Source of the DNA: Candidatus Zixiibacteriota bacterium
GTDB lineage: Bacteria > Zixibacteria > MSB-5A5 > GN15 > FEB-12
Length of the DNA: 64,000 nucleotides
Reading direction: 5' to 3'
Assembly: GCA_017999435.1 (NCBI GenBank)
Contig: JAGNLV010000002.1
Location: forward strand, 558,001 to 622,000
Below the pieces are notes generated by a model. The model was not told the DNA's origin. It ran no database searches and saw only the letters and a list, made by a program, of their open reading frames with translations. Positions 1 through 64,000 of this stretch are shown here, piece by piece. Position 1 is the first letter of the stretch. Every line of letters starts with the position of its first letter. A program made the position numbers and the translations under genes.

Positions 1-1
1 G

Positions 2-1558
2 GTTCCAGACGGGCGGTGGCTGTTCATCAACGGGAACAACACGCCGCGGGTGGCGCGGCTGGATCTGACCACGTTCGAGACGACGGAGATCATCGAATTG
101 CCGCATTCCGGCGGCAACCATGCCTCCCCCTTTCTCACGCCCAACACCGAATATGTCATGGCGGGGACGCGGTTCAGCGTGCCAATCCCGCAGCAGGACG
201 TGCCGGTGAGCACCTACAAGGAGAATTTCAAGGGGACGCTGTCGTTCATCAAGGTGGACTCGGCGACGGGGCGGATGTCGCTGGCGTTCCAGATTCTCGT
301 GCCCGGGTTCGACTACGACCTCTCGCACGCCGGAAAAGGACCATCGCACGGCTGGGCGTTCTTCTCCACGTACAACACGGAGCAGGCGAACACGCTGCTG
401 GAGGTGAATGCCTCCCGCAACGACAAGGACTACATGGCGGCCGTCAACTGGAAGCTGGCCGAGCGGTACGCCGCGGAGGGGAAGGCTAAAGACGTGCCCG
501 CCTCGTACCGGCACAATTTTCTCGACGAGGCCCGCGTGGCGCAGAGCGAGGTGGTCGGCTCGGTCAAAATCCTGGACCCCCGGGATTGTCCGGGGATGAT
601 CTACTACATTCCGACGCCGAAGTCGCCGCACGGGGCGGACGTCGACCCGACCGGGGAGTACATTGTCGGCGGGGGGAAGCTGGCGACGGTGATCCCGGTG
701 CACTCGTTCTCCCGGATGATCAAAGCGATCGAGAACCGGGAGTTCGAGGGGGAGGTCGACGGCATCCCGGTGCTCAAGTACGAGGCGGTGCTCGCGGGGG
801 AGGTGCAGAACCCGGGTCTCGGCCCGCTCCATACGGAGTTCGACGGCCAGGGGTACGCCTACACCTCGATGTTCATTTCCTCGGAGATCGTGAAGTGGAA
901 GCTCGGGACGTGGGAGGTGGTTGACCGGGCGCCGGCGTACTACTCAATCGGGCACCTGATGATACCGGGCGGGGACAGCCGGGCGCCTTTCGGCAAGTAC
1001 GTGGTGGCGCTGAACAAGATCACCAAGGACCGGTACCTACCGACCGGTCCGGAGCTCTCGCAGTCAGCCCAGCTCTACGACATCACCGGCGACAAGATGA
1101 AGCTCCTGCTGGATTTCCCGACGATCGGGGAGCCGCACTACGCGCAGGCGCTGCCGGCCGCGCTGATCAAGGACAAATCGGTGAAGTACTTCCCGATCGC
1201 CGAGAACCGGAATCCGCACGCGATCACGGCGGAGAACCAGGCGCGCATCGAGCGGAGCGGGAAGCTCGTGCGTGTGTACATGTCGACAATCCGGACGCAT
1301 TTCGCGCCGGACAATATCGAGGGGATCAAGGCGGGGGACTCGGTGCTGTTCCATGTGACCAACCTCGAGCAGGACTGGGACGCCCCGCACGGCTTCGCGG
1401 TGATGGGGGCGAACAACGCCGAATTGCTGATTATGCCGGGGGAGACGCGGACGCTGGCGTGGAAACCGCAGGCGCCGGGCGTGTATCCGTTCTACTGCAC
1501 GGATTTCTGCTCGGCTCTGCACCAGGAGATGCAAGGGTACATCCGGGTGTCGAAATGA
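2..1558 (+). CDS. nosZ: Nitrous oxide reductase NosZ (5' end outside window)
   Basis: Terminal denitrification enzyme reducing N2O to N2 in the periplasm. The reading frame is open from base 2, so the N-terminus and signal peptide are missing; the first in-frame GTG at 50 is internal. The visible part holds the C-terminal half of the beta-propeller with its His-containing CuZ loops (SPHGADV, GPLHTEF, EPHYAQ, NPHAIT) and the cupredoxin domain. The CuA motif CTDFCSALHQEM is complete, with the two Cys, His and Met codons at 1496, 1508, 1520 and 1529. The residue pattern and the following gene order (membrane protein, nosL, D, F, Y) fit clade II (atypical) NosZ, which is usually Sec-exported. The enzyme looks intact as far as seen. 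It heads a tight same-strand cluster running to 7015. Confidence 0.97.
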   Translation, partial: VPDGRWLFINGNNTPRVARLDLTTFETTEIIELPHSGGNHASPFLTPNTEYVMAGTRFSVPIPQQDVPVSTYKENFKGTLSFIKVDSATGRMSLAFQILVPGFDYDLSHAGKGPSHGWAFFSTYNTEQANTLLEVNASRNDKDYMAAVNWKLAERYAAEGKAKDVPASYRHNFLDEARVAQSEVVGSVKILDPRDCPGMIYYIPTPKSPHGADVDPTGEYIVGGGKLATVIPVHSFSRMIKAIENREFEGEVDGIPVLKYEAVLAGEVQNPGLGPLHTEFDGQGYAYTSMFISSEIVKWKLGTWEVVDRAPAYYSIGHLMIPGGDSRAPFGKYVVALNKITKDRYLPTGPELSQSAQLYDITGDKMKLLLDFPTIGEPHYAQALPAALIKDKSVKYFPIAENRNPHAITAENQARIERSGKLVRVYMSTIRTHFAPDNIEGIKAGDSVLFHVTNLEQDWDAPHGFAVMGANNAELLIMPGETRTLAWKPQAPGVYPFYCTDFCSALHQEMQGYIRVSK

Positions 1559-1589
1559 CCCGATCTGAAACCACAGGGCGGGCCCGGCG

Positions 1590-2279
1590 ATGAGTCCCGC
1601 GATTCTCCGCGAGGCGGACGACCGGGCCGCCTGGCGGTCCGAGGCGACGGGGAAGCGAGGCCGGATGCACCCGGCCGGACGGATCGCGCTGGCGGCCGCG
1701 GCCCTGCTGTTGGCCCTGACCTATTTCCTCCCGCTGTGGGAAATCGCCCTGGAGGCGCCGCAGTACCCGGAGGGGCTGGGGCTGGAGATCTGGATCAACC
1801 GGATGGAGGGGCAGAACGCGGGGGACATCGAGAAGATCAACACCCTCAACCATTATATCGGTATGAAGGCCATTCACCCGGAGTCGATCAAGGAGCTGCG
1901 GATTATGCCCTGGGTGATGCGCGGCCTGATGCTGCTCGGGCTGGCCGCCGCGGCGGTCGGACGGCGGACCTGGGTGCTCGTATGGTTGGTGCTGTTCGCC
2001 GCCGTCGCGGCGGGGGGGATGATCGATTTCTACCGGTGGGGGTACGACTACGGACACAACCTCGATACCGAGCAGGCGATTATCAAGGTGCCGGGGATGA
2101 CCTACCAGCCGCCGCTGATCGGGTCGAAGCGGCTGCTCAATTTCGAGGCGCACTCGTGGCCGGGACCGGCCGGGTGGGTGGCGCTCGGTGTGTTCGCGGT
2201 CGGCACCGCGGTCTACGGCGCGGAGGTGATTCGCGCGCGTCGAAAGGGAATCTCCGGGGAGGCGGGCGATGCGGGTTAG
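1590..2279 (+). CDS. nos-cluster membrane protein of unknown function (NosB-like position)
   Basis: A 229-residue protein. After a charged N-terminal stretch come a membrane segment (about residues 30-50), a long extracytoplasmic loop (about 51-105), two closely spaced membrane segments (about 107-145) and a final one near 190-210. The loop between the last two segments contains a YRWGYDYGHNLD stretch rich in aromatic residues with one His, and a downstream Met (VPGMTYQPP), which could bind metal. I cannot assign a function. Clade II nos clusters commonly carry a multi-span membrane protein gene directly after nosZ (nosB in Wolinella), and this gene occupies that place; homology to NosB is not established here. 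It starts 31 nt after nosZ and its end overlaps nosL by 11 nt, which suggests cotranslation. The Met at codon 26 is an alternative start. Confidence 0.75.
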   Translation: MSPAILREADDRAAWRSEATGKRGRMHPAGRIALAAAALLLALTYFLPLWEIALEAPQYPEGLGLEIWINRMEGQNAGDIEKINTLNHYIGMKAIHPESIKELRIMPWVMRGLMLLGLAAAAVGRRTWVLVWLVLFAAVAAGGMIDFYRWGYDYGHNLDTEQAIIKVPGMTYQPPLIGSKRLLNFEAHSWPGPAGWVALGVFAVGTAVYGAEVIRARRKGISGEAGDAG

Positions 2280-2730
2280 GCTGATTCCGGCGGCAGCGGT
2301 AGCCGCCGCGGTGGCGCTGGCCGGATGCGGCGGAAAGGGTCCCGCCGCCATGCACTACGGCGAGGACCGGTGCGACTACTGCCGGATGAACATCGCCGAT
2401 CCCGCGTTCGGGACCCAGCTCATCTCCGGGAAAGGAAAGGTGTTCCGGTTCGATTCGATCGAATGCCTGGCGGCCTACGAGTTGGCCCACCAGGCGGACA
2501 TCGACGCCTCGGCGCGCTGGCTGGCCGACGTCAACGATCCGGGGACTTTTCTGGCCGGGGCGAAAGCGGTCGTGGTGGCGGGGGAGCGGCTGCGCAGTCC
2601 GATGGGACTGGGACTGGCGGCCACCGCGTCGGAGGAGGCCGGCCAACGGCTCGCCGCCGAGAGTGGCGGACGGACAGTCACCTGGGAAGAGGTGCGGGCG
2701 TATGTGGCGGATGCGTGGGATATCAAGTAA
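2269..2730 (+). CDS. nosL: NosL copper-binding lipoprotein
   Basis: Outer-surface/periplasmic copper chaperone for assembly of the NosZ CuZ centre. The 153-residue product has a short lipoprotein signal ending in a lipobox (VALAGC, Cys20). The diagnostic NosL copper motif C-D-Y-C-R-M follows at residues 35-40, then the typical FDSIECLAAY segment and the WLADVNDPG(T)F loop. The length is normal for the family. The start ATG overlaps the preceding membrane-protein gene by 11 nt and the 3' end overlaps nosD, so the genes form one translationally coupled operon. Confidence 0.95.
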   Translation: MRVRLIPAAAVAAAVALAGCGGKGPAAMHYGEDRCDYCRMNIADPAFGTQLISGKGKVFRFDSIECLAAYELAHQADIDASARWLADVNDPGTFLAGAKAVVVAGERLRSPMGLGLAATASEEAGQRLAAESGGRTVTWEEVRAYVADAWDIK

Positions 2731-4003
2731 GCGGCGGCGCGGGTGGCCCGCGGGCGGGCGGAGATTCGGCCGAAAGCTCGCGGCGGCGCTGGGCGCCGCG
2801 CTGACTGTGACGGGCCTGGCGTCGGCGCGGGTGGTCACGGTGCAGCCCGGCGGCGAGCACGCCACGGTCGCTGCGGGCGTGGCCGCGGCACGCGCGCACG
2901 ATACGGTGGCGGTGAAAGCAGGGGTCTACCGCGAGCACGGGATCACGATCGATCGTCCGCTCACGCTGGCCGGCGGGGAGGGCGCGGTGGTCGATGCGGA
3001 CGGGGCGGGGGGCATATTCACGGTCACCGCGCCGGACGTGGAGATCCGGAATCTCCGGCTGCGCGGGGTGCCGACGAGTTTCACGGCCGAGCACGCGGCG
3101 ATCCAGCTGGAAGGGGCGGTACGGGCGACGATCGAGAACAACTCGATCGAGGCGTGCTTTTTCGGCATTTACGCGGCGAACTCCCACACCTGCCGGCTGC
3201 AGGGCAACATCATCCGGGGAGCGCAGACGCGCCTGACCTCATCGGGGAACGGCATCCACCTCTGGTACTGCCGCGATATCACGATTCTGGAGAACACGAT
3301 CGCGGGGCATCGGGACGGGATCTACATGGAGTTCGTGCGCGCCGGCACGGTCGACCGCAACCGCTGCGAGGAGAACCTCCGCTACGGGCTGCATTTCATG
3401 TTCTCCGACAGCTGTCAGTACGCCGACAACCTGTTTCGCCGGAACGGCGCCGGGGTGGCGGTGATGTACACGAGCAATGTTTTGATGGAGAACAATACGT
3501 TCGAGCAAAGCTGGGGCGGGGCGTCCTACGGCGTGCTGCTAAAGGATATCCGCGACAGCCGGGTGACGGGGAACCGGTTCTGCGACAACTCGACCGGCGT
3601 ACACATGGAGGGATCGGACCGCGTGTATGTCGCGGGGAATCTCTTTGCCGGCAACGGCTGGGCGCTCAAGCTGATGGCGAACTGCCTCGACAATACGGTG
3701 AGCGCGAATGACTTTGTCGACAATTCGTTCGCCGTAGCCACCAACAGCCGTCAGAACAACAGCCGTTTCGAGGGGAACTACTGGAGCGGCTACCGGGGGG
3801 TGGATTTGGATCGCGACGGTTACGGCGATCTGCCCTTTCGTCCGGTGAGCCTGTTTTCGCTCCTGGTGGAGTCGCATCCGCCGACGTTGGTGCTCCTGCG
3901 CAGTCTGCTGGTGGAAGTCCTCGACCTGGCGGAGCGGGCGATGCCGACGCTGACGCCGGAAACGCTCGTGGACCGCCGCCCGCGAATGAGGCCGAACCTA
4001 TGA
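2702..4003 (+). CDS. nosD: NosD periplasmic parallel beta-helix (CASH) protein
   Basis: Periplasmic component of the NosDFY maturation system of nitrous oxide reductase. I chose ATG 2702 (433 residues) because a GAAGAGG sequence lies 9 nt upstream; GTG 2663 and ATG 2711 are alternatives. A basic N-terminus and hydrophobic stretch (KLAAALGAALTVTGLASA) form the signal peptide. The mature protein is built of degenerate beta-helix rungs with recurring N-x-I/F and G-I-x-L/Y patterns typical of NosD/pectate-lyase-like CASH domains, ending in NYWSGYRGVDLDRDGYGD. The start lies inside nosL (29-nt overlap) and the stop overlaps the nosF start (ATGA). Confidence 0.93.
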   Translation: MWRMRGISSKRRRGWPAGGRRFGRKLAAALGAALTVTGLASARVVTVQPGGEHATVAAGVAAARAHDTVAVKAGVYREHGITIDRPLTLAGGEGAVVDADGAGGIFTVTAPDVEIRNLRLRGVPTSFTAEHAAIQLEGAVRATIENNSIEACFFGIYAANSHTCRLQGNIIRGAQTRLTSSGNGIHLWYCRDITILENTIAGHRDGIYMEFVRAGTVDRNRCEENLRYGLHFMFSDSCQYADNLFRRNGAGVAVMYTSNVLMENNTFEQSWGGASYGVLLKDIRDSRVTGNRFCDNSTGVHMEGSDRVYVAGNLFAGNGWALKLMANCLDNTVSANDFVDNSFAVATNSRQNNSRFEGNYWSGYRGVDLDRDGYGDLPFRPVSLFSLLVESHPPTLVLLRSLLVEVLDLAERAMPTLTPETLVDRRPRMRPNL

Positions 4004-4710
4004 TTGAAACGCGCGGGTTGACCAAACGATTCCGCCGCTTTGTCGCGCTGCGCGACGTGTCGTTCGACGTAACTCCCGGCCGGATCACGGGGGTGATCGG
4101 GCCGAACGGGTCGGGGAAGTCGACGCTGATCAAGTGCCTGGTCGGACTGGCGCGGCCGAGCGAGGGAGTGATTCTCTACGACGGACGGCTGCCGGACGCG
4201 GCCGGGCAGTACCGGAGGCGGATCGGGTACATGCCGCAGGCGGCGACCTTTCCCCAGGATCTGACGGGGCGCGAGGTGATTGACCTGGTGGTGCGCCTCC
4301 GCGGGGAGCGGCCGGCATCCGGCGGCGCGCTCCTCGAGCGGTTCGGCCTGCACGCCCACCTCGACAAGCGGGTGCGGACGCTCTCGGGCGGGACCCGGCA
4401 GAAGCTGAGCGCGGCGGTGGCCGCCCTGTATGATCCGGCGGTGCTCATTCTGGATGAACCGACGGCCGGTCTCGATCCGGGAGCCAGCCGGGTGCTCAAG
4501 GAGCATGTCCTCGAGCGAAAAGGGGAGGGCCGGGCGGTGCTGCTGACGACCCACATCATCGGCGACCTCGAGGAACTTGCGGACGACGTGGTGCTGCTGC
4601 TCGACGGCGCGGTGCAGTTTGCCGGATCGGTGCGGGAGTTGAAGCTGGCCACGGGGAGTCCGTACCTGGAGGCGGCGGTGGCGCAGATGCTGGCGCGGGG
4701 GGCGGCATGA
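4000..4710 (+). CDS. nosF: NosF ABC-transporter ATPase
   Basis: Cytoplasmic ATPase of the NosDFY complex that supports NosZ copper-site maturation. The 236-residue sequence has Walker A G34-PNGSGKST, a Q-loop (YMPQ, residue 80), the signature LSGGTRQK (128-135) and Walker B LILDEPTAGLDP (149-160) followed by a switch His (TTH). All catalytic residues are present. It overlaps both nosD and nosY by 4 nt (ATGA), implying coupled translation in a fixed ratio. Confidence 0.96.
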   Translation: MIETRGLTKRFRRFVALRDVSFDVTPGRITGVIGPNGSGKSTLIKCLVGLARPSEGVILYDGRLPDAAGQYRRRIGYMPQAATFPQDLTGREVIDLVVRLRGERPASGGALLERFGLHAHLDKRVRTLSGGTRQKLSAAVAALYDPAVLILDEPTAGLDPGASRVLKEHVLERKGEGRAVLLTTHIIGDLEELADDVVLLLDGAVQFAGSVRELKLATGSPYLEAAVAQMLARGAA

Positions 4711-5498
4711 CGGCGCTGCGGAACGTCACCTGGTTCGTGGTGAAAGATATTGTCCGGAGCCGCTGGAGCCTTGTGAACACGCTCTTTTTCGCCGCGGCCA
4801 CGGCGGGGCTGTTCTATCTCCAGGCGGACGCCGGGAAAGCGGCCGTAAGTCTGAGCAGTCTCTGTCTGGTGTTTGTGCCGCTGATCAGTCTGCTCTACCC
4901 GGCGATGTACTACTACAGCGCGCGGGAGTTCGTGGAGCTGATCCTCACCCAGCCGGTGGGCCGGCGCGCGGTGTATCTCGGGCTGTTCGCCGGGATATTC
5001 GCCTCGCTCTGGCTCGGGTTCGCCCTGGGGATCGGCGTGCCCTACCTCGTCCTGGGGGGTGTGAACGCGGCGGGGATGACAGCGCTGGCGGCGGTGCTGT
5101 TGGTCGGCACGGCGCTCGGCGCGATCTTCACGGGGCTGGCGCTGGTGGCGGCCGTGCGCTTCGACGACCGCGGCAAGGGGCTGGCGGTGGTCCTGGGAAT
5201 CTGGCTGACGGCGGCGATCGGCTACGACGGAGCGGTGCTGGCGGCGGCGACTGCTTTCGCGGCCTATCCGCTGGAGACGCCTCTTTTGGCGGCCGCGCTG
5301 GGCAACCCGGTCGATCTCGCCCGCGTGCTGCTGCTCATTCATTCGGATATGGCGGCGCTGATGGGGTACACGGGGGCGGTGTTCATGCGCTTTTTCGACC
5401 GCGCGAGCGGGCTGGGGCTGGCGGCGGCGGTGCTGACGCTCTGGGCGGCGGCGCCCGTGTGGTATGGAATCCGCCGCTTCGCCCGGAAGGATTTTTGA
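4707..5498 (+). CDS. nosY: NosY ABC-2 type permease
   Basis: Membrane subunit of the NosDFY transporter. The 263 residues contain about six hydrophobic segments: a first span at about residues 22-40, then segments near 47-65, 88-115, 125-150, 165-190 and 235-255. The first loop has the YPAMYYYSAREFVELILTQP element typical of NosY/ABC-2 permeases. It overlaps nosF by 4 nt and is followed by the oxidase-like gene after 2 nt, placing that gene in the same transcription unit. Confidence 0.93.
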   Translation: MTALRNVTWFVVKDIVRSRWSLVNTLFFAAATAGLFYLQADAGKAAVSLSSLCLVFVPLISLLYPAMYYYSAREFVELILTQPVGRRAVYLGLFAGIFASLWLGFALGIGVPYLVLGGVNAAGMTALAAVLLVGTALGAIFTGLALVAAVRFDDRGKGLAVVLGIWLTAAIGYDGAVLAAATAFAAYPLETPLLAAALGNPVDLARVLLLIHSDMAALMGYTGAVFMRFFDRASGLGLAAAVLTLWAAAPVWYGIRRFARKDF

Positions 5499-5500
5499 GC

Positions 5501-7015
5501 ATGCGTGAGGTCTTTCGCGGGAGAATCGATCGCCTGCGCCCGCGCCGGGTCTACGCGGCGGCGCGGGCGGCGGGGATTGCCCGCCTCTACGCCGCCGGCA
5601 TCGGCATCGCGTTTGCGATCGGGCTGGCGGCGGCGGCGGCGCTGCTGGCGGAGCTGGCCACGCCGCGGCCCGATCTGCTCGACAACACGCGGTTCGGAGC
5701 GGTCCTCACGCTGCACGGGACGGTGATGGTGTTTCTCGTGCTGATCCCGATGCTGCCCGCCGTGATCGGCAATCTGCTCGTGCCGCAGGCCGTGGGAGCG
5801 GCGCAGACGGCGCTGCCCCGCCTGACTCTGGCCGGGTGGGGTGCATATGTGCTGGGGGCGGCGGGAGTGATTGCGGGAGCGGAACTGAGCGGGTACCAGG
5901 GGGGATGGAGAATGATCCTGCCGCCGGAAGTGGGGACCGAGCGAGCTTACGGTGTGCTGGCGGCCGGGCTGGCCGCGGCGGCGATAGCGACCACGCTGGT
6001 GAATGTGGCGCTGGCGTGGACGATTCTCAGCCGGCGGCACCGGACCGTGCCAATGGCGGAGATGCCGCTTTTGGCCTGGTTCTTTCTGTTGGGGTCGCTG
6101 GTCCAGACGGCGGTGGTTCCGATTCGGCTGTTCTTTCTTCTCCTTCAAAGCAGCGCCGGACTGGCGGAATCGGCCGCCGCGTGGTTCGGGGCGGCGGACC
6201 CGGTGTCGTTTCAGCAGACGCTGTTCTGGATGTACGCGAACCCGGCGATCCTCGCGGTGGTGCTGCCGGCGGCCGGGATTGCTCTCGATCTACTCGGCGG
6301 CGCCGGCCGGCCGGTGCGTCTGCCCCGGCGCACCCTGATCACGGCCGGCATGGCGGTGGCGCTGCTCAGTCTCGTCTCGTGGGGGCAGCACCTGCTCACG
6401 GCGGCCGAGGGTTCGCGGATGGCGGCGGCCGGGAGTCTCTACGGCCTTCTGGCGATCGTGCCGGCCACGGTGATATTCGGGCTCCTCCTGCGGGCGTGGC
6501 TGAGGGCGAGGCTCGCGGAACCGGCGCTCAACGCCGCGCTGTTCGGACAGGCGGCCGCTTTTGCGGCGCTGGCGGCGAGCGGGAGCGCGCTGGCGGCGCC
6601 GGGACTCGGCGTGCATCTGCAGGACACATATGCGACCGTGGGGCACCTCCATTTCGGCGCGCTGGGGATCGGGGTGATGGCGTTTGTCGCCGGGACGATT
6701 CACGCGCGCAGCCGGAGCGGCGACCCGCGGTGCGCCGGGCGGGCGGCGGCGCGGTGGATCTACGGCATGACAGCGGGGCTGCTCCTGACTTTCCTCCCGC
6801 TGGCCGTCGTCGGAGCGCAGGGGGCGCCGCGGGCGTTTCACGAGTACGCCCGCGGGACGCAGCCGGCGCACCTGATCGCGGCCGCGGGCGGGGCGGTCCT
6901 CATCGTCTCGCTGGCGGGACTGGCGATCCATCTGCGGCGCGGCGCGCGGCCCAGGGAAACCGCGGAGACGCCGGCCGCGCTCGGCCGGGCCGACGGGAGC
7001 CGGGCGGCGCACTGA
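5501..7015 (+). CDS. Degenerate heme-copper oxidase subunit I homologue lacking the CuB site
   Basis: A 504-residue polytopic membrane protein starting 2 nt after nosY. Helix by helix it matches COX1: the helix II TLHGTVMVF element gives His72 (low-spin heme ligand), TALPRL and GWRMILPP match the following loop, and DTYATVGHLHFG near residues 375-386 gives His382 (high-spin heme proximal ligand) and His384 (second low-spin ligand). The CuB site is destroyed. The helix VI motif normally reading HPEVY is N247-P-A-I-L, so the CuB His, the channel Glu and the cross-linked Tyr are all replaced. The normal WAHH is W-G-Q296-H297, leaving one of three CuB His. The K-channel Lys position is also hydrophobic. 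It should bind heme but not reduce O2 or NO in the usual way. No subunit II or III is adjacent; a role in electron delivery to NosZ is inference. Confidence 0.85.
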   Translation: MREVFRGRIDRLRPRRVYAAARAAGIARLYAAGIGIAFAIGLAAAAALLAELATPRPDLLDNTRFGAVLTLHGTVMVFLVLIPMLPAVIGNLLVPQAVGAAQTALPRLTLAGWGAYVLGAAGVIAGAELSGYQGGWRMILPPEVGTERAYGVLAAGLAAAAIATTLVNVALAWTILSRRHRTVPMAEMPLLAWFFLLGSLVQTAVVPIRLFFLLLQSSAGLAESAAAWFGAADPVSFQQTLFWMYANPAILAVVLPAAGIALDLLGGAGRPVRLPRRTLITAGMAVALLSLVSWGQHLLTAAEGSRMAAAGSLYGLLAIVPATVIFGLLLRAWLRARLAEPALNAALFGQAAAFAALAASGSALAAPGLGVHLQDTYATVGHLHFGALGIGVMAFVAGTIHARSRSGDPRCAGRAAARWIYGMTAGLLLTFLPLAVVGAQGAPRAFHEYARGTQPAHLIAAAGGAVLIVSLAGLAIHLRRGARPRETAETPAALGRADGSRAAH

Positions 7016-7036
7016 CCGGCCGCGGCCTCGGTGCGG

Positions 7037-7573
7037 TCATTCGGGGGTGAAATAGGTGCGGAATTCGCCGGCGGCGGGCGCGGCGGTCCACACCCGGTAG
7101 CCGCGGGCGGCAGCTTTGTCGATCAGCGGCGCCGGTTCGAAGGGGGTGATCACCTCGCAGATCTGTCCGGCTTGGAGCCGGGCGAGGGCCCGCATCACCG
7201 CGCCCAGCGGCTGCTCGCCGGCGTCAATCATCGGCCGCGCATCGAGCGTCTCGATGACCGCCGACGGATCCATCCAGAACGGCGGCGCGGAGCCGGGAGA
7301 AGCCGCCGGAGCGGTGGAGACGTCGGCGACGAAATCGGGTTGGCCGGCGGCCCGGCGCAGGCGGCGCACCAATTCGACGACAGAGACGTTACCGACGCGG
7401 GCGGCCTGCGCGAGGCTGGTCACCCGCGCGACCGTGCGGCGCAGGACCGGGTTGCGGAGCTTCCGGAAAGGTAGCGCGATTTCGATCAGCAGCGGTTCCA
7501 GCTCCGGGTAAGCATCGAGCAAATCGCCGACTTTGGTCTGCGGCGTGATGAGCGGTCGGGGCGTCTCGGCCAT
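7037..7573 (-). CDS. DUF1858-DUF2249 two-domain protein
   Basis: A 178-residue cytoplasmic protein. Residues about 8-75 match DUF1858 (ITPQTKVGDLLDAYPELEPLLIE..., with the VARVTSLAQAARVGNVSV helix-turn region). Residues about 108-178 match DUF2249, a TusA/SirA-like fold (LDARPMIDAGEQPLGAVMRAL). Both domains recur near nitric oxide and nitrogen-oxide metabolism genes and near DUF438/hemerythrin proteins; their biochemical role is not established. It lies 9 nt downstream of the DUF438-hemerythrin gene on the same strand, so the two are probably one operon, and it is convergent with the nos operon with only a 21-nt gap. Confidence 0.85.
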   Translation of the reverse strand: MAETPRPLITPQTKVGDLLDAYPELEPLLIEIALPFRKLRNPVLRRTVARVTSLAQAARVGNVSVVELVRRLRRAAGQPDFVADVSTAPAASPGSAPPFWMDPSAVIETLDARPMIDAGEQPLGAVMRALARLQAGQICEVITPFEPAPLIDKAAARGYRVWTAAPAAGEFRTYFTPE

Positions 7574-7582
7574 GGCGCCCGC

Positions 7583-8818
7583 CTACTCGTAGGAGAGGAG
7601 CCGTTTCTGGCCGGTCAGGGCGCGCTTGCCGGTCAGGTCCTGGCTCACCTCGAGCGTGCCGAGGTAGGTTCCGTGCTCGTCGCGGACGGCGAAGTATTCA
7701 ATGTGAATGAACTTGCCGTGGAGCTCGATCCAGAAGGGCGCGCGATCGGCGCGGCCGGCTTTGAAGTCGTCGATGATCCTCTGCACGATATGCACGCTGC
7801 CCGGCGGGTGGCACATCTGCACTTTCCGGCCGATGATCGCGCGGTTGCGCTCGAAGATGCGTTCCCGACCTTGGGTGAAATACCTGACCGTGTCATCGGC
7901 GCCGACGAAGGTGAGATCGAAGGGGATGGTGTTGAGGATGGTTTGGATCTCGACCGGGCTCAGGCTGCCGCTGGGGAACTGGAGGCGGTCGGGCGCGGCC
8001 GGAGACGCCGTCTCGGTTTCCGCGGCCGGACCCTCCGGCTGCCAGTCCTCGACCGGATCATAGATGCAGAAGCCGATCGCGGGGCTCTGGCGGGCGATGG
8101 CGTACCACTCGGCATCGGTGAGTTTCTCCAGGCACATGGGAAAGAGGATCTCCTCTTCCTTGAAGATCATCTCCCTGATCGCCTCGACCGCCGGACGGAG
8201 GACCAGATCGATCACCCCTTTCGCGTCGCCGACGGACACCCGGCCGGAGTAGGCGAGCGCTTCGAGAGCGCCCTTCACGGCGGCGCGGACCTCGTCGTCC
8301 TTCCCCCACATCACGGTCGGCGGTCCGGTGATGCCTTTCTGTTCGAGATAGGGGAAGACGAGGTTTTCCTTGCGGCTATAGTGCTTGCCGACATCGGCCA
8401 GACGGCTGAAACGGACCCGGAGGTGCCCGAGAGGTTCCTCCGCATCGGCCTCCTCGGGGAGCGCCTCGATTTCGGCGAAGAGCCTGTCCGCGAGTTCCAG
8501 CTCGCCGATGAGGGCCTGGTTCTCCTTCCGGAAAGTGTCGACCGGATGGCCGGGCGGAAGCTCGGGCGGTCCCGATGAATCGAGCGCTCCCTTCATGGCG
8601 GCCGAGTGCAGGTCGCACAGCCGCAGGATGTCCTCCACCGGGACGCCGTCCTTGATGAGTTCCTGTTCGACGGCGACGACTTCGTGGTAAGGGACCCGGC
8701 CGAGGAGCCGGAGCAATTGAGGTTTGACCTCCTGCGGGGCTTTTCCCTCGTGGAGTTGGAGGATCAGGTGTTTGAGGACCGCCTGACGGGCCTTGGCGTT
8801 GTCGATCAGCTCGCTCAT
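7583..8818 (-). CDS. DUF438 - hemerythrin (HHE) - PAS sensor protein
   Basis: A 411-residue cytoplasmic protein with three modules. The DUF438 domain covers about residues 1-70. A hemerythrin-type HHE domain covers about 95-245, with iron-ligand candidates HYSRKENLVFPYLE and EEEILFPM plus a upstream GHPVDTFRKEN. The PAS-like domain covers about 285-400 (TIPFDLTFVGADDTVRYFTQ ... HIEYFAVRDEHG). This architecture occurs in anaerobes and denitrifiers and is thought to sense oxygen, NO or redox state. I chose ATG 8818 because GAAGGTG lies 9 nt upstream; an in-frame GTG at 8830 is the alternative. It has no DNA-binding or kinase output, so it probably acts through a partner such as the DUF1858-DUF2249 protein. 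Confidence 0.9.
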   Translation of the reverse strand: MSELIDNAKARQAVLKHLILQLHEGKAPQEVKPQLLRLLGRVPYHEVVAVEQELIKDGVPVEDILRLCDLHSAAMKGALDSSGPPELPPGHPVDTFRKENQALIGELELADRLFAEIEALPEEADAEEPLGHLRVRFSRLADVGKHYSRKENLVFPYLEQKGITGPPTVMWGKDDEVRAAVKGALEALAYSGRVSVGDAKGVIDLVLRPAVEAIREMIFKEEEILFPMCLEKLTDAEWYAIARQSPAIGFCIYDPVEDWQPEGPAAETETASPAAPDRLQFPSGSLSPVEIQTILNTIPFDLTFVGADDTVRYFTQGRERIFERNRAIIGRKVQMCHPPGSVHIVQRIIDDFKAGRADRAPFWIELHGKFIHIEYFAVRDEHGTYLGTLEVSQDLTGKRALTGQKRLLSYE

Positions 8819-8861
8819 CGGGGTTATCACCTTCGTTCGCAGGTTTTTGCCGCTGGTGATA

Positions 8862-8889
8862 GTATTATTGAATCCTGGCTGAACGGCAA
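8862..8889 (-). promoter_or_regulatory. Candidate promoter for the DUF438 operon
   Basis: On the minus strand TTGCCG (8884-8889) and TAATAC (8862-8867) are separated by 16 nt, ending about 45 nt before the start codon. Both boxes are imperfect; no FNR-like palindrome was seen. Confidence 0.35.
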
Positions 8890-9232
8890 GCAGTCAAGTC
8901 AGCCGAAGGCGCAAACAGTCTATCTTAAGGCGCAACATAGGGTTAAGGGGGAGGGGGCAGTCGGAGCGCGGCGTTTCTTTAGCTGAAGACGGAGAGTTGA
9001 AGAGATCGTGCCAACGGCAACGGCGGCGCACGCAGGCAGGGTCAGGCGTACACCGGGTGCGGGGTGGAATGCATGGGTCACGAGGGGCAGCTTGCAGGAA
9101 TGCGATCGAGCGCAGAGCGGAGGAGAGGCGCCCCCGGCTGCCAGTCTTCAATACGCACAACGGCAGCCGTTAGCGGGGCTGCCGTGGTGCAGGAAGTCTC
9201 CGAGCGTCAGGGCCCGGCCGGCGGGCGCGTGT
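8890..9232. other. Non-coding gap with one inverted repeat
   Basis: I see no convincing gene in this stretch. It contains one hairpin (9156-9189: CAC-A-ACGGCAGCC, 9-nt loop region, GGCTGCCGT-GGTG) lying downstream of the glycine-rich gene on its strand. No T-run follows on either strand, so it is not a standard terminator. Confidence 0.5.
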
Positions 9233-9526
9233 TTAGGATTTCTGGCCCGACATCGCTTTCTTGATCACACCGACGATGGCCATGAGCAGGCCGCCGCCGA
9301 CACCGCCGCCGAGGATGCTGCCGACAATGCTCCCGACATCCGTCCCGCCCCCTGCCGCGCCGACGCCGAGCGCGCCGAGAATCTGGCCGCCGATGCCGCC
9401 GCCCAGAATGCCGGCGATGGAATTTCCGATCGTGCCCAACGAAGATTTTTTCATCAGCGACCCGGCGACGTTGCCGCCGACGGCGCCGCAGATGAGCTGG
9501 ATAATGATTGATAAGAGGTTTCCCAT
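9233..9526 (-). CDS. Small glycine-zipper-like hydrophobic protein
   Basis: A 97-residue protein starting at ATG 9526, preceded by a strong AAAGGAG ribosome binding site 8 nt upstream. The sequence is dominated by Gly, Ala, Ile, Leu and Val with repeated GxxxG patterns (GGGIGGQILGALGVGAAGGG, GGGVGGGLL). It has a hydrophobic N-terminus and a basic tail (IKKAMSGQKS). The pattern resembles glycine-zipper membrane proteins, which can insert in or oligomerise at membranes. No family was recognised and no partner gene is adjacent; in-frame upstream extension to 9751 is low complexity and unlikely to be translated. Confidence 0.7.
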   Translation of the reverse strand: MGNLLSIIIQLICGAVGGNVAGSLMKKSSLGTIGNSIAGILGGGIGGQILGALGVGAAGGGTDVGSIVGSILGGGVGGGLLMAIVGVIKKAMSGQKS

Positions 9527-9761
9527 GTCGTTGCTCCTTTCACTTCGACCACAGTTGGGGCTCGGGCAGTGAGTGCATCTGTGCTCCACTCCGGCACAGA
9601 CGCGGTAAATGAAAGTCGCCCCTACTGAATAATGAACCCACCTGTCGATGATGGGGCAAGTTAAAAGATTGGACGCGTACCGCGAAGTGCGGTTCTCCGG
9701 CTGAGCGGGCGGCGAGGAGGGCGCGCCCCGGCTACGGAGGGCGGAGTCCACCCGCGCTCTA

Positions 9762-11207
9762 CTAGCGTCGGCGGCGGCCGAAGAGCGACCCGAGCACCCC
9801 GCGCACCAATTCGCGACCGAGCTGGCTGCCGGCCGAGCGCGCGATGGAAGTGGCGATTTTGGCGGCGTTGCCCGACGCCCCGGACGACGGCCGGCCCGGC
9901 CGCGGGGAGGGAGAGGCGCCGTCCGCGGCCGCCCGATCGGCGCGCGCTCTGAGCATTTCGTAAGCAGACTCGCGGTCGAGGAGGGTCTCGTAGCGGCCCC
10001 GCAGCGGCGATTGCCCGATGAGGTCGCGGCGGGTCTCCGGCGCGATGGCGCCGATGCGGCTGTGGGGCGGATAGATCAGCGCCCGCTCGACCGGCGATGG
10101 GCTGCCCTGGGCGTCCAGCAGCGACACGAGCGCCTCGCCCGTGGCCAGTTCGGTGATCGCTCGCTCTACATCCAGGGCCGGGTTGGCGCGGAAAGTCTCG
10201 GCGGCCGAGCGCACCGCTTTCTGGTCTTTGGGGGTGAAGGCGCGCAGCGCGTGCTGGACCCGGTTGCCGAGCTGTCCGAGGACGTCGTCCGGCACATCCA
10301 GCGGGTTCTGGCTGATGAAGTAGACGCCCACCCCCCGGGAGCGGATGAGCCGCACGACCTGCTCGATTTTCTCCACCAGCACTTTGGGCGCTTCGTCGAA
10401 GAGCAAGTGCGCCTCGTCGAAGAAGAAGACCAGTTTCGGCTTGTCCAGGTCGCCGGCCTCGGGGAGCTGCTCGAACAACTCGGAGAGCAGCCAAAGGAGA
10501 AAGGTGGTATAGACGCGGGGGGTCTGCAGGAGCCGGTCGGCGGCGAGGATGTTGACCACCCCGCGGCCGTCGCCGTCGGTCTGCCGGAGATCATCGATGT
10601 CGAGCGCCGGTTCGCCCAGAAGCCGGTCGCCTCCCTGCTCCTCCAGCGCGAGCAGAGCGCGCTGAATGGCGCCGACCGAGGCGGGGGAGATGTTGCCGTA
10701 CGCAGTCTGAATGCGCCGGCTATTGTCGGCGGCGTACTGGAGCATGGCGCGGAGATCCTTCATGTCCACGAGCAGCAGGCCGTTGTCGTCGGCGAGGCGA
10801 AACACGAGGCTGAGCACCCCGGCCTGGGTGTCGTTGAGGTCGAGGAGGCGGCTCAGCAACAGAGGGCCCATGTCGGAGACGGTAGTGCGGACGGGATGGC
10901 CCTGCTCGCCGTAGACATCCCAGAATCGCACCGGGCAACCCTGCCAGATCCAGTCGTTGACGCCGAGCGCCTTCAGGCGTTCGTCGACCCGGGCGTTGCC
11001 TCCGCCGGGCTGACTGAGACCGGCGAGGTCCCCCTTGACATCGGCGAGAAAAACGGGCACGCCGAGGCGGCTGAACTGCTCGGCCATGACTTGGAGGGTG
11101 ACGGTCTTGCCGGTCCCGGTGGCGCCCGCGATCATGCCGTGGCGATTCGCCATGCGCGGCAACAGGTGCAGATCGCGGCCGGCTTTCGCAATCAAAAGAG
11201 CATCCAT
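9762..11207 (-). CDS. DUF853 / YjgR-like HerA-type ATPase
   Basis: A 481-residue P-loop ATPase of the HerA/FtsK-like superfamily (helicase HerA-like, DUF853). Walker A is [10 protein letters not shown] near residue 30. Walker B is [16 protein letters not shown], followed by the [38 protein letters not shown] segment typical of YjgR. The C-terminal 60 residues are a Ser/Pro/Arg-rich basic tail. I chose ATG 11207 ([10 protein letters not shown]) because GGAGG lies 5 nt upstream; the in-frame 60-residue extension to 11387 would cover a promoter for the divergent gene. The cellular role of DUF853 proteins is unknown. Confidence 0.9.
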
Positions 11208-11332
11208 GCGTACCTCCTTCGCCTCGCACGGCAGTATACAATGCTGCCGGGGATCGACAAAGAAAAATCCCCCGCTGACAGCCGCCGTCGGACCAGGCCG
11301 TCCGCGAAGACAGGAATTCGGTATAAAGGCCG

Positions 11333-11360
11333 TTGACACCGGCGGCGCGGGCCTTATGTT
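11333..11360 (+). promoter_or_regulatory. Sigma70-type promoter for the coiled-coil protein gene
   Basis: TTGACA (11333-11338), 16-nt spacer, TATGTT (11355-11360). It lies about 60 nt upstream of the start at 11422. Confidence 0.65.
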
Positions 11361-11421
11361 ACGGCGGCCCCGGAGGTATGTTCTCAAACGGGCCGGTCGA
11401 GGCCGGCCGGAGGTTGTTTAC

Positions 11422-12111
11422 ATGAAGCTGAAGAAGGGACTTCTCGCACTGGGTGTGGTGATCCTGGCGGCGGCCACCGGCTCCGCGCAGGAGCCGGCTC
11501 GGTCGGGCGCAGTGGATTCGCGCATGGTCGTCATTCCCATGCGCAGTGTGGCGGAAGTGACGGCCGACATCGACAACGCCACGATGGTGAAGGAAATGGC
11601 GGCCGCCCAGAAGGCGCAGGCCGAAGGGCGTCTGAAAGAGATCGAGCTCACGATCGAGCAGAAACAGACGGCGCTCAAGGACGTCGACCGGCGCAAGGGA
11701 GAGGCCAAGAAGGGGCAGCGGCAGTCCGAGGTGATTGCCCTCGATATCGAGAAAAAAGTCGAACAGCAGGCGATCGACCTGCTCAAGCGGCTGAAGGATT
11801 TGCGGAAGGCGGAGATCGAGCAGGCGCAGGTGGAGGGGGAGTTGGCGGAGCGCCGTATCGGCGTCCTCCAACTGGAGGCCGAGCTCCAGCGGAAACGGAT
11901 CGAGTACGATTCGCTGAGCACGGCAGGCGCCAGCCCGCTTTCGCAGACGGCGGCGCAACAGGTGCTCGGAGAAATTGAAGTGAAGCTGCTGAAGCTGCAG
12001 CAGGAACAGGCGGGCGTGACGCAGAAGCTGGCTTCCCGCCAGAAAGACATTGTCGCGCGGCGGATCAAGCTGCACGATGCGCAGGTGAAGCTCGGCATGC
12101 CGCGGGCGTGA
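11422..12111 (+). CDS. Exported coiled-coil protein
   Basis: A 229-residue protein with a classical signal peptide (MKLKKGLLALGVVILAAATGSAQ). The rest is almost entirely long charged helix rich in Gln, Glu, Lys and Leu (about residues 45-215), which predicts a periplasmic coiled coil. GGAGG lies 8 nt before ATG 11422. No family assigned; it resembles OmpH/Skp-like or tail-fibre-like helical proteins only in composition. It is monocistronic, with its own promoter upstream and a strong terminator downstream. Confidence 0.85.
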   Translation: MKLKKGLLALGVVILAAATGSAQEPARSGAVDSRMVVIPMRSVAEVTADIDNATMVKEMAAAQKAQAEGRLKEIELTIEQKQTALKDVDRRKGEAKKGQRQSEVIALDIEKKVEQQAIDLLKRLKDLRKAEIEQAQVEGELAERRIGVLQLEAELQRKRIEYDSLSTAGASPLSQTAAQQVLGEIEVKLLKLQQEQAGVTQKLASRQKDIVARRIKLHDAQVKLGMPRA

Positions 12112-12146
12112 CCTTGGCCGCAAGGGCGGTCGGTATGACAATGATG

Positions 12147-12179
12147 CCGGCCGGGCTGCAGCCCGGCCGGTATTTTTTT
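12147..12179 (+). terminator. Rho-independent terminator
   Basis: Perfect 10-bp stem CCGGCCGGGC / GCCCGGCCGG with a TGCA loop, followed by TATTTTTTT. It ends the coiled-coil protein gene. Confidence 0.92.
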
Positions 12180-12226
12180 GGAGTGTTTGCCGGCCGCGAT
12201 CCGCTCCGAAAGGCCGACCGCACGAT

Positions 12227-13477
12227 TCAGAAAATGACAGTCACTTTCCGCAACCGGAGGGTCGGTATCTGGATCGCTCGCGCATAGTCGGAGAGCGGGT
12301 TTCCCTCCAGCCGGATGACGTCGCCCGAATCAAGGCCGGTGTTGTAGATCAGGGGCAACAGATCAACGATCTGGTTATTGGCGAGATTGAGTTCCCGCAG
12401 GCCGGTCAGGGGCGTCAACCCGGCGAGATCGGTGATGTGATTCTGCATGAGGTTCAGCGACTCGAGCATGTACAGCGGGCGGAGCGGTTCGAGGGAGGTG
12501 ATGTTGTTGAAAGCGAGCCCGCAGATCTGCGGCCGCTTCAGGTGGCTCATGAAGCTGATGTCGGCAAGGTTCATGCGGTCGAAGCCGACGTCGCTGAGAA
12601 AACGGAGTTCGTAGAGAGCGGAGAAATCAGTCACCGGGGTCCCCCAGAGGATGAGCTGCTGGAGGGAGTCAATGGTCGCCAGCGGGCCCAGGTCGCTGAC
12701 GGGGTTATCCTGAAGCTGAATCTGGCGGAGGCTTGCCATACCCGCCAGGGGGTTGAGATCGCTGACGTTGTTTTCGGCGAGATAGAGGCCGCTCAGCAGA
12801 GGAAGGCCGGAGAGCGGCGCCAGGCTGGTGATATCATTGCGGGCGAAGTCCACGGCCGCCAGAGACCGGCAGTCCTCCAGACCCGCGAGCGAGGCGATGC
12901 CGGCGTCCCGGACGACGAGCTGGCCGATGGTATCGATGTCGGACGTCAGGATATCGCCGGAAGGTTTGTGGATGTGGGAGCGGACCGCCTGCTCGAGCGC
13001 GCCATCGGCGAAGGCCGCCGGGCGGACAGCGGCGCAGTGCACCCACGGGCAGTTGGACACGGCGCTCCAGTTGCCGCGGCGGTCGCGCGACTTCAGGGCG
13101 AAATAATGGCCGCTGTCGGGGGTCAGGCCGAAGACAGTCCACTGCTGAACGTGTCCGGCCGGGAGCGGCGCCGGCACCGGCTCGACCGGAACCGCGGCCG
13201 CGAAGTTCTCGTCGGTGATGCTGTCGAAAGAGAAGCGGAGATCGTACGCGGCGATAGCGCCGGGCGACTGATCGTCGCGGCGGTCCGCCGGCGTCGTCCA
13301 GCGGAGCACGGCGCTCTGGGAGGTCGACGCCATCACGGCCAAATTGGCCACGGCGAGCGGCGGCGTGCCGTCTGTTTCCTCGTCTTCAACGTCGACAGAT
13401 TTGCTGCAGCCGGCGACGATCACGGCGAGCGCCGGCAACGCCCAGCGGGCGGTTAAGCGAAGGGTGTCCATCAGCAT
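12227..13477 (-). CDS. Leucine-rich-repeat lipoprotein with fibronectin-like N-terminal domain
   Basis: A 416-residue predicted lipoprotein (signal ending VIVAGC, Cys24). Residues about 40-150 look like a fibronectin type III domain (PPLAVANLAVMAST... YDLRFS... FGLTPDSGHYFALKSRD). Residues about 185-400 contain roughly nine internalin-like leucine-rich repeats of about 22 residues (for example LSGLYLAENNVSDLNPLAG, LRQIQLQDNPVSDLGPLA). Such proteins display a binding surface outside the inner or outer membrane; no ligand can be inferred. It lies 64 nt downstream of the Ca2+ ATPase on the same strand and may be its distal cotranscript. Confidence 0.88.
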   Translation of the reverse strand: MLMDTLRLTARWALPALAVIVAGCSKSVDVEDEETDGTPPLAVANLAVMASTSQSAVLRWTTPADRRDDQSPGAIAAYDLRFSFDSITDENFAAAVPVEPVPAPLPAGHVQQWTVFGLTPDSGHYFALKSRDRRGNWSAVSNCPWVHCAAVRPAAFADGALEQAVRSHIHKPSGDILTSDIDTIGQLVVRDAGIASLAGLEDCRSLAAVDFARNDITSLAPLSGLPLLSGLYLAENNVSDLNPLAGMASLRQIQLQDNPVSDLGPLATIDSLQQLILWGTPVTDFSALYELRFLSDVGFDRMNLADISFMSHLKRPQICGLAFNNITSLEPLRPLYMLESLNLMQNHITDLAGLTPLTGLRELNLANNQIVDLLPLIYNTGLDSGDVIRLEGNPLSDYARAIQIPTLRLRKVTVIF

Positions 13478-13541
13478 GGTTCCGGTGTCCGAACAAAGAG
13501 TGATTTGTCTCCGTCCAGAGTAGGGCCGGGCGGACGCGGTG

Positions 13542-16382
13542 TCAAGGGCGATTCGCAGGCCGCCGGCGGCCGCGCACGGCAGCCTTGGTCAGTTCGCGCA
13601 GCCACAGCACGGAACTGGCGACCGCGGCGCAGAAGAGCCAGTCGCCCAGCGACAACGGCACGGTCGAGAAGGTCTGCTGCAGAAAAGGCAGGTAGATAAC
13701 GGCTGCCTGCAGGGCGAGCGACAGCAGGACCGACCCCCAGAGCCAGCGGTTGGCAAACAGCCCGCGGAAGGCGCTGCGCTCGTCCGACCGGGCGTTGAAG
13801 ACGTTGAACAGCGAGAAGAGGACGAGGGTGGTGAAGGCCATGGTCTGAGCGTAGCGGAGACTGCCGGCGCCTTCGACCAGCCCGCCGGGGAGGCAGGCGT
13901 CGACGGCGAAGAGCGTGCCGACGGCGATGACGGCGCCAACGAAGAGGATCCCTGACCACATGCGGCGGGTGATGACCCGCTCGCGGCGGGGGCGGGGCGG
14001 ACGGTTCATGAGGCCGCGGCTCGCCGGATCGACGCCGAGGGCGAGAGCGGGCGCGCCGTCGGTAACCAGGTTGACCCACAGGATCTGCGTGGCCAGCAGG
14101 GGCAGCACGATCGCGCCGCCGCCGTCCGACCTGAGGCCGAGGAGGTCGGCGCCCACCACGCCGAGGAACATGGTCATGACTTCGCCGATATTCGACGACA
14201 GGAGGTAGCGGAGGAATTTGCGGATGTTGGAGAAGATGGCGCGGCCCTCCTCGACCGCGGCGACGATGGTGGCGAAGTTGTCGTCGGCCAGCACCATGTC
14301 GGCGGCTTCTTTCGAGACGTCGGTGCCGGTAATGCCCATGGCGACGCCGATGTCGGCGGTTTTGAGAGCGGGGGCATCGTTGACGCCGTCGCCGGTCATG
14401 GCCACGGTGGCGCCGCCGCGCTGGAGGGCCCGGACAATGCGCAGCTTGTGTTCGGGGTTGACGCGGGCATAGACGGAGACTTCCTGAACGAGGCGGTCGA
14501 AAGCCGCGTCCTCGGTGCTCTCGATTTCGGCGCCCGTGACGGCGCGGCCGTCGCACGCGATGCCGAGCTCGCGGGCGATCACGGCGGCGGTTCTGGGGTG
14601 GTCGCCGGTGATCATGATGGGGCGGATGCCGGCGCCCACGGCCCGCGCGACCGCCTCCTGCGCCTCCGCGCGCGGCGGGTCGATCATCCCGATGAGGCCG
14701 AGGAAAATGAGTTCCCGCTCCAGGCGCTCATCGGGCTCGTCCTGCAGGAGGGCGTCCTTGGGCAGCGTCCGCACGGCCACCCCGAGAGTGCGGAGCGCGC
14801 CGCCCGCGAGTTCCTCGTTGGCGGCGGTGATTCCGGCGCGCCGCTCGGGGGTGAGGGGCCGGGGCATGTCGCCGGCCAGTTCGCTCAGACAGCGGGCGAG
14901 GAGCACATCCGGCGCACCCTTGGTGAAGACGAGCAGGAAGTCCCGCTGTTCAGCGTCGGTGTGGATGGTGGACATCAGTTTGCGTTCGGAGGAGAACGGG
15001 ACTTCGCCGATGCGCTCCAGCCGGGCATCGAGAACCTCGTCTTCGAGGCCGGCCTTGCGGGCGGCGACGATGAGGGCGCCCTCGGTTGGGTCGCCCTGCA
15101 CAGTCCAGCGCCCCGCGCGCTCGAGCAGCACGGCGTTGTTGGCGCGGTCGGCGGCAGCGAGTGCGCGCACCAGTTCGGAGCGCAAAGCGGCCGCGGGCGC
15201 CCCGGAGTCGGACGGCGCGGTTGGTTCCAGCCGCAGTTCGCCCTCGGGCGCGTACCCGGTGCCGTCGAAGTGCGCCCGGCCGCTGGCGGTCACCACGACC
15301 CGCACGGTCATTTCGTTCCGGGTGAGCGTGCCGGTCTTGTCGGACGCGATGACATCGGCCGAGCCGAGTGTTTCGACGGCGGCGAGACGGCGGACGACGG
15401 CATTGCGCGCCGCCATGCGCTGGACGCCGAGCGAAAGAACGGCGGTCATGACGGCGGGCAGGCCTTCCGGCACCGCGGCCACGGCGAGCGCGACGCCCAG
15501 GATGAGGACGTCAAACAGGGCGGAGAGTCTGCGCACGTCCTCGACGATGACAATGGTGGCGACCATGATGACGGCAATGGCGAGGACGATCAGACCGAGC
15601 AGCCGCCCGATGCGGTCGAGCTCGCGCTGGAAGGGGGTGGTCTCGGCGGGAGCGGCTCGGAGGAGGCCGGCGATACGGCCCATCTGCGTCTGCATGCCGG
15701 TGGCGACGACGACCGCCCGACCGTGCCCGGAGGCGACGGCGGTGCCGCTGAAGACCATGTTCGTGCGATCGCCGAGACCGACGTCCTGCGCGAGAGGGAG
15801 GACGTCTTTGGCGACCGGGAGGCTCTCGCCGGTGAGCGCTGCCTCGGCCGTCTGCAGCGCGGCCTCCTGGATCAGCCGGGCGTCGGCGGGCACCGTGTCC
15901 CCCTCCTCGAGGATGATGATGTCGCCCGGGACGAGTTCCTCGACCGGGATGATGCGGCGTTCGCCGCCGCGCACCACGGTCGCCCGGGCCGCCGCCATCC
16001 GGCGGAGGGCGGCGACGGCGTTTTCCGCGCGCGCCTGCTGGACGTAGCCCATGACGGCGTTGAGCAGGACGACCGCGAAGATCGCAATCGCTTCGTACGG
16101 CAGCGCGGTATCCCCCTCCGAGAGCCACAGGGCGGCCGAGACGGCGGTGGCGATGAGCAGGAGGATGACCAGGGGATCCTGGAACTGGGCGAAGAACTTC
16201 CGCCACCCGGGCACGGGTCCTTCGGCGGCCAGTTCGTTGCGGCCCCAGCGCGCCAATCGCGCGCCCGCCTCGCTCTCGGCCAGTCCGCTCCGCGCGTCCA
16301 CACCGAGCTCGGCCAGCACCTCTTCGGCTGTCCGGCGGTAGGGCGCGGCGCTCTCGGGCGGCCCGGCGGGGGCGGCGCTCAC
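13542..16382 (-). CDS. P2A-type Ca2+-transporting ATPase (SERCA-like)
   Basis: A 946-residue P-type ATPase. Residues 184-187 are TGES (actuator). PEGLP at 305-309 in M4 includes the Ca2+-ligand Glu, and DKTGTLT carries the phosphorylated Asp348. KGAPDVLL (nucleotide domain) and MTGDGVNDAPAL (hinge) are present. The M5 segment SSNIGEV and M6 segment NLVTDGAPALALG preserve the SERCA Ca2+-site residues (N, E; N, T, D), which argues for Ca2+ over Na+/K+. An N-terminal cation-ATPase domain and about ten membrane spans are visible. The start is GTG 16382 with GGAGGA upstream; it overlaps the galT stop (GTGA), so the two are cotranslated. Confidence 0.93.
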   Translation of the reverse strand: MSAAPAGPPESAAPYRRTAEEVLAELGVDARSGLAESEAGARLARWGRNELAAEGPVPGWRKFFAQFQDPLVILLLIATAVSAALWLSEGDTALPYEAIAIFAVVLLNAVMGYVQQARAENAVAALRRMAAARATVVRGGERRIIPVEELVPGDIIILEEGDTVPADARLIQEAALQTAEAALTGESLPVAKDVLPLAQDVGLGDRTNMVFSGTAVASGHGRAVVVATGMQTQMGRIAGLLRAAPAETTPFQRELDRIGRLLGLIVLAIAVIMVATIVIVEDVRRLSALFDVLILGVALAVAAVPEGLPAVMTAVLSLGVQRMAARNAVVRRLAAVETLGSADVIASDKTGTLTRNEMTVRVVVTASGRAHFDGTGYAPEGELRLEPTAPSDSGAPAAALRSELVRALAAADRANNAVLLERAGRWTVQGDPTEGALIVAARKAGLEDEVLDARLERIGEVPFSSERKLMSTIHTDAEQRDFLLVFTKGAPDVLLARCLSELAGDMPRPLTPERRAGITAANEELAGGALRTLGVAVRTLPKDALLQDEPDERLERELIFLGLIGMIDPPRAEAQEAVARAVGAGIRPIMITGDHPRTAAVIARELGIACDGRAVTGAEIESTEDAAFDRLVQEVSVYARVNPEHKLRIVRALQRGGATVAMTGDGVNDAPALKTADIGVAMGITGTDVSKEAADMVLADDNFATIVAAVEEGRAIFSNIRKFLRYLLSSNIGEVMTMFLGVVGADLLGLRSDGGGAIVLPLLATQILWVNLVTDGAPALALGVDPASRGLMNRPPRPRRERVITRRMWSGILFVGAVIAVGTLFAVDACLPGGLVEGAGSLRYAQTMAFTTLVLFSLFNVFNARSDERSAFRGLFANRWLWGSVLLSLALQAAVIYLPFLQQTFSTVPLSLGDWLFCAAVASSVLWLRELTKAAVRGRRRPANRP

Positions 16383-17398
16383 GCCGGCTCCTCCCGCGCG
16401 CCGTCGATGTCTACCTCGCGCAGCGCCCGGGCGGCGCTCTCGGGGGCGACCGAATTGATGTAGATGCCGGAGCCGATCTCGAATCCCGCCGGCGTGGAGA
16501 TTTTCGGGATAATGACAATGTACCAGTGCAGGTGGCGGGTGTCCTCATCGCCGACCGGGGAGGAGCGGATGATGTAATTGTAGTCGGGGTTTCCGAGCAG
16601 GAAGTAGAGCCGGCGGAGGGTGGACCGCAGCACAGCGGCAAGCTCCGCGATGGCGTCGTCGCCGATGGCCGTGAAGCTGGCGGCGTGGCCCTTCGGGTAA
16701 ATGCGCGCCTCAAAGGGGGAGCGGGCGGCGAAGGGGCAGAAGGCGACAAAGCCGGGGGTCTGGTCAAGGAGGCGTTCTTCCTGCCGGATCTCTTCGGCAA
16801 CCATGTCGCAGTAGACGCACGTGCCGTAGCTGTCGTAGTGGAGGACAGCCTGGCGAAGAGGATCGCGGACGTGGGGGGGGACAATGGGCGTGGCGATGAG
16901 CTGGGAGTGGGGATGTTCCAGCGAAGTGCCGGCCCGCCGGCCGTGATTGCGGAAGACGGTCACCAGGTTGACGTGGGGATTGCGCGAGGCGGCGCGCTGG
17001 CGCTCGCGATACGCGGTGAGCACTTCGGTCACCTCCGCCACCGACATCGTGGCCAGCGTCTGGTTGTGGCGGGGGCTCTCGACGATCACCTCCGCGATGC
17101 CGAAGCCGTTGGCCGAAAGAAACGAGCCCACCGCCGTCCGAGCGGCCGGCAGCGACGGGGAGAGCGCGGCGAACTTGTTGGGGGCGACCCGTACGCGCCA
17201 TGGACCATGCGGCGGCAATTGCAGAACGGTGGCCGGAGTCTGATCCTCGTGCCCGGGGCAGAACGGGCAATCATCCCTATATTCCGGAAGCGGCCGCGGC
17301 GCGGCGGTTTCTTTGGCGAAGTCGGAGGGCCGCCGTCCCCGTCCCGGAGCGACGACCACCCACTCTTTGGTGGCTTTGTTCTGTCGGAATTCGGACAT
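16379..17398 (-). CDS. galT: Galactose-1-phosphate uridylyltransferase
   Basis: Leloir-pathway enzyme exchanging UDP between UDP-glucose and galactose-1-phosphate. The 339-residue sequence has the CPFCPGHE zinc-site segment (residues 44-51), ESPRHN, and the active-site triad segment H162-P-H-S-Q with nucleophile His164. It ends with the conserved HLHWYIVIIPK region. The length is typical of bacterial GalT. It is followed by the Ca2+ ATPase with a 4-nt overlap, an unusual operon partner; no galK or galE is adjacent (an epimerase-family gene lies far away at 41.8 kb). Confidence 0.9.
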   Translation of the reverse strand: MSEFRQNKATKEWVVVAPGRGRRPSDFAKETAAPRPLPEYRDDCPFCPGHEDQTPATVLQLPPHGPWRVRVAPNKFAALSPSLPAARTAVGSFLSANGFGIAEVIVESPRHNQTLATMSVAEVTEVLTAYRERQRAASRNPHVNLVTVFRNHGRRAGTSLEHPHSQLIATPIVPPHVRDPLRQAVLHYDSYGTCVYCDMVAEEIRQEERLLDQTPGFVAFCPFAARSPFEARIYPKGHAASFTAIGDDAIAELAAVLRSTLRRLYFLLGNPDYNYIIRSSPVGDEDTRHLHWYIVIIPKISTPAGFEIGSGIYINSVAPESAARALREVDIDGAREEPA

Positions 17399-18035
17399 GT
17401 TGTGACCTCCTCACTTCGGAAATAACGACCAAAGCGCCGGGCTCCGGCAAGCTTGATCTTGCGGCCGGCGACGACGAGCTGTTGGCTGAGAGCTGCGACT
17501 GCGGGCGAGGACGAGCGCCAGAGTGCGCGGGGGAGGCGAGCGATCAGCGGGGCCTACCTCGGAATCGAGGCCCTTCCGCGCCGCCTCGCCGTCTTGCTGC
17601 ACGACCAGGGTGAGTGGGGATGCGCGGAGCTGGTGGCCCTGGCGGAGGAATGCCTCCGATCACGTTCCGGCAGTCCTGGATAATCGCACGAGGCCCGGCA
17701 CTCGGCGGGGGATGATGTCGGCGGGGAGCGAGGCCACAGTCGTCGGTCATCTGCAGTGTAATACGACGCGACTCCCGGCTGCCTCTCGATGGCAACATTT
17801 GTCGGGAGGCGGCGCCGACCCCGGCCCGGACTTCACACTCCCATACCCGGTGCTGCCTACCTCTCGCAGTGTTCCCACGGGCCGCGTCCAATCGACTGAA
17901 AGTCGCTGGCCGCCAATCCATTCCAACGCGCAAGCCGGGCCGGGACGGCACCCCGATTTTTCGGAGCTCGAGTCGCGATCTTCTCGTCCCTGGGTTCGGA
18001 ACGGGCATATTTCGGCTGGGCCCCGCACTTTGTTC
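17399..18035. other. Intergenic gap without a supported gene
   Basis: Open frames here have no recognisable product, no good ribosome binding site and atypical composition. I see no RNA gene or strong terminator. It could contain a decayed gene, but nothing can be named. Confidence 0.5.
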
Positions 18036-18062
18036 TTGACACTGTCTAAAACGATACATAAT
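18036..18062 (+). promoter_or_regulatory. Promoter of the perR-like / katG unit
   Basis: TTGACA (18036-18041) and CATAAT (18057-18062) with a 15-nt spacer. Transcription would begin only about 2 nt before the ATG at 18071, and there is no Shine-Dalgarno sequence, so the mRNA may be leaderless. The AT-rich stretch between the boxes (GTCTAAAACGATACATAATC) is a candidate self-regulatory Fur/PerR site. Confidence 0.6.
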
Positions 18063-18070
18063 CTAATTCC

Positions 18071-18469
18071 ATGAAGGACGCCCTCGTCATTTTGCGGGAG
18101 TGCGATATCCAACCCACCCCCCAGAGAATTGCCGTGGTGGAATACGTACTGAAGTGCAGAACACACCCATCGGCGGAGGATGTCCTGAGCTATGCGCGGA
18201 AGAAGTGCCCGACGGTCTCGCGGGCGACGGTCTACAACACGCTCCACCTGCTGGTCGAGAAGGGGCTTCTCGGCATGCAGACGATCAGGGAAGGCGCGGT
18301 TGTTTTTGACCCCAACGTGGAGCGGCACCATCACTTTGTTGACAACGACACGGGGGAAATCTATGACATCCCGTGGGAACAGCTCGAGGTCAGAGGGACG
18401 GAGCGACTCAGGGAATTCGAGATCGTCGAGTGCCAGGTGATCCTGCGGGGACGGCGGAAGAGAGGGTGA
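18071..18469 (+). CDS. perR: Fur-family regulator (PerR-like)
   Basis: A 132-residue Fur-superfamily repressor. The N-terminal winged helix (TPQRIAVVEYVLKCRTHPSAEDV... SRATVYNTLHLLVEKGLL) is well conserved. The regulatory-site segment ERHHHFVDNDTGEIYDI supplies the His/Asp metal ligands. The paired CxxC motifs that bind structural zinc in most Fur and PerR proteins are absent, as in some PerR-like proteins. Its position 83 nt upstream of katG on the same strand suggests a peroxide-responsive regulator of catalase-peroxidase; the PerR assignment rests mainly on that context. Confidence 0.85.
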   Translation: MKDALVILRECDIQPTPQRIAVVEYVLKCRTHPSAEDVLSYARKKCPTVSRATVYNTLHLLVEKGLLGMQTIREGAVVFDPNVERHHHFVDNDTGEIYDIPWEQLEVRGTERLREFEIVECQVILRGRRKRG

Positions 18470-18537
18470 TTCCTTTTTTGGGCCCGCGGGCGATGCGGCC
18501 CTCCGCACGTGAGAACGGACTCAGGAGTATGGCTTGA

Positions 18538-20763
<2,226 letters not shown>

Positions 20764-20785
20764 ACGGAGCGAGCGGATCGGACAG

Positions 20786-20817
20786 AAAGGAGGTTGGCTC
20801 GGTCAACCTCCTTTTTC
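20786..20817 (+). terminator. Rho-independent terminator after katG
   Basis: Stem AAAGGAGGTTG / CAACCTCCTTT with a short loop, running into TTTTTC. It starts 23 nt after the katG stop. Confidence 0.88.
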
Positions 20818-21030
20818 TTGGCCGGACTCTTGCATGATTGGCCGATCAGTCGGATGTGGGGCAATCCGCGAAAAGCGCGATCATAAACCGGCCACGCGGA
20901 CACCCTCGCCGCCGAATCGCGCGGGCCCGGCAGGCTTCCTCCGGGCGCGGGTGACGCGGCGATCGGGACGCCTGTCCGCCGTGATTATGGTTCTGCGCGT
21001 TATTTCTCTTGGCCCGAACCCGGCTTCTCA

Positions 21031-21816
21031 CTACTGTCGGCACCGATCCATTTGCTTGCCGCGGCGCGCCACGAAGAACTCATAGGCATAGTAGTCGGAG
21101 TACCGGCGGTGCATGTCCGGCTCCTGCGCGAGCTGGTCGAGGACCGCCAGCGCCTCGGGCTCGGCCGCGTAGGCGGCGCGCAGGTGTTCGATGCGGCGTT
21201 CCATCGGCGTGTAGAAGTCTTCCCACCAGGCCTCATCGGGCAGAGTGAAATGTCCCAGGAGCGAGAACCCGGAGCCGGCGATGATCGCCAGAATATCGGG
21301 GACGGCGCCCATGGCCGGGTAGTCGACGTCGAAGCTCTCTTTGACCTCCGGCGGAGGGTTCGCCTTGCGCCAGACGGCATCGGTGAACGCGAGGTAACCG
21401 CCTGAGCGGAGGAGCCCGTGGCAGACACGCAGCGCGTGGGCGATGCCGATGTTGTAGAGCGCGCCCTCGGACCAGACCAGGTCAAAGCCGGCCGGGGGAA
21501 GGCCGGGATCGGCCATGTCGCCGACCACCGGGAATACTCGTGCGGAGAGCCCCAGCCGGGACACCGCGGCGGCGAGCCGCTCGATGCTCGGCGCGTGGCG
21601 GTCGAGAGCGACGATCGGGCCGGAGGTCAGTTCGGCGAGGTGGAGCGTTTGCCCTCCGACACCGCACCCGAGGTCGAGCACGGCGGGGGACGGCGGCAGG
21701 TCTCGGCACAGGGCCAGCGCCCGGGCGGCACAGGCGCGGTTGCCCGGCCCCTGCCGGGGAAGCGACTCGAAGACCTCGAAGAATATCTCCCAGAAACGCG
21801 GCGTCGGTTCGCCCAT
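21031..21816 (-). CDS. SAM-dependent methyltransferase (class I)
   Basis: A 261-residue cytoplasmic methyltransferase. Motif I is VLDLGCGVGGQT (residues about 46-57), the acidic motif II is IVALDRH, and motif IV is FDLVWSEGALYNIG. The C-terminal part (TLPDEAWWEDFYTPMERRIEHL) resembles small-molecule methyltransferases; the substrate cannot be told. It stands alone on the minus strand. Confidence 0.85.
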   Translation of the reverse strand: MGEPTPRFWEIFFEVFESLPRQGPGNRACAARALALCRDLPPSPAVLDLGCGVGGQTLHLAELTSGPIVALDRHAPSIERLAAAVSRLGLSARVFPVVGDMADPGLPPAGFDLVWSEGALYNIGIAHALRVCHGLLRSGGYLAFTDAVWRKANPPPEVKESFDVDYPAMGAVPDILAIIAGSGFSLLGHFTLPDEAWWEDFYTPMERRIEHLRAAYAAEPEALAVLDQLAQEPDMHRRYSDYYAYEFFVARRGKQMDRCRQ

Positions 21817-22318
21817 GTCATGCCTCGTCTTGCCTCAGGATTCTTTCACCTGCGGTTTCTGTCTCCTATCGCGGTTGGCTACGCCCTATGGTAATGAATC
21901 TTCCCCGGCTTTAGCAAACCTCATCGCCGCCTCACACACAACCGGCTGAAGGCAGGTCCGATGGCCGCCTTGATGCATCCGCTGCGCGCAGGCGACGCCA
22001 TCAGCACTTGACCAGGCTGCGGGAACCGGCCGAGCGGCAGGCGCCGGCCGGGAAGGGCCGGAGGCGCCGGCCGATGAGGTGCGGCGCGAAGCGAATCCGG
22101 ATGAGACCGACAGAGGGCTGGCAGCAGCCGGGGGATCTTAGAAAGCGAGCCGGGTGAGCCGCCGCGGGGGGGGACCGGTCTTGCACGGCCCGTGACTCAT
22201 GCCGGGGAACATGAAGGGCCGGGTCTACGTATGCTTCCACATGGCAAGGCGCCGGGCAGTCTTCTGGAAACTCGCTGCGTGCGATTGGAACGTCGGCCGT
22301 TTCATCCGAGGGAGCAGT
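21817..22318. other. Intergenic gap, no gene supported
   Basis: About 500 nt with several GC-rich imperfect inverted repeats (for example around 22040-22080, GGCGCCGGCC) but no recognisable gene, RNA gene or insertion-sequence end. It separates the core methyltransferase from the Ntn-hydrolase pair. Confidence 0.45.
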
Positions 22319-23599
22319 ATGAGAGAAGCGCGCTTCTCGCAACCGTGCATCCTCGCTGCAACTGCGATAATGGCGGCGCTCCTCGCCGCCGATCTGGACG
22401 CGTGCACCGCTTTTATCGTCAGGCAGGGGCACCAGGTGCTGGTGGCCAACAATGAAGATTGGACCGAGACGAATGTCCGCGTGTGGTTTGTCCCCGGATC
22501 ACCAGGGCGGCACGGCGCCGTCTACTTCGGTTTTGCAGATACTCCCGGTGGCGAATCCCGAGAAGGGGGGATGAATGACGAGGGGCTGTTTTTCGACGGT
22601 TTCGGTGCTCCCGCCATAGGGGACAGCAACCCTCTGAACAAGCCGCTCTATCAGGATTCGGTCGGTTTTCCCGACAAGGCCCTGGCGGAGTGTGGGAGCG
22701 TTGAGGAGGTGACGGCGCTCGCGTCGCAATTCCACCTGCCGCTCCATCACGCCATGTGGATGTTCGGGGACCGGTACGGCAATTCCATAATCATTGAAGG
22801 GGAGAAGGCAGTCGCGGGCGATGGCCGCTATCAGATCTGCACCAATTTCCGCCAATCCGAGCTGCAAGGCGACATCGCTCCCTGCTGGCGATACCGAACG
22901 GCGGACAGCCTGCTGGAAAACATGCCGGCGTTGTCGGTGGCGTACTGCCGCGACATACTCGACGCAGTCCATCTGAAGATTACCCAGTATTCCTACATTC
23001 TTGATCCGAACTCAGGACAGATCTACTTCTACCACTTTCACGATTACTCCCAGGTTGTGCAGGTGAATCTGGTTGAGGAACTTACCGCGGGGCCGCACTA
23101 TATCGACATGTTGCCCCGCTTCCCCAGGAAGCTGGGTGTTACGCTGTTGGCTGAGCAGGGGAAGGCCTGTTATCTGAGTTTCAGCATGGTGTTTTTCGCT
23201 GCCTCGCTGATTGTGTGGGCGGGACGCGTTCTGTTCCGCAGAATCGTGCGCGTGAAGCCGACAGGCTCCCTGGCGCAACGCTCGCCCGGAGCTGCCGCTG
23301 GGCTGATCGCGGGCGTCCTGTGCGCCGTCATTGGGGCCTACCTCGTGGTTCTCCTTGGATACCCGGAGATGATTCCATACTCACAGGAAAACGCGAGCGG
23401 CCACTCCCCGTTCCTGCGGTTTGTCCTGCTGGGAGCGCCCTGGCTGGGCGCGGCGCTGCTTGGTGCATCGATCTACTATGGTTGGGCCGTGTGGAAGACG
23501 CGAGCGTGGCGCCTGGTCGGACGGGCGCACTATACTCTCCTCGCGCTGATCGCCTCGGCTGATGTCGTGATCTGGGTTGCCTGGGGGATCATCCCGTGA
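22319..23599 (+). CDS. Ntn-hydrolase (linear amide C-N hydrolase-like) with C-terminal membrane domain
   Basis: A 426-residue protein starting at ATG 22319 behind GGGAG. The signal peptide ends ADLDA and is followed directly by Cys29 in the sequence CTAFIVRQGHQVLVANNEDW, the N-terminal nucleophile pattern of choloylglycine-hydrolase/penicillin-V-acylase relatives. Signal cleavage could itself expose the catalytic Cys. The hydrolase domain runs to about residue 280 (GGMNDEGLFFDGF is also typical). Then come about four hydrophobic segments (roughly 290-305, 325-350, 370-392, 405-425). Substrate unknown. A second Cys-type hydrolase gene follows on the same strand. Confidence 0.75.
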   Translation: MREARFSQPCILAATAIMAALLAADLDACTAFIVRQGHQVLVANNEDWTETNVRVWFVPGSPGRHGAVYFGFADTPGGESREGGMNDEGLFFDGFGAPAIGDSNPLNKPLYQDSVGFPDKALAECGSVEEVTALASQFHLPLHHAMWMFGDRYGNSIIIEGEKAVAGDGRYQICTNFRQSELQGDIAPCWRYRTADSLLENMPALSVAYCRDILDAVHLKITQYSYILDPNSGQIYFYHFHDYSQVVQVNLVEELTAGPHYIDMLPRFPRKLGVTLLAEQGKACYLSFSMVFFAASLIVWAGRVLFRRIVRVKPTGSLAQRSPGAAAGLIAGVLCAVIGAYLVVLLGYPEMIPYSQENASGHSPFLRFVLLGAPWLGAALLGASIYYGWAVWKTRAWRLVGRAHYTLLALIASADVVIWVAWGIIP

Positions 23600-23750
23600 T
23601 CGCCACAGACTCTTGTGGGCCTCCAGTCAGTAGTCCCGTTCCACTACGCCGGGTTCAACGGAGGTCGTGGGGAAGCAATAGGCCGAACTGCAACCTGGGC
23701 GCCCTGACCCGCGTAATCTCGCTTGAGACACCAGCAGGAAGGAGTAGGTT

Positions 23751-24926
23751 ATGCGAGTTGTTACGGTTTGCGCCGTAGCTCTTCTTTCCGCCGTTTCATT
23801 CGCCGGTGTCGACGGCCGGCAGGCCAATTACCTTGTGCCAAATGGCCCCGATCTCGGACATGAAACGCCGAGCAGGACCGCTCAGTGCGGGTCTGTTGCG
23901 AAACTCCCGATGCGGGTCGAGGGACGGTCATGTACATCGTTTTGCCTCGACAACAAGGGTGAGGCCGTCTTCGGGTCAAATTACGACAACGACATCCCCG
24001 AGGGGATGGTCTTCATCAACAAGCGGGGAGTCTCCAAATCCGGTCTCATGCCCGGCACCACCGGGCAGGTTGCCACGTGGACATCGAAGTATGCCAGCGT
24101 CACATTCACGGTGGTCGGCCACCAGTTGGCCTGGGCCGGGATGAACGAACAGGGTTTGGTGATGAGCACCATGGCTCTCGGCGAAACGCAGAACCCGGAG
24201 CCGGACGAACGCGCGCCCCTGCACTCCCCGCACTGGATGCAGTACCTGCTGGACAACTGCAGCTCCGTGAACGAGATCCTTGCGGCCGACTCTCAGGTCA
24301 GAATATTCGAGACGGTCGATCATTACCTGGTTTCTGATGCGGCCGGCGACTGCGCGGTGATCGAGTTCCTCGATGGCAAGACGGTCATGCACACCGGCCA
24401 GGGGCTTCCCGCGGCAGTCCTGACCAACAGCACGTACGCAGAGTCGGCGGCCTTGTTGGACGGCTCCGGGGGGGAATCCGGCAAGCGGCGCGATCCCCAG
24501 CCCATTAACGGTTCGCTCCGCCGCTTCGGGATCGCCGCAGAAAGGGTGCAAGCGTTTGAGCCGGCCGGTGCGGAGGACGCAGTGACATATGCGTTCGACA
24601 TTCTCGACAAGGTGGGTGGAGACGCGACGCTGTGGAGCATCGTCTTCGACACGCATGACCTGACAGTCTACTTCCGCACCAAGTCGCACCGGGCGATCAG
24701 GTACCTCTCGCTGAACGATTTCGACCTCTCGTGTCAGGCGCCGGACCTGATGCTCGATATCCACGAGAAGCTGGAGGGACACATTGCCGAGGCGATGACG
24801 GTCTTTTCCTCCGATCGGAATTTCGCGTTCCTCAAGAACGCCATCGCACGACGGGAGATCCCGATGAGCGACGAGCAGCTGCAGGCGATGCGCGCGATTC
24901 TCGACAGTTACGAATGCGAGCAGTAA
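23751..24926 (+). CDS. Exported linear amide C-N hydrolase (choloylglycine hydrolase family)
   Basis: A 391-residue protein preceded by GGAAGGAG. It has a signal peptide of about 22 residues, then a 38-residue stretch, then nucleophile Cys61 in CTSFCLDNKGEAVFGSNYD, and GMNEQGLVMSTM, both characteristic of the PF02275 hydrolases. N-terminal maturation before Cys61 would be needed. Family members cleave bile-salt amides, penicillin V or N-acyl-homoserine lactones; which applies here cannot be judged. It is the second of two tandem but divergent Ntn hydrolases. Confidence 0.82.
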   Translation: MRVVTVCAVALLSAVSFAGVDGRQANYLVPNGPDLGHETPSRTAQCGSVAKLPMRVEGRSCTSFCLDNKGEAVFGSNYDNDIPEGMVFINKRGVSKSGLMPGTTGQVATWTSKYASVTFTVVGHQLAWAGMNEQGLVMSTMALGETQNPEPDERAPLHSPHWMQYLLDNCSSVNEILAADSQVRIFETVDHYLVSDAAGDCAVIEFLDGKTVMHTGQGLPAAVLTNSTYAESAALLDGSGGESGKRRDPQPINGSLRRFGIAAERVQAFEPAGAEDAVTYAFDILDKVGGDATLWSIVFDTHDLTVYFRTKSHRAIRYLSLNDFDLSCQAPDLMLDIHEKLEGHIAEAMTVFSSDRNFAFLKNAIARREIPMSDEQLQAMRAILDSYECEQ

Positions 24927-25365
24927 GCGGGGCGCCGGGAATCCCAGAAGGGGCGGGCCACGCGGGCGCGGGTTTCATATCGCGGCAGCAGCAGCGGTGC
25001 CGCAGCGGCACATCAGTCAACGCGGCCGCCGGCCGACGCGATCCGCAACCGGGTGATCGAGACCGCAGCGTGACCCCGGAGACCAGGCAATTTCGACATC
25101 AGAGTCGCAGTTGCCCAGGAAAGTTTCAAGCTTGACACGCTGGAGAAACTGTGATTCATTTCCGATAGCCTGTGCACCGTACCGGCCCTCAGTCGGGATC
25201 TGTGCGGTTAACCGGGAAGGAGGTGGTTCGAGTCATGCGTATGAATCTTGCGCGGAGTCATGCTGTGAGTGCGATTCGGATCACCCTCGCCGGCCTCGGT
25301 TAGGTGCAACCCCGATTCTTCCCCCATGACTCCGGGTTCCTGAACACGGCACAAAGGAGTCATGA
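24927..25365. other. Gap with a weak promoter
   Basis: About 440 nt without a recognised gene. A TTGACA box at 25132-25137 with TTCATT 17 nt downstream (25155-25160) could start the acetyltransferase mRNA with a ~200-nt leader. The leader contains a very small ORF, listed separately. This stretch marks the change from GC-rich to AT-richer sequence. Confidence 0.35.
25235..25303 (+). CDS. Possible 22-codon leader ORF
   Basis: ATG at 25235 preceded by GGAAGGAGGTG, ending at TAG 25301-25303. The peptide begins MRMNLARSHAVSAIR and looks like the start of a signal sequence. It may be a leader peptide or the 5' stump of a deleted gene. Supported only by the strong ribosome binding site. Confidence 0.2.
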   Translation: MRMNLARSHAVSAIRITLAGLG

Positions 25366-26187
25366 ATGATCAGCCTTACTAATGAAGACGGAATCACCTG
25401 CGCCAGCCTCATGGTCCTGCAAGAGGATCGCGAGGCCTGGGCGATCGTCGTTTCCTGGAAGAAGGGAGTCGACGGCCTCCCGGACCGACGCGCCTTCCAT
25501 GAAGCGCTCGAGTCAAGCATCGGGGAGTGCGTGAGGATGGGCGCGCTCTATCTCGACAGCCGCGTGATTACTGCAAGCACAGGCGTCGATGACGCGCTGA
25601 CATCCTCGCGCGCTGCGCTTCACCGCGATTTCCTCTCCGCCCGCGGTTTCGTGAGAGGCGAGGATCGCGTTGAGTACCAAATGGATCTCGCCGTTGCGCT
25701 CAGTATGCTTGAGGCGGACGAGATCGAACCTAGTCTTGTCTGGGAATGCGTCAACACGGAATGCGCGTCGGCTCTCGCGCGGGCGGCCGATTTGTTCTCT
25801 CAGGCAAGTGAGGGCGACCCTGCATCGAATCCTGGCGAAGATGCAGTAGGATTTGTGAAAGCCCTGATCGAGGAGAAAGAAACGGTCCAAGCCCCCGAAC
25901 GCCTCCAGATCGGGATGTGCGGGAATGATCCCGCCGCAGTTCTCGCGCTCAAGGTCTATCCCAGCGACGGATGGTCGACGATCTACTACCTTGGCGTGCT
26001 GCCGGTTTTCCGCGGGCGCGGATTCGGTGCCGCCGCCATGCTTCAGGCGTTACATTCTCTGAAGGCCATGGGCGGGAGGATCTATCATGATGGAACCGCA
26101 TCGGGGAACGCAGGCGCGCTGGCGCTCTTTGCGCGCCTCGGCCAGCCCCCATTCCGGGTCATGGAGACATGGAGATTAAGACGATAG
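25366..26187 (+). CDS. GNAT-family N-acetyltransferase
   Basis: A 273-residue protein with AAAGGAG six nt before ATG. The C-terminal domain (about residues 190-273) carries the acetyl-CoA motif A (YLGVLPVFRGRGFGAAAM, with the R-G-R-G-F-G pyrophosphate loop) and the downstream NAGALALFARLG segment. The N-terminal ~150 residues look like a degenerate second GNAT-like or unrelated domain. The acceptor substrate is unknown. It is the last gene before the first copy of the island repeat. Confidence 0.8.
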   Translation: MISLTNEDGITCASLMVLQEDREAWAIVVSWKKGVDGLPDRRAFHEALESSIGECVRMGALYLDSRVITASTGVDDALTSSRAALHRDFLSARGFVRGEDRVEYQMDLAVALSMLEADEIEPSLVWECVNTECASALARAADLFSQASEGDPASNPGEDAVGFVKALIEEKETVQAPERLQIGMCGNDPAAVLALKVYPSDGWSTIYYLGVLPVFRGRGFGAAAMLQALHSLKAMGGRIYHDGTASGNAGALALFARLGQPPFRVMETWRLRR

Positions 26188-26285
26188 GCCGAGGTTCGAT
26201 CGATCGTCATGGAAGCCGGGCGCCATTCTCAGGAAGTGGCGTCCCGTAAACACCTGAGCCGACGCCTTGCAGCGGCTGATTAGGA

Positions 26286-26396
26286 ATGGTGCGGCCCCGA
26301 CCTGACTCTCCCCGGACCTTGGTGGCATTTCATTCGCAATGCGGCCGCACGATGCCTTCATCGGCGGAACGCATTGGAACACAACCAAATGCAACG
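26286..26396 (+). repeat. Island intergenic repeat, copy 1 (of 5)
   Basis: Begins GGTGCGGCCCCGACC then GACTCTCCCC and aligns over about 105 nt with the copies at 27346, 28395, 30464 and 32449, all in the same orientation. Its 3' half can form an imperfect hairpin: GCATTT pairs with AAATGC and CAATGC with GCATTG around a variable centre. Together with its flanks it accounts for the gap 26188-26574, which otherwise shows nothing. Confidence 0.75.
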
Positions 26397-26574
26397 ACGT
26401 GACATTTGTCTGGAGACGATTTGGCTTGACATCGATGCAGCACTCAGTGAGTTTAGTCGAGAGGCAGTGACGATCCGGTTTGCAGGCTGAGTACTCGGAT
26501 CAACAACTCGCCTATCTCACCTTCTGTGGACCAGATCGACAACTGATCCTCGTATTCTGACATAAGGAGGATCA

Positions 26575-27234
26575 ATGGTACGTCCCAAGCTACTTTCCAA
26601 TGCCCAGAAGATCATGATTTGTCTGGTTATCGTGCAGGTCACGACGTCGGGAGTCCTCGCTTTTGATGGCCAGCGCAATGGGTTCGTCCTGGGCGCAGGT
26701 GTCGGCCTGTCAGCCATATCAACGCTGTCTTCATCTTACATGGGGCACAGCTTCAGCGGGAGCGGTACGGGAGTGGGCATGAACGCGATCATGGGATATG
26801 GCATAAGCAAACATGATGTTCTTGCGGTCGGAATGAACTGGGCGGGGTACAGAAGCGATTACACCGGCGAGAACGCCGATATCGCCCAGGGAATCGTTGC
26901 CCTCACATGGACAAGGTACTTCGGCAAACCGGGCAAGTCATATCTAGTACTGGCGGGGCCGGGTGCATACTTCGCCCGCTCGTTCTCGGGGGTCGATATC
27001 TCGATCTGCTGGGACTGCCCTTTCGAAGACATGCCTACCGCGAGAATGCCGGAAGATTGGGGGTTTGGTCTGATCGGCGGTGTGGGTCGTGAATTGAGTA
27101 CTCAATTCCAACTTGTAGTGTACGGCGCAATCGGTTTTCCTTCAGGTAACGTCTACGTGCCTGATGGCAGCCAGGCTGCGAAGACAGTCACGGCTGCGCA
27201 TGTCAACATTCTCCTGATGTGGATGAGTTTCTGA
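26575..27234 (+). CDS. Probable outer-membrane beta-barrel protein
   Basis: A 219-residue protein with AAGGAGG before the start. A signal peptide (residues about 1-30, ending VLAFDG) is followed by alternating Gly/aromatic strands (GFVLGAGVGLSAIS, GVGMNAIMGYGI, VLAVGMNWAGYRSDY, SYLVLAGPGAYFARSF) ending in a strand with terminal Phe (VNILLMWMSF), the usual signature of a small 8-stranded outer-membrane barrel. No family recognised. It is the single gene of the unit between repeat copies 1 and 2. Confidence 0.72.
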   Translation: MVRPKLLSNAQKIMICLVIVQVTTSGVLAFDGQRNGFVLGAGVGLSAISTLSSSYMGHSFSGSGTGVGMNAIMGYGISKHDVLAVGMNWAGYRSDYTGENADIAQGIVALTWTRYFGKPGKSYLVLAGPGAYFARSFSGVDISICWDCPFEDMPTARMPEDWGFGLIGGVGRELSTQFQLVVYGAIGFPSGNVYVPDGSQAAKTVTAAHVNILLMWMSF

Positions 27235-27345
27235 CAAATAGGAGAGGCACCTCCAATGAGGGAACTCCACTCTGGCGAGCCGTCAAATTGTGCGAAGCAT
27301 CTGCTTGAATTACGGCGCAGTCTATTACCTGGCGACTACCTACAT

Positions 27346-27440
27346 AATGGCGGCCCCGGTCTCGCGCTCCTCAACCCTCTGTGCAATTCGGTTTCGATGT
27401 GCAGCCTGACTACGCGATTCTTGACGGATAGTACCAAAGG
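27346..27440 (+). repeat. Island intergenic repeat, copy 2
   Basis: Starts AATGGCGGCCCCGGTCTC and aligns along its length with copy 4 (30464), including the shared blocks CTGTG, GGTTTC, TACGC and CTTGA-CGGA. It is the most diverged recognisable copy. It lies between the tail-to-tail barrel gene and methyltransferase gene. Confidence 0.65.
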
Positions 27441-27476
27441 GCCAAAGAAAACGAAAAGGGGGCGAGGAGAGTAACC

Positions 27477-28226
27477 TCATTCATCACGTCGGAAAACGTA
27501 AGTCGCCCATCCCACAGTATCTCTGCCCCACTTGAGGTACATGTTCCTGCTCGACGTAACCCGGTTCATGAGTTCGGTGATGTCCGGATCGTCGGGGTTC
27601 TGACGGGCGTATTCATCGGCCGCCAACCACTGCAGGCCCTCGTATTGATCCCAGTCATTCTGGTCGCTGACAATGGTATAAACGAATCGGAGCCCGTGTT
27701 TCTCTCCAGCCTCCACGTTGTCGGCATGCGTCCCGAAGCTCTCCTTTTGAAGGCCGGACGCATCCAGATACTGCGGTGATGGATCATGGAGCCAGAAGGG
27801 CTCCCCTACGACCACCAGGCCGCCCGGGGCAGCCCAGCTCTTCAATGTTCTCAGCGTTTCACTGTGGTCTTTGAACACCCAGCTGGCCCCAATGCAGGAG
27901 ACCAAATGCAGACTCGCAGGCTGTTCCGGCCTGAACTCGGCGCCATCCATCTGCGTGAATGTGACGTTGGGGGTGGACAGTCTATCGGCGGCTCTTTTCT
28001 TACAATCTTCAACGCAGTAAGGGGAAATATCTACTCCGAGTCCTCTGACTTCATATTTCTCAGCCAATCGAATCAGAAACTCTCCCTTGCCGCAGGCGAT
28101 ATCGACCACTCCGGCCCCTCTGGGAAGGTCCAGAAGTCCGACGAGGTGGGCTAGTTTGGCCTCGCTTGTCGGATTGCAGACCAAGTGCTTCCGGTGCGTG
28201 ATATTGTAGAACTTCCAGGTATCCAC
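27477..28226 (-). CDS. SAM-dependent methyltransferase (class I)
   Basis: A 249-residue methyltransferase. Motif I is VVDIACGKGEFLIRLA, motif II VRGLGVDIS, then FTQMDGAEF and the motif IV region LHLVSCIGASWVF. I chose GTG 28226 (VDTWKFYNIT) because GGAG lies 5 nt upstream; TTG 28256 extends the frame by 10 codons. Substrate unknown. It is the only gene between repeat copies 2 and 3 and faces against the repeat orientation. Its base composition is lower in GC than the flanking chromosome. Confidence 0.83.
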   Translation of the reverse strand: MDTWKFYNITHRKHLVCNPTSEAKLAHLVGLLDLPRGAGVVDIACGKGEFLIRLAEKYEVRGLGVDISPYCVEDCKKRAADRLSTPNVTFTQMDGAEFRPEQPASLHLVSCIGASWVFKDHSETLRTLKSWAAPGGLVVVGEPFWLHDPSPQYLDASGLQKESFGTHADNVEAGEKHGLRFVYTIVSDQNDWDQYEGLQWLAADEYARQNPDDPDITELMNRVTSSRNMYLKWGRDTVGWATYVFRRDE

Positions 28227-28358
28227 AGTCACTCCACATTTGTATCGATATAGCAATCACAACAGGAGGAACCATTTTGTCAACTGGGAAGTGACTCCAG
28301 AGTGGTTCCGGATCTGGCGGAGGCCCTATATGCGGTATTATGCCCCGTCTACAAAAGA

Positions 28359-28382
28359 CCCTTTGGCATAGTTGCCAAAGGG
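28359..28382. other. Perfect 10-bp hairpin just upstream of repeat copy 3
   Basis: CCCTTTGGCA, TAGT loop, TGCCAAAGGG. It immediately precedes repeat copy 3; copy 4 is preceded by a weaker hairpin (TAGGCC/GGCCTA, about 30436-30457). It may be part of the mobile unit rather than a terminator, as no T-run follows. Confidence 0.5.
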
Positions 28383-28394
28383 ATTGGAGGGCAA

Positions 28395-28505
28395 TCAAAG
28401 CGGGCCCGACCTCACTCTCCCCAAACTTTCGTGAGCTTTAGCTTCCAGTTCCGATTACGCTATGCTCTGATCGACGGAAATCGCTGGAAACCAATCGAGT
28501 ACAAA
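28395..28505 (+). repeat. Island intergenic repeat, copy 3
   Basis: AAAGCGGGCCC then CTCACTCTCCCCAAAC, continuing through GATTACGCTATGCT to CGGAAATCGCTGGAAA. The 3' half folds as two stacked stems, TTCCAG/CTGGAA and TTCCG/CGGAA, with a 4-nt bulge on one side. It lies between two minus-strand genes but keeps the plus orientation. Confidence 0.8.
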
Positions 28506-28628
28506 GAACAGGGCCGCCGCAATTGACAGTAATTGAGGCTCAAGATTGCGGTCATGCTGATTTGATCTGCCCATTATCGCCAGGTCGAATCCGTCCTCAC
28601 AGTCGCTTGTCTTTCTCAGCACGCACAT

Positions 28629-30203
28629 TCATTCAAAGTTCTTGAAATCTGGCCAATCGGTAATCAGTGAAGCCCGTCTGTTCTTACAAATCCAGATCGT
28701 CTGGTTGTTCTCATATGGCATGCAATAGCGATGCGTGAAAATGCCGGCAGGAATGACCTCGCCGTAGCATTCTTTCATGGCATCTTCGGATCCGCCCAAG
28801 CGGATGACTACCTCGCCGTCAGAATTCTGACATCCCCACAGCCAGTAATTATTATGCCCGCTGATAGCCCTGGGCAGATGGTACTCTCCGCCAAAATAGT
28901 CGATTGCCCCGGCTTCTCCGTAGTTGTTGCAGAGGATGACGCATTTGGACTGCTCTTCCGGCGTGAGCCGGGCATAAGCCTCCGCGACGGCCGCCGTCAT
29001 CTCCTTCCAACCAAACATATCCGCATAATACTGCGGGAGTTCACTGAGCTCTTTCTTCTCCGGCGTGGAGGGGCCGATACCGAGTGCCCGCGAATACGCG
29101 ATGAAGGTATCGACCGGTAACAGGGCAAGCGTCAACGGTAGTGGCACTAGGCCGCCCAAGATTACTGAAGCAAGAATAACAGGCCTGAGCCATCGCCACT
29201 TCAGCCAGAGAACGAACTTCTCGACAGTAAACGATCCCAGAGCAAAGAGCATAGGGGACATCGGCCCCAAGTACTCCGACTTACTATTCTTGCTAACTAT
29301 AAGAATCAGGAAGACCGCTAAGAAGATGATCGGTAGAACGCGGAATTGCCTTGTTGATCTTGACACCAGGAAATATGTCAGTCCCGCGAACCAGATGGGG
29401 AATGAGACCGGACTCATGTTCAGTACTTGCTGGCTGAACATGTCCCACGGTGACACCGACACGTACTTATCGGCGAGCGCATTGCTCATGAATTCGAGAG
29501 TGGGGAAGTTATTCGCTATCTGCCATATTATATGCGGGAGGAAAAGAATGACAGAAAGGGCAACTGCAAACCACACTCTTCGTGTCAGCAGAAGGGCTCG
29601 ATACGGAGTTGCGAGCAGCGCGATCAGCAGTCCAGTGCCGAGCCATAGAACGCTGATCTTGTTCATCAATCCCAGGCCGAGTACAATTCCGAGCAGAATC
29701 CAATGCCGCGACAGATCGTGTTTGGCTATGAGGATAAGGAGATAGAACGCGAGGGTCCAAAGGAGGGTATCGAAGGAGTTCATTGAGAAGTGTGCATTGA
29801 TCGCAAGTGTCAAAGGTGCAAGGAGCGCACAGATTGACGCGAGGATTTGAGAGTATTTGCCGCCGCCGAGTTCGCGTGTCATCAGACCAGCCAGGAGGAC
29901 GACAACTGCGCCGGTGACAGCCGGAAGTAGCCGCAGGGCAAATAGCGAGTCTCCTAGAAGCAGACGATTCAACCATAATATCGCGATGGATAACGGTGGC
30001 TGATCGACATAACCCCACGCCATGTGATCGCTGCAGGCGATATAGTAAAATTCATCGCGGAACATCCCATAACCACCAGTGATATTGACGACCAGATGAA
30101 GACAAAGCTTCACGAGGGCAATCGTCAGCAGGATTGCACTGCCGTCTCGAACGAAGTGGGATGATGAAAAGAAACGATTGGGTGCCAGATTACCCGGACA
30201 CAT
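28629..30203 (-). CDS. PMT/ArnT-family membrane glycosyltransferase
   Basis: A 524-residue polytopic GT39/GT83-like transferase that would move a sugar from a polyprenyl-phosphate carrier to an acceptor outside the inner membrane. The first external loop holds the acidic catalytic element RDEFYYIACSDHMAWGYVDQPPLS with the RDE motif. About 11-12 membrane segments follow (to about residue 395), then a soluble C-terminal domain of ~130 residues. I chose ATG 30203 because GGAGGG lies 8 nt upstream. It is the single gene between repeat copies 3 and 4, again opposite to the repeat direction. Acceptor unknown (lipid A, lipid or protein). Confidence 0.86.
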   Translation of the reverse strand: MCPGNLAPNRFFSSSHFVRDGSAILLTIALVKLCLHLVVNITGGYGMFRDEFYYIACSDHMAWGYVDQPPLSIAILWLNRLLLGDSLFALRLLPAVTGAVVVLLAGLMTRELGGGKYSQILASICALLAPLTLAINAHFSMNSFDTLLWTLAFYLLILIAKHDLSRHWILLGIVLGLGLMNKISVLWLGTGLLIALLATPYRALLLTRRVWFAVALSVILFLPHIIWQIANNFPTLEFMSNALADKYVSVSPWDMFSQQVLNMSPVSFPIWFAGLTYFLVSRSTRQFRVLPIIFLAVFLILIVSKNSKSEYLGPMSPMLFALGSFTVEKFVLWLKWRWLRPVILASVILGGLVPLPLTLALLPVDTFIAYSRALGIGPSTPEKKELSELPQYYADMFGWKEMTAAVAEAYARLTPEEQSKCVILCNNYGEAGAIDYFGGEYHLPRAISGHNNYWLWGCQNSDGEVVIRLGGSEDAMKECYGEVIPAGIFTHRYCMPYENNQTIWICKNRRASLITDWPDFKNFE

Positions 30204-30463
30204 ATATTGCGCCCTCCGGTCTGACGTATCGGATGGAGCTCCCGTGAATCCACAGGCTCGCCATCGGAGTCCTGCCTGCCTGACTCGCCGCAACTCTCAC
30301 TGATTATGACCCTTCTGACGAGTTGTGTACCATTACTCTGGAATATACGAAAAAAACAAGGTCGGAGGTACCCCGCGTATAACACCTCGGAAGTCACCGG
30401 CGTCTTGGAGACTAATGGGTAGGCCGATTATGCAGCCTTGGCCTAGTAAGGGAAAATGGTTAT

Positions 30464-30573
30464 TCAATGGCGGCCCGCGGTATCACTCTCCCCAAACTTC
30501 TGTGAGCCTCTGGTTTCCGTTCCAGTTACGCTATGCTTGAATCAACGGAACTCGCTAGAAAACAGTCAAATAC
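30464..30573 (+). repeat. Island intergenic repeat, copy 4
   Basis: CAATGGCGGCCCGCGGTA then TCACTCTCCCCAAACTTCTGTGAGCC, ending around ACGGAACTCGCTAGAAAACAG. It aligns closely with copies 3 and 5 over about 105 nt. The pairing TTTC/GAAA and GTTCC/GGAAC replaces the stems seen in copy 3. Confidence 0.8.
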
Positions 30574-30743
30574 GCGGACACTGCTTATCGTCATTGCGTT
30601 GTTGGTTGTAAGAGAGTTACTTGTGGCTGACCTCACATGCATCCGCCGATGGAGGGAAGGAGTTAGTCATGAAGCGACGACCACTGTGTAGCACCTCGTT
30701 AATGTTATACGCCACGCAGCATGTCTTCTTACGAGGATAATCT

Positions 30744-32240
30744 ATGAGAACCACATTTACTGCTGCTTTAGCTGCCTGCCTTCTATCTGCCCTACTTTAC
30801 GCGCAGACTCCACCGCCCTCCGCTCAAGTAGAGGGTTCATGGGTGAAGGTCGCCTGCCCATTCGATTCGAGTAAAGCGCTGCTTGCTGTCACCTGCGGCC
30901 GACTGAAAGTGCCTGAAAACTACGATGAACCTAAAGGTCGATCGATAGAGATTGCATTCATGGTAGTTAAGGCTCGAAAGAACATAGATCCAGAAAACCC
31001 AGTCCTTTTCCTAAACGGAGGCCCCGGGCAGACAAGCCTGTTCTTCGCAGAGACTCTCGTAACAACTCCCCTCATCTATGATGTTGTGGTTGATAGAGAT
31101 TGGGTGTTTTTCGACCAACGAGGAACTGGCAGGTCGATTCCGCAGCTATATTGCCCCGACGATCAAGACAGTCCTTTTGATTTGAAAAAGTGCAGAGATG
31201 GTCTAATAAAGCAAGGGATAGACCTTTCCCAGTACAACAGCGCACGAAGTGCCAGTGACATGGAAGCGCTTAGAAAAGCACTTGGCGTGAATCAGTGGAA
31301 TCTCTGGGGGATCTCCTACGGCAGCAGACTGGCAATGACAATGGCGCGCTACTACCCCTCGAGCGTCCGCTCGATCGTTCATGACGCCCCTGGCTTGCCT
31401 GGGGGTCAGGAACTCGTCGACGATGCTCTCGGAACGGACGTCGCGCTGAATAAGATATTCTCGAAGTGTGCGATGGATTCAGCGTGCTCGTCCAAGTTTC
31501 CAGAACTGCGGAGCCGATTCACAGCGGCGCTTCTCCGCCTCAGGCAGCAGCCATTATTGGTCGGCGAGAAGCGGTTTGACGACCATGCGGTGGTTCAGTT
31601 CTTTCGCCACTGGTTCTACCCCAGGGGTTATTCGACGTATGAACATCGCCTACAGAACCTCCTGATTTTCATGGATGCGGCTGCTCGCGACGATGGCCCA
31701 CTCATGGACGAAACTATACAAAGGATGAGAAAGGAGGAAGGGCTTGATAAGGTTCGGCCGCCCGAGCCGATTTACGCCCGACAGAGTATCGCACAGAACC
31801 TCTCTGTTTACTGCAACGAGAAGAAACCGTTCGAGTCCATGGATGAATATCAGAAAGCGGTGGCAAGCTCCGAGATCGTTCGTTCTCTTCTCGCGGATTT
31901 TGGAGCTCCTTCAGACTGCACTTTGTGGCCCTCCGGCGAAGCTGATTCAATTGAAAACACTCGCGTATATTATGACGGGCCGCAGCTTGCCTTTACGGGC
32001 GAGCTGGATGCATCCTCGTCGGGCCTTGCCGGCTATAAAATCGAGATGCTCTATGCCAATGCACTAAACGTCGTCTTCAAGAATGGCTACCACGGCCAGT
32101 TCCCGACAGAGCTACCCAATTCGGAGGACCGTGACTATTGGCTGTGTGCCTTGCGGCTGGCGCACCAGTTTTTTGCTGATCCGCAACGAAAGCTGGATAC
32201 CGGCTGCGCCGAAACACGACGGTTGCGCTTGGTAAAATGA
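30744..32240 (+). CDS. Exported alpha/beta hydrolase, S33 tripeptidyl-aminopeptidase-like
   Basis: A 498-residue secreted hydrolase with a signal peptide (MRTTFTAALAACLLSALLYAQ). The oxyanion-side motif is LFLNGGPGQTS, then FFDQRGTGRS. The nucleophile elbow is GISYGSR with Ser at about residue 191. The C-terminal TAP-like region includes AFTGELDASS with the Asp and the GYHGQFP His. The fold and motifs fit proline-iminopeptidase/TAP-like peptidases of family S33. It is the only gene between repeat copies 4 and 5. Confidence 0.88.
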   Translation: MRTTFTAALAACLLSALLYAQTPPPSAQVEGSWVKVACPFDSSKALLAVTCGRLKVPENYDEPKGRSIEIAFMVVKARKNIDPENPVLFLNGGPGQTSLFFAETLVTTPLIYDVVVDRDWVFFDQRGTGRSIPQLYCPDDQDSPFDLKKCRDGLIKQGIDLSQYNSARSASDMEALRKALGVNQWNLWGISYGSRLAMTMARYYPSSVRSIVHDAPGLPGGQELVDDALGTDVALNKIFSKCAMDSACSSKFPELRSRFTAALLRLRQQPLLVGEKRFDDHAVVQFFRHWFYPRGYSTYEHRLQNLLIFMDAAARDDGPLMDETIQRMRKEEGLDKVRPPEPIYARQSIAQNLSVYCNEKKPFESMDEYQKAVASSEIVRSLLADFGAPSDCTLWPSGEADSIENTRVYYDGPQLAFTGELDASSSGLAGYKIEMLYANALNVVFKNGYHGQFPTELPNSEDRDYWLCALRLAHQFFADPQRKLDTGCAETRRLRLVK

Positions 32241-32448
32241 TCAATCGAGGTGGCGGCTACAACAGCAATAGCAGGTAGGGTTCAGGCGTTCACTAGCGAA
32301 TGACTTCTTCAAAATCGATCGTCGAATTGAGCACTCCTGCAGCGTGAATTATGGTATCAACGTTGATCACATTCTCTCTTGAAAGTTGCGCGAGTGCAAA
32401 AGCTATAATATGAGCACCAAAACTGCGGCCGGGTTAAGCAATCGGGAT

Positions 32449-32556
32449 AAAAAGCGGGCCCAGTATCACTCCCCCCAAACTTCTGTAGTATTCTCTTTGC
32501 GGGTGCACATCAGGTACTCGACGGCAAGCGGAACACGCTGGAAAACAATAGAATAG
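32449..32556 (+). repeat. Island intergenic repeat, copy 5
   Basis: AAAAGCGGGCCCAGTATCACTC then CCCCAAACTTCTGTAG, ending CGGAACACGCTGGAAAACAA. The 5' half is nearly identical to copy 4 and the centre is divergent. A GTTAAGC heptamer that fits GTTRRRY lies just upstream (about 32432-32438), but the other copies do not share it. Confidence 0.78.
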
Positions 32557-32703
32557 CGGGGCACTACTAACTGCCAAACGCATGCAATGCGGAGCCTCGA
32601 AGTGTGCTCTCCTCGTCTTCCTGAAACATTTGAGTAACTGCTTACGTAACGCTTACCACGGAGTCCACGATGAGGGATTGAGCCGCCTAACCGAGGAGTT
32701 CAT

Positions 32704-34146
32704 GTGAAGACGCGAATGCTCAAGACCAGCTGCCTGTCGTTGGCACTGCTAATGCTCCCTTTGCTGATGCATGCGCAGGAGACCGGAACGGTTGCCAGCC
32801 CCGAGACGGTGTTTGACCACGTGTGGCAAACAGTGGATCGTACTTACGGCCAGTTTGGTAGTAAACACGTCGACTGGGCGGCCCTCTATAGGGTCTATCG
32901 TCCACAGATCACTGCCGAAACAAGCGACGGCGACCTGCACCGGATCTTGCTGGAGATGCTTGGACATTTGAACGATGCCCACGTGTGCATTCAGACCGAC
33001 ACGAGTCGCACCTGCTGCGGTTTGACCGAGGGTCTGCCGCGTGTCGGCTTCTCCCGGGAATTGATCGAGTCCCACTACCTGAAGGGAACAGCGGACACGG
33101 CGCTCGACGGCCGTCTGTTGAGCGGCTGGCTGACTGATCAGATCGGCTACATGTATCTTCGCAACTTCAAGAGCAAGCCCGACGAGTTGAGCGCCGCGAT
33201 AGACGGCTGCATGAAAGGATTTGCTGCTGCCTCCGCGCTGATTGTCGATGTTCGCGATAACACGGGAGGCAAGTCAGAGAACAGCGAGCTGGTGGCTGAC
33301 CGATTCGCCGATCGTAAACGGCATTTCGCGACGAGTTTCGATCGCTACGGCGAAAAACACGACGATTATCTACCGCCTACATACCGGAATATCGAGCCGG
33401 CCGGCCCGATTCAGTTCACTGGCCCCATGGTAGTGTTGACCGACCGCCACACGGCGAGCGCTGCTGAGGAGTTTGTCCTGGCTATGCGGGTCCTGCCGCA
33501 TGTCACTATTGTCGGCGACCTTACTGAGGGCGCCTTAGCGGCTCAGTATCCGGAAAGGCTGCCGAATGGCTGGACGCTATGGGTCGCTCACAAGTACACC
33601 ATTGATCTTGAGGGGGTCTGCTGGGATGGGGTGGGGATTCCTCCTGACGTGCGGATCACAAACACCCAGGCCGACATTGATTCAGGTCAGGATCGCGTTC
33701 TGCAGTTTGCTCTCCTCTTCCTTGAAACGGGCAGGCCGGAACCACAAATGGAACCAGCCAGTCTCGATGGAATCCGGACCTCCCTCGTGCAGGAATTCAA
33801 GATGAACCTTGATAAGTCCGGATTCGAATTCGCCGTAAACGACCTCAGAAGCAAGATTAAGGGCGGGGACCAGCGCTACTTTTTCAGCGTCGTGGAAATG
33901 CTGGAGTTGTCGCGAGAATACGTTAGCAGAGATGAATTCAAGCAGGCTATCGAACTACTGGAAATCTTGCGGGCAGAATATCCGCGGTTTGCCCACACGT
34001 ATGGGTTGCTGGCAGCCGCCTATTTGAACTCCGAAAACCAGGAGGCCGCAAGGACGGTTGTCGCCGAAGGAGAGCGAATCAAGGCCATGTATTCGTGGGA
34101 GAAACCGCTCTTGGAAAAAGTAAAGCAGGCACTTGAAGAACAGTAG
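32704..34146 (+). CDS. Exported S41-family (tail-specific protease-like) peptidase
   Basis: A 480-residue protein with a signal peptide (LSLALLMLPLLMHAQ). The N-terminal helical region (FDHVWQTVDRTYGQF) and the S41 core are clear: YMYLRNF, ALIVDVRDNTGG and TDRHTASAAEEFVLAMR with catalytic Ser near residue 251, then GDLTEGALAA. No obvious PDZ domain. The C-terminal ~110 residues look like TPR-type helices (FKQAIELLEILRAEYPRFAHTYGLLAAAYLNS). It follows repeat copy 5; the ribosome binding site is GAGGAGTTC 5 nt before GTG/ATG. Confidence 0.87.
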   Translation: MKTRMLKTSCLSLALLMLPLLMHAQETGTVASPETVFDHVWQTVDRTYGQFGSKHVDWAALYRVYRPQITAETSDGDLHRILLEMLGHLNDAHVCIQTDTSRTCCGLTEGLPRVGFSRELIESHYLKGTADTALDGRLLSGWLTDQIGYMYLRNFKSKPDELSAAIDGCMKGFAAASALIVDVRDNTGGKSENSELVADRFADRKRHFATSFDRYGEKHDDYLPPTYRNIEPAGPIQFTGPMVVLTDRHTASAAEEFVLAMRVLPHVTIVGDLTEGALAAQYPERLPNGWTLWVAHKYTIDLEGVCWDGVGIPPDVRITNTQADIDSGQDRVLQFALLFLETGRPEPQMEPASLDGIRTSLVQEFKMNLDKSGFEFAVNDLRSKIKGGDQRYFFSVVEMLELSREYVSRDEFKQAIELLEILRAEYPRFAHTYGLLAAAYLNSENQEAARTVVAEGERIKAMYSWEKPLLEKVKQALEEQ

Positions 34147-34276
34147 GCAGATTGCCACCCATGCCCTTGTAGTGCGAGGCCTTCACCCTGATGCGTGTAC
34201 CGACAGGCTGAACCCGATACCCAGGATACTGGTATGCCGTTCTGTCCACAAAAGCCGTGGTTGTAAAGGTTCCATT

Positions 34277-34672
34277 GTGCGTCTTCCATTTGTCCGTTCG
34301 TATCTGTTAGCCGCCATATTGCTTGTCCCACTAGCCCCGACCACGTCCTGCGGTGAGAATGACGACTACGATCGGTTTGCCTGCAAAGTTGTCACCCTGC
34401 TCGCCCCTGAGATAGTACCTGACGAGCCGGGTGCGGCAGTGGTGGTCACTCAGCAGGGCAAGGTCATCTATCGTCGTTGCTTCGGCCTGGCAAACCTTGA
34501 ACACAGGGTTCCTATTACACAAGAAACTGTCTTCGATCTGGCCTCCTGCGCCAAGCAGTCAAGCGTGCTAAAGTCCTATGGCATGGGCAACTCGAATGAC
34601 CAGTCTACTGTCCGGATTGAATGGATTGACTATATTATTCTGATCTCTGCCGCCGGACTGCACTGCTCGTAG
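34277..34672 (+). pseudogene. Truncated beta-lactamase/serine-hydrolase family gene (N-terminal stump)
   Basis: From GTG 34277 the product has a signal peptide and a 100-residue segment closely resembling the start of class C beta-lactamase-related hydrolases (GAAVVVTQQGKVIYRRCFGLANLEHRVPITQETVFDLASCAKQ). It reaches the SxxK motif (S-C-A-K). Homology stops at that point and the frame runs into unrelated sequence with a stop at 34670-34672. About three quarters of the enzyme, including the Y-x-N and H-x-G motifs, is missing. The break lies next to the recombinase remnant on the other strand. Confidence 0.72.
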
Positions 34673-34905
34673 GCGTTTCGCAAGTCAGTGTCGTCTACGT
34701 GAACGTATCGTTCCGCACACGCAGGGTCGAGTGGCCGAGCGCACGCTGCAGGACTCGCAGTGGCCCACCTGCGCGGACGAATGCTGTGGCCCCGGGGTGG
34801 CGTATCGGATGCGAGTGCAGGTGTAGCCCGATCTTACGGGCAGGATTAGTGCCGTCAGGCAACTTGAGATAACACGAGTTTACGGAGAGTAAGGTTGGCT
34901 ATTTT
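34641..34905 (-). pseudogene. Decayed tyrosine recombinase (integrase) C-terminal fragment
   Basis: Translating the minus strand from 34905 gives NSCYLKLPDGTNPARKIGLHLHSHPIRHPGAT, then AFVRAGGPLRVLQRALGHSTLRV, a clear match to the catalytic end of XerC/D-type integrases (the H-x-x-R-H box and the LGHS box). A stop (34695-34697) replaces the residue that should follow the catalytic Tyr, which itself appears as Phe or is lost. After it the frame continues VDDTDLRNAYEQCSPAAE, typical of integrase tails. Stops also lie upstream. The core, first Arg and N-terminal domains are absent, so it is non-functional. Confidence 0.72.
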
Positions 34906-35038
34906 TGTAAGCGTATAACCGATTGCGAGTTAAGGGGATAGATAAGGCGGGCCCTCGTAGACGCGTTCCGCAACTGGGTGATAGGCAGTGCGGCGTAGCG
35001 CGTGTTCGGCAGCTGGCGATTCTCAGGGAATGCGCCAA

Positions 35039-35662
35039 TCAAGCTCTGGCTGCCTGACTGAGGATGTGACTCACGGGTCTAAGCGCTTCTATGATCTTCT
35101 GTTTGTTCCGTGGATTGGTATTAACAACCAGCGGACTCGGATGATAGCATTCGAATATCCTGATGTAGTCATATTGACTTTCGAGTTTCCTTTTCACTCT
35201 CTGGGCTTTCTTACCAACGAGCACAATAATCTGTAGGTTCGGCAAGAGATCTATAAGGCTATTCAAATAAGGCAGCCCCGCACGGATGTCATCTGCTGTG
35301 GCCGGTCGTATCTTCTTGCCGGTACCGATATACCAGGGCACAACATTCCAAGTAATCGTTTTCTCTCTTGGGATACCGGCCTCCACGTTGATTTCAAAGA
35401 AGTTCTTCGCCGACTCATCGTCGTTATTCCGAGAAATGAAACCGGACCTTACCGCATTTTGCCCCGGTGCCTCCAATACGAACAGGCATTGCGCTCTGGT
35501 GCCACCGTCCAGAGGATCGAAGTACGGAATGCTCTTGTCTGGATGTTGGGAAATGATAGCATCCACATATCGTGTGAGAGGGGCGATATGCTCGTGCTTG
35601 AGCAGTCTCTTTCTTGCTGATCGCTCCGCTTCGTGTTTAAGGCTCTTGGGGCAATCTTTCAT
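35039..35662 (-). CDS. Uracil-DNA glycosylase superfamily protein
   Basis: A 207-residue protein. FVLEAPGQNAVRSGF matches the UDG-superfamily motif 1 region, NVVPWYIG is the motif with the base-contact residue, and CYHPSPLVVN is the C-terminal H-P-S motif. Spacing is normal for the superfamily, but the subfamily is not clear, and the motif 1 GEAPG form is altered to LEAPG. I chose ATG 35662 because a promoter lies directly upstream; a TTG at 35686 would extend it by 8 codons. The gene is notably AT-rich for this window. Confidence 0.75.
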   Translation of the reverse strand: MKDCPKSLKHEAERSARKRLLKHEHIAPLTRYVDAIISQHPDKSIPYFDPLDGGTRAQCLFVLEAPGQNAVRSGFISRNNDDESAKNFFEINVEAGIPREKTITWNVVPWYIGTGKKIRPATADDIRAGLPYLNSLIDLLPNLQIIVLVGKKAQRVKRKLESQYDYIRIFECYHPSPLVVNTNPRNKQKIIEALRPVSHILSQAARA

Positions 35663-35671
35663 TGATCCCAC

Positions 35672-35699
35672 AGTATAAGGTAACAAAATCCGAGATCAA
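35672..35699 (-). promoter_or_regulatory. Promoter for the UDG-family gene
   Basis: Minus-strand TTGATC (35694-35699), 16-nt spacer, TATACT (35672-35677). Transcription would start a few nt before ATG 35662, giving an almost leaderless mRNA. Confidence 0.6.
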
Positions 35700-35771
35700 A
35701 TCCACTCTGGAGCAAGCAGGCGCAACACTACTGGAGCGGCTAAGGTGGTGGAGGTCAATTAGATATGAGAA

Positions 35772-35848
35772 TGGCGGGGTTGACGAGACTCGAACTCGCG
35801 GCCTCCTGCGTGACAGGCAGGCGTTCTAACCAACTGAACTACAACCCC
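35772..35848 (-). tRNA. tRNA-Asp (GTC)
   Basis: Full cloverleaf on the minus strand: acceptor GGGGTTG/CAACCCC, anticodon stem CCTGC/GCAGG with loop CTGTCAC (anticodon GTC), T-arm GAGTTCGAGTCTC, discriminator G and an encoded CCA. It lies at the right edge of the AT-richer island. Confidence 0.96.
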
Positions 35849-35892
35849 GGCTCATCGAACAATCGCTCGGTCAATCCACCTTGCGTCTCGCC

Positions 35893-35930
35893 TGAACCGA
35901 TCGGCCTCGCTTGAACCGATCGGCCTCGCC
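35893..35930. repeat. 19-nt tandem duplication between two tRNA genes
   Basis: TGAACCGATCGGCCTCGCT followed directly by TGAACCGATCGGCCTCGCC (18 of 19 identical). It lies in the transcribed spacer between tRNA-Val and tRNA-Asp. Confidence 0.85.
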
Positions 35931-36068
35931 CGCCGATTCCCATCTGTCCAGCATCGCCCGGGGGCCACCGGCATCTCCCATACTCGGGGAGTCGACCACC
36001 CCGCGCCGGCGCCGATCAGTCGCGCATGCGCGGGTGAGTCAATCCTGCACCGTCAGACGAAGTCTCTC

Positions 36069-36142
36069 TGGGCGGTACAAGATTCGAACTTGTGACCCCC
36101 TGCGTGTAAGGCAGGTGCTCTAACCAGCTGAGCTAACCGCCC
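36069..36142 (-). tRNA. tRNA-Val (TAC)
   Basis: Cloverleaf on the minus strand: acceptor GGGCGGT/ACCGCCC, D-arm GCTCAGCTGGTTAGAGC, anticodon stem CCTGC/GCAGG with loop CTTACAC (anticodon TAC), T-arm CAAGTTCGAATCTTG and discriminator A. CCA is not encoded. About 220 nt upstream of tRNA-Asp on the same strand. Confidence 0.96.
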
Positions 36143-36249
36143 GGTCTCAGGTTCCCCTTACGGGCGCCTGCGGCAACATCGCAAGGACCATCGCGGTTCG
36201 CTCTGTTCCCCGTTGTCTCCAGGGGCAGGCGAATCGGCAACGGCCCAAT

Positions 36250-36277
36250 AGTATAATGAAGGCCGGCGAAAATGCAA
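36250..36277 (-). promoter_or_regulatory. Promoter of the tRNA-Val / tRNA-Asp unit
   Basis: Minus-strand TTGCAT (36272-36277), 16-nt spacer, TATACT (36250-36255), about 100 nt before tRNA-Val. Confidence 0.65.
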
Positions 36278-36310
36278 GTGCAAAGAGGGGCTATCGGCAA
36301 CGGATACGTC

Positions 36311-36331
36311 AAAAAAACCGGGCGCGCCCGG
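36311..36331 (-). terminator. Terminator-like hairpin on the minus strand
   Basis: Read on the minus strand, CCGGG-CGCG-CCCGG is followed by TTTTTTT. No minus-strand gene lies immediately upstream; it may insulate the tRNA promoter from antisense transcription of the mutase gene. Confidence 0.4.
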
Positions 36332-36438
36332 CGGCGGTCCGGCCCTCGGCGAACCCTTTGGCCCGCCCCGCGTTATCGGATTAAAAGTTGACGCCGGTCG
36401 GCGCGCGCGGCTATCTTGAGCAAAAGTGAGGACCCGCT

Positions 36439-37782
36439 ATGGCAGTTGACCCGTCGATCTTCAAAGCCTACGACATCCGGGGCACCGTCCCCGACCAGCT
36501 CAACGGAGACCTGGCCTACCGCATCGGTTATGCGCTGGCCAGCGTGCTGAAACCGAGATCCATCGCGGTCGGTCGCGATATGCGCGTATCCTCCGACCTG
36601 CTCTTTGAGCACCTCGCCCGGGGGATAAACGACTATGGCGCCGACGTGATCGACCTCGGTCTCATTTCCACCGACGCCCTCTATTTTGCCGTCGGGAAAT
36701 TCGGTTACGACGGCGGGGTGATGGTGACCGCCAGCCACAACCCGAAAGAATACAACGGGTTCAAGGTCTGCCGCAAAGAGGCTGTGCCGCTCTCGGGCCA
36801 GGAGGGCCTCAACCAGGTGCTCAGGTTTATCCAGGACGGCGAGGAGATGCCCCGCTCCCCCTCTCCGGGGGTGGTGGCGCGCAAGGATATCCTCTCCGAA
36901 TACGCCGACCATTGCCTTTCGTTCATCGACATTTCCCGCGTCCGGGAGTTCCACGTCGTGATCGATGCGGGCAACGGGATCGCCGGGCGGACCGTGCCGC
37001 CGGTCCTCGACCGCCTTCCGATCCGCACGACGCGGCTCTATTTCGAGCTGGACGGGACTTTCCCAAACCACCCCGCCTCGCCGATTGAGTTGGAGAACCT
37101 GGCCGACCTGATCCGGGCGATTGCGGAGACGGGGGCGGATTTCGGGGCCGCGTTCGACGGCGATGCGGACCGCATGTTCCTCGTGGACCGCAAGGGCCGT
37201 CAGATCGGCGGGGACATGGTGACGGCGATGGTGGCCAAGTCGCTGCTGAAGAGACATCCGGGGGAGACGATCCTCTACAACCTGATCTGTTCGCGGGCGG
37301 TTCCCGAACTGGTGGAGCGGATGGGGGGGACGGCGATCCGGACGCGGGTCGGCCACGCGCTCATCAAGCCGCTCATGAAGAAGCACAACGCGATTTTCGG
37401 GGGCGAACACTCCGGGCATTTCTATTTCCGCGACAACTGGTTCGCCGACTCCGGCCTCATCGCGTTCCTTGTCTGCCTCGAGCTGCTCTCCGAGGAGCGG
37501 CGACCGCTGGACGAGGTGGTGCGCGACCTCGATCCGTATGTCCGCTCGGGCGAGATCAACAGCCGGGTGGCCGACCAGAAGGCGAAAATCGAGGCGATCG
37601 CCGAGGCCTACGGCGACGGCCGGCAGGACCGGATCGACGGCCTCACGGTGGCCTACGACACCTTCTGGTTCAATCTCCGGCCGTCCAACACCGAGCCCCT
37701 GCTGCGGCTGAATATCGAGGCCGACAGCCCCAGGATCCTCGAGGTGCAGAAAGCGAAACTGCTGGGCCTGATTCGCTCCTGA
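36439..37782 (+). CDS. Phosphomannomutase/phosphoglucomutase
   Basis: A 447-residue alpha-D-phosphohexomutase interconverting hexose-6-P and hexose-1-P. Residues 1-20 contain FKAYDIRGTVPDQL. The phosphoserine loop VTASHNPKEYNG has Ser99. The metal loop AFDGDADRMF is near residue 240, the sugar-binding loop GGEHSGHFYFRD is near 325, and the phosphate loop RPSNTEPLLRLNIEA is near the C-terminus. All four motifs are intact. The specificity (mannose or glucose) is not determined; the AlgC/ManB type is most similar. It is followed after 2 nt by the double-receiver gene. Confidence 0.95.
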   Translation: MAVDPSIFKAYDIRGTVPDQLNGDLAYRIGYALASVLKPRSIAVGRDMRVSSDLLFEHLARGINDYGADVIDLGLISTDALYFAVGKFGYDGGVMVTASHNPKEYNGFKVCRKEAVPLSGQEGLNQVLRFIQDGEEMPRSPSPGVVARKDILSEYADHCLSFIDISRVREFHVVIDAGNGIAGRTVPPVLDRLPIRTTRLYFELDGTFPNHPASPIELENLADLIRAIAETGADFGAAFDGDADRMFLVDRKGRQIGGDMVTAMVAKSLLKRHPGETILYNLICSRAVPELVERMGGTAIRTRVGHALIKPLMKKHNAIFGGEHSGHFYFRDNWFADSGLIAFLVCLELLSEERRPLDEVVRDLDPYVRSGEINSRVADQKAKIEAIAEAYGDGRQDRIDGLTVAYDTFWFNLRPSNTEPLLRLNIEADSPRILEVQKAKLLGLIRS

Positions 37783-37784
37783 GT

Positions 37785-38555
37785 ATGGTGGACACGCCGA
37801 TCCGGTTACTAGTGGTCGATGACGACCCGCTCCTGCGCGAGCTGCTGCAGGACACGCTCGACACGCTCGGGTACCGGGTGACGGCGGCGGCCGACGGGAT
37901 CGAGGCGCTCGAGCGGCTCGCCCAGGGGTCGTTCGATCTCGTCATCACCGACATCAAGATGCCGGGCATGGACGGGATCGCGCTTTTGAAGCGGGTCAAT
38001 CGCCTCTACCCCGATCTCCCGGTGCTGTTCATCACCGGGGTCGCCTCTCCGGAGGTGATCGGGCAGGCGTCGCCGGTCGGTTTTCTGGCCAAGCCGTTCC
38101 GAATCTCGCACATCGAGAGGCTCATTTCGGACGCGCTGCACTGGCGGAAGGAGCGGGTGGAGCATCCGATCCGCCGGGTGATGGTGGTGGACGACGACGA
38201 TCTGTTTCGGGAGATGCTCGCCGACACGCTCACCGGCCACGGGTTCACGGCGTGCGCGGTGCAGAACGGTCCGCAGGCGCTGTCCGAGCTGGAGAACGGT
38301 CCGGTTGACGCGGTGATCACCGACATCAAGATGCCCGGCATGGATGGGATCGCGCTCATGCAGGCGATCAAGGAGCGGCACCCGGAGCTCCCGGTGGTGC
38401 TGATCACGGCGTTTATGAGCGAGGCGGAGCTCGGGCCGGCGACGCCCGCCGCCCGGGCCGACGGGTTTCTCCGCAAGCCGTTCGAGATCGATCGCATCCT
38501 CGAACTTCTGGATTCCCTCGCACCCTCGCCGGTCGACGGCCGGGCGGGTTCATGA
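37785..38555 (+). CDS. Response regulator with two receiver domains and no output domain
   Basis: A 256-residue protein made of two CheY-like receivers. The first (about residues 5-120) has VVDDDP, phospho-acceptor Asp56 in LVITDIKMPGMDG, the Thr position FITG and the KPF Lys. The second (about 130-245) has VVDDDD, Asp180 in the same ITDIKMPGMDG sequence, LITA and RKPF. The near-identical phosphorylation loops suggest internal duplication. With no effector domain it may act as a phosphate relay or sink. It starts 2 nt after the mutase stop, an unexpected operon partner. Confidence 0.93.
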   Translation: MVDTPIRLLVVDDDPLLRELLQDTLDTLGYRVTAAADGIEALERLAQGSFDLVITDIKMPGMDGIALLKRVNRLYPDLPVLFITGVASPEVIGQASPVGFLAKPFRISHIERLISDALHWRKERVEHPIRRVMVVDDDDLFREMLADTLTGHGFTACAVQNGPQALSELENGPVDAVITDIKMPGMDGIALMQAIKERHPELPVVLITAFMSEAELGPATPAARADGFLRKPFEIDRILELLDSLAPSPVDGRAGS

Positions 38556-38668
38556 TCGGACCGCGCTGACAGGCAGGGGGTGGACATCAAACCACATTTC
38601 CGCACCTCCGGGGAGGAGAGTCCGCGCATCCCGGCCCCGCGGCCGGGCGACAGGCGGAGGTGCGGCCC

Positions 38669-41080
38669 ATGACGCCGCGCACGCGACGGATGCTGGGCGG
38701 GGCGGCGCTGGTGTTCGCGGGGCTCGCGGTCGGATTCGCGATTGCGGTCTGGGCGACGCTGGACGGGACGCTGCCGCCGTGCGACGGCGAAATCCGGCTG
38801 GCTGGACTCGACGGGCCGATCGAGATCACATTCGACAGCATGGGCGTGGCCCAGGTCTGGGCGGAGACGGCCCACGACGGTCTGTTCGGGTTGGGCTGGC
38901 TGCACGCGGCGGACCGGCTCTTCCAGGCCGATTTCACGCGCCGCGTGGCGCAGGGGTGGCTGTCGGAACTGCTGGGCGCGGCCACGGCGGCGTTCGACAG
39001 CGAGCGGCGGCGCGACGGGCACGCGCGCCTCGCCCGGGCGGCCCTCGCAAAACTCTCGCCGGAGAACCAGGCTCGCCTCCAGGCGTATGCCGACGGAATC
39101 AACGCCTATCGTGCGCGCGGCCGCCGGCCGCTCGAGTACCTCCTCCTCCGGACCGAGGCCGAGGAATGGCGGGTGTACGACTGCCTGACGGTGCTGAGTT
39201 TCATGACCTGGTACTCGGACGCCCTTCAGAACCGCGACCACTTTTTCGCCGAACTAGTGCGGGAAGGTCGCGCGGGCGTGCTGGACAGCCTGCCACTGGG
39301 TTACCCCTCGGGGGCGCTGCCGCCGGGGTGCGGGGAGCGGGCCGAGGCGGCGGGGCGGTTGAACCTCGGAGGGGGGGCGGAGGCGTTCACCCCGGCGCGG
39401 TCGTCCAACGCCTGGGCCGTGGCGCCGGCGCGGAGCGCCTCGGGCAAGGCGATCTTCTGCAGCGACCCGCACCTGGAACTGACGCGCCTGCCGCAGTTCT
39501 GGTACGCGGTTGGGCTGCACACCCGGCGGCCTCAGCTCGATGCGGTGGGAGTCACGATCCCGGGGCTGCCGTTCGTCGTCATGGGTCACAACGGTCAGGC
39601 GGCGTGGGCCTTCACCGCCGGAGGAGTCGACCTCGTCGATTACTACGTCGAGCGGGTGAACCCCGGCGACCCGGAGGAGTACCTTGAGCGCATCGATCCC
39701 GCGCGGGGCGCCGACTCGCTCGTCTGGAGCCGGATCGAGGTCGTCCGGGACACGGTCGCCATCGCCGGGTCCGACTCGGGAGCGGTGATCCAGCTGCGGT
39801 TCACGCGGCACGGGGCGGTCGACCCGGAGTGGTCGGGCCGCGACTCGCTCGTGGTCTGTCGGTGGGCGGGGCTTGAGGCCGACCTCGATCGGGCGGCGAC
39901 AGCCGGGTGGGAGCTGATGCAGACCCGCACGTTCGCGGAGTTCCGCGGGGCGGTGACGGCGATGGGCGCGCTCAATGCCAATTGGCTCTATGCGGATGCG
40001 GGTGGAACGATTGGGTACCAGCTCGGCAGCCCGGTGCCGCGCCGCGGCGAGGCGTCGCCCTACGCGCCGCTCGCGGGGTGGGCGGCCGAAGACGACTGGA
40101 AGGGGTACCTCTCGGGCGACGAACGGCCGTGGTGCGAAAACCCGCCCGAGGGATGGCTGGCCAACTGCAACAACCGGACCGCGGAGCGACCGGACATCCC
40201 CGGATCGTACGCGATCGATCGCATTGTGCGGATCGAGGCGCTCCTGCGGTCGCAGGAGCGGTTCACGGCCGACGACATGCGGCGATTCCAGCTTGACCGC
40301 ATCGACGCCTACGCGCTGCGGTGGAAGGGGCTGATCGACTCAGTCGGCGCCGCGATCGGCGACACGACCGGCGCGCTCGCGGCCGTCGCGTCGTGGGACG
40401 GTTCGGCGGACGCAGCCTCGCGCGCGGCGGGTCTGGTCCGGGTGTTTCTCATGCGCCTGGGGCCGGCCGTGTTCGCCGACGAGCTGGGAGAGGGGAGTGA
40501 GGGTCTCGGTACTGCCGCCGTCGACCAGGTATTTTTCGGCGGCGACAGCACGTGGCTCGATGACCGCACGACGGCCGGGCGGATCGAAAACCGCTACGAG
40601 ATCGCCGGCCGCGCGCTCCGGGAGGCGCTGGACATCGCCCGAGGTCGGACGTGGGGGGAAATGCAGACGCTGCAGATGCGGCATCCGATGGCGGACGCCC
40701 CGGTGATCGGAGGGCTGATCGATCTCGCGTTCGGTCCCTGGCCCTGGGGAGGGACCTCGGGAACGCTGAACTCGTCCTTCTGCCGGCAGCCGGAGCCGGG
40801 GCGGTTCGAGACGATCGTGGGGCCGAGCTGGCGGTTTATCCTGGATTTCGCCGACGTCGAGGGCGCGCTGATGGTGCTTCCGGCCGGGAACTCGGGCCAT
40901 CCGCTCAGCCCGCACTTTTTCGATTTCAACGAGTCGTGGCGAAACGGGCGCTACTGGAACGTGCCGATCGGGCGGGACCGGGTGTACCGCCGGGCAGCCT
41001 CGCTCCTCAGGCTGGCGCCGGGGGACACGGTTCAGCCGGGGTCGGAGAGGAGCAGCGCCTTGATCCGATCGAACTCCTGA
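38669..41080 (+). CDS. Penicillin acylase family (Ser-type Ntn hydrolase) protein
   Basis: An 803-residue exported hydrolase. An N-terminal membrane anchor/signal (residues about 8-30) is followed by the alpha-chain region (DSMGVAQVWAETAHDGLFGLGWLHAADRLFQ is classic). The autoproteolysis site is RSSNAWAV with nucleophile Ser246, then GKAIFCSDPHLEL, PGLPFVVMGHNGQAAWAFTAG and ANCNNR downstream. All expected Ntn residues are visible. Relatives hydrolyse penicillins, acyl-homoserine lactones or peptides; the substrate cannot be assigned. ATG 38669 has GGAGG 8 nt upstream; GTG 38660 is an alternative. Its 3' end overlaps the convergent nucleotidyltransferase by 49 nt. Confidence 0.9.
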   Translation: MTPRTRRMLGGAALVFAGLAVGFAIAVWATLDGTLPPCDGEIRLAGLDGPIEITFDSMGVAQVWAETAHDGLFGLGWLHAADRLFQADFTRRVAQGWLSELLGAATAAFDSERRRDGHARLARAALAKLSPENQARLQAYADGINAYRARGRRPLEYLLLRTEAEEWRVYDCLTVLSFMTWYSDALQNRDHFFAELVREGRAGVLDSLPLGYPSGALPPGCGERAEAAGRLNLGGGAEAFTPARSSNAWAVAPARSASGKAIFCSDPHLELTRLPQFWYAVGLHTRRPQLDAVGVTIPGLPFVVMGHNGQAAWAFTAGGVDLVDYYVERVNPGDPEEYLERIDPARGADSLVWSRIEVVRDTVAIAGSDSGAVIQLRFTRHGAVDPEWSGRDSLVVCRWAGLEADLDRAATAGWELMQTRTFAEFRGAVTAMGALNANWLYADAGGTIGYQLGSPVPRRGEASPYAPLAGWAAEDDWKGYLSGDERPWCENPPEGWLANCNNRTAERPDIPGSYAIDRIVRIEALLRSQERFTADDMRRFQLDRIDAYALRWKGLIDSVGAAIGDTTGALAAVASWDGSADAASRAAGLVRVFLMRLGPAVFADELGEGSEGLGTAAVDQVFFGGDSTWLDDRTTAGRIENRYEIAGRALREALDIARGRTWGEMQTLQMRHPMADAPVIGGLIDLAFGPWPWGGTSGTLNSSFCRQPEPGRFETIVGPSWRFILDFADVEGALMVLPAGNSGHPLSPHFFDFNESWRNGRYWNVPIGRDRVYRRAASLLRLAPGDTVQPGSERSSALIRSNS

Positions 41081-41763
41081 TTGGCGACGGCGTAATCCTC
41101 GAGGCGGCCGACATCGAGCCAGTAGCCCGCGATGGGATACGTGGCGACCGGCTCGCCGCGCGCCAGCAGGGTCGCCATGAGATCGTCGAATCCGAATCGC
41201 TCGCCGCGCGGGACATAGCGGAGGATCTCGCGCGAGAAGACGTAGACGCCGGCCGAGACGGTCACGGTGCGCGCCGGTTTCTCGTGGAAGGCGGCGAGCC
41301 GCCCCTGCGCATCGGTCTCGATGACGCCGTAGTCGACCCGGTTCTCCCGGCGGCAGGTCGCGACCGTCGCCACGACGCCGCGCTCGCGGTGGCCTTCGTA
41401 CAGGCGGCGGAAGTCAAGGTCGGTGAGGATATCGCCGTTGACCACCAGGAAATGTTCGGGCAAATCCTCCATCAGCGTGAGCGGGCCGATGGTCGACAGG
41501 GGACGGGGCTCCCGGGAGTAGGTGATCTCGACGCCGAGCCCGCGGCCGTCGCCGAGCGCCGCTTCAATCAGGTGGGCGAGGTGGCTCACGGCCAGGCGGA
41601 GGCGGCGGATGCCGCGCCGGCGGAGGGTGTGAATGAGGATCTCGATGATGGGGCGGTCGCCGACGGTCACGAGCGGCTTGGGAATCTCCGCCGTGTGGGG
41701 ATAGAGCCGGGTGCCCTGGCCGCCGGCGAGGATGATAGCTTCGATATCGACAGACTCAGACAT
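41032..41763 (-). CDS. Sugar-phosphate nucleotidyltransferase (NTP_transferase)
   Basis: A 243-residue GT-A-fold nucleotidyltransferase (RmlA/ManC/HddC-like) activating a sugar-1-phosphate. It has the nucleotide-binding start AIILAGGQGTRLYPHTAEIPKPLV, the metal-binding VVNGDILTDLDF, and the sugar-site FHEKP and YWLDVGRLEDY. It starts 8 nt after the epimerase gene and is cotranscribed with it. The combination suggests synthesis of a modified nucleotide sugar for cell-surface glycan. Confidence 0.9.
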   Translation of the reverse strand: MSESVDIEAIILAGGQGTRLYPHTAEIPKPLVTVGDRPIIEILIHTLRRRGIRRLRLAVSHLAHLIEAALGDGRGLGVEITYSREPRPLSTIGPLTLMEDLPEHFLVVNGDILTDLDFRRLYEGHRERGVVATVATCRRENRVDYGVIETDAQGRLAAFHEKPARTVTVSAGVYVFSREILRYVPRGERFGFDDLMATLLARGEPVATYPIAGYWLDVGRLEDYAVANQEFDRIKALLLSDPG

Positions 41764-41771
41764 CGGCGGCC

Positions 41772-42758
41772 TCACACGTTGCGGTAGCGCGGGTTTTCCG
41801 GATCGGTGATGAGACCGGCCGTCAGCGCGGCGACGATCTCGCGGATGCCGTCGGCCACGCGCCGCCGCGGAATGAATCCGAGGGTGTCGCGGATGCGGTC
41901 GCAGTTGACGCGGTAGTCGCGGGGGTCTTCCTCGCGGCGGACGAAGGTGACCAGCCCGGCGCGGTCGGGCAGATGCGCGAGGATCATCGCCACGAGATCC
42001 GCCTTTCGGAAATTCTCGTCGGTGTGGCCGACGTTGAAGGCCCGGCGGTCGATCGCCTCCGGGGGCGCCGCGAGAGCGAGACAGCAGGCGGCCGCGAGGT
42101 CGGCGACGTGGCAGTACGGGCGCCAAAACTGCTCCCCGTAAATTTCGAGCGGCTTGCGGAGGAAGAGATCGCGGGTGAACTCGTTGACGGTCAGATCGAA
42201 GCGGGGGCGGCCGGAGAGGCCGTAGGCGGTGGCGAAGCGCAGGCAGACGGTGGTCAGGCCGGGGGCCTCAAGGGCCAGCAGGCGGCGCTCGAAAGCGACT
42301 TTGAGTTCGGCGTAGAGCGAGATCGGCCTCAGCGGCGCATCCTCGTCGCACACCGCGCCGTCCGGCGCCCGCCCGTAGTTCGAGCAGGTCGAGGCGAAGA
42401 CGAAGCGGCCGACGCCGGCTGCACGGGCGCGGGCGAGGAGGAGTTCGGAGGCTTCGCCGTTCACGGCCGCGGCCAGTTCCGGCTGCCGGCGGCAGGCGGG
42501 ATCGCCGACGACGGCGGCGAGGTGGACGAGGCTGTCCACGCCGCGCAGTGCGGCGTCGACGGCCGACTGTTTGCGGATGTCGCCGAAGACGAACTCGAAG
42601 GAGGGATCGCCGAGCACTCCCAGGAGAGCTTCGCCGCCCCAGCTCAGGTTGTCGATGGTGCGGACGCGCAGGCCGGCCCGCAGGAGCACGCGGACGAGGA
42701 CGGATCCGATGTAGCCGGCCCCGCCGGTGACGAGGACTGTCTGCGGACGGTGCGTCAT
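41772..42758 (-). CDS. NAD-dependent epimerase/dehydratase (extended SDR)
   Basis: A 328-residue extended short-chain dehydrogenase acting on a nucleotide sugar. It has the Rossmann motif TGGAGYIG (residues 11-18), DIRK, LAAVVGDPA, the catalytic FASTCSNYG and Y-A-E-L-K (YxxxK), then the substrate-loop NVGHTDENF. GalE/RfbG-like; exact reaction unknown. It is the middle gene of a three-gene minus-strand run with a TPR lipoprotein upstream (10-nt gap) and a nucleotidyltransferase downstream. Confidence 0.9.
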   Translation of the reverse strand: MTHRPQTVLVTGGAGYIGSVLVRVLLRAGLRVRTIDNLSWGGEALLGVLGDPSFEFVFGDIRKQSAVDAALRGVDSLVHLAAVVGDPACRRQPELAAAVNGEASELLLARARAAGVGRFVFASTCSNYGRAPDGAVCDEDAPLRPISLYAELKVAFERRLLALEAPGLTTVCLRFATAYGLSGRPRFDLTVNEFTRDLFLRKPLEIYGEQFWRPYCHVADLAAACCLALAAPPEAIDRRAFNVGHTDENFRKADLVAMILAHLPDRAGLVTFVRREEDPRDYRVNCDRIRDTLGFIPRRRVADGIREIVAALTAGLITDPENPRYRNV

Positions 42759-42768
42759 GCGGCGCCGC

Positions 42769-44967
42769 CTATGATTTCAGCGTGCTGAGCACGCGGCGCG
42801 CCTCGGCGAGATCATCGCCCGCCAGTCCCCGGTCGATGGCTTCCTGCAGTCGCAGCCGGGCCTCGTCGGGCTTGTTCTCAAGGTAGAGCGCCATACCCAG
42901 CCGGAACAGCGGGCCGGGCTCGCCGGCAAACGACCGCGTCATCTTGATCGCCTCGCCGCGGGCGAGGTCGTACCGGCCGGTCACCTGGTACACGTAGCTG
43001 AGGTTGAGCCACTCGCGGATACCCTGGTTGGAGTCGAAGAGGGCGCGGCGGGCGAAATCCTGCGCCTGCGCCGGTTCGCGCCCCTGCTCGGCCAGGATGC
43101 GCGAGAGCCAGTAGGTCGAGGGGACATGGAATTGGTCGCGGTCGAGATTGGCGCGGAGAGTGGCGATTGCACCGTCCACGTCGCCCGTGCCGCAGAGGGC
43201 GCGGGCGCGGTAGGCCTTGGCGTCCAGCAGGTCCGGGAGAACTTTCAGCGCGGCATCGGCCGCCGCGATTGCCCCCGGATAGTCGCCGAGCTCCAGTCGC
43301 AGTTGGGCGGCCAGGGCCAGAATGTGGGGGTGCTCGGCGCCGGTTTCCATGATCCATTCGGCCGCGCGGCGCATCGGCTCGCGGTAGGCGCGGAAAGTCA
43401 GGACCTCGAAGAAGTTCTGGAACATCGCTTCGTCGCCGAGATTCTGCGGGGCATTCATCAGGTACACCTCGAGCCCGCGCTCGGGCTGCCCGGCTTCCGC
43501 CAGGCATATCCCCTCCAGCATGGCGAGGGCGGGGAAGCGCTCGGGGAAGTGGGGGTAGCGGTCGAACAGCTTCGCGGCTTCGTCGAATCGGTCAAGCCGG
43601 CGGAGCATGCCGACCCATCCGGTGAATGCCGGCCGGTGCCAGGGATTGAGTTCGAGCGCCCGTTCGTACAGGGCGGCCGCGGTGTCGTACTGGTGCAGGA
43701 TGATGTCGGCGTAGACGTCGCCGAGTTCCGCGAGCCACTCCGGCTGGCTGCTGTGGAGCCGGTGAATCTGCTCGACCTCGGTTGCGAAGATGTCGAATTG
43801 CCCCGATTCGAACAGCGCCCAGGCGTGCCGGGCGGCGATGTGGGGGCGGCTCCAGTACATTGGCCGGATCTGCTCCCACTGCACGAGCGCCTCTTTGCCG
43901 CGGAGCCAGTCAGCCGCCTGCAGCGCGAGGAGGTAGAAGACCGCTTCCTGAAATTCCCGGTCATACCCCTCGTTGATCAGGAAGGTCGAGACGGTCTGGA
44001 TGTTGTGGAGGAGGACGATCTCGTTTGAGTATTTCGTCTTGATCGCCGACTCGTACATGCGCATGCTCAGTTGTCCGCCGCCGAGGCCGATGACCCGGTC
44101 GATCGCCTCGCCGGCCGGCATGGCTCTGCGGGCGGCATCATAGCGGAACGCCTCGAGCATCGAGACCACGGTCTCGGGGATCTTCGCCCCGCGGAGCCGG
44201 GCGAGCACCCGGTCGGCCTCGGCGAAGTAGTTGTGCCGAACGGCCAGTTCGAAGTGCTGCTGGAGAGTCGGGACGTCTCCTCTGGAGAGGTCGACAGCTT
44301 TGCGGCTGAGGGTGACGGCCGAGTCGATCAGGCCGGCGGTTTCCAGGTACGAGGCGGCCTGGAGGTAGACCTCGGGGGAGGATCCGGCTCCGACCAGGGC
44401 GGCCTCATAAGCCGAGTCGGCGGCGTTGGGCTGGTCGGCGGCGATGAACGCGCGGGCCCGAATCATAGCTACCCGGGCCGGGTCGGCTCCCTCGGCGGCG
44501 GCCGAATCCAAAAACGGGTGCGCCCGCCGCGGAAGGTTGCTATCGATGAGGGCCAGGGCCAGGATCACCGCCGCCTCGGCGTCATGCGGCAGCAATTCGC
44601 GGAGGGCCTCCGCCTCCCGCAGAGCTTCCGGCAGCAGTCCGAGCCGGGTGTAGAGACGCCAGGCGCCGGCGTGAGCGTCCGTGAAGGAGGGAAAAGTGTT
44701 GGTCAGGGCGACATAGACGCCGAGCGCATCGTAGTGCTGGAGCTGGCGCTCCAAAATATAGCCGGAGGCGAAGCGGGCCGAGGGCGCGGTGGGCTCGAGA
44801 TCCGTAAGGCCCTGCAGCGATTTCTGCGCCGCCGGGAAATCGCAGGCGTTGGCGGCCGCAATCACCTCGTCGAACAACCGCTGCTTTTTCTCCTGCGGCG
44901 ACTCGGAGCAGCCGAGAGCCGCCAGGAGAAGCGCGGACAGGAGGGTTGCGGTGAGGAATCGGGGCAT
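42769..44967 (-). CDS. TPR-repeat lipoprotein
   Basis: A 732-residue predicted lipoprotein (lipobox LLAALGC, MPRFLTATLLSALLLAALGCSE start at ATG 44967). The rest is helical, with many tetratricopeptide repeats. Typical units are ALGVYVALTNTFPSFTDAHAGAWRLY, AALYERALELNPWHRPAFTGWVGML and AIAAADAALKVLPDLLDAKAYRARAL (each quoted only as an example segment). It probably forms a periplasmic or outer-membrane scaffold. Cotranscription with the epimerase and nucleotidyltransferase suggests a role in glycan assembly or export, but this is inferred from context only. Confidence 0.88.
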   Translation of the reverse strand: MPRFLTATLLSALLLAALGCSESPQEKKQRLFDEVIAAANACDFPAAQKSLQGLTDLEPTAPSARFASGYILERQLQHYDALGVYVALTNTFPSFTDAHAGAWRLYTRLGLLPEALREAEALRELLPHDAEAAVILALALIDSNLPRRAHPFLDSAAAEGADPARVAMIRARAFIAADQPNAADSAYEAALVGAGSSPEVYLQAASYLETAGLIDSAVTLSRKAVDLSRGDVPTLQQHFELAVRHNYFAEADRVLARLRGAKIPETVVSMLEAFRYDAARRAMPAGEAIDRVIGLGGGQLSMRMYESAIKTKYSNEIVLLHNIQTVSTFLINEGYDREFQEAVFYLLALQAADWLRGKEALVQWEQIRPMYWSRPHIAARHAWALFESGQFDIFATEVEQIHRLHSSQPEWLAELGDVYADIILHQYDTAAALYERALELNPWHRPAFTGWVGMLRRLDRFDEAAKLFDRYPHFPERFPALAMLEGICLAEAGQPERGLEVYLMNAPQNLGDEAMFQNFFEVLTFRAYREPMRRAAEWIMETGAEHPHILALAAQLRLELGDYPGAIAAADAALKVLPDLLDAKAYRARALCGTGDVDGAIATLRANLDRDQFHVPSTYWLSRILAEQGREPAQAQDFARRALFDSNQGIREWLNLSYVYQVTGRYDLARGEAIKMTRSFAGEPGPLFRLGMALYLENKPDEARLRLQEAIDRGLAGDDLAEARRVLSTLKS

Positions 44968-45174
44968 AGTCTGTCTTTCTGGTAACGTGGCAGTTTTCAT
45001 CCGACCGGGTCCGAACAAACCGGAATTTACACCTTTTTACCCGGCCGCCAACAATTATTTCCCGGCGGGGCCGGCGGGTGAGGGAATCGGCGCGCGGCGC
45101 GGGGGGCGCCGCGGCGGAGGGCGGGGCGGATTTTTTTGGTTGATTTTCCAATCGCCGCGGCAAAATAGTACGGC

Positions 45175-45729
45175 ATGGCGCGTATACAGAAACCCCCGAT
45201 GGGGCGGCTCTTCGTCTCGATCATCTACTCCTCCATGGATGCCCTGGCGGACGGGCTGCGGGCTTTGGAACGCAAGTTCGGGCGCGTGCAATACGAAACC
45301 GTCGAGATCGCCTGCTCCGACCGCGAACTCTACCGCGAGGAAATGGGCGAGAATCTCCAGCGCCGTCTCTTCTCGTTTGAACGGCTCTTCCCCCGCGACG
45401 CGCTTCCGGAGATCAAGGGGGTGTGCCACCGGGTGGAGCCGCAGTTCGCCGACGTCGTCGGCGACTTCGTATTCCGCACCGTCAATATCGATCCGGGCAT
45501 TATCACCCCCGACCAGGTGGCGACCGCCTCGCACCGCGAGTTCAGCCACCGGCTCTACCTGCGGGAAGGCGTATTCGCGCAGGTCGAGCTGATCTGGTCG
45601 CATGGCCAATTCCACCGCCTCCCCTGGACCAAACCGGATTACTGCGAGGGGGAGGCGATCGAGTTCTTCCAGCGCGTCAGAGAGAGCCTCGAGGCGGCGC
45701 CGGAGTATGAGCAGCCGGTGAGCGGGTGA
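45175..45729 (+). CDS. DUF4416 family protein
   Basis: A 184-residue cytoplasmic protein. RLFVSIIYSSMDA at the start, VNIDPGIITPDQV and SHRLYLREGVFAQVELIW with LPWTKPDY near the C-terminus are the conserved DUF4416 features. The length is normal. The function of the family is unknown. It stands alone between the divergent TPR gene and the secreted-protein operon. Confidence 0.88.
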   Translation: MARIQKPPMGRLFVSIIYSSMDALADGLRALERKFGRVQYETVEIACSDRELYREEMGENLQRRLFSFERLFPRDALPEIKGVCHRVEPQFADVVGDFVFRTVNIDPGIITPDQVATASHREFSHRLYLREGVFAQVELIWSHGQFHRLPWTKPDYCEGEAIEFFQRVRESLEAAPEYEQPVSG

Positions 45730-45760
45730 GAATATATATGAGCATCTCCGCAAAAAGCTC

Positions 45761-45789
45761 TTGACAGCGCGGCGCCCTTTTCTTACACT
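45761..45789 (+). promoter_or_regulatory. Sigma70-type promoter of the secreted-protein operon
   Basis: TTGACA (45761-45766), 17-nt spacer, TACACT (45784-45789). The first large gene starts at 46251, giving a leader of about 455 nt. The stretch 45797-46123 shows no gene. Confidence 0.75.
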
Positions 45790-46123
45790 GCCATTGACAT
45801 CGCAGGGTTGTTCAACAAGGTTCTGTGTTTGCTGAAGGTTGATCGGAGAGGTTCGGAGCGACGTCAGGGTTGTGTGTCTCCGACGCTTGATTATTCTCAT
45901 GCGGGAAGAGTGCTGCTGACTACGGCTGCAGCCCGGTGACCGAAGGCCGGGGTGTATTCGACGGGAGGAGTCTTGTCCTCAGCGCCCGTCGCCGCGGCCG
46001 GCGGCCGATCATTGGGCCGAACGGCCCGAAGCGGACGAGCGGCGCAGGGATTCGCGCACGCACACACAACTGCCAAAGGGACTTGCCCACAAAGTGAAAC
46101 GTTGAAAGACGTTGGAGGAGGTG

Positions 46124-46237
46124 ATGCCGGCAACGATCCTGACTTCGCTATCGGACAAAACAACCTTCAGCAATGTCGATTCCGGGGAGGGTTCGTCCCT
46201 CCCCGGAATCCGGACAAAGAGCCGAAACACAGAATGA
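46124..46237 (+). CDS. 37-residue leader ORF
   Basis: ATG 46124 is preceded by an excellent ribosome binding site (GGAGGAGGTG, directly before ATG at 2-8 nt) and the frame ends at TGA 46235-46237, 13 nt before the next start. The peptide (MPATILTSLSDKTTFSNVDS...) has no recognised family. The second half of the ORF forms the 14-bp stem-loop described next. It is likely a regulatory leader or a translational-coupling device for the downstream dockerin protein; it could also be spurious. Confidence 0.45.
   Translation: MPATILTSLSDKTTFSNVDSGEGSSLPGIRTKSRNTE
46178..46210 (+). promoter_or_regulatory. Perfect 14-bp stem-loop in the operon leader
   Basis: GATTCCGGGGAGGG, loop TTCGT, CCCTCCCCGGAATC. 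It lies 40 nt before the start of the dockerin-like gene and inside the leader ORF. There is no T-run, so it is more likely an mRNA-stabilising or attenuation element than a terminator. Confidence 0.75.
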
Positions 46238-46250
46238 CCAGAGGACAAAA

Positions 46251-48257
46251 ATGAGAAACTTGGTTAAGGGAATCGTTCTTGCCGTCGCCGCCCTGCTGCT
46301 GCTGTGGGGCAGCGCCTCGGCGATGGTGGAGGGCGTGCGCGTGTCGACGCCGGACACCTGCTGGTACCAGCGGGGGTTCATCGCCTTCCCGATCGCGATC
46401 GAATGGACGACCTGGACGCAGCACCCGCCGACCGCGTTCCCGGACCCGGGCCCGGTCGATTTTCCCTACCGCTGCAACGACGCCGAGTACTGGGTGCATC
46501 CGTCGCACGACGTGCTCGTGCGGCCGACCGTGACCATCGGCTATCCCGGTCTGACGTACTGCAACCTGCCGACGGATCTTCCCGATTCCGCCAATCCGTT
46601 CGGCGCTCCGGACGAGACGATGTGCGGTTTCGAGATGACGGTGACGTTTGACGAGGACGTCCTCCAGGCCGTCAATGTGTCCAACAGCGAGTTGCTCACC
46701 GACGACTGGGGCTGGGGACCGGTGTTCTACGAGATCGACAACGCGCGCGGCATCATCCACATCGCCTCGGCCTCGGCCGACTGCGAGGACATCACCGGCC
46801 TCGACGATCCGACGACGCTCATCTGGATCGGTTTCTACATCAACGGGAGCCCCGGCGAAAATGCCGATCTCATGGTCGAGGAATTCACGTACAACGAGAC
46901 CGATCCTTACTACGTGTTCATCGATAATGAGCAGTATTACCAGGACGTGGACGAGGGCATCCCCGGGTCTGAGCAGGTGTACCTCGGGAACCAGTCGATC
47001 GGCGACTTCCTCGTCTGCGAGTTCCTGAGCGCCTCGGGCCAGGTGCTCTACATGGCCAACGGCGTGCCGATCTGCGGTGCGGACGTCACGCTCTACTACC
47101 ATCCGGACACCACGCTCGTGATCGCGCCGGTCATCGACAACCTGACCTACGAGACCCAGTGCGTGATCCCGTGCGAGGATGACTGCCGGGGGTCGTACTA
47201 CATTCCGGGCATCACCGGCGGCTACGACTACTCGCTCGGGGCGTGGCACGACGACGAGGATGCGTACCCGATCGCCATCACGGCCTTCGACGCCTCGCTC
47301 ATCCTCCGGCACATCGTCGGCGCCTTCGAGTTCCGCGAGCCGTTCCACTACATTGCCGCCGACGTGTCGGGCAGCTGCGAAGTGAGCAGCATGGATGCCT
47401 CGCTGATCCTCCAGTACCTCGTGGGCGAGTTTGACTACTTCCCCAAGAAGGCGGACGAGGAGACTAACTGGCTGTTCGTCACCGACTACTTCACCAAGTC
47501 CGATCCGTACCTCTGTCCCGAGGAGCAGTACTGGTTCGAGCCGATGGAGGACAACCACCCGGGGCACAACTTCTGGGCGGTGGTTCTGGGGGATGTGTCG
47601 GGCAACTGGGGTGTCGGGATGACGATCCCGCCGGCGAAGGAGAGCGGTTCGCCGGTGGCGGTCCGACTGATCGGCGAGGCCGACGGCTTGGCGACGTACG
47701 AGCTGTCGGTGCCGGGTGAGCCGGCCTTTGCGTTCGATTTCGCGGTCGAGGCCTCGACCCGGCTTGTCTCTGTCTCTCCGGGCGAGGACTGGATCACCCA
47801 GATCGCCGAGCAGGCGGAGAGCCGCCACGTCGTCGCGGCCGGCGTCTCCGCGACCACAGTGCTCGGCACGGTGGAAGTGGCGGCCGACAGGGAGACGCTG
47901 CAGTTGCGGCGCCTGGTGGTGAACGAAACGAACTACGGCACGGTGACGGTGGCGCTCAAGGGCGAGCCGACCGCGCCCCGTTCGTTCGCGTTGCACGAGG
48001 CCTACCCGAACCCGTTCAACCCGGCCACGACGATCGGGTTCGCGCTGCCGCAGGCGTGCCAGGTGACGCTGACGGTGTACGACATCCTGGGCCGCGAGGT
48101 GAAAATCCTCGCCAGCGGCGCCATGGATGCCGGCGAACACAATGTCACGTGGGACGGCACGGATCGCTCGGGCCGGACGGTCGCGACGGGTGTCTACCTG
48201 TACCGGCTGACGGCGGACGGTTTCACGCAGTGCCGCAAGATGATGCTTCTGAAGTAA
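46251..48257 (+). CDS. Secreted protein with cohesin-like, dockerin-like and C-terminal sorting (FlgD-Ig-like) domains
   Basis: A 668-residue exported protein with a signal peptide (VLAVAALLLLWGSASA). A cohesin-like beta region sits around residues 60-240 (FEMTVTFDEDVLQAVNVSNSE is typical of its strands). A dockerin-like pair of helices with Asp-rich loops is at about 344-400 (ITAFDASLILRHIVG and VSSMDASLILQYLVG). A second beta domain follows. The last ~85 residues are the FlgD-like domain with AYPNPFNPATTIGF, VYDILGREV and TGVYLYRL, ending KMMLLK. In FCB bacteria this terminal domain directs type IX-like secretion or anchoring. It is first in a three-gene operon of similar architecture. Confidence 0.88.
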   Translation: MRNLVKGIVLAVAALLLLWGSASAMVEGVRVSTPDTCWYQRGFIAFPIAIEWTTWTQHPPTAFPDPGPVDFPYRCNDAEYWVHPSHDVLVRPTVTIGYPGLTYCNLPTDLPDSANPFGAPDETMCGFEMTVTFDEDVLQAVNVSNSELLTDDWGWGPVFYEIDNARGIIHIASASADCEDITGLDDPTTLIWIGFYINGSPGENADLMVEEFTYNETDPYYVFIDNEQYYQDVDEGIPGSEQVYLGNQSIGDFLVCEFLSASGQVLYMANGVPICGADVTLYYHPDTTLVIAPVIDNLTYETQCVIPCEDDCRGSYYIPGITGGYDYSLGAWHDDEDAYPIAITAFDASLILRHIVGAFEFREPFHYIAADVSGSCEVSSMDASLILQYLVGEFDYFPKKADEETNWLFVTDYFTKSDPYLCPEEQYWFEPMEDNHPGHNFWAVVLGDVSGNWGVGMTIPPAKESGSPVAVRLIGEADGLATYELSVPGEPAFAFDFAVEASTRLVSVSPGEDWITQIAEQAESRHVVAAGVSATTVLGTVEVAADRETLQLRRLVVNETNYGTVTVALKGEPTAPRSFALHEAYPNPFNPATTIGFALPQACQVTLTVYDILGREVKILASGAMDAGEHNVTWDGTDRSGRTVATGVYLYRLTADGFTQCRKMMLLK

Positions 48258-48314
48258 CGGTGCTCCATGCGAACGCCGGGAGCGGCCGAGGGCCGCTCCC
48301 GGCGGAGGAAAGCC

Positions 48315-49061
48315 ATGCATAAACGACTCACCTTCTTACCGGTGCTGCTGCTTGCGGCGGGTGTGTCGGGTGTTCAGGGCGAGGTGAACGGCACCTTGGT
48401 GTGCGACGAGCTGGCCGATACGCTCCTGGGCGTATCAGCAATTCTCTGGTCTATCAGCGACTTTGCCGAACCGGTGTACAGCCTGGAAATTGAGGCCTGT
48501 TTCGATCCCGCCTGCGTGCGGATCCGCGACGTGGACTATACCGCGTCACTGGTGGCGGGGTGGGGGGAGCAGTTTGTGGATCGCCTGGATGCCGATGCCG
48601 GCACCTTCGCCCTGGCGGTCGCCGGCACCCTCCCCCTGGCGGCCGATTCGGGTACGGTGTTTCGCCTGACGCTGGCTAAGGCGGCCGGGTTGCCGCCGCC
48701 CGTGCCCGTCGGCCGGGTCACTCGTTTTCGCATCAACGAGACCTCGCTGGTCTCGACGCCGCCCGGCGGGGGAGAGACGCCCCGCGGGTACGACCTCGCG
48801 CAGAACTACCCGAACCCGTTCAACCCGGGCACGACCATACGCTTCGCGCTCGGGCGGGCGGAGGCGCCGGTGGTTTCCATATACAATCAACTCGGCCAGG
48901 TAGTGCGCCGCGATCACCTCGGGCCGCTCCCGCCCGGACCGCATGTCTATGTCTGGGACGGGACGGACGAGCGCGGCCGGCCGGTGGCGGGCGGCGTCTA
49001 CCTGTATCGGCTTGAGACGGCCAACTTCACACGGTCGAAGAAGATGATCCTCGTGAAGTGA
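48315..49061 (+). CDS. Secreted cohesin-like protein with C-terminal sorting domain
   Basis: A 248-residue exported protein (signal KRLTFLPVLLLAAGVSGVQG). One cohesin-like domain covers about residues 25-145 (VYSLEIEACFDPACVRIRDV). A FlgD-like/sorting domain covers about 160-248 (NYPNPFNPGTTIRF, IYNQLGQVV, GGVYLYRL, KKMILVK). CGGAGG lies 8 nt before ATG 48315. It starts 57 nt after the dockerin-bearing gene and could bind that dockerin, although cohesin assignment is by pattern only. Confidence 0.85.
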   Translation: MHKRLTFLPVLLLAAGVSGVQGEVNGTLVCDELADTLLGVSAILWSISDFAEPVYSLEIEACFDPACVRIRDVDYTASLVAGWGEQFVDRLDADAGTFALAVAGTLPLAADSGTVFRLTLAKAAGLPPPVPVGRVTRFRINETSLVSTPPGGGETPRGYDLAQNYPNPFNPGTTIRFALGRAEAPVVSIYNQLGQVVRRDHLGPLPPGPHVYVWDGTDERGRPVAGGVYLYRLETANFTRSKKMILVK

Positions 49062-49093
49062 GGATGCGTTCACCTTGATCAGAAAGAACTGCC

Positions 49094-49903
49094 ATGCGAC
49101 GAACTCAGAATACACTCGCAATCATCCTGGCCGCGGCAATCGGGCTCGCCGGCGCCCCCGCGTGGGGCATGAGCCTGCCGTTCCAGTGGGCGACCAACCC
49201 CGAGCCGGTCACCAGCCTGCCCCCGGGCGACACGCTGCGGATCGGCCTCTACGTAGACTCGCTCATGAAGGCCCCGATCGGCGGCTGGCTGCAGGGGGTG
49301 CAGGTCAACCTGGCCTACGATGAAGACCGGCTGCACTGGGAGCGGATGGAGTGGACCGGGACCCTGCTGCAGAACTGGATCCGCTTCGTCGGCTGCGACT
49401 CGGCCTTCGGCGAGATCGCCGTGGCCGCGGCGACGGCCAAAGACAGCATCGTGGAAAACGGCTTCCTGCTCTTCCTGGTTTTCACCAACTGCAGCAGCAG
49501 CAATGTCATCCTGCAGCCCGGTGCGCTGCCGGGTCTGCTGGAGGTCGAGACCGTGATCCTCAACGAGGAACACGTCGACCCGTTTCCGGTGGTGGGCGTA
49601 TCCGAACCGGAACCGCCGCTGCCGGCCGGGTACGCGCTCGCGCAGAACTATCCGAATCCATTCAATCCCGCGACGACGATCGCGTTCCGTCTGGCCGAGG
49701 CCGGGGACGTTGCGGTGGCCGTCTACAACGCCGCGGGGCAACTGGTCCGGCTCCTGCGCTGCGGCCGCTTGGGCCCAGGGAACCACGCCGTGATGTGGGA
49801 CGGGCGGGCGGAGGACGGTGCGCCGGCGGCCTCGGGATGCTACCTCTATCGTCTCGAGGGGGATGTCGTGTCGCCGGCCCGGAAGATGCTTTTGGTAAAG
49901 TAG
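49094..49903 (+). CDS. Secreted cohesin-like protein with C-terminal sorting domain
   Basis: A 269-residue exported protein with a signal peptide (IILAAAIGLAGAPAWG). A cohesin-like region covers about residues 40-165 (LQGVQVNLAYDEDRLHWERM). The terminal FlgD-like domain covers about 175-269 (NYPNPFNPATTIAF, VYNAAGQLV, SGCYLYRLEG, KMLLVK). It is the third of three consecutive genes sharing this plan and is followed by two hairpins that end the operon. Confidence 0.85.
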   Translation: MRRTQNTLAIILAAAIGLAGAPAWGMSLPFQWATNPEPVTSLPPGDTLRIGLYVDSLMKAPIGGWLQGVQVNLAYDEDRLHWERMEWTGTLLQNWIRFVGCDSAFGEIAVAAATAKDSIVENGFLLFLVFTNCSSSNVILQPGALPGLLEVETVILNEEHVDPFPVVGVSEPEPPLPAGYALAQNYPNPFNPATTIAFRLAEAGDVAVAVYNAAGQLVRLLRCGRLGPGNHAVMWDGRAEDGAPAASGCYLYRLEGDVVSPARKMLLVK

Positions 49904-49943
49904 CGGCTGCGAGTCGGCCGTCGTTGTTAGACCAACGGAAGCA

Positions 49944-50010
49944 CCCCGCCCGCTGCGGCGGGCGGGGACGCTAAAATCCGGGGCCCCCTGAGGGGGCGGG
50001 CGGGCTTTTT
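49944..50010 (+). terminator. Double hairpin terminator of the secreted-protein operon
   Basis: First stem CCCCGCCCGC/GCGGGCGGGG with TGCG loop (49944-49967). Second GCCCCC-TGA-GGGGGC (49983-49997), followed by GGGCGGGC and TTTTTT. Confidence 0.8.
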
Positions 50011-50190
50011 TGTTTCTTTTGCGGGCCCCATTAATCAGATTGGCCCTCAAAACAGTCAAGAAGGCGCGGAGGCCGCGACGCGGCGCCCGCGATCGCGCCG
50101 CTGCCGGGGGGCGGAGGGGAGCGCGCCCTGGCGGAGGGCCGCGGCCGGCGGACGCCGGAGTGGCGGTCGGCGCCAAGGATGTGAGGGTCG

Positions 50191-51453
50191 ATGGACAAGC
50201 TGGTTATCAACGGATCGCGGCCGCTTACCGGGCAGATCAGGGTCGAGGGTTCGAAAAACGCCGCGCTGCCGATCATTTTCGGCGCGCTCCTGATCGACAA
50301 GGGGGAAACCGTCATTCGCAACGTCCCCCCGCTCCGCGATATCTTCACCACGATCAAGGTGATGGAGCACCTCGGGGCGAAGATCACGTACGATCCGAAG
50401 GCGCAGGTGATGACGGTCAATGCCGAGCAGATCACGGAGAATACCGCGCCGTACGAGCTGATGCGCCAGATGCGGGCGTCGTTCCTCGTGCTCGGGCCGA
50501 TTCTCGCCCGCCTCGGCCGGGCCCGCGTGTCGCTGCCGGGCGGCTGCGTGCTGGGCGCCCGACCGGTGGATTTCCACATCAAAGGGTTCCGGGCACTCGG
50601 GGCCAAAGTCACCGAGGAGGCCGGGTACGTCATCGCCGAGGCCAAGCCGCTCGCGGGGGGGTCGGTGTATTTCGACCGGCCCTCCCACACCGGCACCGAG
50701 AACCTCCTCTTCGGCACCGTCTTCGCAAAACGGCGGACCTTCATCGCCAACGCCGCCTGCGACCCGGAGGTGGTCGACGTCGCCAATTTTCTGAACAAGG
50801 CGGGAGCCCGAATCACGGGCGCGGGCACGCCGAACGTGGTGATCGAGCCGGTCAGGCGGCTGAAGGCGGTGGAGTACACCGTGTCCGGAGACCGGCTGGT
50901 CGCCGGCACGTTTCTGATGGCGGGGGCGATCACCGGTGGGCGGGTGAAAGTCGCCGGGTGCGACCCGGAGCACCTCCGGGTGGTGCTCCACAAGCTCGGG
51001 GAGATGGGCTGCACATCGGAGGCCACACGCACCACCGTGACCGTCGCCGGCCCGAAACGGCTTCAGCCGGTGCGGGTGACGACTTTTCCCTATCCCGGTT
51101 TCCCGACCGACCTGCAGGCCTGCATTATGGCGATGGCCTGTATTGCCGAGGGAACCTCGCATATCCGGGAAACTGTTTTTGAAGACAGGTTCAGCCATAC
51201 GATGGAGATGCGCCGCCTCGGGGCGGACATCAGCGTGTCCAGCGACGAGGCGGTGATCAACGGCGTTTCCGCGCTGCGCGGGGCGACCGTGATGGCGTCG
51301 GACATTCGGGCGGGGGCGGGAATCGTGTTGGCGGCCCTGGCGGCCGCCGGTCGGTCGGAGATACTCCGGGTGTATCATATCGACCGGGGGTATAACCGGA
51401 TAGAGGAAAAGCTCGGCGCTCTTGGCGCCGATATAACCAGAGAAGCGGAGTAA
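50191..51453 (+). CDS. murA: UDP-N-acetylglucosamine 1-carboxyvinyltransferase MurA
   Basis: First committed enzyme of peptidoglycan synthesis, transferring enolpyruvate from PEP to UDP-GlcNAc. The 420-residue length is normal. The start KLVINGSRPLTGQIRVEGSKNAALP includes the catalytic Lys. LPGGCVLGARPVDFH carries the active-site Cys119 (the fosfomycin-reactive position). FPTDLQA, the R-E-T-V-F-E-D-R-F segment and HIDRGYNRIEEKL are conserved. There is no gene partner within 75 nt on either side; the gene sits between the operon terminator and the large surface protein. Confidence 0.97.
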   Translation: MDKLVINGSRPLTGQIRVEGSKNAALPIIFGALLIDKGETVIRNVPPLRDIFTTIKVMEHLGAKITYDPKAQVMTVNAEQITENTAPYELMRQMRASFLVLGPILARLGRARVSLPGGCVLGARPVDFHIKGFRALGAKVTEEAGYVIAEAKPLAGGSVYFDRPSHTGTENLLFGTVFAKRRTFIANAACDPEVVDVANFLNKAGARITGAGTPNVVIEPVRRLKAVEYTVSGDRLVAGTFLMAGAITGGRVKVAGCDPEHLRVVLHKLGEMGCTSEATRTTVTVAGPKRLQPVRVTTFPYPGFPTDLQACIMAMACIAEGTSHIRETVFEDRFSHTMEMRRLGADISVSSDEAVINGVSALRGATVMASDIRAGAGIVLAALAAAGRSEILRVYHIDRGYNRIEEKLGALGADITREAE

Positions 51454-51543
51454 GACGCCCGGTTCTCCCGTGACCGGACCGCGGGCCGGTCGTTTCCCCC
51501 GGCGGCGCCGCGGCGGCCCAAAACCGAAAAGGTGATGCCCGAC

Positions 51544-54500
51544 ATGAGAAAATCCCACATTCTCGCCCCGTTGCTCGCCCTGGCCGCCGCCCTGGTCGTC
51601 TCCGGGACCGCCCCGGCCCAGGAAACGTATTTCGGGAAGAACAAGGTCCGGTACAAGAACTTCGACTGGGAGTACATCCAGACCCGCCACTTCGATATCC
51701 ATTTCTATGAAGGGGCGTATCCGACCGCCAAGTTCGCCGCCGCCGTGCTCGAGTCGGCCTACGTGGAGATCACCCAGGAGCTCGGCTACCACCTCCAGGA
51801 GCCGGTGCCGATTTTCGTGTACAACTCCCACAACGATTTCCAGCAGACCAACATCATCTCCAGTCTCATTCCCGAAGGGGTGGGCGGTTTCACCGAGGCC
51901 TTCAAGAACCGCATCGTGATCCCGTTCACCGGATCCTACGAGGATTTCCGGCACGTGCTCCACCACGAGCTGACCCACGCCGTCATCTACGATCTCCTTT
52001 TCGGCAAATCCCTGTCCTCGCTCATCTCGCGCAACCGGCTGTTCAATCTCCCGCTCTGGTTCGCCGAGGGCTATGCGGAGTACTCCTCGCGGCACGGCTG
52101 GGACTACTGGGCCGACATGGTGGTGCGCGACGCGACGATCAACGGCTACCTGGCCCCGCCCGACTATGTCGGCGGCTACCTTGCCTACAAGCAGGGGCAG
52201 GCCATGATCAAGTACATCGCCGACAAATACGGCGAGGACAAGCTGGGGGAGATCCTGCGCAAGGGGAAGGTCTACCTGACCATGGACCGGGCGCTCAAAG
52301 AGGCGATCGGGATTGACCAGGAGAAACTGTGGAAAGAGTTTTCGCTCGAGATGAAGCGGCACTACTGGCCGGAGATTGCGTCCCGCAAAAATGCCGATGA
52401 GATCGGGCGGCAGCTCACCAAGGCGCGCAAGGACGGCTCGTACATGAACGAGGAACCGGCCTACTCGCCGGAGGGGGACAAGATCGCCATTTTCACCGAC
52501 CGCTCCGACTACACCGAGATCGTGCTCATCTCGGCCGCGGACGGGCGCCGGGTCAAGACGCTGGTGAAAGCAGAGCGGTCCGGGGACCTCGAGTCGCTCC
52601 ATTCCTACGTGTCGGGCATCTCGTGGTCGCCGGACGGCCGGAGCATCGCGTTCGTCGCCAAGTCCGGCGGCCGAGACGCGATCTTCCTGTACGACGTGCG
52701 CTCGGGGGACGTGAAAGTGAAACGGGTGCTCCCCTACTACAACGTCGTCTCGCCGGCCTGGTCGCCGGACGGTTCCCGGATCGCTTTTGCGGCGCTCAAG
52801 GACTACAAGCGGGACCTGTTCGTCTACACGATCGCGACCGACGAGGTGGAGCAGATCACGGACGATCGGTTTGACGACAATTCGCCCTCGTGGGTGCCGG
52901 GCGCGAACGCGCTGATGTTTTCCTCCGACCGGCCCCACCCGCAGTCGCCGGAGGCGCGGGCCGAGGTCAACCCGTATGCCTCCCCCGGCGCCTTCATGCC
53001 GGGCGACTTCGTCTACGGGTACTACAACATCTTCCGGGTGGACCTGGGCGACCGGACCGTGGCGCCCGTCGACGTCGGCCCCGGACAGAACAAGACGCCG
53101 GAAGTGTCGTCCGACGGATCGCGGCTGGCCTTCATTTCCAACCGGAACGGGATCGACAACATCTATGTCCAGGTGCTCGCGACCGGGCAGTGCTTCGCGG
53201 TCACCGACATCCTGAGCGGGGTCAAATCCCTCTCGTGGTCGCCGGACAACGAGAAGATCGCGTTTGAGGCGTTCCACGAAGGGGCGTTCGACATCTTCGT
53301 GCTCGAGGATCTGCAGCCTTCAGGTGACCACGGCCTGCTGGCGGCGACGGATTTCGTGAAGGGGGCGTACAACCGGGCGGTGAAACAGCGGGCCGGGCAG
53401 GCTCTGGCCTCGCACCAGGAGGCGGTCGACAGCGCCGCGGTGGCGCGCCCCAACACGGCGGCGGCCGACACCGCGACCGCCTTTGCGGAGGGGGAGAGGC
53501 GCGGAGACTCGCTCGCCCTGGGGGCGGCGCCGGATTCGACGCAGGCCGCCGACACCGCCGCCGTCCCAACCGGAGGCGCGCCCTCCGGCGCCACCGCCGC
53601 CGCCCCGCCCGACACGGCGGCCGCCGACACGGCCCGGGCCGACAGCGCCGGCGTGGTGAAGAAGACCGGCGTGTACGGCGGCGAGTACGTGTTCGTCAGC
53701 GAGGGACGCCGCGACCCGCTCGATTCGGTTCTCGAGGAGGTGTCGCCCGACTCGATCCGGGCGCTGCGGGAGGGGCAGGTGGAACCGGAGAAGTTCGATG
53801 AGCGGCCGGCGGCCGCCTCCGACGGCGACTACGCGGTGAAGAAGTACAAGGTGAAATTCACGCCCGATTATGTCGGCGGGGGAGTGGCCTACGACACCTA
53901 TTTCGGTCTGCGCGGTCAGACCTATTTCATTTTCTCCGACTACCTCGGCAACCACCAGTTCTATGTCGCCACCGAACTGGTGAACACGATCGACCAGTCG
54001 TTCATTCAGGCGTACTACTTCAACAGCGTCCACCGCACGAGTTTCGGCGGCGGCGTTTTCCACACCAAGAATTTCTACCTCGACGCCAACGACTACCTCT
54101 TCTCGGACCGGTTCTACGGGATCCAGCTGTTCACGACCTACCCGTTTTCCACCTTCGCCCGGATGCAGCTCTCGGGAGCGCAGATCTTCATCGACCGGGA
54201 GTACCACGACCAGTATGATCTGCGCCCGAACCGCAATTCGAAAGTGACCACCGGGGAGCTGGCCTACGTGGCCGACAACATCGTGTGGGGGATCACCGGT
54301 CCGGTGAACGGGACGCGGGCGCGCCTGGCGGTCGAGGCGGGCGTCAATCTCTTCGATGCAAACGACATCGCCTTCCAGGCGGCGAGCTTCGACTACCGCC
54401 GCTACTGGCACTTCCGGAAGACCTATTCGATGGCGCTGCGGCTGACCGGCGGAGCGTCGTTCGGAAAGACGCCCAAGCTGTATTTCCTCGGGGGGACGAC

Positions 54501-54936
54501 CAACTGGATCGGGAACCGGACGGTGGATGCGAAGGTGTACGATGTCGAGAACCTGTATTTCCTCGACGTGGTGACGCCGCTGCGGGGGGTGGAGTACTAC
54601 GAGCTCTCGGGCAACCGCTACGGGCTGGTCAACTGGGAGTTCCGCTTCCCGCTCATCGATTATTTCGTCATGCGTTTCCCGCTCGGGCTGGCGCTGACGA
54701 ACATCCAGGGCGTGATCTTCACCGACTTCGGCGCGGCGTGGACGGACAGCGATTTCAAGTTCGGCACGAGCGAGAACGGCCACCGTCGGCTGGCGGATCC
54801 GAAAGCGGGGTTCGGATTCGGGATGCGGGCGAATCTCGGATTCGTGGTGCTCCGCTATGATCTGGCTTGGTCGACCGATTTCGCGGAGGTGTCGGCGCGC
54901 TCGCGCTCATACCTCTCGCTGGGTGCGGATTTCTAG
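51544..54936 (+). CDS. Surface protein: gluzincin peptidase-like domain, TolB-type propeller, C-terminal outer-membrane barrel
   Basis: A 1130-residue exported protein (signal ending APAQ). The N-terminal domain has a zinc-peptidase signature HELTH (141-145) with WFAEGYAEY about 30 residues later supplying the third ligand. Residues about 300-600 are PD40/TolB-type propeller blades (SWSPDGRSIAF, AWSPDGSRIAF, SWSPDNEKIAF). An Ala/Asp/Thr-rich linker follows (about 620-700). The last ~340 residues alternate aromatic strands (YYFNSVHRTSFGGGVF, LTGGASFGKTPKLYFLGG, GFGMRANLGFVVLRYD) and end in Phe, as in BamA/surface-antigen barrels. ATG 51544 is preferred on ribosome-site spacing; 51535 is possible. 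The function is unknown. Confidence 0.87.
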   Translation: MRKSHILAPLLALAAALVVSGTAPAQETYFGKNKVRYKNFDWEYIQTRHFDIHFYEGAYPTAKFAAAVLESAYVEITQELGYHLQEPVPIFVYNSHNDFQQTNIISSLIPEGVGGFTEAFKNRIVIPFTGSYEDFRHVLHHELTHAVIYDLLFGKSLSSLISRNRLFNLPLWFAEGYAEYSSRHGWDYWADMVVRDATINGYLAPPDYVGGYLAYKQGQAMIKYIADKYGEDKLGEILRKGKVYLTMDRALKEAIGIDQEKLWKEFSLEMKRHYWPEIASRKNADEIGRQLTKARKDGSYMNEEPAYSPEGDKIAIFTDRSDYTEIVLISAADGRRVKTLVKAERSGDLESLHSYVSGISWSPDGRSIAFVAKSGGRDAIFLYDVRSGDVKVKRVLPYYNVVSPAWSPDGSRIAFAALKDYKRDLFVYTIATDEVEQITDDRFDDNSPSWVPGANALMFSSDRPHPQSPEARAEVNPYASPGAFMPGDFVYGYYNIFRVDLGDRTVAPVDVGPGQNKTPEVSSDGSRLAFISNRNGIDNIYVQVLATGQCFAVTDILSGVKSLSWSPDNEKIAFEAFHEGAFDIFVLEDLQPSGDHGLLAATDFVKGAYNRAVKQRAGQALASHQEAVDSAAVARPNTAAADTATAFAEGERRGDSLALGAAPDSTQAADTAAVPTGGAPSGATAAAPPDTAAADTARADSAGVVKKTGVYGGEYVFVSEGRRDPLDSVLEEVSPDSIRALREGQVEPEKFDERPAAASDGDYAVKKYKVKFTPDYVGGGVAYDTYFGLRGQTYFIFSDYLGNHQFYVATELVNTIDQSFIQAYYFNSVHRTSFGGGVFHTKNFYLDANDYLFSDRFYGIQLFTTYPFSTFARMQLSGAQIFIDREYHDQYDLRPNRNSKVTTGELAYVADNIVWGITGPVNGTRARLAVEAGVNLFDANDIAFQAASFDYRRYWHFRKTYSMALRLTGGASFGKTPKLYFLGGTTNWIGNRTVDAKVYDVENLYFLDVVTPLRGVEYYELSGNRYGLVNWEFRFPLIDYFVMRFPLGLALTNIQGVIFTDFGAAWTDSDFKFGTSENGHRRLADPKAGFGFGMRANLGFVVLRYDLAWSTDFAEVSARSRSYLSLGADF

Positions 54937-54959
54937 CGGTCCCGATCGGACGGGAATGA

Positions 54960-54988
54960 AAAACGCGGCCGTGGTCCGGCCGCGTTTT
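54960..54988. terminator. Rho-independent terminator (bidirectional)
   Basis: Perfect stem AAAACGCGGCCG, loop TGGTC, CGGCCGCGTTTT. It can serve the surface-protein gene on the plus strand and the convergent protease gene on the minus strand. Confidence 0.9.
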
Positions 54989-54992
54989 CGTT

Positions 54993-55019
54993 GTTGCTCT
55001 TTTAGCATTGCGCTTCGAG
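54993..55019 (+). repeat. 27-nt boxA-like element, copy A
   Basis: GTTGCTCTTTTAGCATTGCG and following 7 nt match the tRNA-Glu leader (58131-58157) at 24 of 27 positions. The core TGCTCTTTTAGCA resembles the boxA antitermination element (TGCTCTTTAACA). No RNA gene follows here. Confidence 0.6.
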
Positions 55020-55020
55020 C

Positions 55021-55048
55021 GGTGTCTGTCGCGCGTGTGACAGACACC
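55021..55048. other. Perfect 10-bp inverted repeat
   Basis: GGTGTCTGTC, 8-nt loop GCGCGTGT, GACAGACACC. No T-run follows on either strand. It may be a remnant of a structured RNA leader or aid 3' processing of the protease mRNA. Confidence 0.6.
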
Positions 55049-55137
55049 TGAATAGAAGGGCAATCACAAATTTTGTCAAGGGAAAAAGTGGCCTGCGGGT
55101 GCGGCGCCGCGCGCGCGGCGCCGCCGGATCCCCCGCG

Positions 55138-57690
55138 CTACGTCCGCCGCCGGGGATGAGCCGCTCTGCGCCGCCCGCGCTTCCGCGGCGACTCCTTCGC
55201 GCCGCCGGCCCTCTTCTTGCCGGCGCTGTCGGTACGGTTGGAGGACTCGTCGTCGCGGCCGAAATTCTGGAGCGTAAGCGCCATCTCCATCAACTTCTCG
55301 TCGACGATGCCGAACACGGTCCCTTTCGGGAACCGGCCGTTCGCCCCGCGCTTGCCGGCGGGGAGACCGGTGAGAATCTCGATCGCCTCGGCGATCGTCC
55401 TGATCGGCCAGATGTGGAAGCGCCGAGCTTTCACCGCCGCGATCACGTCGGGCCGGATGAGAAGATCGTTGACATTCTGGTGGGGGATGATGACGCCCTG
55501 GTCGCCGGTGAGGCCGCGGGCGGCGCACACGTCGAACCAGCCTTCCACTTTCTGATTCACGCCGCCGATCGGCTGGATCTCCCCCTGCTGGTTGACGGAA
55601 CCGGTGACGGCGATCCCCTGGCGGATAGGCAAACCGCCGAGCGAGGAGAGGATGGCGTACACCTCGGCCGAGGAGGCGCTGTCGCCGTCCACGCCGCTGT
55701 AGGCCTGCTCGAACGTGATGGAGGCCGAGACGGCGAGCGGTTTGTCCTGTGCGAAGAGCTGGCGGAGGTAGCCCGACATGACGAGCACGCCCTTGTTGTG
55801 GATCGGCCCGGAGAGGTCGGCCTCGCGTTCGATGTTGATGATGCCGGAGCGGCCGAGCGAGGTGCTGGCGGTGATGCGGCTGGGCCGGCCGAACGAGTAG
55901 TCGCCGATGTGGTAGACCGACAGACCGTTGATCCGCCCGACCGCGGCGCCGGTGGTGTCCACCATGAGCACATTCTGGTCGAACATCTCCTGGATCTTCT
56001 CTTCGGTCAGGTTGACCCGCCGGCGTTTGAGCGTGATCGCGCAGTGGACGTCGTCGCGGTTGGCGGCGGCGGCCCCGCGCTGGCGGGCGCAGTAGGCGGC
56101 CTCGCGGATAATGTCGGAGATGGCGGAGAAGCGCGACGAGAGCTTGTCGCGCCGTCCGGAGAGGCGCATGCCGTACTCCACCACGGCCTGCATGCCCGAG
56201 AGGTCGAAGGGGGGGAGCGACTCCTCGTCGACCACCTTGCGCAGGAACTCGAAATACCGTTTGAAATTGCTGCGGTCGGCGGTCACCTCGGTGTCGAACT
56301 CGGCCTTGATCTTGAAAATCTTCTTGAAATCCTCGTCGAGATGCCAGAGGAGCTGGTGGACGCGGGGCTCGCCGATGAGGACGACTTTGACGTCGATCGG
56401 GATGGGCTCGGGCTTGATCCCCGAGCCGGCCATCATGTAGAACGGATCGTAGGCGGCGATCTCGATCTCGCCGTTGCGGAGGGAGCGCTTGAGGTGGGTC
56501 CACACGCCCGGTTCGACGAGGGCGTCGAGGGCGTCGAGCACCAGGTAGCCGCCGGCGGCGCGCAGGAGCGAGCCGCCGAAAATCCGGGTGAAGTCGGTGC
56601 GCCAGTAGCCGAACCGGTCGACGACGCGCTCGAGGGAGCCGAAGAGGTTCTTGTAGGAGGGGGACTTTTCGAAGACCACCGGCACCCGCCGGGCCCCGGC
56701 GTTGTCGAGGATGAGGTTGACGGAGAATTCCTCAAACGGCTCTCGCTTGCGGTAGGGGGGCGCCTCGTCCTCGCCCCGCCGCGCCTGCGACTCGCGGAAC
56801 CGCTCCAGGTCCGACTGGAGCGCCTCCGCCACCTCGTCGAGGTACTCCACGACCTTGGCCCCGGGGTAGCGGCGCTTCAGCAGGCTCACTTTGTCGGCGA
56901 TCAGCGGCGCGACCATCGAGTGGTTGAGCTTCTCAAGCGCGTCCTCCATCTTGCCGGTCAGTTTCTTGGCCTCGATCGTGATCGTGTCGAACTCGCGGCG
57001 GAGGCTGTCCCAGGTCCGGCGGAGCTGGTCGAGCCGCGACAGCGGGAACTTCCCGTCCCGCGCCTGGCGCTCGAGCTGCTCCAGCGAGACCGGGTTGTCC
57101 TCGATCAGCGGCTGGATCTCGTTGCGCGTCCCCAGCCCCGACTGGATCTGAACCATGACGAAGCCGACGTTGCTGAGGCGCTCCTCAAACGCGTGGATCA
57201 GTTCCTTCTGGCGGTTCTCGTACTCCCGGATGATGCGGCTCTGGCGGTCCTTGTAGTCCTCGGACATGAATACCTTGGGGACGACCTTGCGCAGCGACTG
57301 GATCAGGTAGCTCATGTCCTTGCGGAACCGGCTGCCCTGCCCGGCGCGGAAAGTGAGCACCCGGGGACAGTCTTCATTCTTGAAGTTGTTGACGTAGCAG
57401 ATATCGGGCAGCTTGGGCTCCTTCGCGCGCGTGAACTGCTCGAGGAGGTGGAGAGTCGCATCGGTGCGGCCGGTGCCGACGCTGCCGGTGACGAAGATGT
57501 TGTAACCCGGCGAGGTCATGTTCAGGCCGGTGCGGATCGCTTCAATCGCACGATCCTGCCCGATCACGCCGACCGCGGGCTTCACATCATCGGACGACTT
57601 CACTCCCTGGGGCCGGAAGTTGACGGAGTAATCGAGTTGCCGGGCGGTCAGTTCGGTGTGTTTGCGGGTCCGCTTGGTCTTCGGCGGCAT
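55138..57690 (-). CDS. Lon-family ATP-dependent protease (AAA_32 / LonB-like)
   Basis: An 850-residue ATP-dependent Ser-Lys protease. Near residue 65 is the P-loop-like NIFVTGSVGTGRTDA. A long helical insertion (about 150-320) is typical of the AAA_32 family, then the second nucleotide-binding half has GGYLVLDALDALVEPGVW. The proteolytic domain contains DGDSAS with Ser671 and GGVNQKVEGWF with Lys714, the same 43-residue spacing as in Lon. The last ~40 residues are a basic Lys/Arg-rich tail. It differs from canonical Lon by lacking the LAN domain. A palindrome lies in its upstream region. Confidence 0.92.
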   Translation of the reverse strand: MPPKTKRTRKHTELTARQLDYSVNFRPQGVKSSDDVKPAVGVIGQDRAIEAIRTGLNMTSPGYNIFVTGSVGTGRTDATLHLLEQFTRAKEPKLPDICYVNNFKNEDCPRVLTFRAGQGSRFRKDMSYLIQSLRKVVPKVFMSEDYKDRQSRIIREYENRQKELIHAFEERLSNVGFVMVQIQSGLGTRNEIQPLIEDNPVSLEQLERQARDGKFPLSRLDQLRRTWDSLRREFDTITIEAKKLTGKMEDALEKLNHSMVAPLIADKVSLLKRRYPGAKVVEYLDEVAEALQSDLERFRESQARRGEDEAPPYRKREPFEEFSVNLILDNAGARRVPVVFEKSPSYKNLFGSLERVVDRFGYWRTDFTRIFGGSLLRAAGGYLVLDALDALVEPGVWTHLKRSLRNGEIEIAAYDPFYMMAGSGIKPEPIPIDVKVVLIGEPRVHQLLWHLDEDFKKIFKIKAEFDTEVTADRSNFKRYFEFLRKVVDEESLPPFDLSGMQAVVEYGMRLSGRRDKLSSRFSAISDIIREAAYCARQRGAAAANRDDVHCAITLKRRRVNLTEEKIQEMFDQNVLMVDTTGAAVGRINGLSVYHIGDYSFGRPSRITASTSLGRSGIINIEREADLSGPIHNKGVLVMSGYLRQLFAQDKPLAVSASITFEQAYSGVDGDSASSAEVYAILSSLGGLPIRQGIAVTGSVNQQGEIQPIGGVNQKVEGWFDVCAARGLTGDQGVIIPHQNVNDLLIRPDVIAAVKARRFHIWPIRTIAEAIEILTGLPAGKRGANGRFPKGTVFGIVDEKLMEMALTLQNFGRDDESSNRTDSAGKKRAGGAKESPRKRGRRRAAHPRRRT

Positions 57691-57724
57691 GATCCAAATC
57701 CTCCACGGGTATGAGAGTTTACTA

Positions 57725-57743
57725 CCTCAATATAGAATTGAGG
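57725..57743. promoter_or_regulatory. Operator-like palindrome upstream of the Lon-family gene
   Basis: CCTCAAT-N5-ATTGAGG, 34 nt before the start codon, with a further CCTCAAA half-site about 12 nt away. It is not a CIRCE element. A regulator cannot be named. Confidence 0.45.
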
Positions 57744-58095
57744 GGTGTTGAAACAACCTCAAATGCGACGTCGCTGGTCCAGTCACATAGTACGATGTGC
57801 CCGCGCGGTTGGATGAACGGTCATGGGGAGACAAATATCCGGTTATGATCTAACGACTTGAGTTGTGCGACCGGTCATTGCTGTGGAGAATTCCTGTAGT
57901 TGGCTCATAGTTGTCTGCCACAATGACACATGGTGCTGCCATTTGAGCGAGTGTGTGATTGGTGTGTGATGCGGTGGCGGGTGGAAAATAGGCAAAAAAA
58001 CTTGTCAAATTTCGCCGCTGACTAATTAGTTCGGCCCCTTGGTATTACACGAGATGATTCTTGTAATTCGTTGTCCGGCAATGGAGTCACTTCAC
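57744..58095. other. AT-rich intergenic gap, no gene seen
   Basis: About 350 nt rich in A/T for this window, with no ORF of note. It contains a small palindrome (ACTAATTAGT near 58020) and probably the divergent promoters for the protease and tRNA-Glu. Confidence 0.5.
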
Positions 58096-58123
58096 TTGAC
58101 AGGGGTTTTAGATTTTCTATATT
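58096..58123 (+). promoter_or_regulatory. Strong promoter of tRNA-Glu
   Basis: TTGACA (58096-58101), 16-nt spacer, TATATT (58118-58123), about 38 nt before the tRNA. Confidence 0.88.
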
Positions 58124-58130
58124 CTGAGCC

Positions 58131-58157
58131 GTTGCTTTTTTAGCATTGCGCGTTGAG
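58131..58157 (+). repeat. 27-nt boxA-like element, copy B (tRNA-Glu leader)
   Basis: GTTGCTTTTTTAGCATTGCG and following 7 nt, directly between the promoter and tRNA-Glu; 24 of 27 identical to 54993-55019. The position at the start of a stable RNA transcript supports a boxA-like role. Confidence 0.6.
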
Positions 58158-58161
58158 TTTT

Positions 58162-58233
58162 GGCGGTATCGTCTAGGGGTTAGGACGTGTGGTTCTCAGC
58201 CATGAAACCGGGGTTCGAATCCCCGTACCGCTA
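58162..58233 (+). tRNA. tRNA-Glu (CTC)
   Basis: Cloverleaf with acceptor GGCGGTA/TACCGCT (first pair G.U), D-arm GTCTAGGGGTTAGGAC, anticodon stem TGTGG/CCATG with loop TTCTCAG (anticodon CTC), T-arm CGGGGTTCGAATCCCCG and discriminator A. CCA is not encoded. Confidence 0.95.
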
Positions 58234-58246
58234 AGAGTCAGGCTGT

Positions 58247-58280
58247 GAAGGGGTCAGGAGAGTGGTCACCTGACCCCTTC
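58247..58280. other. Perfect 12-bp inverted repeat after tRNA-Glu
   Basis: GAAGGGGTCAGG, 10-nt loop, CCTGACCCCTTC. No T-run; it lies between tRNA-Glu and the convergent acyltransferase gene and may act in 3' processing or termination. Confidence 0.65.
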
Positions 58281-58325
58281 GGCTATTAATCGAGCACTCC
58301 ACTCGCGGTCCTTCGCTGTCCCCTG

Positions 58326-59444
58326 CTACAGGTCGATCGGTCCGTCGCCGTCGCCCCGATTGATATGGAGTCGTTCCCATGCGGGATCGGCCGCGGCGAG
58401 GCGCCGGGTGAGGGCCGGCGCGGTGGCGAGGATGAAATTCGACGGCCCGGAGAGGAAGCCGCCGTTGGCGAGGGCCGAGCACCACCACGGGTGCATCTGG
58501 TTGGAGACGATCAGGTCGACATCGCGCTCCTCGAGGTAGTCGGTGGCGGCGGCGATCACGGCGTCGGCCTGCTCGGGCGCGGCGAAGCAGTCGGCGATCG
58601 TGCCGACGTGCATGTTGCCGAAGTAGTTGTGGTTTTTCATAAGGGTGTGGAGCACGACCGCCCAGCCGACCGGAGCACCGTCGAGAGCGACCTGCAGGCG
58701 GTGGATGCGCCGGTCTTCGGCCGGATACAGCAGGTTCAGTTCCGGAGCGCGGCGGACGGCGGCGAAGGAGTAGTGGCCCGCGCCGCTCTCCCACAGCCCG
58801 TTGGTCCAGTGATCGAACGCGGGGACAATCTCCGCGGCGGTCCGGCCGAGGCGCGCACGCTTCTTCCTCCGCGAGGCCTGCAGCGAGAGGATCCCGATCG
58901 AGCCGACGCCGGTGGCCGCCGCCACATCGCTCAGGATACGCCAGGCGGGGCGCTCGCGCAGGAGGCTCAGGTTCCGCAGGAACGACTGAGGGTGGCAGAC
59001 GCGGAAATGGAACGGCACCGCTTTGAGCTGCCAGCCGGTCGCGGCGAGCATCTGCGGCAGCGGGCGGTCGAACCCGCCCAGGCCGAGCGCGTAGAGCACC
59101 GGCCGGCGCCGGAGGGCATCCGCCAGCAGCTGCGGGCCCACCGCTGCGTAGGTGCGGTCGATCATCCCCTCCGAGAGCGGCAACTGGTAATTGCCGACCG
59201 CCACGACCTCGCCGCCGGCCCGGAACGGCTGGTGTTTGAGGATATACCCGCCGCGGACTGCGCCGCCGTCGTCAACGGCAACGTAGCATTCCTGGCGGAG
59301 GTCGGAACCGGCGCGCGGGGGTAGCCAGGCCGGGACCGGATTTTCGGGGAATTGGGAGCGCACGCCTCCGTGGCGAAGGCGCCGGTTGAACTGCGTCACC
59401 TCAAAGGTGTGCCGGTCGGTGTATGGTTCGATTCTCACAGCCAT
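58326..59444 (-). CDS. GNAT-like acyltransferase
   Basis: A 372-residue protein. The N-terminal part (VRIEPYTDRHTFEVTQFNRRLRHGG) and the central ECYVAVDDGGAVRGGYILKHQPF segment resemble GNAT-type transferases found with surface-glycan genes. A second GNAT-like part is seen near residues 270-350 (GAPVGWAVVLHTLMKNHNYFGN... ATDYLEERDVDLIVSNQMHPWW). Substrate unknown. I chose ATG 59444, whose start overlaps the stop of a small upstream ORF; ATG 59459 is an alternative. Confidence 0.7.
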   Translation of the reverse strand: MAVRIEPYTDRHTFEVTQFNRRLRHGGVRSQFPENPVPAWLPPRAGSDLRQECYVAVDDGGAVRGGYILKHQPFRAGGEVVAVGNYQLPLSEGMIDRTYAAVGPQLLADALRRRPVLYALGLGGFDRPLPQMLAATGWQLKAVPFHFRVCHPQSFLRNLSLLRERPAWRILSDVAAATGVGSIGILSLQASRRKKRARLGRTAAEIVPAFDHWTNGLWESGAGHYSFAAVRRAPELNLLYPAEDRRIHRLQVALDGAPVGWAVVLHTLMKNHNYFGNMHVGTIADCFAAPEQADAVIAAATDYLEERDVDLIVSNQMHPWWCSALANGGFLSGPSNFILATAPALTRRLAAADPAWERLHINRGDGDGPIDL

Positions 59445-59578
59445 CGATATAGTCCGCATCGTCCGGCGCCTTGCGCGGCGTCGGCCCGCCGGGGAAGGCG
59501 CTGGTCGGCCGAACGCCGGCGGTCGAGGTCGTCGAGAGCGGCATAGACCGCCTCGAGCGCACTGTCGTGGACAGTCAT
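59435..59578 (-). CDS. Small ORF overlapping the acyltransferase (possible truncated carrier-protein-like)
   Basis: 47 codons from ATG 59578 to TGA 59435-59437; the stop overlaps the start region of the acyltransferase, giving possible translational coupling. The N-terminus (TVHDSALEAVYAALDDLDRR) resembles the first helix of small acyl-carrier-like proteins that often precede such transferases. The Ser-containing attachment region is absent, so if related it is truncated. Weak ribosome binding site. Confidence 0.3.
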   Translation of the reverse strand: MTVHDSALEAVYAALDDLDRRRSADQRLPRRADAAQGAGRCGLYRWL

Positions 59579-59760
59579 CGTTGTGGTTCCATGTTATCCG
59601 TCCGCTGGGGGCCCGGTTTCGCCGCCCAATGTACGAAATGGTTCGGGGGTTGTCACGCGGGATGTCGGGGCGGCGGCGCCGGGCGCGGGGGGCGCGGTCC
59701 CGGGCCAAGCGCAGCTTTTGTTTCCAGGGCCTTCCCCGGTCCCGGTCCGAAGCGTTCTCG

Positions 59761-59788
59761 TTGACAAACCCCGGTGAACCGGTATATT
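59761..59788 (+). promoter_or_regulatory. Promoter of the DUF6754-type operon
   Basis: TTGACA (59761-59766), 16-nt spacer, TATATT (59783-59788). The start codon at 59803 is only ~8 nt past the expected transcription start, with GAGG within the leader. Confidence 0.82.
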
Positions 59789-59802
59789 CCGGCGTGAGGC
59801 GA

Positions 59803-60678
59803 ATGCGGTTACAGGTTCCCCTGCGCGGGGCGGCGCTGATCGGCGCGGCCGTTCTTGCCGATTGGCTGCCGGCGGCGGCCCAGGAGAGCGCCGCCTCCAC
59901 CTCCGTGTTTCGCGCCGACCGGATCAACGCGCTGATCTTCGTCGTACTTTTCTCCACCGCCATCCTCCTCTACACACGCTGGGCGCGGCAGGGAAAACCG
60001 CTGTTTCTTCGGAAGATCGCCGGTCTCGACGCGCTGGAGGAGGCGGTCGGCCGGGCGACCGAGATGGGCAAGCCGGTACTGTTCATCCCGGGGATCCTTG
60101 AGCTTGACGACATCCAGACGATCGCGAGCATCTCTATCCTCGGCCGGGTGGCCAAGATCACGGCGCAGTACGAAACGCCGCTCTACGTGCCCGTTCGCTA
60201 CCCGCTGGTGCTGGCGGCCGGGCAGGAGGTGGTGGAGCAGGCGTACCGGGAAGCGGGGCGTCCCGACGCCTACGACCGGGACATGGTGCGGTACGTGGCG
60301 GGCGAGCAGTTCGCCTTCACCGCCAACGTGAACGGGTACATGGTCCGGGAGCACCCGGCGACCAACATCTACATGGGGGGGTTTTTCGCCGAATCGCTCA
60401 TCCTCGCGGAGACCGGCAACGCGGCCGGGTCGATCCAGATTGCGGGCACGGCGGAGGCCTCGCAGCTGCCTTTCTTCGTGGCCGCGTGCGACTACACGCT
60501 GATGGGGGAGGAGCTCTACGCGGCCTCGGCGTACCTGTCGCACGAGCCGGTCATGCTCGGCGGCCTGAAGGGGCAGGATTTTGTGAAGCTGATCATCATC
60601 ATCGTGATCGTCGTCGGCGCGGTGCTGATCGCGCTCGGATTCGGCGACACATTTGTCGGGTGGTTCGATTCCGTGTAG
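59803..60678 (+). CDS. DUF6754-type membrane protein
   Basis: A 291-residue protein. A signal-like N-terminus (to about 28) and a membrane segment (INALIFVVLFSTAILLYTRW, about 44-65) are followed by a soluble domain (about 75-255) with KPVLFIPGILELDDIQTIASISILGRV and PLYVPVRYPLVLAAGQEVVEQAYREAGRPDAY, which match DUF6754 as I know the family. A C-terminal hydrophobic anchor (LIIIIVIVVGAVLIALGF) ends the protein. The function is unknown. It is the first gene of a tight five-gene operon. Confidence 0.8.
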   Translation: MRLQVPLRGAALIGAAVLADWLPAAAQESAASTSVFRADRINALIFVVLFSTAILLYTRWARQGKPLFLRKIAGLDALEEAVGRATEMGKPVLFIPGILELDDIQTIASISILGRVAKITAQYETPLYVPVRYPLVLAAGQEVVEQAYREAGRPDAYDRDMVRYVAGEQFAFTANVNGYMVREHPATNIYMGGFFAESLILAETGNAAGSIQIAGTAEASQLPFFVAACDYTLMGEELYAASAYLSHEPVMLGGLKGQDFVKLIIIIVIVVGAVLIALGFGDTFVGWFDSV

Positions 60679-60699
60679 GCCTCGGCGCCGCGGTCACCT

Positions 60700-61359
60700 A
60701 TGAGAACGACTTTCCCCATCTTCGTGGCATTCGCGGTCGGCCTGCTCTATGTCGTGTCGTTCTTCTTCGCCGAGTCATCGCCGATCGGGCGGGTGTCGGA
60801 GACGCTCCTCGTGTGGGTGTCGATCATCGGCGGATTCACGCTGCTGCTGGGGGTGGTGTCGATCGTGCGGGTGAACTGGACGGCGGTGGCCCGCCGGCGC
60901 CCGGGGTGGATCTATCGTCTGTGCACGCTGGTGTCGGTGTTTGTCATGGCTTTGCCGGCGCTCTTGCCGGCCTCCTGGTCGCCGCTGTTCGGGCGGGCCG
61001 AGGGCTCGGTCTACGACTGGCTGTTTCTCTATATCGACTCGCCGATGATGGCGACGATGTTCGCAATGCTGGCCTTCTACATCGCCTCGGCCGCCTACCG
61101 GGCGTTTCGCGCCCGCAACATCGAGGCCACGATCCTTCTGCTGACGGCGGTGGTGGTGATGCTCTGGCGGGTGCCGATGGGGGAGGCGTTTTTGAATCTG
61201 CTGCCCGGCGACATCCCCGGATGGCTCAACACGTACGTCATGCGCGGGGTGAACGTGGCCGTCCAGCGCGGCATTCTCATCGGCGCGGCGCTCGGGGCGG
61301 CCTCCATGTCGCTGCGCATCATCCTCGGCATCGAACGCACCTACATGGGGAAGGGCTGA
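60700..61359 (+). CDS. Polytopic membrane protein of the DUF6754 operon
   Basis: A 219-residue integral membrane protein with about six membrane segments (about residues 5-22, 35-57, 70-90, 112-132, 140-155, 190-210) and short loops. An SPMMATMFAMLAFYIASAAYRAFRARN segment follows the external loop. No family recognised. It starts 21 nt after the DUF6754 gene and 4 nt before the next gene. Confidence 0.82.
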   Translation: MRTTFPIFVAFAVGLLYVVSFFFAESSPIGRVSETLLVWVSIIGGFTLLLGVVSIVRVNWTAVARRRPGWIYRLCTLVSVFVMALPALLPASWSPLFGRAEGSVYDWLFLYIDSPMMATMFAMLAFYIASAAYRAFRARNIEATILLLTAVVVMLWRVPMGEAFLNLLPGDIPGWLNTYVMRGVNVAVQRGILIGAALGAASMSLRIILGIERTYMGKG

Positions 61360-61363
61360 GCCG

Positions 61364-62200
61364 ATGGCGTGGTGGCAGGCAATCGACAAACTGGACCGCC
61401 GCTGGACCTACCTCCTGGTGGCCATCGCCGTCATCATCCCGTTCATCCTTCCGGCCAAGTTCCCGGTGAGCATCACGCCCGAGGCCAAGCAGCTGTACAA
61501 TTATGTCGAGGAGCTGCCCAACGGCAGCGTAGTGATGCTGGTGTTCGACTACTACCCCTCGACCATTGCGGAGTGCGAGCCGATGACGCGGACGGCTCTG
61601 CACCATCTGTTCCGCAAGGACTGCAAGGTGGTCACCCTGAGCAACATCCCACTGGGCGGGCCGACCATGGCGGAGTCGGTGACGCGGGAGATGGCCCGGC
61701 TGTACGGGAAAGTGTACGGCGTCGATTTCGTCAACCTGGGCTACAAGGCCGACTACGTCGCCGTTCTGCGCGGCATGGGCCAGTCGATCAAGGGGATATT
61801 CCCCGCCGACAACAGCGGGACGCCGCTCGATTCGCTGCCGCTCATGCGGAAGGTGAAGAATTACCGGGACGTGGCGTTCATTTTTGAGGTGGCGGACAAC
61901 GCCACCGCGGACTACTGGGCCTCGATCGTCAACGCTCAGTTCGGGGTGCCGATGGGGTGCGGCACGACGGCGGTGAGCGCCCCGCGCTACTACGCCTTCG
62001 TCTCGTCCGGGCAGTTTGTCGGGTTGCTCGGCGGGATGAAGGGGGCGGCCGAGTACGAGATGCTCGTGGGCCACCCCGGCATGGCGTACCGCGGCATGGA
62101 CGCGCAGTCGCTGGTGCACCTGGTCATCATCGGGCTGGTAGTGGTCGGCAACGTCGGCTTCTTCGCCGGCCGGGCGAGCCGCCGGAGGGGCGCGCGATGA
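61364..62200 (+). CDS. Membrane-anchored protein with extracytoplasmic domain, DUF6754 operon
   Basis: A 278-residue protein with one N-terminal membrane segment (YLLVAIAVIIPFILPA, about 15-32), an alpha/beta-looking domain (about 50-235; PNGSVVMLVFDYYPSTIAECEP, RDVAFIFEVAD, GCGTTAVSAPRYYAFVSSGQ) and a C-terminal span (LVHLVIIGLVVVGNVGFFAG). The regular alpha/beta pattern suggests a Rossmann-like or periplasmic-binding-like fold. No family recognised. It overlaps the next gene by 4 nt (ATGA). Confidence 0.8.
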   Translation: MAWWQAIDKLDRRWTYLLVAIAVIIPFILPAKFPVSITPEAKQLYNYVEELPNGSVVMLVFDYYPSTIAECEPMTRTALHHLFRKDCKVVTLSNIPLGGPTMAESVTREMARLYGKVYGVDFVNLGYKADYVAVLRGMGQSIKGIFPADNSGTPLDSLPLMRKVKNYRDVAFIFEVADNATADYWASIVNAQFGVPMGCGTTAVSAPRYYAFVSSGQFVGLLGGMKGAAEYEMLVGHPGMAYRGMDAQSLVHLVIIGLVVVGNVGFFAGRASRRRGAR

Positions 62201-63213
62201 GCGGGATGCACGTTTTCGAAATCTGGATCATCGCCTTCTTCACGCTGGCGCTGTTCTCCTTCCTCTACAAGGACAACCCGATCTACCGGTTCGCCGAGCA
62301 CATTTTTGCCGGGCTGTCGGCCGGCTACTACGTGGGGCTGATCTGGCACACCGTTATTCTCCAGCAGTTGTGGAACCCGATTTTGGGCGGCCGCTGGCTG
62401 CTGGTGATCCCGGGTCTGCTCGGGGCGCTGATGTTCGCCCGGTTTTCGTCCAAGAAGGCGTGGATATCGCGGACGCCGCTGGCGTTTGTGATGGCGGTTA
62501 CGGCCGGGATTTTCCTGATCTCGCAACTGCACGGCCTCGTGCTGCCGCAGGTGCAGGACACCATGCTGCCCAAGACCGAGGCGGTTCTGGTTGATTCGAC
62601 GGCCTACGAGGAGCAGGCGGACCGGCTCGTGATCACCGACAGCCTCGCCGCGCCCGGAGCGCCGGCGACGGCCGGCAGCGTGACGGTGAGCAAGCCGGAG
62701 GTCGCACGGACCGGGACCGACAGCGTGGTGATCAGCGCCACGTTTCGCGACCCGGCGCAGCCGCCGGTCGAGCGGGTGGCGTTCACCCTGAAGCTGCGGC
62801 TCCCGGACGACAAGACGCAGAAGGCGCTGGTGGTGAACGCGACCACGCGGACGCCGGGGGTGACGATCGCCGCGGGCGGCGGGGGCGTGTACACGGCCAG
62901 CTATGTCTACCGTCCGGACTCCACCCGGGCCCCCGGCCCCTACGACATCTCATTTCAGGCGTACCGCGTCGACCACGAGGTCATGCTCACCCTGCTCGTG
63001 CTGCTGGGTGTGATCACGACGCTGATCTATTTCTACTTTTCCAAGGAGCACACGGGCGCGCTCGGGGTGGCGGCCCGGATCGGCATCTGGTTTATCATGA
63101 TCGGCTTCGGCGCGCACTTCGGCTATACCGTCATGGGGCGCGTGTCGCTGCTGATCGGGCGGGTCCAGTTCCTCCTCGAGGACTGGATCGGGACGCTGAC
63201 TTCACTCTTCTGA
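62197..63213 (+). CDS. Membrane protein with Ig-like extracytoplasmic insert, DUF6754 operon
   Basis: A 338-residue protein. Three membrane segments at the N-terminus (about 5-22, 62-80, 92-112) and two to three at the C-terminus (about 265-285, 295-320) flank a beta-rich region of ~140 residues (SVTVSKPEVARTGTDSVVISATF... VERVAFTLKLRLPD... GPYDISFQAYRVD) that reads like an immunoglobulin-type fold. The start ATG 62197 lies inside the preceding gene. No family recognised. Confidence 0.8.
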   Translation: MSGMHVFEIWIIAFFTLALFSFLYKDNPIYRFAEHIFAGLSAGYYVGLIWHTVILQQLWNPILGGRWLLVIPGLLGALMFARFSSKKAWISRTPLAFVMAVTAGIFLISQLHGLVLPQVQDTMLPKTEAVLVDSTAYEEQADRLVITDSLAAPGAPATAGSVTVSKPEVARTGTDSVVISATFRDPAQPPVERVAFTLKLRLPDDKTQKALVVNATTRTPGVTIAAGGGGVYTASYVYRPDSTRAPGPYDISFQAYRVDHEVMLTLLVLLGVITTLIYFYFSKEHTGALGVAARIGIWFIMIGFGAHFGYTVMGRVSLLIGRVQFLLEDWIGTLTSLF

Positions 63214-63224
63214 TATCACGGGTT

Positions 63225-64000
63225 ATGCGATCAAGACCGAGAGAATCTTTGTTTTCGCGGGCGGGCGCGGGTGTGCTCGCGGCGGCGGTGATTTTCCTCG
63301 CCTGCAGCGGGGAGTACGACGGCGCAAAACCGGCGTACGACACGGCGCGCAATCCCGGCCAATTCCCGCCGCCGGCGACGGCGCTCCTGGACGACCTCGA
63401 GGCGGGGCGGCTGCGCGGCTACGACGAGACCACAGAGCGGTTCGCCGATCTCTACACGGCCCACCCGGCGCTCTTGGGCGACCCGGGCTGGTCCGGGGTG
63501 ATTGACCGGCTCGGTCTCCGGCTGACCTGGCGGGGGGACCAACTGGTGCGGGAGGGGCTCCTCCAGTACGCCGCGGCGGCCGACCTGTACCGGCTGGCCG
63601 CGCAGACGCGGCCGAAAGACAGCCTGCTGTCCGAGCGCGCCGAGCTGTTCGCCGCGTGGCAGGAGGCGGTCGGCCGCGGGGCGGTGGACCCGGTTTGTCT
63701 CGCGGCCCCGGGTCGGGGCGGGGCGGCCGAGAAGCTCGAGGCTCTGACCGGTTTCGCGCTGGCCGGCGCCCGGCAATTCCGGTTTGCGGAGCAGTATCTC
63801 GCCGCCGCGCTGTTTGACCGGGCGACGCTCGACAGCCTGAGGCGTGCGGAAGCGGCGGGGCCGACGGCGGCCGAGCGCGCCCTGCGCGCCGCGCTCGGCG
63901 CGGGGCCGAGTCCCGCCGACCCGCCGCTGGCGAGTTTCCGGCAACCCGCCGTCGACCTCATCGCCGTCCGCCTCACCCCTGCGGCGGCGGACAGCTTTTG
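63225..64000 (+). CDS. Lipoprotein of the DUF6754 operon (3' end outside window)
   Basis: The frame opens at ATG 63225, 11 nt after the previous stop, and stays open to the window end (258 codons seen). A basic start and hydrophobic stretch end in a lipobox (IFLAC). The mature part is Ala/Leu/Arg-rich helix (LLDDLEAGRLRGYDETTERFADLYTAHPALL; LLQYAAAADLYRLAAQTRP) reminiscent of TPR-like repeats. Because it is cut, the length and any C-terminal domain are unknown. It belongs to the same transcription unit as the four upstream membrane genes. Confidence 0.75.
   Translation, partial: MRSRPRESLFSRAGAGVLAAAVIFLACSGEYDGAKPAYDTARNPGQFPPPATALLDDLEAGRLRGYDETTERFADLYTAHPALLGDPGWSGVIDRLGLRLTWRGDQLVREGLLQYAAAADLYRLAAQTRPKDSLLSERAELFAAWQEAVGRGAVDPVCLAAPGRGGAAEKLEALTGFALAGARQFRFAEQYLAAALFDRATLDSLRRAEAAGPTAAERALRAALGAGPSPADPPLASFRQPAVDLIAVRLTPAAADSF

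Follow-up and report, generated by a model that had tools for sequence, protein, structure and literature searches.

Organization of the array

The window analysed here is a stretch of 64,000 nucleotides (64 kb) from a Candidatus Zixiibacteriota genome. Between 23.6 and 35.8 kb it is split into eight intervals by five repeats of ~105 bp on the same strand (R1 to R5, class 1), one weaker copy (R0) and two sites that belong to another class (class 2). Features and coordinates are given in Table 1. The array ends on the right at the antisense 3' end of a tRNA-Asp(GTC) gene, with GCGG starting at 35774; this gene is followed by tRNA-Val. GC content is ~0.55 within the array and 0.665 outside it. 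The tRNA-Asp right end, the drop in GC content and the protein-coding 3' half of the repeat are absent from the earlier note on this DNA.

A profile built from R1 to R5 and run against the 64-kb window with nhmmer scores these copies at E 1.6e-31 to 6e-26, values that are circular because the same copies built the profile, and finds R0 as a sixth, independent copy (E 2.9e-6). R0 is the leftmost site in the window and the most eroded. The five plus-strand repeats are all where the earlier note had placed them. The note's claim of one gene per interval holds for seven of the eight intervals and fails for 32451-34947, which contains two ORFs, the S41 peptidase and a truncated second ORF. Genes run in the order +,+,+,-,-,+,+,- along the array, so that they do face either way while the repeats face one way. 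A tyrosine recombinase is represented in the window by just a short C-terminal fragment (34719-34832) with no tie to the repeats, and was rejected as a driver of the array.

Table 1. Features of the array and their positions in the 64-kb window
Feature	Position	Strand	Evidence
R0, degenerate class-1 attachment-site repeat (predicted), array left end	about 23600..23680	+	nhmmer E 2.9e-6
Cassette gene, C45/choloylglycine-hydrolase-like	23751..24926	+	Pfam CBAH E 6e-12
Class-2 attachment site (predicted), tail-coding ..RNRVIETAA-stop	25022..25073	+	class-2 profile E 1.4e-7
Cassette gene, GNAT acetyltransferase	25366..26187	+	Pfam Acetyltransf_1 E 7e-8
R1, class-1 attachment site (predicted)	26288..26398	+	profile match
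Cassette gene, 219 aa, no Pfam match	26575..27234	+	
R2, class-1 attachment site (predicted), left end of methyltransferase cassette	27347..27455	+	profile match; homology elsewhere begins at R2's GCGG
Cassette gene, methyltransferase	27477..28256	-	Pfam Methyltransf_25 E 9e-14
LSR gene 3'-end remnant (LSR residues 444-516), through R3	28290..28496	+	tblastn 37% identity, E 4.8e-7
R3, class-1 attachment site (predicted)	28397..28507	+	profile match
Cassette gene, PMT-type glycosyltransferase	28629..30293	-	Pfam PMT_2 E 2e-20
R4, class-1 attachment site (predicted)	30467..30579	+	profile match
Cassette gene, alpha/beta hydrolase	30744..32240	+	Pfam Abhydrolase_1 E 4e-17
R5, class-1 attachment site (predicted)	32451..32561	+	profile match
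Cassette gene, S41 peptidase	32704..34146	+	Pfam Peptidase_S41 E 2e-26
Class-2 attachment site (predicted), tail-coding RALVDAFRNWVIGSAA-stop	34947..34997	+	class-2 profile E 5.3e-11
Cassette gene, uracil-DNA-glycosylase family, last interval before tRNA	35039..35686	-	Pfam UDG E 8e-16
tRNA-Asp(GTC), inferred attB	35772..35848	-	ARAGORN; relatives' LSR genes overlap tRNA-Asp

Sequence, coding capacity and folding of the repeat

The two halves of the repeat are conserved in different ways. One frame of the plus strand stands out in the 3' half: synonymous changes make up 45% of its single-base codon changes, compared with 19-35% in the other five frames, and it gives the best substitution scores; this half therefore codes for protein. 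The class-1 peptide is [KW]RP[RQ][PY]HSPQTFV.F.F.V...Y....G.RWK.I, usually with a stop next, and matches no Pfam family. The 5' half is conserved at the DNA level. The class-1 left arm begins CCCCRAYMTCACTCTCCCCAAACTT... and the class-2 left arm GGTCTACGAGACGAGTTCCGCAACTGG..., and the right end of a cassette reads (ATG or AAA)GCGG, similar to the tRNA 3' end.

The coding signature of the 3' half might mean that the repeats are small genes in their own right, each with a product of ~35 aa that has a separate role. This is extremely unlikely, as the bases preceding GCGG differ among copies (ATG, AAA, TAA) and supply no consistent start codon, and conservation of the 5' half is that of DNA. The coding frame is, moreover, that of the C-terminus of large serine recombinases (LSRs), two lineages of which read the repeat in different frames (see below).

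No conserved secondary structure was detected by RNAalifold (0 consensus pairs, 56 aligned copies), and, taken singly, most copies show no better folding than shuffled sequences. Long stems precede the repeat in 12% of cases and in 2% of shuffles, a frequency too low for the hairpin to be general. The own genome has no integron integrase, the best integrase_gron match being 89 bits against a cut-off of 265. These results bear on the suggestion in the earlier note of an unusual attC family, and on a true integron more generally. Integrons and the present arrays have in common one-directional sites, mostly single-gene intervals and variable content. Crossover in integrons falls at the GTT of the R box (RYYYAAC/GTTRRRY), whereas homology here switches within GCGG; gene directions are mixed, and the linked recombinases are LSRs, whose genes end inside the site. 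On the folding, integrase and crossover tests we rejected an attC or integron origin, the chance of which we regard as negligible.

Distribution and orientation towards tRNA-Asp

The repeat is widespread among Zixibacteria, with copies in 23 of 41 near-relative genomes and, across the phylum, in 70 of 132, from many families. A strict pattern scan of ~85,000 species genomes returned 32 stretches, most of them labelled Candidatus Zixiibacteriota. No repeat was found in viral DNA of IMG/VR (exact pattern) or among the plasmids and phages of PLSDB and INPHARED (blastn), and a phage or plasmid origin was rejected. The own genome, searched with a sequence-only model, has the six window copies and one isolated copy on contig C7.

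We mapped 154 copies in the fetched arrays, and none of the 31 contigs with two or more copies is mixed in strand. The largest array has ~20 sites in 48 kb (G008). The 126 intervals have a median length of 1.8 kb and genes on either strand; 72 hold one gene, and a few contain up to 20. Cassette content is varied by Pfam, the most frequent matches being PD40 repeats, followed by methyltransferases and beta-lactamase-fold hydrolases. PADLOC matches are few and mixed, and a defence island was rejected as a description of the cassettes. The earlier note had proposed looking in relatives for the repeat, for variable genes between repeats and for a linked recombinase; all three are found there, with breaks in gene content at the repeat core and LSRs as the recombinases.

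The repeats are anchored in orientation to one tRNA gene. The repeat strand points at the tRNA-Asp 3' end in 16/16 genomes that have both on one contig, up to ~140 kb apart (G000, G006, G016, G027, G030, G033, G038, G042, G045, G051, G063, G068, G069, G090, G115 and G123). The distances are highly variable, and conserved chromosomal genes lie in between in G063, so compact arrays are not present in all 16. Some copies stand alone, far from tRNA-Asp: the one on C7 is an example, and the closed genomes G046, G048, G049, G050 and G114 have several more. Random intergenic placement, which the earlier note had set against its own reading, thus describes a minority of copies (C7, and closed genomes such as G046).

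Isolated copies would also suit an origin in which homologous or illegitimate recombination, and no dedicated recombinase, spread the repeats as short dispersed elements, and the sites resemble one another closely enough to permit homologous exchange now and then. Such an origin is very improbable given that the strand never varies with respect to one tRNA gene across 16 genomes from several families, and given the overlap with LSR genes and the empty and filled junctions at the tRNA described below.

Large serine recombinases end in the repeat or in a tRNA

A profile of the repeat peptide, applied to 54 genomes, matches mostly tiny ORFs; in two genomes it matches the C-terminus of ORFs of ~530 aa. 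Both of these (G065 and G068) are LSRs with Resolvase, Recombinase and zinc-ribbon domains. The same domains are present in a different LSR from G069, ~28% identical where aligned, which ends in the class-1 repeat in another frame (..KSGPNITLPKLL-stop). A partial relative in G030 (41.7% identical over 216 residues) ends likewise, ..KSGPDLTLPKLL-stop. Two LSR lineages thus end in one repeat, read in different frames. The class-2 repeat in frame is an LSR tail as well, with the common form WRGLRDEFRNWVIQNAA-stop; it forms the left arm of an element in G053 and occurs in other arrays, including twice in the window.

Relatives of the LSR are present in 29/80 genomes of the order. Their 3' ends overlap tRNA 3' ends at 19 of the 21 loci scanned, the tRNA being tRNA-Asp at eight and Asn, Ser, Gln, Arg or Glu at the remainder. 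The ..RGRRDSNSRPPA-stop tails of tRNA-overlapping LSRs are antisense tRNA, and tRNA-integrated LSRs have no class-1 tail. The closest LSRs lie at a tRNA-Asp adjoining tRNA-Val, the pair that closes the window array.

A swap of tails is seen between the LSRs of G065 and G066, which are 94% identical and have ..AAAAAATGGCGGGGTC in common. Beyond this point G065 continues into a cassette arm and G066 into antisense tRNA-Asp, which places the attachment core within the recombinase gene and makes the neighbour the supplier of the tail. GCGG(G) is common to tRNA-Asp, the LSR end and the cassette arm, and only a few bases are common to attP and attB. A search of the G066 contig did not reveal the left arm of its element. 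The class-1 tail may have a role while an element is circular or lies within an array, by analogy with the integration-dependent tail of the repressor of phage BPs. No intact LSR is present in the window's own genome, and the window array is therefore without a resident serine recombinase.

Insertion and exchange at GCGG

Empty and filled forms of the tRNA-Asp site are provided by two genomes of one genus. In G052 the site is empty, with ..AATGGCGG running directly into GGTCGACGAG.., while G053 has a 22.5-kb LSR island at tRNA-Asp, with AATGGCGG joined to GCTCTACGAGACGAGTTTC on the left and ATGCGG joined to GGTCGACGAG on the right. The pair puts the insertion point at GCGG, for class 2 and not for class 1. 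Class-1 cassettes common to several genomes have both ends at GCGG, and homology switches within it. In G068 and G069, also of one genus, 92% identity over 6.5 kb to the right of one repeat gives way to two different LSRs on the left. A segment with the GNAT gene is common to the window (25042-26291) and G027 at 81% identity, its left border lying near the class-2 site at 25022.

The methyltransferase cassette of the window recurs beside different neighbours in G036, in G027 and in two more records, thus in four or more other genomes. The copies are 81-94% identical among themselves and have 81-85% nucleotide identity to the window copy, whereas a gene adjoining the tRNA has only 64-69% identity between genomes of one family. 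From this difference, an already reduced cassette seems to have moved. The LSR remnant within it suggests that deletion came first and movement later.

A weaker form of the mechanism proposed below is that whole LSR elements entered tRNA-Asp one after another and decayed there by deletion, and that the single-gene units never moved as cassettes. Several observations agree with this: LSRs are absent from the own genome, erosion is greatest at the leftmost window site, the methyltransferase cassette retains an LSR 3' remnant, some repeat copies are isolated, and in other systems it is established that accreted elements decay and end up without an integrase (PMC5704250). The small, GCGG-cut methyltransferase cassette, found in five genomes among different neighbours and better conserved than the tRNA-side gene, argues for movement instead. 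We consider decay without movement possible, at clearly less than an even chance.

Proposed mechanism and significance

We conclude with considerable confidence that the loci are accretion arrays anchored at tRNA-Asp, with LSR attachment sites and mostly single-gene, recombinase-less cassettes; they are integron-like and are not integrons. Each repeat is, as predicted from the genome comparisons, an attachment-site junction of LSRs that target the tRNA-Asp 3' end. The cassette array with a non-canonical recombination system envisaged in the earlier note is borne out by LSR-linked sites and variable genes.

A cassette would extend from one GCGG to the following one, with a recombinase arm as its left end. 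A circular element would recombine through its LSR with tRNA-Asp at GCGG, which would place the new element between the older array and the tRNA, and repeated rounds would produce a one-directional array growing at the tRNA. Growth on this side agrees with the more eroded sites on the left of the window. Since the core of the att site falls within the recombinase gene, at its 3' end, the right neighbour, whether the tRNA or the left arm of the next cassette, supplies an in-frame C-terminal tail. Recombinase-less cassettes presumably moved in trans or are residues of full elements that underwent deletion. The sequences themselves show what the sites are, that homology switches in GCGG, that the arrays run one way and are tied to the tRNA, that LSR tails are swapped, that cassettes recur in different surroundings, and that the tRNA-Asp site occurs empty and filled. 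From these we infer serine-recombinase catalysis at the sites, circular intermediates, a newest cassette beside the tRNA and mobilisation in trans.

A bolder proposal, to which we give a little less than an even chance, is a 'serine integron', a platform dedicated to gene capture and run by serine recombinases, in which single-gene cassettes circulate among Zixibacteria, enter tRNA-Asp and carry in their left arms alternative C-terminal LSR tails that alter the behaviour of the joined recombinase, with at least two distant LSR lineages using the site in different frames.

Integrons are the textbook collectors of single genes in ordered arrays, and use a tyrosine recombinase and folded sites. 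Integron-like arrays made by serine recombinases would, if true, be an independent solution. The arrays, found in roughly every second genome sampled from a little-known phylum, mark places of gene acquisition in uncultured bacteria. They also offer natural LSR sites with exchangeable C-termini, and make testable a question of regulation, namely whether an attachment site, through the tail that it encodes, governs the direction in which a serine integrase acts or how stable it is.

Comparison with known systems

LSR elements are already known, as is the accretion in tandem, at tRNA genes, of elements that lack an integrase; cis-mobilizable elements (CIMEs) and IMEs form tandem accretion islands at a tRNA or gene 3' end and decay to integrase-less elements (PMC5704250). 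In the open-access papers searched we found no description of LSR-based integron-like arrays, of Zixibacteria with serine recombinases, of long and mostly single-gene LSR arrays, or of sites that encode alternative recombinase tails.

As in CIME/IME islands, the elements are in tandem, have common att sites, mostly lack an integrase and are anchored at a tRNA 3' end. Integrase-less, att-flanked elements in tandem at one attB are found in the window and its relatives, with the isolated copies as exceptions. The Zixibacteria arrays differ in having an LSR as recombinase, mostly single-gene units of ~1.8 kb, up to ~20 sites (G008), and an att core inside the recombinase gene that sets its C-terminus.

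LSR elements such as phage integrases and Tn4451 resemble the arrays in their resolvase, recombinase and zinc-ribbon domains and in very short att identity, which is 2 bp in Tn4451 (PMC5704250). These domains are linked to the site in G065, G068 and G069, and the window retains only a 3' remnant. In contrast to LSR elements, Zixibacteria have long arrays of recombinase-less cassettes, and the 3' end of the LSR gene overlaps the tRNA and the att core.

With integrons and superintegrons the arrays have in common one-directional sites, mostly single-gene intervals, exchange at the site and variable content. They differ in that they would depend on a serine rather than a tyrosine recombinase, their sites keep a conserved sequence but no conserved fold, genes lie on both strands, and the anchor is tRNA-Asp.

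In phage Mx8, attP lies in the coding gene intP, and integration changes the C-terminus of the product. The integration-dependent switch of mycobacteriophage BPs likewise has attP inside a coding gene, and integration alters the C-terminus (PMC4557955). BPs involves a single prophage, whereas in Zixibacteria the alternative tails form an array and belong to the recombinase itself.

Recombinases at tRNA genes and fragments in the window array

An additional large serine recombinase (LSR) gene, whose product ends in ESDKKRG, immediately adjoins tRNA-Asp in four genomes from two families (that of locus L217 and the related genomes G036, G068 and G069), and its flanking DNA is 82-87% identical between genomes. 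At loci L146-L159, further members of the LSR family linked to the repeats overlap genes for tRNA-Asn, -Ser, -Gln, -Arg or -Glu. Near the right end of the window array lie a truncated ORF and a tyrosine recombinase fragment, the latter probably left over from a different element at the array's tRNA-Asp. Feature coordinates are collected in the table.

Coordinates of recombinase genes, fragments, repeat and motif examples
Feature	Location	Strand	Details
Additional LSR gene	L217 658-2322	minus	about 555 codons; C-terminus ESDKKRG, then stop
Tyrosine recombinase C-terminal fragment	window 34719-34832	minus	PF00589, E 4.3e-6 (own-genome search)
Truncated ORF, class C beta-lactamase/D-aminopeptidase-like part	window 34133-34672	plus	NCBIfam E 3e-7 and weaker matches
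Isolated class-1 repeat in own genome	G000:C7:37792-37898 (L077)		
GTAA/ATAA..ATTG..AATGG-like motif	window 34905-34935		
GTAA/ATAA..ATTG..AATGG-like motif	G036:C36 about 209770		

Isolated repeat and site features

No tRNA was found near the isolated class-1 repeat on contig C7 of the own genome within the 15 kb retrieved around it. DYGG01000066.1 (L093, titled Ignavibacterium sp.) and contig C41 of related genome G030, each 9982 long, agree in their repeat and in their LSR fragment. G030 is placed in the Zixibacteria order of the window genome. The Ignavibacterium name looks wrong.

A GTAA/ATAA..ATTG..AATGG-like motif is common to the right ends of some cassettes, where it lies about 25 nt 5' of GCGG. 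Most class-2 tails, for example that of the site at window 34947-34997, end in -AA, an ending similar to C-terminal degradation tags.
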